Shown: positions 1-35,598 of the stretch, piece by piece
How positions within the stretch are numbered: the first letter of the stretch is position 1
Layout of the letters: each line of letters opens with the position of its first letter
Assembly: GCA_022708505.1 (NCBI GenBank)
Contig: JAKIYP010000018.1
Location: 1 to 35,598, forward strand
From: Bacteroidota bacterium
GTDB lineage: Bacteria; Bacteroidota; Bacteroidia; Bacteroidales; Paludibacteraceae
Reading direction: 5' to 3'
DNA: 35,598 bases
Program-made: the position numbers and the translations under genes
The notes under the pieces: generated by a model
Told to the model about the DNA's origin: nothing
Seen by the model: the letters and a program-made list of their open reading frames with translations, nothing else
Databases searched by the model: none

Positions 1-1
1 G

Positions 2-91
2 GGTTTTGCCCGATATTTGGATTTGCATCGATATCTGATTAGTAATGTGAATCAGGAGTTGAAAATTAAATTCTTCGCTGCGTTCCCTTAG
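2..91 (+). CDS. possible 3' end of a gene entering from the left
   Basis: Frame 2 is open from the window edge to a TAG at 89-91 and encodes 29 residues beginning GFARYLDLHRYL and ending KFFAAFP. The composition looks protein-like, but the fragment is too short to assign to a family. The last codons run into the left arm of the 31-bp inverted repeat at 88-118, so the natural C-terminus may have been altered by that repeat. The other two forward frames close within about 45 bases. It could equally be a chance open frame; the sequence upstream of the window would settle it. Confidence 0.3.
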   Translation, partial: GFARYLDLHRYLISNVNQELKIKFFAAFP

Positions 92-299
92 ATCCCTCAC
101 TTCCGTTCGGGATGACAACAATTCAGTAAGGTCAAATACCGTCGCACTATCTTTCCATTTATAATTAGATTCTTTACGGCGACGGTTCGGTAACCATAGC
201 ACCCGTCGCTACAAAAATAGAATAGTTATGCTGACTTCTGCCGACGGGAAATATTAATAAAGTGAAAATTGTCATCCCGAACGGAAGTGAGGGATCTAA
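88..299. repeat. 31-bp perfect inverted repeat flanking a 150-bp spacer
   Basis: Bases 88-118 are the exact reverse complement of 269-299. The core of the arm is CCCTCACTTCCGTTCGGGAT. The spacer contains no gene I can support. Short dispersed repeats with a similar core are common in Bacteroidota intergenic DNA, from memory, and this could be either two independent insertions in opposite orientation or the ends of one small non-autonomous element. No target-site duplication was seen next to the arms. Confidence 0.8.
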
Positions 300-402
300 T
301 TTTCTACTACTGATTCGCATTAGTATATAATCAATGCAATGATATTCAGATAAATTTATAACCCTACGATTTCGTATCACCATCCCATCACCATCCCCCT
401 GA

Positions 403-501
403 TCAGCTAAGCTGATTATTACCGACCCCGAACGAACCGGACTGCTGAATGTGATAAAACCGGCACTTGCAGCGGGATATAATACATTTTTATTTAGCTA
501 A
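403..501 (+). pseudogene. short coding-like remnant without a start codon
   Basis: The frame runs from a stop at 400-402 to TAA at 499-501 and has no ATG. It encodes 32 residues including IITDPERTGLLNVIKPALA. Its GC content and codon choice are clearly higher than in the AT-rich DNA on both sides, which is why it looks like the 3' tail of a lost gene. I do not recognise the family. It lies in the otherwise gene-free 600 bases left of the defence island, and could mark the old chromosomal junction. Chance cannot be excluded at this length. Confidence 0.3.
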
Positions 502-613
502 TATGCAGGTAAGTGATTAAAAATGAAAGAAAATTGGGGGTGTGAGTTAAAATTATCAAAATTTATTTTTATGTTTGTAAAGTGAAATTATTTTGATTAT
601 TATTTATATTATA

Positions 614-645
614 TTTCGAGATAATGTAACAAAATATTACTTTAG
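614..645 (+). promoter_or_regulatory. probable promoter of the defence operon
   Basis: TTTC at 614-617 and TACTTTAG at 638-645 are 20 bases apart. They match the Bacteroidota -33/-7 pattern TTTG-N19-21-TAnnTTTG with one mismatch in each box. The start codon of the regulator gene at 667 lies 21 bases beyond the -7 box. No clear operator palindrome was seen around it, although the first gene encodes a DNA-binding protein that may act here. Confidence 0.45.
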
Positions 646-666
646 CAGTTTGAAAATTTTGGCTCA

Positions 667-867
667 ATGAACAGAATTAAAGAAGTATTAGAAGAGAAAG
701 GGATAAAACAGATATGGTTATCTGAAAAACTTGGGAAGAGTTACAACATGGTGAACTCTTACGTGCAAAATAGACAACAGCCAAGATTAGAAGTGCTTTT
801 TGAAATTGCAAAAATTCTCGATGTTGACCCCAAAGAATTAATTAAAACAGAGGAAAGTAAAAAATGA
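667..867 (+). CDS. XRE/Cro-type helix-turn-helix regulator
   Basis: This 66-residue protein is a single Cro/CI-type helix-turn-helix domain. The helix-turn-helix lies at about residues 13-40 ([20 protein letters not shown]), followed by the family's [13 protein letters not shown] and DPKEL segments. Small proteins of this size are typical controllers of restriction-modification and toxin loci, where they bind the promoter of their own operon and delay or tune nuclease expression. The stop codon overlaps the start of the helicase gene (ATGA at 864-867), so the two are probably translationally coupled. The AT-rich composition matches the rest of the island. The regulatory role is inferred from context; the fold assignment is firm. 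Confidence 0.88.
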
Positions 868-3800
868 TTTTAGATAACGAGAACGAAAATAAAAAAGTCC
901 ATGAATGGATTTCTCAATATACAGAAGCAGGTAAGCTGGATATTGTAACAGGCTATTTTACCATTGGAGCATTGGCATTTTTATCCAGACAGACGAATGA
1001 AAAAATAAGTGATTTCCGTTTAGTATTAGGTGATATTGTAAATGTTGACATTGAGGACAATAGACCATTAGATTTATTGAATGAAAATATTAGTATTGAA
1101 GCATCTTTAAAACTCAGTAGTGTTGCACAAGAAGCCGTAAATTTTCTGAAACAGGATAAAGTCATTGCCAAAACACTTGAACCTAATTTCTGTCATGCAA
1201 AAAGTTATTTGTTTAATCCGGCTGAAAATGATGATAGAAAGAAATACTTCATATCGGGTAGTTCAAATCTAACAGAAGCTGGAATTGGATTAAAAACAAC
1301 AAATAATGTTGAATTAAATATTGCTGAAACCGGGAACAATAACCAATACAAAGAACTTGCAAGTTGGTTTGAGAACCTTTGGATTAAACCGCAAGCTCAT
1401 AAGGATAAGACAATTATTCGCACTGATGGAACCCGAACTAAGATTGATTTTAAGGAATACCTGATTCACGAAATAGAGCAAATATTTATCAAGTACACGC
1501 CAAGAGAGATTTATTTCAAAATACTATTTGAACTTTTCGGTTCTCAGCTTATTGAGCAAGAAAACGACCCTGATTTTAGCAGACAGGTTGGTCGTTTGGA
1601 AAATAGTGTAATTTATAATGCGTTATATGACTTCCAGAAGAAAGGCGTATTAAGTTTAATCCGTATGCTTCAAAAATACAATGGAGCTATATTGGCTGAT
1701 GCTGTTGGTTTGGGGAAAACATGGAGCGCTTTGGCTGTCATGAAGTTCTTTCAGTTGCAAGGGCGCGAAGTTTTGTTGCTTTGTCCAAAGAAACTTGAAA
1801 ACAACTGGAAAAGGTATAGAAAAAATCAGGAGTCAAAATTCGAGAAAGACCAGTTTGATTTCTTTGTTCGTTTCCATACCGATATGATTGAAGAACGACT
1901 TGAAAAATATGATGACCGGGCGGATAAGTATTTCAACAACGATAAACCCAAGCTTATTGTGATTGATGAAAGTCATAATTTAAGAAATGATAAGTCGAAT
2001 GGTTACAAGTTTTTATTAGAACGTATTCTAAAACCAAACGAAGATATTAAAGTACTGTTGCTTTCAGCTACACCAATTAATAATTCTCTGAATGACATTC
2101 GTAACCAGTTTAAATTAATGGTTCAGGGCGATGTGCAGGGATATCATGAAAAATTGGGTGTTAGAAATATTGAATATACCTTCCGTACGGCTCAAAAAGC
2201 TTTTAACGAGTGGAGAGAGGACGATAAACCCAAAATAAGCGAGTTTATAAAAAAACTACCTGCGAATTTCTTCACACTAACTGATTCATTGACGGTTGCC
2301 CGTACCCGTGATATGATTAACGGGCACCAGAAGGAACTAATTTTCCCTCGTAAGGAAAAACCAATAAATCTTTTTGTTACTCCTCATGAAATTGGGAATT
2401 TTGAAACATTTGAAGAATTATTTGACCATTTCCCACCTATGCTATCGGGTTATCAGCCTTCGTTTTATGTAGACATAAATGAAAAGGAGAAAAATGTTTT
2501 GCATGATGAAAGGCAGCGTGATCGTTTTCTTGTTAAGATGATGTACATTTTAATGGTTAAACGTTTAGAATCATCGTGGTACTCGTTTTATTCTACCATT
2601 GAAAAGATCAAGAACCACCATCAAAACGCGTTGGATAAAATTAAAAATTACCTTGAAAATAAGCAAAATCAAACAGTTGATGAAATAGATAACAACCAAT
2701 TTGAAGAAGATGAGTTAGAAGAACAATACGAAGAGTTTACATTAGGCAAAAAACGTAAAATAAGCCTCTCTGAAATTGATGCAGCAGGTAATATCGAAAA
2801 CTTCAAAAAGGATTTAAAGAAAGATTTGGATGCGTTGGATAACCTCTATATTAATCTTCAAAAATTTGAGACGCGTGTTAAAAAGGAAATTGACAAACCA
2901 AACAATATAAATTCAATTGATAATAAACTTGAGGAGCTAATCAAACAAATTCAATCCAAACGTTTAAAAGGGGATAATGCAAACAATCAGAAGGTTGTTG
3001 TTTTTACTGTATATCGGGATACTGCCAAATACCTTTTTGACCAGTTAAAAGCAAGGGGATTTAATAACCTTGCCATGGTTTCGGGCTCAGGGTCATTAAC
3101 TTCTGATTCGAATGAAGAAACTAAAAACTTTGAATCAATACTTGAACGCTTTGCACCATTTACGAAACTTTACAAGGAAAAAGAGTGGGATTTCGAGCCT
3201 GGAAAGCATAAAGCAAATGCATATCACGAATGGGTTAAATGGATAGCTGAAAACCATCCCAAAACTCATCAGAAATTACAAAACCCTATTGATATTTTAA
3301 TTGCAACCGATGCATTAAGTGAAGGTCAAAACTTACAGGATGCTGATATGGTGATTAATTATGACATCCACTGGAATCCTGTACGAATTATTCAACGATT
3401 GGGTCGTATCGACCGCTTAGGATCGCCAAACGAGAAGATTTTCGGTATCAACTTCTGGCCTTCAAAAAACATAAACAATTACCTTGATTTACAGGGACGC
3501 ATAGAGCAACGAATGGCTGCGATGAAACTGGCAGGTGCAGAAGTGAACCTTGAATTCTCAGATAGCTTCAAAGAAATGGCTGAGGATGAGAGTCTTGAAA
3601 ATCGTTTGAAAGCCCGGATGATGGAGCAAATGCAAACTTCCTGGGATGATATTGAAGTGAGCGACCAGGGACTTGGCTTTGACGATTTATCGCTCGAAAA
3701 ATACCGACAAGATTTATTTGAGGAGTTCAATAAAGACAAAGCAAAATACCAACGCATGCCCAAAGGGGTGTATTCAGGCTTCAAGTCTGATATAAATATT

Positions 3801-4250
3801 TGTTCAAAAGACGGTATTATTGCGCTTTTAGGTTATCCTTCGAAACCGGAAAAACATCGTGAACATATTTACAAAGTGTTTGATTTAATCTACATCGATT
3901 ATAAAGGGGATATGGTTTTGCTGAACCAAAAAGAGGTTTTGGATGCAATTACCTATCACAAAGACAGGGAGCGTTTTGTTCTCGATGCCATTGATAAAGG
4001 CGACGAATCGGCAATACAAGAATTAGTAAATGCACTGAAAAATTATTTGGATAGTCAGGCAACCGAAACCGAAGTACAAGCTGATGGCACGGTAAAAAAA
4101 TCAATGGGCAAAGAAGCCAAAGACGTTTTGGACAAACTCCGTAAAGGCGATAAAGGAGCATTGGCACGCGTGAAACAAAACGTGAAGGTTGATGAAAAAT
4201 ATCAACTCGACAGTTTTGATTTAATAGCCTGGCTGTTGGTATCAGTTTAA
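864..4250 (+). CDS. PLD-nuclease/SNF2-like helicase fusion, restriction subunit
   Basis: This 1128-residue protein has two parts. The N-terminal ~200 residues carry a phospholipase-D-type motif: H111-x-K113, then GSSN at 132-135, as in PLD nucleases such as BfiI. The rest is a superfamily 2 helicase: motif I GLGKT 282-286, motif II DESH 368-371, motif III LLLSATP, a motif V-like segment [12 protein letters not shown], and motif [10 protein letters not shown] 844-851. A long charged, lysine/glutamate-rich insertion sits between the two RecA lobes, and about 270 residues follow motif VI. The likely role is ATP-driven translocation on DNA coupled to cleavage of unmodified invader DNA, like an HsdR subunit with a PLD in place of a PD-(D/E)XK nuclease. 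It starts inside the stop codon of the regulator gene. DrmD-like DISARM helicases are the closest comparison I can name. Activity is inferred from motifs. Confidence 0.88.
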
Positions 4251-4319
4251 CTATGGCGATTTTGCCCGATTTTAACACATCTGGTTCAATAATTTTCAGA
4301 AAAATATTACGTTCAACTT

Positions 4320-5135
4320 ATGGCAAAAAATAAAACAATAAATATTGATGGCACTGAGATTTCAATTATAGGTCAGGAACAGCACGACTATATTTCGCTT
4401 ACCGATATGGCCCGAAGTCAATTTCAAGATGTTGTTATCATAAAATGGCTAAGCTTAAAAAGCACAATTGAATATCTTGGGGAATGGGAAGCCTTATACA
4501 ACCCGGATTTTAATTATACCGAATTCGGTACAATTAAAAATGCATCCGGAAGTAATAACTTTGTTTTATCTGTAAAAAACTGGATCGATGCGACCAATGC
4601 CATCGGGATCTTCGCGAAAGCAGGGAGATATGGTGGTACTTATGCACACAAAGACATAGCTTTTCAATTTGGAATGTGGATTAGCCCCAAATTTCAACTT
4701 TTGCTCATAAAAGAATATCAACGCCTCAAAGAGGAAGAGAACAACCGCCAAAAACTCGATTGGAACCTGCAACGCACCCTTGCCAAAGTCAATTATACAA
4801 TTCATACCGATGCCATTAAGGAAAGATTGATTCCTGAAAGACTTACCTCAAAACAAACTTCCATAATTTATGCTTCCGAAGCGGATTTGTTAAATATGGC
4901 GCTTTTTGGTAAAACAGCTTTCGATTGGCGGACTGAAAATCCGGATGCAAAAGGAAATATCAGGGATGATGCTACACTTGAGCAACTCGTTGTACTCTCT
5001 AATCTTGAAAGTATCAATGCCGTGCTGATACGACAGGGATTAAACCAGCCTGAAAGACTTGCTCAACTGAACCAAATTGCCATTGCACAAATGACTTCTT
5101 TGGTCAATAACACGAACATAAAAAAATTGAAATAA
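4320..5135 (+). CDS. KilA-N domain protein
   Basis: This 271-residue protein has a KilA-N DNA-binding domain at about residues 20-140. It is recognised by the entry segment YISLTDMAR at 24-32 and the closing block YAHKDIAFQFGMWISPKF at 108-125. KilA-N domains occur in phage antirepressors and in Bacteroidota restriction-modification loci, where they are often inserted between subunit genes. The C-terminal half (about 140-271) is helical, without motifs I recognise. The gene lies 69 bases after the helicase, and its stop codon directly abuts the ATG of the methyltransferase gene, so co-translation is likely. It could be an accessory specificity factor, a phage-sensing component or a passenger; the sequence does not decide this. 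Confidence 0.85.
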   Translation: MAKNKTINIDGTEISIIGQEQHDYISLTDMARSQFQDVVIIKWLSLKSTIEYLGEWEALYNPDFNYTEFGTIKNASGSNNFVLSVKNWIDATNAIGIFAKAGRYGGTYAHKDIAFQFGMWISPKFQLLLIKEYQRLKEEENNRQKLDWNLQRTLAKVNYTIHTDAIKERLIPERLTSKQTSIIYASEADLLNMALFGKTAFDWRTENPDAKGNIRDDATLEQLVVLSNLESINAVLIRQGLNQPERLAQLNQIAIAQMTSLVNNTNIKKLK

Positions 5136-8100
5136 ATGGATTTAAAAAAGTTCAAAGAAGCTCGATTTCTGGAGGCTATCAAAGCATTATTCGAAGGATT
5201 ACAAGTCCCTGTAAACTATGTTACCGATGAACCTACAACGGCAAAGGAAATTTTAAAAGATACCTACAAAGAAAACAGTACGTTTCAACTCGTAAACGAA
5301 GTGTATTTCGTGGGGATGGTTGACGATGCTGCTTTTGAAGGCAACAAAAGTATTGCTGTGGACAACATAAAATCGGATTACGATGGTATTCTGATTTTTG
5401 GCATAACCCTCAACCAACGTGAAAACAACTTGTTACCAACCCGTTCGCAATTGGCTGAAATTTCGAGGGCATTTAACCGGGAGTTTTATTATACGCCCGT
5501 TGTATTGGTTTTTAAATATGCTGATAATAATAAACAATACATTGCATTTGCCAATACCGAACGCCTGCAATACAAACAAGCATGGCGTGAAGGCGAAAAA
5601 GCAGGTAAGGTGTCGTTGTTGCGTGATATTGATTTTGAAAAGCCTCACCGTGGACACGAAGATATTATTAATCAACTCCGTATTCAAACTTCGGGTGTAA
5701 AAGCTATTGATTCTTTTGCTAAACTATATGCGTATTGGCAGGAAGTTTTTAGTGTGAGCGTTCTCAATAAGCGTTTTTATCAGGAACTTTCGAACTGGTA
5801 TTTTTGGGCGGTTAAGCAGGTTACTTTCCCGGGAAAACCGACCGAAGCCGATGCTATAAAGAAGAATGCCAAATTGGAGGATTTGATTCAGGAACACAAT
5901 GCCACCAATGTAATTCGACTACTTACCCGATTGTTATTTACCTGGTTTATCAAAGAAAAGAAACTGATTCCCGAAGAGCTTTTCGACCTTGATGCGCTGC
6001 AAAAGGATATTTTGAACGAAATTGCACCCTATCACGAAAACGGCTTGTTTATTCAGGCAAATAAGGAAAGTATCTATTACAGGGCAATCCTCCAAAACTT
6101 GTTTTTTGCTTCGCTTAACTGCCCAATAAAACCTGACGGAGCCGACTCCCGCGAACGTGGTTTCCGTGGCGATGGTTATGGCACACACCGAGGCATTGAT
6201 TATTTGATGCGTTACAAACGCTATTTTAAAAATCCGGATGCTTTTCTGGAACTAATGAACCAAACTGTTCCGTTCTTAAATGGGGGATTGTTTGAATGTC
6301 TGGACGATAAATTTAACAATACATATATTGATGGTTTCTCCGATAACATGACAAAAGGGGAACAATTGATTGTTCCCGATTACCTGTTTTTTGGTACGCA
6401 TGAAGAAGTTGATTTAAGCGCCGAATACGGGGTTAATAATAACACGACTAAGCGAGCTGCTGTAAAAGGATTGATCAATATTCTAAAATCGTACAAGTTT
6501 ACCATTACCGAAAATACCCCAATTGAAGAAGACGTTGCGCTCGATCCAGAATTGTTGGGTAAAGTATTCGAAAACCTGTTGGCAAGTTACAATCACGAAA
6601 CCAAAACAACAGCCCGCAAGCAAACAGGCTCGTTTTATACTCCCCGTGAGATTGTAAATTACATGGTGGACGAAAGCCTGATTGCTTACCTGAAAAATGC
6701 CGTAACCGATTGGGAAATGGACGAAAAGCAGGTGGATGAGAAGCTGCACCAACTGGCTTCGTTCGATGCCAAAAACCCATTTGCCGAAAACCAAAAACTT
6801 ACACGCGACATTGTTGCAGCCCTTGACCGCTGTAAAATACTCGACCCTGCTTGCGGTTCGGGTGCTTTCCCCATGGGTGTGTTGCAAAAGATGGTGCACA
6901 TGCTGCAAAAACTCGACCCCGACAACCTGATTTGGAAAGAGGTACAAGTACAAAAAGTGCAGGAAGAAACCAGCGAAGTGTTTAAAACAATTGAAGACAA
7001 AGGCGAACGGGAGGAAAAACTGAAAGAGATTAACAATGCTTTCGACAAACGGGTTAACGACCCTGATTATGCCCGTAAACTTTACCTGATTGAAAATTGC
7101 ATTTATGGCGTGGATATTCAACCTATCGCCACGCAAATTTCAAAATTGCGTTTCTTTATATCATTGGTAGTCGACCAAAAAAGTAATACGAAGGTCGATG
7201 AGAATTTTGGTGTTCGGACATTGCCAAATCTTGAAACCAAATTTGTGACTGCCAATACGTTGATAGGAATTGAAAAGCCAGATGCTCAGCTTAGTTTATA
7301 TGATACCAAAGAAGTTAAAGAATTAGAAACAGAACTGAAAAAAGTACGGCATAAGCTGTTTAGTGCCCGTACCAAAGACACTAAACTAAAATACCGCCAA
7401 CGTGATGAAGAATTGCGGAATGCTATTGCGGAAGAATTGGAAAGCAACGGCTGGAAGAGCGATACTGCTCAAAAATTAGCGAAATGGGATCCGTATGACC
7501 AAAACGCTTCTTCACCTTTTTTTGACCCGGAATGGATGTTTGATATTGCTGATGGATTTGATGTGGTGATTGGAAATCCACCATATAAAATAGTTAAATC
7601 AACAAATACTGAAAAATCTGTTTTGAAGGAGTATCTAAAGTACTATACGGCAGATTTTAAAGTAAATCTTTATGCTCTTTTTTTAGAGAGATCTTTAACC
7701 CTAGGTAAGAATTCCACTTCAATTCACAACTATATTATTCCAGACACATCTTTGAACTTACCTGCATTCAAGAAATTGAGAGACTTATTGGCCTTAAAGA
7801 ATAGGCTTTTAAGAATTTCCTACTATGATGAGAGAGTTTTCGAAAATGCAGAAGTTGGTAAGTCTATAATATTGAATTACCAAAAAGATAAATCTTTAAG
7901 TAAGATTGAATTCTTTCACTTTACCTCAATTGAAAAAGTTAAGAAAACAACTCTTGATATTGATAAAATTAAAAGTGATTCAGAATTACGACTAGTATTA
8001 AAAGAGAGTAATACATCAAATATGGCATTTGAAATGATAAATTCAATTAAAACTAAAATAAGTAATTTCTGTGACGTATATGATGGAATAAACCCTGGTA

Positions 8101-8915
8101 GCAAGGAATTGAAGGATGTGTTTATTAATACCCAAAAATTAACTCACTCAAAAAAAGTAATTGACGGAAAAGATTTTAATAAATTCACTCCAATTGAATG
8201 GTCTGGAATTTATGTTCAATACGATGAAAACTTAGTCGAATTAGAAAGAAATAAATTAAAGAAAATAGGTAAACCCTTTACCGCAAGAATAATCAAAAAG
8301 ACTAATTTTTTCGAAAAAAACAAAGTAATAACACGTCAAACTTCCGATACAATCATTGCGACTTTAGATGAAGTTGGTTATTATACTAAAAATAGTGTTC
8401 ATTCAACCTTGATAAAGAAGGAATACAAAAATATTCTTTCTCTTAAAATTATTTGTTCACTATATAATTCAAAGCTGATTGATTGGTTTTATAGGACAAA
8501 ATCAATGGAATCTGGGAGACTCTTTCCTCAAGTGAAAATTGAAAGACTCAATGATTTACCTGTACCAAACAAGGAAATACTATTAAATAAAAAATTAGTG
8601 CTAGAGCTATTGTGCTCGTTTTTACAATATAAATACTCCTTAAAATTACAAGAAGTTTTAGATGCAGTTGTTTTCAACCTTTACTTCCCCGACCACATGC
8701 AAGAACGTGAAATAGACGTACTTCAATTTGTAGAGCGAGATATAGAAAAAGTAATGCAAGGCAGGGAGTTTGAAAAACTAAGCGATACCGAAAAAGAACA
8801 CGTAATTGAGCAATTGCACCAAACCTGGAGTCACCCCGATAGTGAGGTTCGCAACCGCATAAAACTGTTTGCTGTTCGTAGCCCTGAGATTCTTAAACCT
8901 ATTTTGGAGAGCTAA
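5136..8915 (+). CDS. Eco57I-like N6-adenine DNA methyltransferase with target-recognition region
   Basis: This 1259-residue protein is a gamma-class type adenine methyltransferase. Motif I is DPACGSG at 570-576 and the catalytic motif IV is NPPY at 814-817; [13 protein letters not shown] lies just before motif I. About 530 residues precede the methyltransferase core, with no clear PD-(D/E)XK signature, so this is not an obvious single-chain type IIG enzyme. Residues from about 820 to 1170 should form the target-recognition domain, followed by a conserved C-terminal tail ([19 protein letters not shown]). The role is presumably to mark host DNA and supply sequence specificity to the PLD helicase. 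No separate HsdS is present. The target-recognition stretch is much more AT-rich than the core, suggesting exchange by recombination. PglX (BREX) and DrmMI (DISARM) are related in type. The start directly follows the KilA-N stop codon. Confidence 0.9.
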
Positions 8916-8918
8916 GTC

Positions 8919-10646
8919 ATGAAAAGAATTAAAGAAATACAGGTTAAGAATTTCAAGGCGTTTCAGGAAGAACAATCATTTAAAATAAATGGTAAGAATG
9001 TCTTGGTTTATGGAAACAATGGCTCAGGTAAATCATCATTGTTCTGGGCATTATATACCCTTTTGCAAAGTAGTACAAAAGACGATGCAGGTGTTCAGAA
9101 ATACTTTAAAAAGTATGTAGATTCCGATATTTCCACACACCAAACCCTTAGAAATGTATTTGTTGACGAAAACGAAGATTCTTATATAAAACTAACTGCG
9201 CTTGATACTGAAACAGGTAGGGAAGATATTTACACCATTTCTCACGATATCATCAATACCAATAATGATGGTGATACACTAATTCAGGAATTAAACCTTA
9301 CAAGCGATTTTATCAACTACAAATTGTTACACAATTTCTATCGTGCTTCGCATAAACAAGAAGTAAACTTGTGGCCTGTTTTTGAGCATGATATTTTTCC
9401 ATTCTTAACCGAAGGAACTCAAAACTGGTTAGAGGATATAATCAAAAGCAAAACACGGGATGTTCCCCGTACACCCAAAGGAGCAGTTGCTAGCAGAGGA
9501 CGTAGAGAAAGATACGAGCAGGAAATTACGGACTTAAATACAAAAGTTCAAAATCTATTAACTGAAATTCAGGACAATGCAAATACTTTTATAAAAAGCC
9601 ACTTCTTTAACGGTAAAGATGTAATCCGCATTAAATTGGATTTTTCAGGCAAGTTTAAGTTTACTGACATTCGGGAAAAACTATGGGAAGATAAAAAAGA
9701 AGGACTTCGCCACGATAAACTAAGAATAAAACTTACAGTTGAAGTATTTGATGAAACTTGCACATCAAACTGGCGAAAAATTGAACGTGTTCAATCATTC
9801 CTGAACGAGGCACATTTAACCCGAATTGCAATCGGAATCAGGATTGGTGCATTACGGACAAGACCTTTGGCAAGTGCAAGGTTTAAAATCCTAGTATTGG
9901 ATGATATGCTTATTAGCCTTGACCTATCAAACAGAATGGACGTTGTAAGAATAATTCTGAACAAGGAAAACAAACCCGATTTGATTTTTTTTGATGACTT
10001 CCAGAAAATAGTTCTTACCCACGACAAAGGATTTTTTAATCTTATCAGACGAAACACCGATGAAGAGCAATGGGTATACTACAATTTCACTAAAGACGAG
10101 AGTGATAATTCTGCTCCAAAAATCAAAGAAGATTTAACGCCACTTCAAAAAGCGGTAAAGAATTTTGAGGAAAACGAGTTCGAGAATTGTGGAAATGAAT
10201 TAAGAAAGGAGGCAGAAGCTGTCTTATCTGCTTTTCTTGACCCAACTATGAAGAACCTTAACAAGGATTTTGAAAGTTTAAGCGAAAAATTAGAAAAAGC
10301 TTTTAATATAGTTTCTGGTCAACGACTTCAAAAATTCAAACAGGTATTTCTTTCTGATTTTGAAATAAATAAACTCAGAAAAATAAAGACCGATTATCAT
10401 TCTGATTCCACTATTGCACAAGCTGAAAAGGACAAATTAGACAGGATGAAAACCAAACTGTTCGATTTTCTGATTGAGTTTAACGAAAAAGGTAATCGAA
10501 AAGAACTGTTAATCAAGGATACGAAAGAAATTCTGGACAGAGTAATGAATGCGGCTTCTCATCATGGAGAAAATCCACTATACAGTCATGAATTGAAAGA
10601 TGCGATAGAAAAGATTAAGAACTTAAAAGATTATTTGAATGAGTAA
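8919..10646 (+). CDS. SMC/RecF-like AAA ATPase, operon partner
   Basis: This 575-residue protein opens with IKEIQVKNFKAF, the N-terminal strand pattern of SMC/RecF/ABC-type ATPases, and has a Walker A GNNGSGKS at 32-39. A Walker B with the typical acidic pair is at LVLDD 325-329 and is followed by ISLD. A histidine switch-like LTHDKGFF lies further on. Only a short coiled-coil-like segment (about 190-230) separates the two halves, so it is a compact member without the long SMC arms. The C-terminal ~180 residues are helical and end in a conserved-looking ASHHGENPLY segment. It begins 3 bases after the methyltransferase stop. Similar ATPases (RloA-like) occur inside type I restriction loci as accessory genes. 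The function is unknown; sensing or abortive infection is possible. Confidence 0.82.
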   Translation: MKRIKEIQVKNFKAFQEEQSFKINGKNVLVYGNNGSGKSSLFWALYTLLQSSTKDDAGVQKYFKKYVDSDISTHQTLRNVFVDENEDSYIKLTALDTETGREDIYTISHDIINTNNDGDTLIQELNLTSDFINYKLLHNFYRASHKQEVNLWPVFEHDIFPFLTEGTQNWLEDIIKSKTRDVPRTPKGAVASRGRRERYEQEITDLNTKVQNLLTEIQDNANTFIKSHFFNGKDVIRIKLDFSGKFKFTDIREKLWEDKKEGLRHDKLRIKLTVEVFDETCTSNWRKIERVQSFLNEAHLTRIAIGIRIGALRTRPLASARFKILVLDDMLISLDLSNRMDVVRIILNKENKPDLIFFDDFQKIVLTHDKGFFNLIRRNTDEEQWVYYNFTKDESDNSAPKIKEDLTPLQKAVKNFEENEFENCGNELRKEAEAVLSAFLDPTMKNLNKDFESLSEKLEKAFNIVSGQRLQKFKQVFLSDFEINKLRKIKTDYHSDSTIAQAEKDKLDRMKTKLFDFLIEFNEKGNRKELLIKDTKEILDRVMNAASHHGENPLYSHELKDAIEKIKNLKDYLNE

Positions 10647-10719
10647 ATTTATCACTTCAATTTAAACGTCAGGAAAATGAATTAACTACACTACATTACA
10701 AGTAGGAGAAAATTATCGA

Positions 10720-11205
10720 CTATCTGAACGTGAATTTCTTTTGCGAAATATAGCTAACCCCGGTAGCCACTATCGTGATGGCCATTTTGGATGGAGTCGG
10801 GAACCAGCCGAATACGTCAACGAGTAATTTCAACCCGATGTAATTGATGGTCAGGTTGGCAACTACTACGATGCCATAGCGGAAGAGTTGCACCTTGCCC
10901 CGGAGGTCGGAGTTGTTGAAGGTGACGTATTTCTGTAACAGGAAACCCGACATGAAGCTGATGGGGAAAGAGAATGCCAGCGCCGCGATGTGCGAACTCA
11001 ATGTGACAAAGCCCAACGGCAACATCTGCTGACGCAGGATGAAGTGGAAAATGCTGAAATATAACAACCAATCGAACACTAAGTTGGCTACTCCGGTGGC
11101 ACCGTAACGGAAAAACTCGACTGACATATATTTGCGGAAAGGCGGATAAAAGTAATCGACCATTCGACGTATTCCGATACCGGTGGATGTAAGAAATTTA
11201 CGCAT
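10720..11205 (-). CDS. GtrA-family membrane protein
   Basis: This 161-residue protein has four hydrophobic segments and the GtrA-like pattern: EFFRYGATGVANLVFDWLLY near the N-terminus, SFPISFMSGFLLQKYVTF in the middle, and FRYGIVVVANLTINYIGL followed by YISQKKFTF at the end. GtrA proteins are small integral membrane proteins linked to moving lipid-linked sugars across the inner membrane or to cell-wall glycosylation. The gene diverges from rsmA and ends 74 bases from the defence operon, with which it converges; it is the first ordinary chromosomal gene to the right of the island. The substrate cannot be read from the sequence. Confidence 0.85.
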   Translation of the reverse strand: MRKFLTSTGIGIRRMVDYFYPPFRKYMSVEFFRYGATGVANLVFDWLLYFSIFHFILRQQMLPLGFVTLSSHIAALAFSFPISFMSGFLLQKYVTFNNSDLRGKVQLFRYGIVVVANLTINYIGLKLLVDVFGWFPTPSKMAITIVATGVSYISQKKFTFR

Positions 11206-11208
11206 TTA

Positions 11209-11240
11209 GTTGGTACTTGTAACAAATTTGTTTACTTTTG
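11209..11240 (+). promoter_or_regulatory. Bacteroidota-type promoter of rsmA
   Basis: GTTG at 11209-11212 and TACTTTTG at 11233-11240 are 20 bases apart. This fits the -33/-7 consensus with one mismatch in the -33 box. It lies between the divergent GtrA and rsmA genes and supports the rsmA start at 11322, because an upstream in-frame ATG at 11238 would overlap the -7 box. Confidence 0.55.
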
Positions 11241-11321
11241 TGCGGCGTTATAATAACGCACAAAGATACGATTAATTATTCACTATTACCAAATCCGATA
11301 TGCCCGACGACTATCATCAGC

Positions 11322-12101
11322 ATGACACAAGTAAGAGCAAAGAAATACTTGGGACAGCACTTCCTGAAGGATTTGGAAGTAGCTCGCCGCATTGCTGAGA
11401 GCTTAGAGCTTTCGGGGCCGGCTACCGTACTCGAAATCGGACCGGGTACCGGTGTTCTTACCCAATTCCTGTTACAAAATCCAAACATTGACCTGACTGC
11501 CGTTGAGGTGGATTGGGAATCAGTTGCTTATCTGCATACGCATTTCCCCCAACTGAAGGTTATCGAAGCGGATTTCCTGAAAATGGATTTGAAATCATTA
11601 TTCCCGGATAAATTGTACCTCATCGGGAATTTACCTTATAATATCTCCAGCCAGATCTTTTTTAAGATGCTGGAAAACCGCGACCGTATTCCTCAATTGG
11701 TTTGTATGATTCAGAAGGAAGTGGCGGAAAGGATGGCCGCCGTGCATGGCAATAAGACCTATGGTATCTTGTCGGTACTCATGCAGGCCTTTTACTCGAT
11801 CGACTATCTATTCACCGTTCATGAGCATGTGTTTGACCCTCCGCCTAAGGTCAAATCGGCTGTTATTCGCCTGACCCGCAATGAAGTGAATGAGCTCGGA
11901 TGCAACGAGCAGCTCTTCAAAACGGTGGTGAAAACAGCCTTCAACCAGCGCCGCAAGACGATGCGCAACTCGCTCAAACCCCTCGTGGAGAAAGATAACC
12001 CGATGTATGCAGATCCTCTTTTTGATAAAAGACCGGAACAATTAGATGTGGCTGCCTTCATCGACCTGACGAACCGGGTGGAGCGTGCGATGAGAACTTA
12101 A
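11322..12101 (+). CDS. rsmA: 16S rRNA dimethyladenosine transferase RsmA/KsgA
   Basis: This 259-residue protein dimethylates two adjacent adenosines in the loop of helix 45 of 16S rRNA, a late step in small-subunit maturation. The family signature is complete: KKYLGQHFL at the N-terminus, SAM-binding VLEIGPGTG at 36-44, and the catalytic NLPY at 103-106. FNQRRKTMRNSL follows near the C-terminus. The ATG at 11322 (MTQVRAKK) was chosen because the family begins just before this motif; the longer frame from 11238 starts in the promoter. In Bacteroidota rsmA is often followed by a divalent-cation transporter, as it is here. Confidence 0.97.
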   Translation: MTQVRAKKYLGQHFLKDLEVARRIAESLELSGPATVLEIGPGTGVLTQFLLQNPNIDLTAVEVDWESVAYLHTHFPQLKVIEADFLKMDLKSLFPDKLYLIGNLPYNISSQIFFKMLENRDRIPQLVCMIQKEVAERMAAVHGNKTYGILSVLMQAFYSIDYLFTVHEHVFDPPPKVKSAVIRLTRNEVNELGCNEQLFKTVVKTAFNQRRKTMRNSLKPLVEKDNPMYADPLFDKRPEQLDVAAFIDLTNRVERAMRT

Positions 12102-12191
12102 AAGGAATTCCAAACATGCGGAAGATTTTCTGCAAACCGTACCGGACCCGCGATGGGAAAGGGCAGGTTAAAAAAAGAAAGGAGTGAAATC

Positions 12192-13139
12192 ATGGCAGAA
12201 CTCAGGCTATTTTACCAGGAAGAAGGTAAACTCAAAATATCAAAGTCAATCGATATCCTGAAAAAAGTGAATCTGAAAGATATGATCTGGATTGACCTGA
12301 TCGATGTTTCGGATGCAGTTGAAACGGAACTGGAACAGTTTCTTAAAATCTACATACAGGAAGATGAAGAAATAGAAGAAATCGAGATGAGTTCGCGGTA
12401 TATCCAGACCGAGGACAGCATTGTAGCCAACTCGAATTTCCTGCAGGATAATTTCCAGATGCAACCGGTTTCGTTTATTCTGAAAAACGGGATTCTGGTT
12501 TCGGTGCGCGACACCGAACTGAAGTCATTCAACGACACGGTGAAAAAGATTTACGCGGATTCCAAAAACTTTACAACAGGCTATCATGTGCTGGTGGCGC
12601 TGCTCGAAACCCGTGTGGAATACGACGCGGATATGATTGAGTATATCACCGACCAGATTACCAATTTAAGTAAGACGCTGAATACGGAAGATGATCTGAG
12701 TCAGGATATCCTGATGAGCATCAAGGACCATCAGGAAAAGGTAATGATTATCCGGCAGAACATTATTGATAAGCAACGGGTGGTGTCGAATATGTTGAAG
12801 TCCAACCTGTTCCCGCAGGATTTGCTGCCGCGACTAACCATGGTTATCAAGGACATCAACTCCTTATTCGAATATACCCGTTTCGGATTCGACCGGCTCG
12901 ATTATCTCCAGGATACTTTCCTCGGTTTGGTTAACATCCAGCAGAACAAGATTATCAAGATATTTACCGTGGTGTCGGTTATCTTCATGCCCCCGACACT
13001 CATCGCCAGCATGTACGGGATGAACTTCAAGTTTATGCCCGAGCTAAGCTGGAAATTCGGTTATCCCTTCTCTATTTTCCTGATGGTTGGTTTTGCCGTA
13101 GGGGTGTTGCTGTATTTTAAACGGAAAAAATGGTTGTGA
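12192..13139 (+). CDS. corA: CorA-type magnesium/divalent-cation transporter
   Basis: This 315-residue protein is a CorA-family channel. A long soluble N-terminal domain is followed by two C-terminal transmembrane helices, with the defining YGMN motif after the first (MYGMNFKFMPELSW). It forms a homopentameric Mg2+ (or Co2+/Ni2+) pathway in the inner membrane. The second in-frame ATG at 12192 was chosen because it is preceded by a strong purine-rich site (AAAGAAAGGAGTG) at a proper distance, giving the usual N-terminus MAELRLFYQEEG. The first ATG at 12153 would put this site inside the gene. The C-terminus ends in lysines, as is usual for CorA. Confidence 0.93.
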   Translation: MAELRLFYQEEGKLKISKSIDILKKVNLKDMIWIDLIDVSDAVETELEQFLKIYIQEDEEIEEIEMSSRYIQTEDSIVANSNFLQDNFQMQPVSFILKNGILVSVRDTELKSFNDTVKKIYADSKNFTTGYHVLVALLETRVEYDADMIEYITDQITNLSKTLNTEDDLSQDILMSIKDHQEKVMIIRQNIIDKQRVVSNMLKSNLFPQDLLPRLTMVIKDINSLFEYTRFGFDRLDYLQDTFLGLVNIQQNKIIKIFTVVSVIFMPPTLIASMYGMNFKFMPELSWKFGYPFSIFLMVGFAVGVLLYFKRKKWL

Positions 13140-13189
13140 TACCGAATGCAGAAATGCAATTAACGAAAATGTAGAAACGCCCATTGTAT

Positions 13190-13218
13190 GTAGAGACGCC
13201 CTATTAGGGCGTCTCTAC
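13190..13218. repeat. 29-bp near-perfect palindrome, possible terminator
   Basis: GTAGAGACGCCCTA (13190-13203) and its exact reverse complement (13205-13218) are separated by a single base. A degraded direct copy, GTAGAAACGCCC, lies just upstream at 13171-13182. It sits between the convergent corA and sialate-esterase genes. There is no T-tract on either strand, so it is not a standard intrinsic terminator. Palindromes with this GTAGAGACG end are widespread dispersed repeats in several bacterial groups, from memory. Confidence 0.8.
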
Positions 13219-13220
13219 GG

Positions 13221-13283
13221 CCATGCGACCATGCGCCATGCGACCATACGACCTACGACCATACGACCATACGACCATGCGTC
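13221..13283. repeat. degenerate octamer tandem array (CCATRCGA)
   Basis: Eight consecutive units of CCATGCGA/CCATACGA follow the palindrome. Two of them are shortened to seven bases (CCATGCG and CCTACGA). The array ends about 10 bases before the stop codon of the sialate esterase gene. No coding or promoter function is visible. Confidence 0.8.
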
Positions 13284-13293
13284 GATATTTGTT

Positions 13294-14688
13294 TCACCAA
13301 TTATCAGACCTAAACGACGACACCGGCAATCCGCCCATGCCGAACATATCGCCGACCACGAAATTTTCGAAGGCGTAGCGAACTGCAACCGGATTAGGAA
13401 CCGAATCGCTGGTTACCACAACTTTATTCCGTTGAACTTTTGCTTTGGCAGGGTAGAATACCTTATCTTCTCCTGCGAGCATGAACAGATTTGATTCGTT
13501 GTTTTTGGCATACAAACCTAACGGTGCTTTATCAAAATTCACGGTAACCTGGTTGTCCTTAATTTCGATGTTTTTATACTCCGGACTTTCGCTTTCGATG
13601 CCGGTAATATTGTAAGTTTTGGTGATGGCTAAGAGAGCCATACGCTCACCGGCTTCTTTCTTCTTTGCCGGGTGGATGCAGTTTTCTTCTCCCGTATCCA
13701 TGAGTACTGCCATGCCGGTATGCGGTTCCTTGGCTGCCTTTTGCTGAGCTTCACGAAGAAAGGCCGAATTTACCCCGCCATTATAGCCGTAAGGAGCAAT
13801 CTGGCAGAAATAGAAAGGAATGGGTTGTTCCTGTTTCCATTGCGCTCTCCAGCCGTCGGTCATGGATTTAAACATGGCAGCATAACTTTCATAACGATCG
13901 CGGTTGCTTTCACCCTGATACCAGATTACACCTTTTATTGTATATCCAACCAGGGGATGTATCATACCCTGATATAACATGGTGGGTGTTTGGTTCGGAT
14001 TTTTGATATTATCTGCTGTCGCAGGAATTTTTGCCTGCGGGAAAGCAGTCAGCATTTCCTCATTCATCCAGGCTTCGATGGATGATCCGCCCCACGAACT
14101 GGATATCAGTCCTACCGGAACTTTAAGGGTTTCCTGCAACAACCTCCCGAAATAATAAGCTGTTGCGCTGAAATCGCGTACGCTTACCGGCATCGCTTCT
14201 TCCCAGCGACCGGTAACATCTGTCTGAGCATCCAGTGTAGCCTTGCGGGTAACCCTGAATAAACGGATTTTTGAATTTTCACTTTTCAGAATATCCATGT
14301 TCCCTCCTTCAATGGGTTGTCCCTGAAATCCTTTCATGGGCATTTCCATGTTACTTTGTCCGGAACATAGCCATACTTCACCCAGCATAATGTTGTTGAG
14401 GATAACAGATTTTCCGTCGCTAATCACCATTGTATACGGACCACCTGCTTTGGTGGTCGCGAATGAGAATTTCCAGTTACCATCCTGATCGGCTGTAGTT
14501 TTATAACGTTTCAGGTTCCAGCTTGTAAAAAGTGTTACCTGTTTGTTGGGTGTTGCCTTTCCCCAGATATTGGCTGTGGTTTGTTGCTGTAAAACCATGT
14601 CACTCGAGAAAAATGCCGGGAGTTTGATTTCAGCCCGGAGTGCAGTCAGCATAAAAGCAAAGAGCAAAAGAAAGCTTAATTTTTTCAT
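13294..14688 (-). CDS. secreted sialate O-acetylesterase (SASA family)
   Basis: This 464-residue protein carries a signal peptide (MKKLSFLLLFAFMLTALRA). It has the SGNH/SASA esterase motifs: GQSNME with nucleophile Ser112 and the following VIWYQGESN block. The late DTGEENCIHP block supplies the Asp/His pair. It probably removes acetyl groups from sialic acid or plant/mucin glycans in the periplasm. The ATG at 14688 was chosen over the upstream one at 14805 because it begins a proper signal peptide; the longer frame would overlap the 3' end of the aminotransferase gene. It lies alone on the minus strand, so a role in a specific polysaccharide pathway cannot be read from context. Confidence 0.9.
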   Translation of the reverse strand: MKKLSFLLLFAFMLTALRAEIKLPAFFSSDMVLQQQTTANIWGKATPNKQVTLFTSWNLKRYKTTADQDGNWKFSFATTKAGGPYTMVISDGKSVILNNIMLGEVWLCSGQSNMEMPMKGFQGQPIEGGNMDILKSENSKIRLFRVTRKATLDAQTDVTGRWEEAMPVSVRDFSATAYYFGRLLQETLKVPVGLISSSWGGSSIEAWMNEEMLTAFPQAKIPATADNIKNPNQTPTMLYQGMIHPLVGYTIKGVIWYQGESNRDRYESYAAMFKSMTDGWRAQWKQEQPIPFYFCQIAPYGYNGGVNSAFLREAQQKAAKEPHTGMAVLMDTGEENCIHPAKKKEAGERMALLAITKTYNITGIESESPEYKNIEIKDNQVTVNFDKAPLGLYAKNNESNLFMLAGEDKVFYPAKAKVQRNKVVVTSDSVPNPVAVRYAFENFVVGDMFGMGGLPVSSFRSDNW

Positions 14689-14729
14689 CTGTTTTTCTTG
14701 TGTTGATTTAAAACTGTAGTATAAGACTG

Positions 14730-14737
14730 CAAATCTA
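14730..14737 (-). promoter_or_regulatory. candidate -7 promoter box of the sialate esterase gene
   Basis: The minus strand reads TAGATTTG, an exact TAnnTTTG match, 41 bases upstream of the ATG at 14688. No convincing -33 box is present at the usual distance. Its location between the two genes supports independent transcription of the esterase. Confidence 0.4.
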
Positions 14738-14761
14738 CAATTTTTATTGAAAAGAGAACTG

Positions 14762-15991
14762 TTAATTTTCGAAAAAATGAATGGTCTGCACGATAATATC
14801 AACACAGGCTTCCAGTTCGGCTTTGGTCATGACCAACGGGGGTGCAAAACGTATAATATTGGTATGCGTTGGTTTGGCTAACAGTCCGTTCTCCGCTAAT
14901 TTCAAACAGATATCCCAGGCTAAGTTTGTATGTCCTTCGTTGTTAATTACCAGTGCATTCATCAAACCTTTCCCACGCACGAGTTTGGCAATTTTTGACG
15001 AATTGCATAGTTTCTCCATCTCTTCGCGGAAATAAATGCCGAGTTCCATGGCGTTCTCAGCCAGCCGTTCATCGCGAACCACTTCAAGAGCCGCAATGGC
15101 AACCGCTGCTGCCAGGGGGTTTCCGCCAAAGGTAGAACCATGTTGTCCGGGACGCAGGACATCCATAATTACACGGTGCGACAAGACCCCGGAAACCGGA
15201 TAAACACCTCCCGATAAGGCTTTTCCCAGGATCAGAATGTCGGGATGTACGTCTTCGTAATCACAGGCCAGCAAACGGCCGGTACGGGCAATGCCGGTCT
15301 GAATCTCATCGGCGATAAACAATACCTGATGTTTCCGGCATAAGTCATAACAACGCTTCAGATAGCCGTCATCCGGAACCAATGCCCCGGCTTCTCCCTG
15401 GATGGGCTCAACCAAAAAACCGGCTACATCGGGATTTTCCTTTAAGGCTTTCTCTAACGCATCAACATCATTATAAGGTATGATGATGAAGCCGGGCGTG
15501 TACGGACCGAAATGTGTACGGGCATCCGGATCAACGGAAAACGAAACGATGGTCGTGGTACGGCCGTGAAAATTGTTCTCGCAAACGATGATTTTCGCCT
15601 TGTCTTCTGCAATTCCCTTATGTTCATACCCCCATTTCCGCCCAAGCTTGATAGCAGTTTCCACAGCTTCCGCACCGGTGTTCATCGGCAGGAATTTGTC
15701 GTAACCGAAATATCGGGTGATGAACTGTTCGAAAATGCCGAGCTTGCTGTTGTAAAACGCCCTCGAGGTAAGGGTAAGTTGTTGTGCCTGCGTGGTGAGC
15801 GCCGCTGTGATTTTCGGGTGACAATGGCCCTGATTCACGGCAGAGTATGCCGATAGAAAATCATAATACCTTTTTCCTTCCACATCCCACACATATACAC
15901 CTTCACCCCGGTCGAGCACCACCGGAAGCGGGTGGTAATTGTGCGCGCCATATTGGTTCTCGAGATTGATTAATTGTTCTGTTTGTTTCAT
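14762..15991 (-). CDS. rocD: ornithine aminotransferase
   Basis: This 409-residue class III PLP enzyme converts ornithine and 2-oxoglutarate to glutamate-5-semialdehyde and glutamate. The sequence runs with the RocD family throughout: [34 protein letters not shown], the DEIQTG block with Asp228, and the PLP lysine K257 in ILGKALSGG. It is the last gene of a minus-strand set, after an arginine-deiminase-like pentein and CtlX; together they would take arginine via citrulline and ornithine towards glutamate. The 114 bases between ctlX and this gene consist almost entirely of a heptamer-phased repeat array, which would form the 5' leader of rocD. Confidence 0.95.
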
Positions 15992-16001
15992 ATCTTTTTT
16001 G

Positions 16002-16120
16002 TTTACAGTCTACAGTCTACAGTCTACGGTCTACGGTCGTCGGTTGCCAGACACAGCTTTCCGCTTTCCGCTTTCCGTTCCCCGCTATTCGCTATTCGCT
16101 ATTCGCTATTCGCTATTCAC
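16002..16120. repeat. 119-bp heptamer-phased degenerate tandem array
   Basis: Seventeen consecutive 7-base units stay in phase from TTTACAG at 16002. In order they include TCTACAG x2, TCTACGG x2, TTTCCGC x2, TATTCGC x4 and a final TATTCAC, with diverged units between the blocks. The array fills the ctlX-rocD gap. It also supplies the stop codon and last codons of ctlX on the minus strand (VNSE-stop at 16106-16120). Confidence 0.85.
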
Positions 16121-17038
16121 CACCTCCAGCATCATACACCTTACACTACCGCCACCATATTTTTCAATCGTGGGTACGGGGCATACTATCAGGTCATTAT
16201 AACTTTTAAACGCTGCGATTTGGTTTTGGTTCAGCGAATCGTATGCCGATTGTGACATGACCAGAAATTTCTTACCAGTCGTGTTTTTTACCTGAAGCAT
16301 ATTGCCGGCAAACCGGTGCATTTGTGCTTCACTGATTTCGATGATGTGTTTTCCGGTTTCCCGAAAGGCGCTTTTCAGCATGTCCTTTTCTTTTTCATCA
16401 TCAATACTGTCGAAACAAATTACGACAAATTCATCGGCGATACACATCAGTACGTTGGTGTGGTAAACCGGCAACCGCTCGCTACCTGCCTGTTGATAGG
16501 CGTTGAAACAGACCGGCCTGTAACCGAAATCATCACAGAAATGTTGGAACAGTTTTTTATCCGTTCGTTCCGAAAGTGCTGCATAGGCAATTCGATGGTC
16601 ACGATCGAGTACCATGCTGCCGGTGCCTTCTAAAAATACATTTTCCGCTTCAAATTTGCTGTAATCAACCATGCAGGACGGGCTAAACCTGTTTCCCAAT
16701 ACATCCTGAATGAAGTCGGTTCGTCTTTCTGCGCGGCGATTCGGTGCGTACATCGGGTACAAAACCACCCGACCGTCCTCCTGAAAGGAGATCCAGTTGT
16801 TCGGAAATATAGAATCCGGAGTATGAGGTGCTGCAGTATCAGGATATACCATGACCTGAACACCTTTATCCCGAAGTAATTTCACCATGTTCCTGAATTC
16901 TTCCAACGCCTGTTGTTGAATCAACCGGTCAGGTTTGTCACCTTCCTGCTGAAAGAAATTGTTGACCGCGGTTTCAGGGTTAAAGCCGAAAGCCACCGGT
17001 TCAATCATGATTACCTTATTTGTTGTTTGTACTGACAT
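16106..17038 (-). CDS. ctlX: CtlX-family citrulline hydrolase (pentein)
   Basis: This 310-residue protein belongs to the amidinotransferase/dimethylargininase (pentein) superfamily and fits the CtlX group, which hydrolyses citrulline to ornithine. Visible catalytic features are TPDSIFPNNW at 73-82 (substrate-binding acidic region), LEGTGSMVLD at 136-145, His193 in VYHTNVLM, and the nucleophile Cys301 in GGGSVRCMMLE. It follows an arginine-deiminase-like gene with a 16-base gap and precedes ornithine aminotransferase, which strongly supports arginine/citrulline catabolism. The C-terminal VNSE and the stop codon are written in the heptamer array, so the end of the protein may vary between strains. 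A dimethylarginine substrate is the main alternative. Confidence 0.88.
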   Translation of the reverse strand: MSVQTTNKVIMIEPVAFGFNPETAVNNFFQQEGDKPDRLIQQQALEEFRNMVKLLRDKGVQVMVYPDTAAPHTPDSIFPNNWISFQEDGRVVLYPMYAPNRRAERRTDFIQDVLGNRFSPSCMVDYSKFEAENVFLEGTGSMVLDRDHRIAYAALSERTDKKLFQHFCDDFGYRPVCFNAYQQAGSERLPVYHTNVLMCIADEFVVICFDSIDDEKEKDMLKSAFRETGKHIIEISEAQMHRFAGNMLQVKNTTGKKFLVMSQSAYDSLNQNQIAAFKSYNDLIVCPVPTIEKYGGGSVRCMMLEVVNSE

Positions 17039-17054
17039 AGCTTTTTTATCCTGT

Positions 17055-17975
17055 TTAGTCCGTTGTTCTGATCAACGGAAAAGTGGAACAACGTAATAAG
17101 CCGCCCATTTTCGAGATTTCACGGTATGGAACCCGTTCGACCGTCATTCCCCACTCCTTTTCAAGGTGGTTGTTCAGCCGGTTAAAATGCTCCTCCGAAA
17201 CGACCACATCCGGAGAAATGGAAAACACATTGGTGTACATTTGGTACATCTCTTCTTGCGTGATTTCAAATAAATTCTCTTTCCCGAATATATCCATCAA
17301 CCGGTAATAATCATTTTCCGACCTGAATCCGGCTTTGTAAATCAGTGCTCTGTTGCGCGATACCGGCATAAAGGTACAATCGAGATGCAGGATGCCCTGT
17401 CGCGGATCTGTGTCGTGTTTTTTCAATTCCAATGGAATCAGTGTTTTCTCCGGAAATAATTCTTTCAGAAAATGAAAGGCATAGAGGTTGGTTCGTGCCG
17501 ATTTCAGATTGGCATAATCTGCACCCGAATAGAGTCCCACAAATACCATGTCGTTGTACAGCACCACATCGCCGCCCTCTACATGAGCCCGTTCGGGCAG
17601 ATTGAAAATGCGGTTGTAAGGAATTTGGCTGTAAACCACTTCATAAGCTTCCTTTTCATTTTCACGGGTCGGGATGATATTGGAGTTGATTATTTTATCG
17701 TCGATAACAAAGCCTACATCCCGGGCAAATACCTGGTTGCAGTGCTCAATGTTCCAGGGACGAAACACCTGCACATCGTACTTCTGCAATACCTGTGCGA
17801 ATGCCGACATTTCTCTGAATACTGCTTCTTCAGCCGGATAGATGCCTTTGACTGCCGATTCGTAAGATTTGGCGTCGTAGGTTTCTTCTGGAACCGGTGG
17901 TTTTCCCATTGAGCCCGGCTGACCGAGCACCACTGCTTTGAGTCGGTCGGTCTCGTTTCTGATGTTCAGTTGCAT
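17055..17975 (-). CDS. arginine deiminase/amidinotransferase-family pentein
   Basis: This 306-residue protein is a second, distinct pentein enzyme. The active-site set is visible: VFARDVGFV around Asp86, HVEGGDVVL with Glu133, His197 in ILHLDCTF, and Cys296 in GGLLRCSTFPL. The likely role in this operon is the deimination of arginine to citrulline, which CtlX and RocD would process further. Glycine/inosamine amidinotransferases share this HLDCTF-type region, so an amidino-transfer role is the main alternative. It is the first gene of the three-gene minus-strand set; a potential leader lies between 17976 and the divergent CYTH gene. Confidence 0.8.
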   Translation of the reverse strand: MQLNIRNETDRLKAVVLGQPGSMGKPPVPEETYDAKSYESAVKGIYPAEEAVFREMSAFAQVLQKYDVQVFRPWNIEHCNQVFARDVGFVIDDKIINSNIIPTRENEKEAYEVVYSQIPYNRIFNLPERAHVEGGDVVLYNDMVFVGLYSGADYANLKSARTNLYAFHFLKELFPEKTLIPLELKKHDTDPRQGILHLDCTFMPVSRNRALIYKAGFRSENDYYRLMDIFGKENLFEITQEEMYQMYTNVFSISPDVVVSEEHFNRLNNHLEKEWGMTVERVPYREISKMGGLLRCSTFPLIRTTD

Positions 17976-18170
17976 GTGTTTGTTTTTTGCAAATGTATAA
18001 AACTATAGTTAGATGTAAAACCATTCGGGGGTTAAAAATGTTTATTTGTTGTATAAAGTTGCATTTTAGCCTGATTGAATATGCTTTCATTGTTGAGAAG
18101 CCGATGAGAGGCTATCATTGATAGTAGTATCAAAAATTATTCGTAACATTGCAGCTCGAAACAAACCACC

Positions 18171-18641
18171 ATGCCACAGGAAATCGAAAGAAAATTTTTA
18201 GTCACATCCGAAGCGTATAAAAAAGAGGCGTACAGGAAAACCTACATCAAACAAGGGTATCTGTCTGTGACACCAGAAGCGACCGTCAGGGTTCGCATTC
18301 GTGATGCGCAGGCAACCCTCACCATCAAGGGGAAAAGCAACGAAGAGGGAACCTCGCGCTATGAGTGGGAAAAAGCAATTGAAGTAGCAGAAGCTGTCGA
18401 ATTGCTGCAATTATGTAGCACGGGACTAATCGAGAAGAATCGTTATGAAATCCGTGTAGGTAAACATCTTTTCGAGGTGGATGAGTTTTTAGGACTAAAT
18501 TCAGGATTGGTTATAGCTGAGGTAGAATTAAAAAACGAGGCAGACTTTTTTGAAAAGCCTGCCTGGTTAGGATTGGAGGTCACGGGAGACCTCCGCTATT
18601 ATAATGCCCTGTTAAGTCAGCGTCCTTTTTCTCAGTGGTGA
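18171..18641 (+). CDS. CYTH-domain phosphatase (inorganic triphosphatase type)
   Basis: This 156-residue protein is a single CYTH domain. The signature ExExK is E4-I-E6-R-K8 (MPQEIERKFLV), and the alternating charged strands RVRIRD, TLTIKG, YEWEK and FEVDEF line the tunnel. Such stand-alone bacterial proteins are mostly metal-dependent tripolyphosphatases acting in the cytoplasm. It is convergent with the diiron-protein gene and overlaps it by 10 bases at the 3' ends. Adenylate cyclase activity is a less likely alternative, given the length and the bacterial context. Confidence 0.9.
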   Translation: MPQEIERKFLVTSEAYKKEAYRKTYIKQGYLSVTPEATVRVRIRDAQATLTIKGKSNEEGTSRYEWEKAIEVAEAVELLQLCSTGLIEKNRYEIRVGKHLFEVDEFLGLNSGLVIAEVELKNEADFFEKPAWLGLEVTGDLRYYNALLSQRPFSQW

Positions 18642-19345
18642 TCCGGATCAGGCATTCCTTCGTAGTTGAAAATTTTCTCAGGCATGCCGGCATAATAAAA
18701 ACTGTGGTTACGGTGATCCCGTTCGTCGAGCCCTATTCTTCTGAAGATGTCGGCATAATTAGCTAGATCAGCATATTCTTTCACGATAGGATTAGTCACC
18801 GGCTCTTTTTCCCATTGCGGATTTTCCTGTACCATTTGAGCATAAATAATTTCAGCATGGTCTTCAAATTCCGCGTTGAATCTGAAACCTGCTTTGATGT
18901 TCGTCCAGGCCACGATTTTCGAAAGTACAATATAAAAGGTTGTAATCAGAAACACCACCGGAGTTGAAAGAAACCAGGGATCTTTCAAATTATCTTCCCT
19001 CATTTTCTCCTGGATAACCAGTAAATGCATATATTCATTGTCCTGTGCTGCCCTTCCCCAAGCGATGATATCCTGTGCCCAGTCGACTTTCTTCCGGTTA
19101 AAATACTTGTAAGTCAGCCGGAAATACTGTCTGATTTCCCATTCCCTGTAAGGGATACAAGCCAGAATCTCCAGTAACTTAGCCTTCGCTAAGCGGTTTT
19201 TTTTTCCGGTCGCCAGGTCCATTCCGAAGAAAAAAATACGTGCGGCAAAGCTATACTTTAACCGGGGTGTTTTCAGTGTGTTTAATTGTTCTTTACGTAA
19301 ATCAATTGCCATATATGTTTGTTTTATAGTTTGAATATACTTCAT
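18632..19345 (-). CDS. alternative-oxidase-like diiron protein
   Basis: This protein (237 residues from the first ATG, 226 from the second at 19312) shows the six-ligand pattern of the alternative oxidase family. It has LLEILACIP with Glu59, QDNEYMHLL with Glu104/His107, EFEDHAEIIY with Glu161, and LDERDHRNH with Glu208/His211. The spacing is close to that of plant and trypanosome AOX (E-xxx-H pairs preserved). Hydrophobic stretches at 124-150 fit an interfacial membrane protein. AOX enzymes oxidise quinol and reduce oxygen to water without proton pumping. Here this could be oxygen detoxification, but quinol oxidation is not shown and a related hydroxylase role is possible. The gene converges with the CYTH gene. 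Confidence 0.65.
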   Translation of the reverse strand: MKYIQTIKQTYMAIDLRKEQLNTLKTPRLKYSFAARIFFFGMDLATGKKNRLAKAKLLEILACIPYREWEIRQYFRLTYKYFNRKKVDWAQDIIAWGRAAQDNEYMHLLVIQEKMREDNLKDPWFLSTPVVFLITTFYIVLSKIVAWTNIKAGFRFNAEFEDHAEIIYAQMVQENPQWEKEPVTNPIVKEYADLANYADIFRRIGLDERDHRNHSFYYAGMPEKIFNYEGMPDPDHH

Positions 19346-19500
19346 GCGGGTGTAAGAAAGAGTCCTTACATCAGCAGGGTGTTAAACGTCGAAAATATGT
19401 GATTTGATGCCGTATTGAGGTTATCTGCTAAACAGTAAAACCAGGTAAATTGTTTGGCGAATTTTAGTTAAAAAAGGAGCATAAGCCGGAAAAATTATTT

Positions 19501-20727
19501 TCAGGGATTGTTCAGTAAATCCTGCATGTCAATGTGGAAATCCATAAGTTCCTGATTCCTATCCACAACAACATGTAACGGTTGTCCCGAGACCTGTTGA
19601 AAAAAGCCCCTGATTTCAGGGAGCTTTAAAGTATATGTTTTATTGCCCTTGATTTCAATCAGGACGTCTCCCGTTTGTAAACCGGCTTTTTCTGCAGGAG
19701 AATCTTTCCATATATTCGTAATTTCATACACAGGGGAGATGCTCCCGTTTTGAATAACTTCTATTCCGGCAACATTGTATTTGAATTTGTTTTTGAAGCT
19801 GTGATTGGGTTTGAGATATAAAGCCCTGTTTTGGATGTCGATGATGATGTTGAATCTCGAAAGCAATTCATTGCCAATGGTGCCGTCGCGATCCGACCTG
19901 CTGATGATGCCCGCTATAGTTGCTGAATCCGGAAAAACCACGATGGGTTGATGGAAGCAGTATTTGTCGAAGCAGATTTGCGGGATGCGCGCCATATACC
20001 CACACATTTCCCCGCTGAAGCCTTCTCCTATACGTGCGTAAACGCGTCGTTCCGGAATTTCGGCAGCATCCGATCGTACCGTTTGAAACCAGGCGTTCAG
20101 CATGGCTCCGGTATCGAGCAGCATCTTGATGTTACGGATGCGTGCACTGTCGTCGAGCAAAGTCAGGTTGATATATAACTTGCTGTTTTCAACAATGAGT
20201 GGCTTGTAGATATACCCTTTAGGAACCTCAAATTTATCGTGCCGGTACAGGTTCATCTTTTTTCGGGTGTAATCAATCTCTGCGATATAGTCCCTGATCA
20301 GGTCAATGCCGGCTATCCCGTTAATATCCAGTCCAATGTGATGCGACAATCCCAGGATATCTTCTTCCAGTAAATAAACGGTTTTTCCGGTAAGTGTGAG
20401 CTTCCCGTATTTAATGACATTAAAATCACTCACATAACTTGAAACCACTCTACCTGATCCGAGTCCCTGTATCGGTTTTCGAATACCCGGGTTTAAATCG
20501 ATGGAATCTTCCGCATTCAATTTGGTAACAATCGTGTTTCTTACACCAGTATCAAACATCAGCCGCAAGGGTGTAGAGTTGTTGATGGTGGCATGTATGA
20601 TGATGTAACTGCCGGCCAGTTCTATAGGAATTGATGCTACCCTTACTGCACGACCATGAAGGACTCCCGACAACAGGGTCATCAGCAGGAATAAAAGAAG
20701 CCGGTATGGTGCAGGGCTGATAATCAT
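19501..20727 (-). CDS. retropepsin-like aspartic protease with PDZ domain
   Basis: This 408-residue exported protein has a hydrophobic N-terminal signal (YRLLLFLLMTLLSGVLHG). Two retropepsin-like lobes follow in one chain: DTG at 59-61 (LMFDTGVRNTIV) and DTG at 205-207 (MLLDTGAMLNAW). A PDZ domain occupies about 325-400 (SPAEKAGLQTGDVLIEIKG). The two DTG motifs could form a pseudo-dimer active site, unlike retroviral homodimers. It is presumably a periplasmic or outer-membrane-associated protease of the Asp_protease_2 type seen in Bacteroidota. The target is unknown. It is divergent from the MBOAT gene. Confidence 0.85.
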   Translation of the reverse strand: MIISPAPYRLLLFLLMTLLSGVLHGRAVRVASIPIELAGSYIIIHATINNSTPLRLMFDTGVRNTIVTKLNAEDSIDLNPGIRKPIQGLGSGRVVSSYVSDFNVIKYGKLTLTGKTVYLLEEDILGLSHHIGLDINGIAGIDLIRDYIAEIDYTRKKMNLYRHDKFEVPKGYIYKPLIVENSKLYINLTLLDDSARIRNIKMLLDTGAMLNAWFQTVRSDAAEIPERRVYARIGEGFSGEMCGYMARIPQICFDKYCFHQPIVVFPDSATIAGIISRSDRDGTIGNELLSRFNIIIDIQNRALYLKPNHSFKNKFKYNVAGIEVIQNGSISPVYEITNIWKDSPAEKAGLQTGDVLIEIKGNKTYTLKLPEIRGFFQQVSGQPLHVVVDRNQELMDFHIDMQDLLNNP

Positions 20728-20751
20728 AGTAATAAATTTCAGGAGTTACCA

Positions 20752-20759
20752 CAAATATA
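20752..20759 (-). promoter_or_regulatory. candidate -7 promoter box of the protease gene
   Basis: The minus strand reads TATATTTG, an exact TAnnTTTG match, 24 bases upstream of the ATG at 20727. The -33 box is not clear. Together with the box at 20785 it gives a compact divergent promoter region. Confidence 0.4.
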
Positions 20760-20784
20760 GACAAAGAATTTTAAAAGAAATGTT

Positions 20785-20792
20785 TAAATTTG
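20785..20792 (+). promoter_or_regulatory. candidate -7 promoter box of the MBOAT operon
   Basis: TAAATTTG matches TAnnTTTG and lies 47 bases upstream of the MBOAT start at 20840. No good -33 box is visible at the expected spacing. Confidence 0.4.
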
Positions 20793-20839
20793 TGGATTTT
20801 TAAAACCTGAGTAATCTGATTACACAATAATCCTGATTT

Positions 20840-22282
20840 ATGTTATTCAACTCATTCGATTTCGCAGTTTTCCTGCCATTGGTGTACCTGCTTTACTGGA
20901 CCCTGTTTCAGAAGCATATCAAGCTCAGAAACTTATTTCTGCTGACAGCCAGTTATGTGTTTTACGGGTTCTGGGACTGGCGTTTTCTGTCCCTGATACT
21001 CATCAGTTCACTGATGGATTATATACTCGCCATGCAAATTCACGCAGCTAAGCCGGAGCAGAAAAGCAAAAGAAAGACCCTGCTGGTGCTGAGTCTCCTG
21101 CTGAATCTTGGTTTCCTGGGCTTTTTCAAATACTATAATTTCTTTGTCGAAAGTTTTATAGCCACTTTTACGCTTTTCGGAAAAGCATTCAGTTATTCAC
21201 CTATGCACATCATCCTGCCGGTGGGGATTAGTTTTTATACCTTTCAATCGTTGAGCTATACCTTAGATGTGTACTTCAAAAAAATGGAGCCGACTCACAA
21301 GCTGATTAACTTTCTGGCTTTCGTGAGTTTCTTCCCCCAATTGGTTGCCGGCCCCATTGAAAGAGCCAAAAAACTGCTTCCGCAATTTGATGAAATTAAA
21401 AGTTTTGATTATCAGGCTGCCCGTAGTGGGCTGTTGTTCATCTTGTTTGGCTTGTTCAAAAAGATTATGATTGCAGACCGTCTGGCAGTTTTCATTAACC
21501 AAACTTACGGTAATATTGAGGATGCAAAAGGAATCGCGATGCTTACGGGTGTGTTCTTTTTTGCTTTTCAACTGTATCTCGACTTTTCTGCTTATTCTGA
21601 TATCGCGATAGGAACGGCCCGTTTGTTTGGGTTTAAATTATCCACCAACTTCAGAAGGCCTTACCTTTCATCTTCATTTTCAGGGTTCTGGAAACGCTGG
21701 CACATCACCCTGTCGAGTTGGTTTCAGGACTATATCTACATTCCCCTGGGGGGCAACCGCAAGGGGGCAAACCGTAAAATTGTGAATCTGCTGGTGGTTT
21801 TCTTTCTTAGTGGATTGTGGCACGGCGCCTCCTGGAATTTTGTGATTTGGGGCTTAATCAACGGATTATTCTTAATCCTGTTAGATCCTTTGTTTAAATT
21901 AGAAAAGCCTTCGGGAGGAATGAAACGCTTTTTTGCAGCATTATTGGTTTTTTCCGGCTGGACCTTATCACTCATTTTCTTCCGGGCGCAGACTTTTGGG
22001 GATGCGATGCTGGTGTTTCAGAGCATAGGTTTCGATGGTGTTCAGGCCTTGTATGACTTTGGACTCAATAGCCGCGAGTTCACTTTCGCTTTGTGGCTGA
22101 TTGCAGGTATGATGGTTTATGAAGTCATCGCCGAAAAGTGGTCGGAAACCCTTCAGGAAAGGTTTTATGCCGGACATTACCTGTTGCGGTGGGGCGTGTA
22201 TCTGATTTTGACCCTGAGTATTATTTATCTGGGAGCTTATGGCGCCGGTAACGACAACAGTTTCATTTATTTTCAGTTCTAA
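20840..22282 (+). CDS. MBOAT-family O-acyltransferase (AlgI/DltB-like)
   Basis: This 480-residue polytopic membrane protein belongs to the AlgI branch of MBOAT acyltransferases. Recognisable blocks are LFNSFDFAVFLPLVYLLYW at the start, SYTLDVYFKK, FFPQLVAGPIERA, FSGFWKRWHITLSSWFQDYIY, and the catalytic His328 in LWHGASWNF. It should move acyl (acetyl) groups across the inner membrane for modification of a cell-surface polysaccharide. The next gene, 3 bases downstream, encodes an SGNH-like partner, the usual AlgI-AlgJ/X or DltB-DltD arrangement. No polysaccharide biosynthesis cluster is nearby, so the acceptor is unknown. Confidence 0.92.
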   Translation: MLFNSFDFAVFLPLVYLLYWTLFQKHIKLRNLFLLTASYVFYGFWDWRFLSLILISSLMDYILAMQIHAAKPEQKSKRKTLLVLSLLLNLGFLGFFKYYNFFVESFIATFTLFGKAFSYSPMHIILPVGISFYTFQSLSYTLDVYFKKMEPTHKLINFLAFVSFFPQLVAGPIERAKKLLPQFDEIKSFDYQAARSGLLFILFGLFKKIMIADRLAVFINQTYGNIEDAKGIAMLTGVFFFAFQLYLDFSAYSDIAIGTARLFGFKLSTNFRRPYLSSSFSGFWKRWHITLSSWFQDYIYIPLGGNRKGANRKIVNLLVVFFLSGLWHGASWNFVIWGLINGLFLILLDPLFKLEKPSGGMKRFFAALLVFSGWTLSLIFFRAQTFGDAMLVFQSIGFDGVQALYDFGLNSREFTFALWLIAGMMVYEVIAEKWSETLQERFYAGHYLLRWGVYLILTLSIIYLGAYGAGNDNSFIYFQF

Positions 22283-22285
22283 GCT

Positions 22286-23755
22286 ATGGCAAAATATCCT
22301 GTAGATAAAGCAAAAGGTAAACAGACGAACAAAGTGTCGCAAAAGGTAAAATCGCACCGCGATTTCCTGCTGCGTGTATGTCTGTTTTCAGTAATGATTA
22401 TAAGTGTGGTTGCCTGGACTGATTACCAGGGTTATTTCAACCCGGATTATACCAACGACCATACCCGCCGGAAATGGAATGCATATTACGAACTGACCCG
22501 CAAAGCTCCTGTGGATGTAGTGATGATAGGAAATTCACATTTATATACGGGGGTAAACCCTGAACACCTGTCGAATGCACTTGGAGCTACCTGCTTCATC
22601 CTGGCATCACCCGGAACCACCATGACAGATGCTTATTTTACTTTGAAAGAAGCGGTTAAAGTGAAGAAACCGAAGATGGTTATCCTTGAGACCTTTACTC
22701 TGTATGATTATGAATCGCATAAATTGAAATCCGGCGCCTTGTCGGATCAGTTTAAAAGTTTTGCAGCCAGGAAAGATGTCGGTCAAAAACTGGCTTCGAT
22801 GCCTGTTTTGTTTCAGTCGGATAATTATTTGCCGGCCTGGTCGAATACCATCCGGAATCACAGCTTTATTTTTACCGATACTACCCAGTTGAAACAAAAC
22901 ATCCTGTTGGGAAGGCAAAAATCACCGAGAGAACAGGGCTTGTATCTGGGGCGTTACGTCCGTTTTACATCCGGATTGGAAGAAAATACCTTACAGAAAT
23001 ATGATGAGCCCGGTTTTGTTGCGTACAACTATGCTGAGAAACTGCCCGGAGATGAGGCTAAGAAATATCTGAAAAAGGCCATTGCTTTGTGTAAAAAAGA
23101 AAAAATCGAGTTGGTATTGCTCACCTTACCCATGTATCACCGGCATGTACAGGGTTATGAAACCTACAAAAACGAGATTCTCAAAACCATAGGTGATAAA
23201 CAATCATGGCTCGATTTGCAGTTGCCCTACGACACAACGGCCTTTACCCCCGAAAGTTTTGAAAATACCGTTGCTCCTAATCAGCACATGACCTATCAGG
23301 GTTCACTGGTGGCGGCGTATAAGCTGGCCCATTACCTGGAGAAAAATCATGCGAAAGCCATCCCCGACCGGTCGGAAGAAAGAAAATGGATAGAACTTTT
23401 TTATGGTTCGGATGGTTATTTTATAAATAACAGTCCGCTGCAGGATGGGGTGAGTAAAGTGCTGATGGCTAATGTGTCAGTTGCCGGTGCTTATGAGTTG
23501 AAAGAGTTGATTATGGTGCCTGAGCGGGGTGCCAAACAGTTGCTTTTGAAGTTAGTCAGGCCTGCGGATCAGGCGGCTGTCCCTAACGCGTTTGAGGTAC
23601 TGGCTGATATTCAGGTAGAAAATCAAACCATGACAATGCCGGTAAAGCTTATCAGGTCGTCGTTGCATCAGCCGGTGGGGCATCTCTTGTATGTTTCCGA
23701 ATACCTGCATCCGGAGACCAGTATTGGTGAGATAAAAACGATACAGGCACGATGA
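22286..23755 (+). CDS. SGNH-like membrane-anchored acyltransferase partner of MBOAT
   Basis: This 489-residue protein has a cytoplasmic basic N-terminus and one transmembrane anchor at about 28-45. An extracytoplasmic domain follows, opening with the SGNH-like nucleophile block VVMIGNSHLYTGVNP (Ser84). Later blocks are VILETFTLYDYE, LLTLPMYHRHV and NQHMTYQG, whose histidine may complete the catalytic set. It likely receives the acyl group exported by the MBOAT protein and passes it to the glycan. The start is 3 bases after the MBOAT stop, and its own stop overlaps the next gene. The family resembles DltD/AlgJ in role, but pairwise similarity was not tested. Confidence 0.8.
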   Translation: MAKYPVDKAKGKQTNKVSQKVKSHRDFLLRVCLFSVMIISVVAWTDYQGYFNPDYTNDHTRRKWNAYYELTRKAPVDVVMIGNSHLYTGVNPEHLSNALGATCFILASPGTTMTDAYFTLKEAVKVKKPKMVILETFTLYDYESHKLKSGALSDQFKSFAARKDVGQKLASMPVLFQSDNYLPAWSNTIRNHSFIFTDTTQLKQNILLGRQKSPREQGLYLGRYVRFTSGLEENTLQKYDEPGFVAYNYAEKLPGDEAKKYLKKAIALCKKEKIELVLLTLPMYHRHVQGYETYKNEILKTIGDKQSWLDLQLPYDTTAFTPESFENTVAPNQHMTYQGSLVAAYKLAHYLEKNHAKAIPDRSEERKWIELFYGSDGYFINNSPLQDGVSKVLMANVSVAGAYELKELIMVPERGAKQLLLKLVRPADQAAVPNAFEVLADIQVENQTMTMPVKLIRSSLHQPVGHLLYVSEYLHPETSIGEIKTIQAR

Positions 23756-24531
23756 TAATGAAAAACAAGAATGAACACATGAAACGAATTACAGTTTTTT
23801 TTTCGGTGCTGTTTGTGCTGACTTCGTGCAATACAGTTGGCTGGCAGGTTTATCAGACTGAATCAGTTAAAATTCCGCTTGATAAGGAAACAGAACAATA
23901 TGCGGATGAATCGTTTAAAGTATTTCTGCAGCCCTATAAAGTTCAGCTTGAAAAGGAAATGAATGAGGTAATCGGCTTTGCCGTACAGGATTTGAAAATT
24001 CACGGACCGGAAAGTCTGCTATCAAATTTCAGCGCTGATGTGTACCGTCAGGTTGCAGCGACAACCATTCAGTCGCCTGTTGACATTGCCATCGTAAATC
24101 TGAAAGGACTTCGGGCGCCAGTACCGGCGGGAAATATTACGGTATCCCGCATCTTTGAGTTGATGCCGTTCGAAAACGAGTTGGTGGTGTTGTGGGTCAG
24201 GGGAGAGGAATTGCTGTCTTTGTTTGATTTCTTTGCCTCCATAGGCGGAGAAGGAGTTTCCGGGATGAAAATGGGAATCAGGGAGGGGAAAGCTGTTGAA
24301 GTCACCATCGGTGAAGTTCCGATAGATAAAGATAAGGTATATGTGGTTGCCACCAACGACTACCTCGCCGAGGGTAACGATGGCATGCTACAACTGAAAA
24401 ATGCAACAAAACGGGTCAATACCGGCATCAAAATTCGGGATATGCTGATTGAGTATATCCGAAAAGAAAGCGAAGCGGGGAGAAAAATTAATCCGAAGCT
24501 GGATGAGAGAGTATATTCTGAAAATAAATAA
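23752..24531 (+). CDS. 5'-nucleotidase C-terminal domain lipoprotein
   Basis: This 259-residue protein corresponds to the C-terminal specificity domain of bacterial 5'-nucleotidases (UshA type): NFSADVYRQ, DIAIVNLKGLRAPVPAGNIT, ELMPFENELVVLWVRGEEL and YVVATNDYLAEGNDGM. It has a lipobox-like LFVLTSC, so it is probably a lipoprotein; the ATG of MKRITVFFS (tenth codon) may be the true start. The ATG used overlaps the stop of the SGNH gene (ATGATAATGA). The catalytic metallophosphatase domain is encoded separately in the second gene downstream, so the two would have to act as a pair. The stop codon lies at the edge of the 23-bp inverted repeat. Confidence 0.85.
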   Translation: MIMKNKNEHMKRITVFFSVLFVLTSCNTVGWQVYQTESVKIPLDKETEQYADESFKVFLQPYKVQLEKEMNEVIGFAVQDLKIHGPESLLSNFSADVYRQVAATTIQSPVDIAIVNLKGLRAPVPAGNITVSRIFELMPFENELVVLWVRGEELLSLFDFFASIGGEGVSGMKMGIREGKAVEVTIGEVPIDKDKVYVVATNDYLAEGNDGMLQLKNATKRVNTGIKIRDMLIEYIRKESEAGRKINPKLDERVYSENK

Positions 24532-24680
24532 ACCACAAAAGGCACAAAAGAAAGACTAAGGGAACACAAAAGTGAAAATCAAAAACTATAAATTATGAAT
24601 TAATAGAGGGTGTCTTTCATCACTTCCGTTATTCGCTATTAGTTATTCGTTATTAGCTCTTTTGTGCCTTTTGTGGTTTA
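24529..24680. repeat. 152-bp element with 23-bp perfect terminal inverted repeats
   Basis: Bases 24529-24551 (core AACCACAAAAGGCACAAAAG) and 24658-24680 are exact reverse complements. The element fills the gap between the two 5'-nucleotidase genes, starting at the stop codon of the first and ending 13 bases before the second. The interior holds an A-rich left part and a right part made of heptamers (ACTTCCG, TTATTCG, CTATTAG, TTATTCG, TTATTAG at 24622-24656). It has the size and shape of a MITE-like element but shows no clear target-site duplication. It could also fold as a long transcript hairpin. Confidence 0.7.
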
Positions 24681-24693
24681 AAAATAATATAAT

Positions 24694-25539
24694 ATGAAAC
24701 AAATAAAAATACTACTAACAGTATTACTGCTTCTCCCTGTTTTGTTGCTTTTCAGTCAGCAAAACAACAAATTGGTGATTTTGCACACCAACGATACGCA
24801 TAGTCAGCTTGAGCCGACTGCACCCGATGCAGTTCGCAACCCTGATATGGGGGGCTATGCCCGTCGTTTGGGTGTGATTAACCAAGTCCGGGAGCAGGAA
24901 CCCAATGTATTGTTGGTAGATGCCGGTGATTTCTCACAGGGAACACCCTATTATAATTTCTTCAAAGGTAGGGTGGAAGTGCAGGGAATTAACAGGATGG
25001 CATACGATGCCGTGACTTTGGGTAATCATGAGTTCGACAACGGAATGGATACCCTGGCGGCTATTCTTAAATTGGCGGACTTTCCAATTGTATCTTCCAA
25101 TTATGATGTCAGGGAATCGGTTATAGCAGATTACGTAAAACCTTATATAGTAGTTGAGAAAGGAGGTATACGCATCGGCATCTTCGGATTAGGAGTTGAA
25201 TTACAAGGTCTTGTGATGGAAGAGCAATATAAAGGAATAAAGTACTTAGATCCAGTAAAGACGGTAAGGAAATATGAAACAATCCTGAAAAAGCACGAAA
25301 AGTGTGATGTTATCGTATGTCTGTCGCATCTGGGTTCAGACTCAACGACTACAAAAGTCAACGATTTTCAGGTGGCTAAACAATCTGAATATGTGGATGT
25401 TTTTATTGGCGGTCACTCGCATACCCTGCTTGAAAACGTAAAAACCAACAACGCAAAAGGTAAACCGGTGGTCATTGCCCAGATGGGAAAAAGCGGACTG
25501 TTCTTAGGTCGCGTCGACTTATATTTAACCAAAGAATAA
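24694..25539 (+). CDS. 5'-nucleotidase-type metallophosphatase (catalytic domain)
   Basis: This 281-residue protein has a signal peptide (ILLTVLLLLPVLLLFSQ) and the complete calcineurin-like di-metal motif set of 5'-nucleotidases. The motifs are ILHTNDTHSQ with Asp34/His36, VDAGDFSQG, VTLGNHEFDNG, CLSHLGSD and IGGHSHTLL. It should hydrolyse nucleotides or related phosphoesters in the periplasm. The usual C-terminal substrate domain is missing; that domain is the separate lipoprotein encoded just upstream. This reversed two-gene layout, C-domain first, is one I believe is common in Bacteroidales, but I could not check it here. Confidence 0.92.
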   Translation: MKQIKILLTVLLLLPVLLLFSQQNNKLVILHTNDTHSQLEPTAPDAVRNPDMGGYARRLGVINQVREQEPNVLLVDAGDFSQGTPYYNFFKGRVEVQGINRMAYDAVTLGNHEFDNGMDTLAAILKLADFPIVSSNYDVRESVIADYVKPYIVVEKGGIRIGIFGLGVELQGLVMEEQYKGIKYLDPVKTVRKYETILKKHEKCDVIVCLSHLGSDSTTTKVNDFQVAKQSEYVDVFIGGHSHTLLENVKTNNAKGKPVVIAQMGKSGLFLGRVDLYLTKE

Positions 25540-25560
25540 TAGCCATCAGCCGGAAGATAC

Positions 25561-25591
25561 TTTCATTTTCTTCCAAATTTCATTACCTTTG
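25561..25591 (+). promoter_or_regulatory. Bacteroidota-type promoter of rpoN
   Basis: TTTC at 25561-25564 and TACCTTTG at 25584-25591 are 19 bases apart, a near-exact match to the -33/-7 pattern. The rpoN start codon lies 47 bases downstream. Confidence 0.6.
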
Positions 25592-25638
25592 CGCTGGAAG
25601 TATTTTCAAAACCAGATCCTGAAAAACGTTTAAGTCCT

Positions 25639-27090
25639 ATGTTACGCCAGACATTAGAACAAAAATTGCAACAGAAGCTATCTCCTGCGCAGATTCAGGT
25701 AATTAAAATGCTTGAAGTTCCTACGCTGGAGTTGGAAGAACGCATCCGTCAGGAACTGGAGGAAAATCCGGCATTGGAGGAAGGACGAGAAGAAAGTGAG
25801 GCAGACAATGAGTTCGATGATGATCTGAACGACGACGGGGGAAACAACGATGACATGGATCTGGAGGAATATATGGTTGATGATGATATCCCGGATTACA
25901 GGTTGAAAGCCAATAATACCTCAAAGGATGATAAGAAAGAAGATATCCCGTTTTCAATAGGAAATACTTTCCACGAGAATCTGATTGAACAACTGGGTCT
26001 CCAGCAGATTTCGGAGCATGAGCGTTTGCTGGCTGAATACGTCATCGGCAATATTGATGAAGAAGGATACCTGAGGCGTACGGTTGAGTCGATGGTGGAT
26101 GATATTGTTTTTCACGCGGGTGTGCATACCACTGATGAAGAGATGATGGATATTGTCTCTATGATTCAGGAGTTTGATCCTCCGGGAGTGGGAGCAACTG
26201 ACTTACAAGAATGTCTTAAATTGCAGCTGGAGAGGAAAATCTACAATCCCACGCTTGACATTGCCCTGAAAATAGTGGAAGAATATTTTGAGGAGTTCTC
26301 CAAAAAACACTATGACAGGATCAAGAAAGGACTGGATATTGATGATGATATGTTGCGTGACGCTGCAGCTGAGATTGCCCATCTGAATCCAAAACCCGGC
26401 AATGCCTGGGGCGGAAATTTGCTCGAAAAGTCGATGACTGTGGTGGTTCCGGATTTTATACTGGAAAATGATGAGGGTAAATTGTCTGTACACCTGAATA
26501 ATAGCAATATACCTGAGTTAAGGGTAAGTAATGCATACAATGAGTTGTTTCAGGAGTACACGGAGAAAAAGGCAGAAAAGAGCAAGGGACTGAAAGATGC
26601 GGTAACCTTCGCGAAACAGAAAATTGATTCGGCTCGCTGGTTTATTGATGCCATCAAACAACGGCATGAAACACTGCTCACCACGATGAAGGCGATAGTC
26701 GAGTTTCAGTATGAATTCTTTATCGAGGGTGATGATGTGTACCTGAGACCGATGATATTGAAAGATATCGCGGATATCACCGGTTATGATATTTCAACTG
26801 TCTCCAGGGTAAGTAACAGCAAATACATCCAGACCGAATTCGGGGTGTATCCGGTGAAATATTTCTTTTCAGAGTCTATGACCAATGATTCCGGTGAGGA
26901 GGTATCGACCCGGGAGATTAAAAAAATATTGCAGGAATGCATTGAAAATGAAAATAAAAAGAAACCTTTGAACGATGATGCGCTGGCAGATGTGTTAAAG
27001 ACAAAAGGTTACAATATAGCCCGCAGAACAGTGGCCAAATACAGGGAACAATTGAATATCCCGGTCGCCCGTTTGCGCAAAGAAATATAA
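25639..27090 (+). CDS. rpoN: RNA polymerase sigma-54 factor RpoN
   Basis: This 483-residue protein has all parts of sigma-54. The Q/L-rich region I, LRQTLEQKLQQKLSPAQIQVIKML, contacts activators and core polymerase. A strongly acidic region II follows at about 50-90. The core-binding domain comes next, then the DNA-binding part with YDISTVSRVSNSKYIQT. The RpoN box ARRTVAKYRE at 461-470 reads the -24 promoter element. It directs polymerase to promoters that need AAA+ activators; none is encoded in the window. The gene has its own promoter and is followed 12 bases later by a PAP2-like gene, possibly co-transcribed. Confidence 0.97.
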   Translation: MLRQTLEQKLQQKLSPAQIQVIKMLEVPTLELEERIRQELEENPALEEGREESEADNEFDDDLNDDGGNNDDMDLEEYMVDDDIPDYRLKANNTSKDDKKEDIPFSIGNTFHENLIEQLGLQQISEHERLLAEYVIGNIDEEGYLRRTVESMVDDIVFHAGVHTTDEEMMDIVSMIQEFDPPGVGATDLQECLKLQLERKIYNPTLDIALKIVEEYFEEFSKKHYDRIKKGLDIDDDMLRDAAAEIAHLNPKPGNAWGGNLLEKSMTVVVPDFILENDEGKLSVHLNNSNIPELRVSNAYNELFQEYTEKKAEKSKGLKDAVTFAKQKIDSARWFIDAIKQRHETLLTTMKAIVEFQYEFFIEGDDVYLRPMILKDIADITGYDISTVSRVSNSKYIQTEFGVYPVKYFFSESMTNDSGEEVSTREIKKILQECIENENKKKPLNDDALADVLKTKGYNIARRTVAKYREQLNIPVARLRKEI

Positions 27091-27102
27091 AACAAGTATT
27101 GG

Positions 27103-27708
27103 ATGAAGCAGTTTCTCAAAGTTATTTCCTTTGTTTTTCAACCCCTACTGATGCCGACATTCGGTATCGCCATGTTGTTGTTCACAAACTTAGCGCTTTT
27201 TTATACGGATATCTGGAAATGGTTTGCATTGGGAGGGACTTTTCTGTTTACTGCTATCCTGCCTGCTACGCCCATTCTGATGATGATGCGGAAAGGACAA
27301 ATCAAGGACTTATACATCTCTAAAAGAGAACAGCGGACTTTTCCGTATCTGTTCTCTTTGCTGGCTTATATCTTTTGGACCGTTTTCATGTGGCGGGTAT
27401 TGCAAGTGCCGTTTTTTATTGTGGCAATGGGTATCGGTTCTGTACTTTCCATTATTATCATTACCCTGGTTAATATGAAGTGGAAAATCAGCGCTCATCT
27501 TTCCGGTATTGGCGGGCTGACAGGAGGTGTATTTGCCTTCTGTTATGTGATGGCGGTTAATCCGGTATGGCTGATGATACTGATGCTGGTTATTTCAGCA
27601 CTAACTGCCCTTTCGCGCATCGAACTAAAAGCCCACACGCCGGCTCAAACCCTGGCAGGTTTTACTGTCGGATTCCTGATGGTGTTTTTACCGGGAATTC
27701 TTGTTTAA
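27103..27708 (+). CDS. PAP2-like membrane protein
   Basis: This 201-residue protein has about six hydrophobic segments and a weak PAP2 (lipid phosphatase) pattern: KREQRTFPY for the first motif, ISAHLSGIGGLTGG for the histidine motif, and SRIELKAHTPAQTLAG for the last. The conserved aspartate of the third motif is replaced (HTPAQ), and the second motif lacks the usual PSGH form. Catalysis is therefore uncertain, although Bacteroidales proteins of this type are annotated as phosphatases. It follows rpoN at 12 bases. Its stop codon falls in the first unit of a heptamer array. Confidence 0.65.
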   Translation: MKQFLKVISFVFQPLLMPTFGIAMLLFTNLALFYTDIWKWFALGGTFLFTAILPATPILMMMRKGQIKDLYISKREQRTFPYLFSLLAYIFWTVFMWRVLQVPFFIVAMGIGSVLSIIIITLVNMKWKISAHLSGIGGLTGGVFAFCYVMAVNPVWLMILMLVISALTALSRIELKAHTPAQTLAGFTVGFLMVFLPGILV

Positions 27709-27753
27709 TGGTTAGTGTATAGTGGTTAATGGTTAGTTAATTAGCGAATAACC
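27705..27753. repeat. heptamer-phased degenerate tandem array
   Basis: Seven consecutive 7-base units are in phase: TTAATGG, TTAGTGT, ATAGTGG, TTAATGG, TTAGTTA, ATTAGCG and AATAACC. The first unit contains the stop codon of the PAP2-like gene (TAA at 27706-27708). It is the same kind of array as the one at 16002-16120, though built from different words. Confidence 0.65.
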
Positions 27754-27778
27754 ATGAAAGGATGATATATCAATAGCT

Positions 27779-27853
27779 CCGGGTTTAACCCCGGGTGGGA
27801 GGAAAAATAGCCCCGAAGGGGCATAATATTAACAACCCCGGGTGTAGCCCGGG
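27779..27853. repeat. cluster of three GC-rich hairpins (REP-like) before prfB
   Basis: Three short palindromes occur in 75 bases: CCGGG/CCCGG at 27779-27794, GCCCC-GAA-GGGGC at 27810-27822, and CCCGGG-TGTAG-CCCGGG at 27837-27853. The last one ends 13 bases before the prfB start codon, so the cluster would form its 5' leader. Elements of this style (phrases such as CCCCGAAGGGGC) recur in Bacteroidota intergenic DNA, from memory. No T-tract follows. Confidence 0.75.
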
Positions 27854-27866
27854 AACATAAAAAATT

Positions 27867-28974
27867 ATGATTACACAAGACCAACTTAAAGAAGTGTTGG
27901 AGCGCGAGGACGCGCTGAGGAGGTATCTTTGACGTCGATACCAAGATAATACAAATTGAAGAAGAAGAGTTGCGCACGCACGCTCCCGGTTTTTGGGATG
28001 ATGCCAAAACGGCTGAAGTGCAGATGCGCAAGGTGAAAGAACTTAAAAACTGGGTGGAAGGCTACCGCGAGGTGAAAGCTGCTGCTGATGAATTACAGCT
28101 AGCTTATGATTTTTTCCGCGAAGAGGCCGTGACGGAAGAAGAGGTCGATCAGGCTTACGCGCATGCTATCGCTCTGATTGAAGCGCTGGAAATGAAAAAT
28201 ATGCTTTCAAAAGAGGAAGATAAGTTTGGCGCGGTAATTAAAATTGTTGCCGGTGCGGGAGGTACCGAGGCGCAGGACTGGGCTGAGATGCTTTTCAGGA
28301 TGTACCAGCGATGGGCTGAAAGACAAGGCTACAAACTCGAAGTGACCAATTATCAGGATGGCGATGAAGCCGGAATTAAAACGGTTACCATGCAGATTGA
28401 AGGCGAAATGGCCTATGGCTACCTGAAATCGGAGAATGGTGTTCACCGCCTGGTGCGTGTGTCGCCCTTTAATGCACAGGGGAAACGCATGACATCCTTT
28501 ACTTCGGTTTTCGTGGTTCCCCTGGTGGACGATACGATTGATATCGAAATCAACCCGGGTAACCTGAGCTGGGATACTTTCCGGTCGGGTGGAGCCGGCG
28601 GACAAAACGTGAACAAAGTGGAAACCGGAGTGCGATTGCATTATAAGTTTACAAACCCTGTTACCGGAGAGCCGGATGAAATCATCATTGAGAATACGGA
28701 AAGTCGATCGCAGTTTGGGAATAAGGATAATGCCATGCGCTTACTGAAATCGCAGTTATACGAACTGGAACTCGAAAAACGACGTGCTGCTGTTGCCAAA
28801 GTAGAGGCAGGTAAGCGCAAAATCGAGTGGGGTTCGCAAATCCGCAGTTATGTGTTTGACGACCGCCGGGTGAAAGACCACCGTACCAACTACCAGACTT
28901 CAAACGTGAATGCCGTGATGGATGGAGATATCGATGCGTTTATCAAAGCTTACCTCATGGAATTCGAGGGTTAA
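27867..28974 (+). CDS. prfB: peptide chain release factor 2, with programmed +1 frameshift
   Basis: RF2 reads UGA and UAA stop codons and triggers peptide release. Translation starts at 27867 (MITQDQLKEVLERE) and meets an in-frame TGA at 27930-27932 after AGGAGGTATCTT. A +1 shift on CTT continues as LDVDTKIIQIEEEEL, giving about 368 residues, the usual RF2 length. The catalytic GGQ is in GGAGGQNVNKVE near 28605. Starting only at the downstream ATG at 27970 would remove the N-terminal helix and miss the autoregulatory site. The stop codon overlaps that of the pseudouridine synthase gene on the other strand. Confidence 0.97.
27918..27933 (+). promoter_or_regulatory. RF2 autoregulatory frameshift site
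   Basis: The site reads AGGAGGTATCTTTGAC. The internal Shine-Dalgarno-like AGGAGG stands three bases before the slippery CTT, and TGA followed by C gives a weak stop. Low RF2 lets ribosomes pause and shift +1; high RF2 ends translation at codon 22. This is the standard prfB arrangement and is seen directly in the sequence. Confidence 0.95.
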
Positions 28975-29882
28975 TTTTTTACGCTGAATACTTTGGTGAA
29001 TGCTTTGGGTGCAGGTACCTCGAAACTTAGTTGTTCCTTCGTGAAGGGATGGTAAAAGGCGAGGATGCTCGCGTGCAAGCAGATTCGTCCGAGCGGACTG
29101 CCCAATGAACCGTATTTCTTATCGCCGGATACCGGGTGCCCGATGCTTTGCAGGTGCACCCGGATCTGGTTTTTACGACCGGTTTCCAGTTCAAGCTCCA
29201 GCAGCGAAAAGAAATTGTTCGATTTCAGACAACGGTAATGCGTTACTGCCTTTCTGCCCCCATCAGCTTCTTTTCCGGAATGTATCTTCAGAGATTTCTC
29301 ATTCTCTGACAACCAGCTGGTGATGGTGTCTTTTTGTTTCTCCATCTTACCCTCAACTAAAGCGATGTAGGTCCTGCGCGTTACAATCTCATGCCAGTTT
29401 TCCTGCAGGATGAGTTGAGCGTCTTTGTTTTTGGCAAAGACCAGCACACCGGAAGTCTCACGGTCTAAGCGATGTACTACATAAATGCGGTTCGACGGAT
29501 TACCTTTCTTTACATGCGTTTTCAGGATGGAAAAGGCGGTAGTTTCATCTCCTTTTCCGGTACTTACTGTAAGAAGACCTTCTTTCTTTTCCACTACAAT
29601 AATGTCGTTATCCTCATACAACATCCGCAGTTTAGGATGAGTCAGTTCGATGTTGCCCCGTGAACTTTTTACTTCCACTGCATCGCCGGGTTTCAGCGGG
29701 TGATTAAACAGGGTTGTAATTTTGCCGTTCACCATCACTTGCCGGTGAGCCAGCAACGATTTTACCGAGTTGCGTTTCATGCCGCCCATCTTGGCCAACA
29801 GGAAATCCATCAAAATGCTTTCAGCATTAACTTTTAAATTGGTTGATTTTGCTGGCGGGGTATAAGTCGTTTTCTTTCTCAT
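28971..29882 (-). CDS. RluA-family pseudouridine synthase
   Basis: This 303-residue protein modifies uridines in rRNA or tRNA. It has an N-terminal S4 RNA-binding domain (about 20-75: MKRNSVKSLLAHRQVMVNG, then LKPGDAVEV). The RluA catalytic domain follows, with VHRLDRETSGV carrying the catalytic Asp140 and later LETGRKNQIRVHL and GDKKYG. Which RNA position it modifies (RluC/RluD type) cannot be told. The gene converges with prfB and the two stop codons share bases (28971-28974, TTAA). Confidence 0.93.
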   Translation of the reverse strand: MRKKTTYTPPAKSTNLKVNAESILMDFLLAKMGGMKRNSVKSLLAHRQVMVNGKITTLFNHPLKPGDAVEVKSSRGNIELTHPKLRMLYEDNDIIVVEKKEGLLTVSTGKGDETTAFSILKTHVKKGNPSNRIYVVHRLDRETSGVLVFAKNKDAQLILQENWHEIVTRRTYIALVEGKMEKQKDTITSWLSENEKSLKIHSGKEADGGRKAVTHYRCLKSNNFFSLLELELETGRKNQIRVHLQSIGHPVSGDKKYGSLGSPLGRICLHASILAFYHPFTKEQLSFEVPAPKAFTKVFSVKN

Positions 29883-29965
29883 CCTTAATATTATAATGTA
29901 GTCGCAAAGTTAATGCTTTTCTGTGGTCTTTTGGAGTGTTCAAGTTAAGATTGGCTTCAAAGAGA

Positions 29966-31246
29966 TCATTCTGCATTGCGTGTAATCAAAATCTTGTCGA
30001 TTCTTTGACCGTCTTTGTCAATGATTTCGAGTGTATAGCCTTCGAAAACAAGTTTATCACCAATTACAGGTAATGATTTCATGGTGTGTATGAAATAGCC
30101 GGCAATTGTAACAAATTCACCTTCTATTTCATGATCCGGGTCAATGTCGAAATAATGAAGAAACTCCACGAAAGGGAACTGACCGTCTGCAAACCAACTG
30201 TTTTCATTCCGGGGAGTTATTTTGTATTCGTTTTGGTTGTTCTCCGTGACATCTCCTATAATCGCGTCCACAACATCATCCATGGTTACAAACCCCTGTG
30301 TGGAGCCATATTCATCGACAACTACTCCGTAGTGTATTCCTTCACTTTTGAACTTCTCCAGGAGTTTGTAGGCAAAAGTGCCTTCGGAAAGATAGAGAGG
30401 TTGCCGGATGTAGTTCGACAAAGTGAATCCTTTCTCATCAACCGGATCAAAAAGATCTTTTAATAGTACAATGCCAATGATCTGATCCGGATCATTGTTC
30501 TTACAAACGGGATAAGCTGAGTGTTTTTCAGAATATATTTTCTGCCGGATTGTATCCCAGTCGTCTGTTTCGTTGAAAAATACCAGGTCGCTTTTATGCG
30601 TTATCAACGAGTTTACCCTTCTGTCTCCGAATTCAAACACCCTTTCCACAATGTCCTGTTCAATGTCCTGAATCTCTCCTCCTTCAGCGCTTTCGCGGAT
30701 GATGGATTTGATTTCTTCTTCGGAGACTCTGCTTTCGACCGTGTTCTTTATTCCAAACAACTTAATGAGCAGGTTGTTGGAGATGGTGAGCAGCCAGACA
30801 AAAGGGGATGTGAGAAACGACAACAACTTCATCGGGCGGGCCAGAAACATCGAAATTGGTTCCGGAAATGACATGCCAAGTCGCTTAGGAAATAGTTCTC
30901 CTAAAACAATAGACAAATAAGTTGTACAGACAACAATTATCCCGACGGACAAATCATGTACATAGGTCTCACCGACACCCATATCGGTTAAAAACAACTG
31001 TACATCATCGGCAAGTTGTTCGCCGCTGTAAACTCCGAGGAGAATCCCTATCAATGTTATTCCGATCTGAACAGTTGAAAGAAACCGGGTTGGGTTTTCT
31101 GAAAGTTCGAGTGCTGTTTTAGCTCCTTTCTTTCCTCTTTTTTTAGCCGTTTCTAACTTATATTTACGGGATGTGACGATTGACATCTCCGACATGGAAA
31201 ATATTCCATTCAGCACAATCAGTGCTATGATAATCGCAATTTCCAA
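29966..31246 (-). CDS. CorC/HlyC-type transporter (DUF21, CBS, CorC domains)
   Basis: This 426-residue membrane protein has the CNNM/CorC layout. A DUF21 transmembrane domain (about 1-190: FSMSEMSIVTSRKYKLE, GITLIGILLGVYSGE) is followed by a CBS pair at about 205-320 (VMTHKSD-like SLITHKSDLVFF, EYGSTQGFVTMDDVVDAIIG). The C-terminal CorC_HlyC domain is at about 345-420. Members are implicated in Mg2+/Na+ exchange or efflux and are often labelled hemolysins, without haemolytic activity being shown. It lies alone, with its own likely promoter. Confidence 0.93.
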   Translation of the reverse strand: MEIAIIIALIVLNGIFSMSEMSIVTSRKYKLETAKKRGKKGAKTALELSENPTRFLSTVQIGITLIGILLGVYSGEQLADDVQLFLTDMGVGETYVHDLSVGIIVVCTTYLSIVLGELFPKRLGMSFPEPISMFLARPMKLLSFLTSPFVWLLTISNNLLIKLFGIKNTVESRVSEEEIKSIIRESAEGGEIQDIEQDIVERVFEFGDRRVNSLITHKSDLVFFNETDDWDTIRQKIYSEKHSAYPVCKNNDPDQIIGIVLLKDLFDPVDEKGFTLSNYIRQPLYLSEGTFAYKLLEKFKSEGIHYGVVVDEYGSTQGFVTMDDVVDAIIGDVTENNQNEYKITPRNENSWFADGQFPFVEFLHYFDIDPDHEIEGEFVTIAGYFIHTMKSLPVIGDKLVFEGYTLEIIDKDGQRIDKILITRNAE

Positions 31247-31268
31247 ATTTTCAGCAAATTAATAGACG

Positions 31269-31276
31269 CAAAATTA
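31269..31276 (-). promoter_or_regulatory. candidate -7 promoter box of the CorC-type gene
   Basis: The minus strand reads TAATTTTG, an exact TAnnTTTG match, 22 bases upstream of the ATG at 31246. A good -33 box was not found. Confidence 0.45.
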
Positions 31277-31374
31277 CAATAAATTTGAGATATTTTATAT
31301 ATGAAACTGGTATGACGCCTGATTTTTATAATGATTCTCCGTTTTTTTATACTTACGGAGGTTTATATCTGTTG

Positions 31375-31382
31375 TAATTTTG
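31375..31382 (+). promoter_or_regulatory. candidate -7 promoter box of the nitroreductase gene
   Basis: TAATTTTG matches TAnnTTTG and lies 29 bases upstream of the ATG at 31412. The -33 region is AT-rich, without an exact TTTG. Confidence 0.45.
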
Positions 31383-31411
31383 CATCAAAATAAATTTTAA
31401 AGATAAAATAT

Positions 31412-32035
31412 ATGATAGAAAGTTTAAAATGGCGCTATGCCACCAAGAAATTTGATAAAAACAAACAGGTATCAGCCGAAAATATACAATTGCTGAAAGA
31501 AGCTGTACGCCTGACAGCCTCTTCTTATGGTTTACAACCTTATAAGGTGCTTGAAATAAAGAATCCTGAAATCAGGGAGCAATTAAAAACAGCCTCGTTC
31601 GGACAGCCACAAGTCACCGATGCTTCAACTTTATTCGTGTTTTGTGCCAACGACGATTTAACCGATGCGCATATCGATGCTTATCTGGAGCTTTCAGCCA
31701 AAACCCAACAGATCGACGTTGCAGGACTCAAAGGTTATGGTGATTTTATGAAAGGAGTGTTCGGTAGCCGTACTACGGCCGACAAACACGAGTGGGCAGC
31801 CCGTCAGGCCTATATCGCGCTCGGGAATCTGCTTACCACAGCCGCATCCATGCAGATTGATGTATGTCCGATGGAGGGCTTCGATGCTCAACAATACAAT
31901 GAGATACTCGGATTGAAAGGCAGCGGATATTCATCAGTGGTAATTGCTGCCATCGGATACCGCTCTGCTGATGATGAAGCGCAAAACAAAGCCAAAGTGA
32001 GAAGGCCCCTGGACGAGTTGTTTGAAACCAGATAA
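31412..32035 (+). CDS. NAD(P)H-dependent nitroreductase-family oxidoreductase
   Basis: This 207-residue protein belongs to the FMN-dependent NfsB-like nitroreductase family. Visible motifs are the N-terminal WRYATKKFD, the FMN-contacting LTASSYGLQPYKVLEI, AYIALGNLLTTAASMQIDVCPMEGFD in the middle, and AAIGYRSADDEAQNKAKVRRPLDELF at the end. It likely reduces quinones or nitro compounds with NAD(P)H in the cytosol; the native substrate is unknown. It has its own promoter-like box and an intrinsic terminator 36 bases after its stop. Confidence 0.92.
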   Translation: MIESLKWRYATKKFDKNKQVSAENIQLLKEAVRLTASSYGLQPYKVLEIKNPEIREQLKTASFGQPQVTDASTLFVFCANDDLTDAHIDAYLELSAKTQQIDVAGLKGYGDFMKGVFGSRTTADKHEWAARQAYIALGNLLTTAASMQIDVCPMEGFDAQQYNEILGLKGSGYSSVVIAAIGYRSADDEAQNKAKVRRPLDELFETR

Positions 32036-32071
32036 TTTACAGTGTTTTCAGCTGTTTTTGTATTTATCATG

Positions 32072-32108
32072 AATCCCGATGCCGGCAAGGAGCATCGGGA
32101 TTTCTTTT
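32072..32108 (+). terminator. intrinsic terminator after the nitroreductase gene
   Basis: AATCCCGATGC (32072-32082) pairs perfectly with GCATCGGGATT (32092-32102) around a 9-base loop, followed by a T-rich TTCTTTT run. It lies between convergent genes and could also help stop transcription of pepD from the right. Confidence 0.88.
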
Positions 32109-32166
32109 GTCAATCAAAGTGAATTTTGCTGTTCTTCCTGCCATTTGTTCTGTTTGCTCATAATCG

Positions 32167-33627
32167 CTATGCTTTTTGAGGAATATTGGCAAGCGTAGCA
32201 ACCAGATAATCCCAGAATCTCTGAACACTCTCAATGTGAACTTTTTCATCCGGAGAGTGAGGGTATCGAATCGTCGGACCAAACGAAATCATATCCATTG
32301 CCGGGTAATTGATACCCAGAATTCCGCATTCCAATCCTGCATGAATAATCATGATTTTCGGTGTCTTGCCGTATTTGTCTTCATACACCTTAGTCATTTC
32401 TTTCAGGATAGGCGATTGCAGGTTGGGTTTCCATCCAGGGTAATCACCACCCAGTTCCACACGGGCGCCTGCCAGCGCGAATGTGCTAACCACCATAGAG
32501 GCCAGTTCCTGTTTCCTCGATTCAACGGAGCTTCGAATCAAACATTTACAGTCAATTCTCTTTCCATCAGATTTTACAATGGCTAAATTGTTGGAAGTTT
32601 CCACAACTGAAGGCAGCTCGGGAATAATACGAAAAACGCCATTGGGACATGCGGTTACACCGTTGATCAAGTCATCCTGAATTTCTTCTGGAATTAATCC
32701 GGAAGGAATATCTGTAATTTCAGCATTTAACCGGATGTTATCTTCGACCCCCTCATATTCTTCTTTGAATAAGATCTCAAAGTTGGCAACTAAATTTTTC
32801 ATGTCCTCCATGCCGTCTTTTGGGACGGTAACAACGGCAAAAGCTTCTCTGGGAATGGCATTGCGGAGGCTGCCGCCATCAATTGATGCCAGGCGGGCTT
32901 CGTATTCACTTACTGCTTCTTTTAACAACCGGAACATCAGCTTATTGGCATTGGCACGTTGAAGGTGTATGTCAACTCCCGAATGACCGCCTTTTAAGCC
33001 CGTCAGCGAAATTTTCAATGCCACATCCCCATCAGGAACAGCTACTTCTCTGTAAGCGTATTCAATATTTGCGTCAATGCCACCAGCACAACCCACATAC
33101 AATTCACCTTCATCTTCCGAGTCCATATTAATTAATATCTCACCACGGAGAAAATCCGGTTGCAATCCGAACGCACCATGCATGCCGGTTTCTTCGTCTA
33201 CTGTGATAAACATTTCGATATCCGGATGTGGAATGTCTGTTGATTCGAGAATGGCCATAGCAGCTGCCACGCCAATTCCATTGTCGGCACCAAGTGTGGT
33301 GTCTTTAGCTGTAACCCACTCACCTTCCACATAAGCCAGAATCGGGTCTGTTTCGAAATCATGTTGTATACCTGAGTTTTTCTGAGGTACCATGTCCATG
33401 TGGGCTTGCAAAACAACTGCTTTCCGGTTCTCCATTCCTTTGGTTGCGGGTTTGCGGACCAATATATTTCCAATCTCATCCTTGATTGTCTCTAATCCAA
33501 GTGATCTGCCGAAGTCTTCCAGGAATTTTCCGATAAGTTCTTTCTTCCCTGAGGGTCTTGGTATTTGGGTTAAACTAAAAAAATGTTGCCACAGGGCAGT
33601 TGGTTGTAGTTTTTTGATGTCGTTCAT
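32167..33627 (-). CDS. pepD: aminoacyl-histidine dipeptidase (M20, PepD)
   Basis: This 486-residue protein is a cytosolic M20-family metallopeptidase that cleaves Xaa-His and other dipeptides. The metal-binding and catalytic residues are visible: VVLQAHMDMV with His76/Asp78, TLGADNGIGVA with bridging Asp115, and TVDEETGMHGA with Glu145/Glu146. HAGLECGILG lies near the C-terminus with a further metal histidine. The central lid/dimerisation region (LKGGHSGVDIHLQRANA) is typical of PepD. The length equals the family norm. It is a single gene with convergent and divergent neighbours. Confidence 0.95.
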   Translation of the reverse strand: MNDIKKLQPTALWQHFFSLTQIPRPSGKKELIGKFLEDFGRSLGLETIKDEIGNILVRKPATKGMENRKAVVLQAHMDMVPQKNSGIQHDFETDPILAYVEGEWVTAKDTTLGADNGIGVAAAMAILESTDIPHPDIEMFITVDEETGMHGAFGLQPDFLRGEILINMDSEDEGELYVGCAGGIDANIEYAYREVAVPDGDVALKISLTGLKGGHSGVDIHLQRANANKLMFRLLKEAVSEYEARLASIDGGSLRNAIPREAFAVVTVPKDGMEDMKNLVANFEILFKEEYEGVEDNIRLNAEITDIPSGLIPEEIQDDLINGVTACPNGVFRIIPELPSVVETSNNLAIVKSDGKRIDCKCLIRSSVESRKQELASMVVSTFALAGARVELGGDYPGWKPNLQSPILKEMTKVYEDKYGKTPKIMIIHAGLECGILGINYPAMDMISFGPTIRYPHSPDEKVHIESVQRFWDYLVATLANIPQKA

Positions 33628-33762
33628 ATACTGAGTTTTTGATTGAATGCAAATATGCCATTTATTTTTTGATTTCAGGAGAAAATAAGAAGTTAAAATT
33701 ACATTAAAGAATTATTTCTGTAATTAACGAGGCATTTTCAAGGATATTCAAAAATAATTTGG

Positions 33763-33770
33763 TAATTTTG
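33763..33770 (+). promoter_or_regulatory. candidate -7 promoter box of the CoA-transferase gene
   Basis: TAATTTTG matches TAnnTTTG and lies 97 bases upstream of the start at 33868. This leaves an AT-rich leader of roughly 90 bases. No riboswitch-like structure was recognised in that leader. Confidence 0.45.
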
Positions 33771-33867
33771 CGGCAATTTTATAAATAACTAACAAGTTGA
33801 AGGTAAAAATTTGTATAATAATATGTTATGCGTTTTTTCCTCACCTTAAAAATACCAATTAATTAAT

Positions 33868-35364
33868 ATGTCAAGGTATAAATTTGTAACTGCAGATGAA
33901 GCTGCGGTTTTTGTGAACAATGGTGATGCGGTTGGATTCAGTGGTTTTACGCCTGCAGGTTCTCCGAAAGCAGTTCCAACAGCGATTGCCCGCCGTGCTG
34001 AAGCATTACATGCTGAAGGAAAAGAGTTTAAAATCGGGATTTACACTGGGGCCTCCACAGGGGATTCGCTGGATGGAGCCTTGGCAAGGGCTAATGCTGT
34101 TTTGTTCCGTACACCTTATCAATCAAACCGCGATTTACGTGACGCTTTGAATACCGATCATGCTCCGTATTTCGACATGCACTTGTCGTCCATAGCACCC
34201 CATTTGCGTTTTGGTTTTATGCCCAAGCCACGAATTGCAGTGATTGAAGCCTGTGAACTTACCGAAGATGGAGAAATTGTTCCGACATCCGGTGTGGGAA
34301 TTTCCCCTACTATTGCACGCCTGGCCGATCATATTATTATTGAGTTAAACACAAAACATCCAAAGGCTTTAAGGGGATTTCATGATATTTTTGAGCCTCT
34401 TGACCCACCACATCGTTTGCCGCTGACATTGCTGAAACCATCCGACAGAATGGGCGAACCTGTAATTAAAGTTGATCCGGAGAAAATTTTATGTGTGGTT
34501 GAGACATACTTAGATGATGAGGTGGGTGGTTTTGCTCCTACAGACGATGTGACAGATAGCATTGGACGGAATGTGGCTAATTTTCTGGCAGGTGAATTAA
34601 AAGCTGGCAGAATACCACAAGAGTTTCTTCCGATACAATCCGGGGTAGGCAATATTGCCAATGCGGTAATGGCTTCTTTAGGAACCAATCCCGATATTCC
34701 TAATTTCCAGATGTACACAGAAGTAATTCAGGATGCAGTAATTGAATTGATCCGGAAAGGTAAAGTTACATTTGCCAGCGGATGCTCGTTGACGATTACC
34801 ACGCCTGTATTGCAAAGTATTTATGAAAATCTTGATTTCTTCCGTGATAAACTGGTGTTACGTCCGCAGGAAATGTCGAACAGTCCCGAGCTGGCACGCC
34901 GTTTAGGGTTGATTACAATTAACACTGCGCTGGAAGCCGATATTTTCGGAAACGTGAACAGCACTCACGTGATGGGTGCCAAGATGATGAATGGTATTGG
35001 TGGGTCTGCTGACTTTACACGCAGTGCTTACATCTCGATATTTACCACGCCATCTACTGCTAAAGGGGGTAAAATATCCTCTATTGTGCCCATGGTATCG
35101 CATGTCGATCAGAATGAACACTCGGTGAACGTTCTGATTACCGAGCATGGGGTGGCTGACTTGCGTGGCAAATGTCCCGTTGATCGTGCAAACTGCATCA
35201 TCGAAAATTGTGTTGACCCATCATATCGTCAAATGCTGAGGGATTATCTGGCTCTTTCCGGACCGTCACATACGCCTCAGACCCTGCGTGCCTGCTTTGG
35301 AATGCACATCACTTTCCAGAAAACAGGCAATATGCTGGAAACAAACTGGGCTGATTTCAAATAA
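33868..35364 (+). CDS. acetyl-CoA hydrolase/succinate CoA-transferase (Cat1 family)
   Basis: This 498-residue protein is a class I CoA-transferase. It exchanges CoA between succinyl-CoA, acetate or propionate-type acids, or hydrolyses acetyl-CoA, and fits a succinate/propionate-fermenting anaerobe. Recognisable parts are AVGFSGFTPAGSPKAVP at the N-terminus, IQSGVGNIANAVMASL, the catalytic glutamate Glu285 in MYTEVIQDAVIEL, GSADFTRSAYISIF and the late ITEHGVADLRGK. The length and residue layout match the Cat1/AarC group, but the physiological acceptor cannot be read from sequence. It is probably monocistronic, with a structured inverted repeat just after its stop. Confidence 0.93.
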   Translation: MSRYKFVTADEAAVFVNNGDAVGFSGFTPAGSPKAVPTAIARRAEALHAEGKEFKIGIYTGASTGDSLDGALARANAVLFRTPYQSNRDLRDALNTDHAPYFDMHLSSIAPHLRFGFMPKPRIAVIEACELTEDGEIVPTSGVGISPTIARLADHIIIELNTKHPKALRGFHDIFEPLDPPHRLPLTLLKPSDRMGEPVIKVDPEKILCVVETYLDDEVGGFAPTDDVTDSIGRNVANFLAGELKAGRIPQEFLPIQSGVGNIANAVMASLGTNPDIPNFQMYTEVIQDAVIELIRKGKVTFASGCSLTITTPVLQSIYENLDFFRDKLVLRPQEMSNSPELARRLGLITINTALEADIFGNVNSTHVMGAKMMNGIGGSADFTRSAYISIFTTPSTAKGGKISSIVPMVSHVDQNEHSVNVLITEHGVADLRGKCPVDRANCIIENCVDPSYRQMLRDYLALSGPSHTPQTLRACFGMHITFQKTGNMLETNWADFK

Positions 35365-35376
35365 AATTATCATTTA

Positions 35377-35454
35377 TAACTTGCAGATTTTCAGCGAAAG
35401 AAAAGCGAAATATGTTTTATAGCATAAAAATCTTCGCTGAAAATTTGCAGGTTA
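35377..35454. repeat. 22-bp imperfect inverted repeat after the CoA-transferase gene
   Basis: Bases 35377-35398 and 35433-35454 are inverted copies with two mismatches, both of which would be G-U pairs in RNA on the + strand. The loop is 34 bases. A poly-A run, not poly-T, follows on the + strand, so termination is uncertain. The right arm overlaps the -33 box of the downstream promoter. Confidence 0.65.
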
Positions 35455-35475
35455 AAAAAATAGTCGCTACTTTTG
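35444..35475 (+). promoter_or_regulatory. strong Bacteroidota-type promoter at the window end
   Basis: TTTG at 35444-35447 and TACTTTTG at 35468-35475 have a 20-base spacer, an exact match to both consensus boxes. No open frame begins in the remaining 120 bases, so it likely serves a gene or RNA beyond the window. Confidence 0.65.
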
Positions 35476-35598
35476 CACCCGCTTTGAGAGATAAGCGTAA
35501 TTCGAAAGGGTTGATTATAGAAAGGAAGTGGGTCAGGCTATTGTTATCTGAAATTTTTTTCGATAAAATTTTGGCAGGAATAAAAAAGTGATTAACTT

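Follow-up and report, generated by a model that had tools for sequence, protein, structure and literature searches.

A recurring helicase, methyltransferase and ATPase trio suggests a split restriction system with a probable built-in ribonuclease

The operon at positions 667 to 10,646 of the window, that is, of the whole 35,598-nucleotide stretch analysed here (one entire Bacteroidota contig, C56, JAKIYP010000018.1), is organized around a recurring unit of three genes, which encode, in this order, an HKD(PLD)-SNF2 helicase, an Eco57I-type adenine methyltransferase and an ABC/SMC-like ATPase. What is new in this helicase-methyltransferase-ATPase trio is a probable HEPN ribonuclease domain at the C terminus of the ATPase. 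The operon very likely represents a restriction-modification system, with its activity predicted from the sequence, and we favor the more specific reading of a split, ATP-dependent restriction-modification system that carries a PrrC-like emergency RNase as a built-in fallback.

The operon consists of 5 open reading frames, all intact and on the forward strand: an XRE/HTH_3 regulator (667..867; 66 aa; Pfam HTH_3), the helicase (864..4250; 1128 aa; Pfam Helicase_C, SNF2 and PLDc_2), a KilA-N protein (4320..5135; 271 aa; Pfam KilA-N), the methyltransferase (5136..8915; 1259 aa; Pfam Eco57I and TaqI_C) and the ATPase (8919..10646; 575 aa; Pfam AAA_23). Both the order and the tight packing described in the original prediction hold, with successive gaps of -4 (the regulator gene and the start of the helicase gene share 4 bases), 69, 0 and 3 bases, as does the AT-rich character of the operon, with a GC content of 36.0% for 667-10646 versus 43.8% for 10720-35598; among the individual pieces measured, the lowest value is 28.1%, in the recognition domain, and the highest is 40.6%, in the methyltransferase part that precedes it. 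Genes further upstream are out of view because the contig begins 666 bases 5' of the XRE gene. The XRE regulator probably controls the operon, and its relatives stand before the helicase in loci L008, L011, L012, L013, L014 and L021. Inspection of 7 upstream stretches by eye revealed no operator common to all of them, promoter and terminator scans gave results no better than shuffled sequence, and there was no Rfam match anywhere in the window.

Comparison across loci narrowed the five-gene unit that had originally been proposed to its three large members. Apart from the window, only 4 of 42 loci have KilA-N relatives, and the KilA-N protein (72.3 bits with Pfam KilA-N; 428.8 bits with the PADLOC candidate PDC-S22) is an optional passenger, its slot being taken elsewhere by YhcG/DUF1016, a PD-(D/E)XK protein or Schlafen-AlbA, with Fic in the next slot of other loci. 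By contrast, the helicase, methyltransferase and ATPase are conserved, and the poor conservation that was to refute the original proposal is seen for KilA-N but not for these three. Among the 41 ATPase loci, 25 keep the order of the trio and 39 have a methyltransferase, or a piece thereof, upstream of the ATPase on its strand, the distance being no more than 21 bases in 36. After removal of duplicates (L019 and L048 represent one contig, and the ATPases of L143 and L144 are identical), the trio order is found in 24 and the upstream methyltransferase in 37 of 39 distinct loci. Judging by record titles, the trio is present in Bacteroidota and Proteobacteria, its three-part arrangement being shared by two or more bacterial phyla; it also occurs in a Prevotella record, with an ATPase that is 29% identical. 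The ATPase records include 3 plasmids, and the phage records searched for the ATPase yielded none. Viral contigs account for 4 loci, one of which (L145) is without the ATPase by profile. Annotated resistance genes lie in the stretch around locus L030. In all 7 plasmid loci that were chosen, among 41 plasmid records in which a methyltransferase was matched, as carrying the helicase and methyltransferase, the ATPase has no counterpart; thus, the helicase and methyltransferase can stand alone. The methyltransferase comes first, with other genes in between, in the plasmid loci L062, L063, L064 and L067.

The compact SMC-like ATPase of the original prediction has a head whose model resembles SMC/Rad50 heads (Foldseek, best E 6.7e-10), with Walker A (GNNGSGKSS, 9012-9038) and Walker B (LVLDD, 9891-9905) delimiting 9012..9905. 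That description, however, missed the probable HEPN ribonuclease domain (10128..10643, residues 404-575), in which R429-x3-E433 is followed by N544-x2-S547-H548. With this R-x3-E...N-x3-H pattern, the end of the protein probably resembles the anticodon nuclease RloC, and we consider it likely that the C terminus adopts a HEPN fold. The R, E, N and H are kept in 18 of 18 chosen C-termini, a set in which L024, L025, L058, L059, L060 and most other close relatives are not counted, these being included in the 20 rows of alignment A1. The published RloC motif is Arg-x3-Glu-x36-52-His, often with Ser before His, and every residue of the triad is needed for activity (PMC2610378); of the RloC-like proteins found in the phylum, the majority show RR[IL][IL]E...GSH or YSH.

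The HEPN assignment is backed by several tests that are weak but for the most part agree, and other tests were negative. When 13 C-termini (11 divergent ones, L004 and L025) were compared with Pfam, the families matched most often were DUF4145, in 4 members (best E 1.1e-4), and HEPN, in 3 (best E 0.011), both of which belong to the HEPN superfamily (PMC3710099), and 10 of the 13, reversed as controls, gave no HEPN family. With hhalign, the alignment to the DUF4145 set reached Prob 49 over 89 columns and placed R..E on R..E and N..H on N..H, and that to the HEPN set reached Prob 50 over 41 columns, with reversed targets at Prob 0.2 or below. The window's clade has ~55 extra residues within the domain and is the only one found to have the arginine of the classical Rx4-6H motif; its profiles align less well, reaching Prob 13.7 against HEPN, in an alignment that ends before the histidine, and 2.3 against DUF4145. 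The link to the RloC-like set, at Prob 0.43, is no better than controls, and the RloC-like set also fails against HEPN. Among 18 C-termini of the window's clade and two others, MnmE_helical was the commonest family (5 of 18) and HEPN families appeared in one member each; in this Pfam test, the C terminus of the window ATPase itself matched no HEPN family. A Foldseek search with the domain model returned nothing under E 0.001, and among the 50 of 188 matches listed, the best E was 0.68 and the highest probability (0.72) belonged to HEPN 1o3u. Profile searches of the PDB gave a best E of only 0.46 for the window's clade set and placed FliS first (E 0.005) for the other, and the PADLOC families matched by the 13 C-termini were CARF-HEPN, Csx1/Csm6, RmrT and Cas11a, each in one member.

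On balance, we expect the ATPase-HEPN protein to be an active fallback RNase, its activity being a prediction. It is possible, if unlikely, that the ATPase is instead a core working part, scanning or clamping DNA and licensing its methylation or cleavage in the manner of CxC/DndD ABC ATPases or BrxC, with a HEPN-like domain that merely binds RNA or protein. The methyltransferase upstream of 39 of 41 ATPases, whereas passengers come and go, speaks for such a role, as do the clear Rad50/SMC head and the pairing of an HKD+SF2 helicase with an ABC ATPase in CxC/PbeABCD (PMC10853773). Yet the R, E, N and H retained in all 18 chosen C-termini are what would be seen for an active site, and the 7 chosen plasmid loci have the other two proteins without this one.

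The DNA-cutting activity likely resides on the helicase, the proposed motor and nuclease subunit, as suggested by its HKD residues. The nuclease motif (1194..1268) is located as originally claimed, with H111xK113 at 1194-1202 and GSSN 132-135 at 1257-1268; together with E150, these residues do not vary among the 12 helicases aligned, and the HKD residues are present in all 16 helicases of a wider set of chosen members with a full helicase. The Pfam PLDc_2 match itself (residues 98-173) scores 26.7 bits, just below the cut-off of 27. Retention of these residues in 16 of 16 proteins also argues against a BREX- or DISARM-like mode of action, in which methylation marks self and the helicase excludes or blocks phage DNA without cutting it. 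We regard this mode as improbable: the helicase does match DrmD (136.9 bits) and the methyltransferase matches PglX models (36.6 and 35.2 bits), but these scores are far under the NCBIfam cut-offs (610 for the former, 400 and 900 for the latter), and DrmA, DrmB and PglZ genes were not seen in the operon. With PADLOC profiles, the helicase scores 71.8 bits against DrmA, with the best stretch in the helicase part, and 66.1 bits against HmaA.

The middle protein of the trio is a gamma-type adenine methyltransferase with a built-in target-recognition domain (Pfam Eco57I 95.0 bits, TaqI_C 67.9 bits). Motifs I to IV span 6843..7586, from DPACGSG (6843-6863) to NPPY (7575-7586), the latter being found in 16 of 16 methyltransferases of a chosen set that does not count L023, L028, L055, L058, L059 and others. 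As had been suggested, the protein holds its own target-recognition region (7587..8690, residues 818-1185; TaqI_C match 1007-1143), where pairwise identity is 0.20 versus 0.63-0.69 elsewhere in the methyltransferase; specificity probably resides in this hypervariable domain. Locus L066 contains an inverted repeat of 47 bases (96%), translated by eye as ...GNPPY, that pairs the methyltransferase gene with an inverted spare piece, and the locus also holds an Mpi-type invertase. On the Lactococcus plasmid pJM1F (L061), the helicase and methyltransferase genes are likewise accompanied by an Mpi invertase and by a spare piece for recognition. Such invertible recognition pieces occur in some relatives without the ATPase.

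The N-terminal part of the methyltransferase (5136..5525, ~residues 1-130) occupies the place of the type IIG nuclease, and its possible nuclease ancestry is indicated by alignment and motif only. The E-x-K motif occurs in the N-terminal part in L014, L050, L056, L057 and L060; in alignment A2, it is at the aligned place in 1 of 14 sequences, and the window reads T-L-N at this position. The window methyltransferase probably needs an external nuclease. That it restricts and modifies alone, as a type IIG enzyme beside two unrelated neighbors, is very improbable, even though its best PADLOC match is REase_MTase_IIG (198.3 bits) and REBASE classes the Lactococcus pLd8 protein as type IIG (PMC6098607), given the scarcity of E-x-K and the sharing of a locus by helicase and methyltransferase in bacteria and in one archaeon. 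Hardly credible is a locus that is decayed or has no role in defence, because, although the ATPase appears as two ORFs in L006, L010, L024, L025, L058, L059 and L060, none of the 5 ORFs of the operon is interrupted, catalytic residues persist across low identity, and loci are found near a phage head gene (L050) and on plasmids.

Collectively, of the restriction system with redistributed functions that was originally envisaged, the likely nuclease on the helicase and the specificity in the methyltransferase are retained, and the five-gene unit is not. In the split system that we favor, the methyltransferase, whose motifs are seen, would recognize a short DNA site via its C-terminal domain and methylate host adenine, and at an unmethylated site it would recruit and hand over to the HKD-SNF2 helicase. 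The latter, judging from its families and catalytic residues, would move on DNA using ATP and cut with its HKD nuclease. The Rad50/SMC-type ABC ATPase-HEPN, with a head assigned from a model and a HEPN domain from weak tests, would act like PrrC/RloC, remaining silent while the DNA-cutting complex works; upon blockage of the complex or damage to DNA, it would cut cellular RNA, perhaps tRNA, and stop the infection. The XRE protein would control expression, with KilA-N as an optional extra. Far more tentatively, the trio might constitute a distinct restriction class, in which one recognition protein directs both DNA cutting by the HKD-SNF2 motor and RNA cutting by the ABC-HEPN, a standing core subunit rather than an accessory, with recognition domains being swappable and the ancestral methyltransferase nuclease having decayed once the motor had its own.

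The classical example of an RNase that guards a restriction system is PrrC with EcoprrI. If the favored reading is true, the present locus would offer a second guarded design with a simpler recognition protein, in which the guard principle could be examined independently of type I enzymes. For a locus with a methyltransferase whose best profile matches are 'type IIG', this gives a testable system of three parts, and the questions are which part cuts DNA, which cuts RNA and what switches between them.

Type I, ISP, IIG, DISARM, BREX, Hma/BR and Pbe systems each have a defining feature that the locus lacks, and all of them but type I were explicitly rejected as its family. A direct match of the whole operon to a named system, which would have refuted the original proposal, was not found among PADLOC and NCBIfam profiles, and no name for the three-gene form was found in the open-licence literature (bioRxiv being outside this scope), PADLOC 2023 or NCBIfam profiles. 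The genes of BREX include PglZ, BrxC and PglX; here, the PglX scores are too low, and a Pfam scan of the operon and of 21 flanking proteins (ORFs such as 31412-32035 lie outside that scan) revealed neither PglZ nor HsdS families, as originally proposed. Type I restriction-modification is disfavored by the lack of HsdS among the proteins scanned and by the location of the target-recognition domain inside the methyltransferase. The DISARM genes include DrmA, DrmB and DrmD, and the five operon proteins include no full match to DrmA or DrmB, in line with the original prediction, and a DrmD score well short of its cut-off. Nevertheless, an SNF2 helicase, a PLD domain and a IIG-like methyltransferase are shared with Class I DISARM (compared in PMC6098607). 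Type ISP enzymes (LlaGI, LlaBIII) also have a nuclease, an ATP-driven motor, a gamma-methyltransferase and a target-recognition domain working together (PMC3874165), but as a single polypeptide with an Mrr-like nuclease, whereas here these functions are on separate ORFs, with an HKD nuclease and an additional ATPase-HEPN. The gamma-methyltransferase with a C-terminal target-recognition domain is a type IIG feature, and the order of N-terminal domain, methyltransferase and recognition domain is that of Eco57I (PMC3874165); type IIG is rejected by motif only, on the catalytic E-x-K.

Among systems with comparable ATPases, those of the CxC-DndE/PbeABCD kind pair an HKD and SF2 helicase with an ABC ATPase, joined in some cases by methyltransferases, but they have DndE and a Zn-hook ATPase, and their methyltransferases are cytosine-specific (PMC10853773); the window ATPase (P0004) has no CxxC, and DndE is absent inside the operon, where the largest gap, of 69 bases, leaves no room for it. 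The BREX-related type 2/Hma systems also unite a helicase (HKD-fused in type 2), a methyltransferase and an ATPase (PMC12839542, PMC8565338), but theirs is a DUF499 AAA+ ATPase, and the five P-loop families matched here in Pfam do not include DUF499. PrrC, with EcoprrI, and RloC share the Rad50-like ABC ATPase head, the R-x3-E...(S)H motif in a C-terminal HEPN domain, which is only probable here, and restriction-gene partners, the described linkage extending to RhuM-like or Fic/Doc genes (PMC3710099). They differ in that the partner here is not type I, that the window ATPase lacks both CxxC and a Pfam AAA_13 (PF13166) match, and, for RloC, that the E-to-H spacing is 56-65 or 114-116 residues in the 18 chosen C-termini versus 36-52 (PMC2610378). 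Plasmid loci with DUF4391 have a related HKD-SNF2 helicase (27-32% identity) but other partners, a DNA methyltransferase and a DEAD/DEAH helicase, which we read as type III Mod/Res. Finally, the helicase and methyltransferase pair was already described in 2018 from the plasmid pLd8 of Lactococcus lactis, whose 'putative type II' system (orf33/orf34) consists of a PLD-SNF2 helicase beside a TaqI_C-bearing N6-adenine methyltransferase, a pairing shared with the present locus, and the authors, who found no nuclease domain in the methyltransferase, proposed that the PLD domain may cut (PMC6098607). No ATPase-HEPN is reported for pLd8, whereas the present locus carries a probable one.

Genes for an HKD (PLD)-SNF2 helicase, an Eco57I-type adenine methyltransferase and an ABC/SMC-like ATPase recur together in this order. 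An ATPase search of GTDB contigs yielded 21 loci, and the pooled set held 41 ATPase loci, out of 42, after L145 was left out as having no ATPase by profile. In 39 of the 41, a methyltransferase or a piece of one lies upstream of the ATPase on the same strand, at a distance of 21 bases or less in 36 of these 39; at L022, L024 and L056 it lies farther upstream, with other ORFs intervening. The two exceptions are L009, with 2 bases of upstream sequence, and L058, which holds ATPase fragments only. The full order is present in 25/41 loci; when duplicates (L019/L048 and L143/L144) are counted once, it is found in 24 of 39 distinct loci and the upstream methyltransferase in 37. Upstream sequence stops early in most loci lacking the full order; L026 and L028 have ample upstream sequence, yet a methyltransferase fragment only, and at L025 a helicase piece is located elsewhere. 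The slot between helicase and methyltransferase holds KilA-N in L008, L010, L011 (followed there by a PD-(D/E)XK protein) and L142, as in the window, YhcG/DUF1016 in L007 and L052, and Schlafen-AlbA in L027, while L022 carries Fic in the next slot.

The ATPase occurs at E <= 1e-20 in 14/395 genomes of the phylum; it is present in 2/60 relatives (own genome counted in both figures) and missing from all 35 further members of the genus. Its occurrence is patchy, a pattern as for a mobile trait. At L050 (3072-13768), a phage major head protein gene lies two genes away from the trio, which is therefore probably prophage-borne there.

In the window, the original prediction of a five-gene operon was borne out as to its ORFs: an XRE gene (667-867), the helicase (864-4250), KilA-N (4320-5135), the methyltransferase (5136-8915) and the ATPase (8919-10646), all on the forward strand. 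Successive ORFs are separated by -4, 69, 0 and 3 bases, and GC content is 36.0% versus 43.8% downstream. The flanking proteins scanned are mostly housekeeping-like (rRNA dimethylase, CorA, aminotransferase, sigma-54, RF-1 and others). ARAGORN called a tRNA-Leu at 32250-32341 on the reverse strand, within an M20 peptidase ORF; the call is probably false, since Rfam has no tRNA there at gathering score. The window is one entire contig of an assembly 75% complete, and the XRE gene begins 666 bases from its start. Near that start, a short sequence forms an inverted pair (60-120 and 269-299); it has 19 matches in the same genome, several of which form comparable inverted pairs with a spacing of about 180-210 bases. 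It resembles a REPIN or MITE and may be why the contig breaks off here.

All 12 aligned helicases share invariant HKD residues, which are also present in 16/16 of a wider chosen set. Among seven plasmid loci without the ATPase, six helicases match the HKD pattern and the remaining one reads HSK...GSSN. In the methyltransferase N-terminus, E-x-K occupies the aligned place in L014, L050, L056, L057 and L060, and T-L-N in the window; we read this stretch as a decayed nuclease, and the alignment suggests its homology between the two clades.

Across 14 aligned methyltransferases, the window's included, mean pairwise identity is 0.20 for residues 818-1185 and 0.63, 0.69 and 0.63 for residues 1-480, 481-817 and 1186-1259, respectively. 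In the window, the stretch encoding residues 818-1185 has 28.1% GC versus 40.6% for the preceding part. A Prevotella nigrescens plasmid (L066, 7767-15900) carries the helicase and methyltransferase followed by two inverted, apparently invertible methyltransferase recognition pieces and an Mpi-family invertase. There, a 47-base, 96% inverted repeat, ending in GNPPY when translated by eye, links the methyltransferase gene to one of the pieces; an ATP-binding protein gene lies between the two inverted pieces. In a Lactococcus locus (L061), an invertase of this kind accompanies a spare TaqI_C piece in inverted orientation, and there is a 321-base, 71% inverted repeat. Both arrangements fit a specificity domain switched by inversion; the trio-type ATPase is absent from both. 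A Planktothrix plasmid (L029, 12001-17583) encodes a helicase 69% identical to that of the window, and its methyltransferase stops at 711 aa, without a recognition domain.

The AlphaFold model of the ATPase (mean pLDDT 78.8) matches SMC, Rad50 and RecF heads in Foldseek. About 170 residues follow the head and contain R429-x3-E433 and N544-x2-S547-H548; in 18 chosen C-termini, R, E, N and H are present in all and S in 17. We consider it quite probable that this domain has a HEPN fold, a belief lowered slightly from a still firmer one because MnmE_helical leads the Pfam matches of the window's clade and the window itself has no HEPN match. HEPN is favoured on three grounds: matches to Pfam families in relatives with a shorter domain (none to HEPN in 10 reversed sequences); hhalign against genome-drawn sets, at Prob 49 for DUF4145 and 50 for HEPN, where these two sets find each other at Prob 34 and controls reach at most 0.2 (reversed targets) and 0.84 (reversed query); and the motif's resemblance to the RloC signature (PMC2610378) and to RloC-like proteins. 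Also counted against HEPN are a Foldseek search of the domain model with nothing significant, a PDB profile search ranking FliS first and the lack of an hhalign link to RloC.

The components appear modular: at L019 the ATPase is 68% identical to that of the window and the helicase just 34%, and the PADLOC 'HKD+Snf2' model C3a139 scores the L019 helicase at 420.6 bits versus 230.9 for that of the window. On plasmids of an enterococcus, an archaeon and Acinetobacter (L030, L031 and L032), a related HKD-SNF2 helicase sits with DUF4391; this recurring set also includes a DNA methyltransferase and a DEAD/DEAH helicase, these last two perhaps type III Mod/Res. Our literature search found no paper on DUF4391 with a helicase and methyltransferase. 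At L033 the sequence ends after DUF4391. In the window's own genome, a second HKD-SNF2 helicase, truncated by the end of contig C13, adjoins a DUF4391 protein (L034, 6902-9667).

No description of the recurring trio was found in open-licence literature without bioRxiv or in PADLOC 2023 and NCBIfam profiles. In 2018 the helicase-methyltransferase pair was described on L. lactis pLd8 and classed as a putative type II system whose nuclease might be the PLD domain (PMC6098607). An ABC-HEPN fallback within restriction operons was described in 2013 (PMC3710099); in that paper, R-M operons encoding ABC-HEPN proteins also carry RhuM-like or Fic/Doc genes, to which Fic in L022, and perhaps KilA-N, would correspond.
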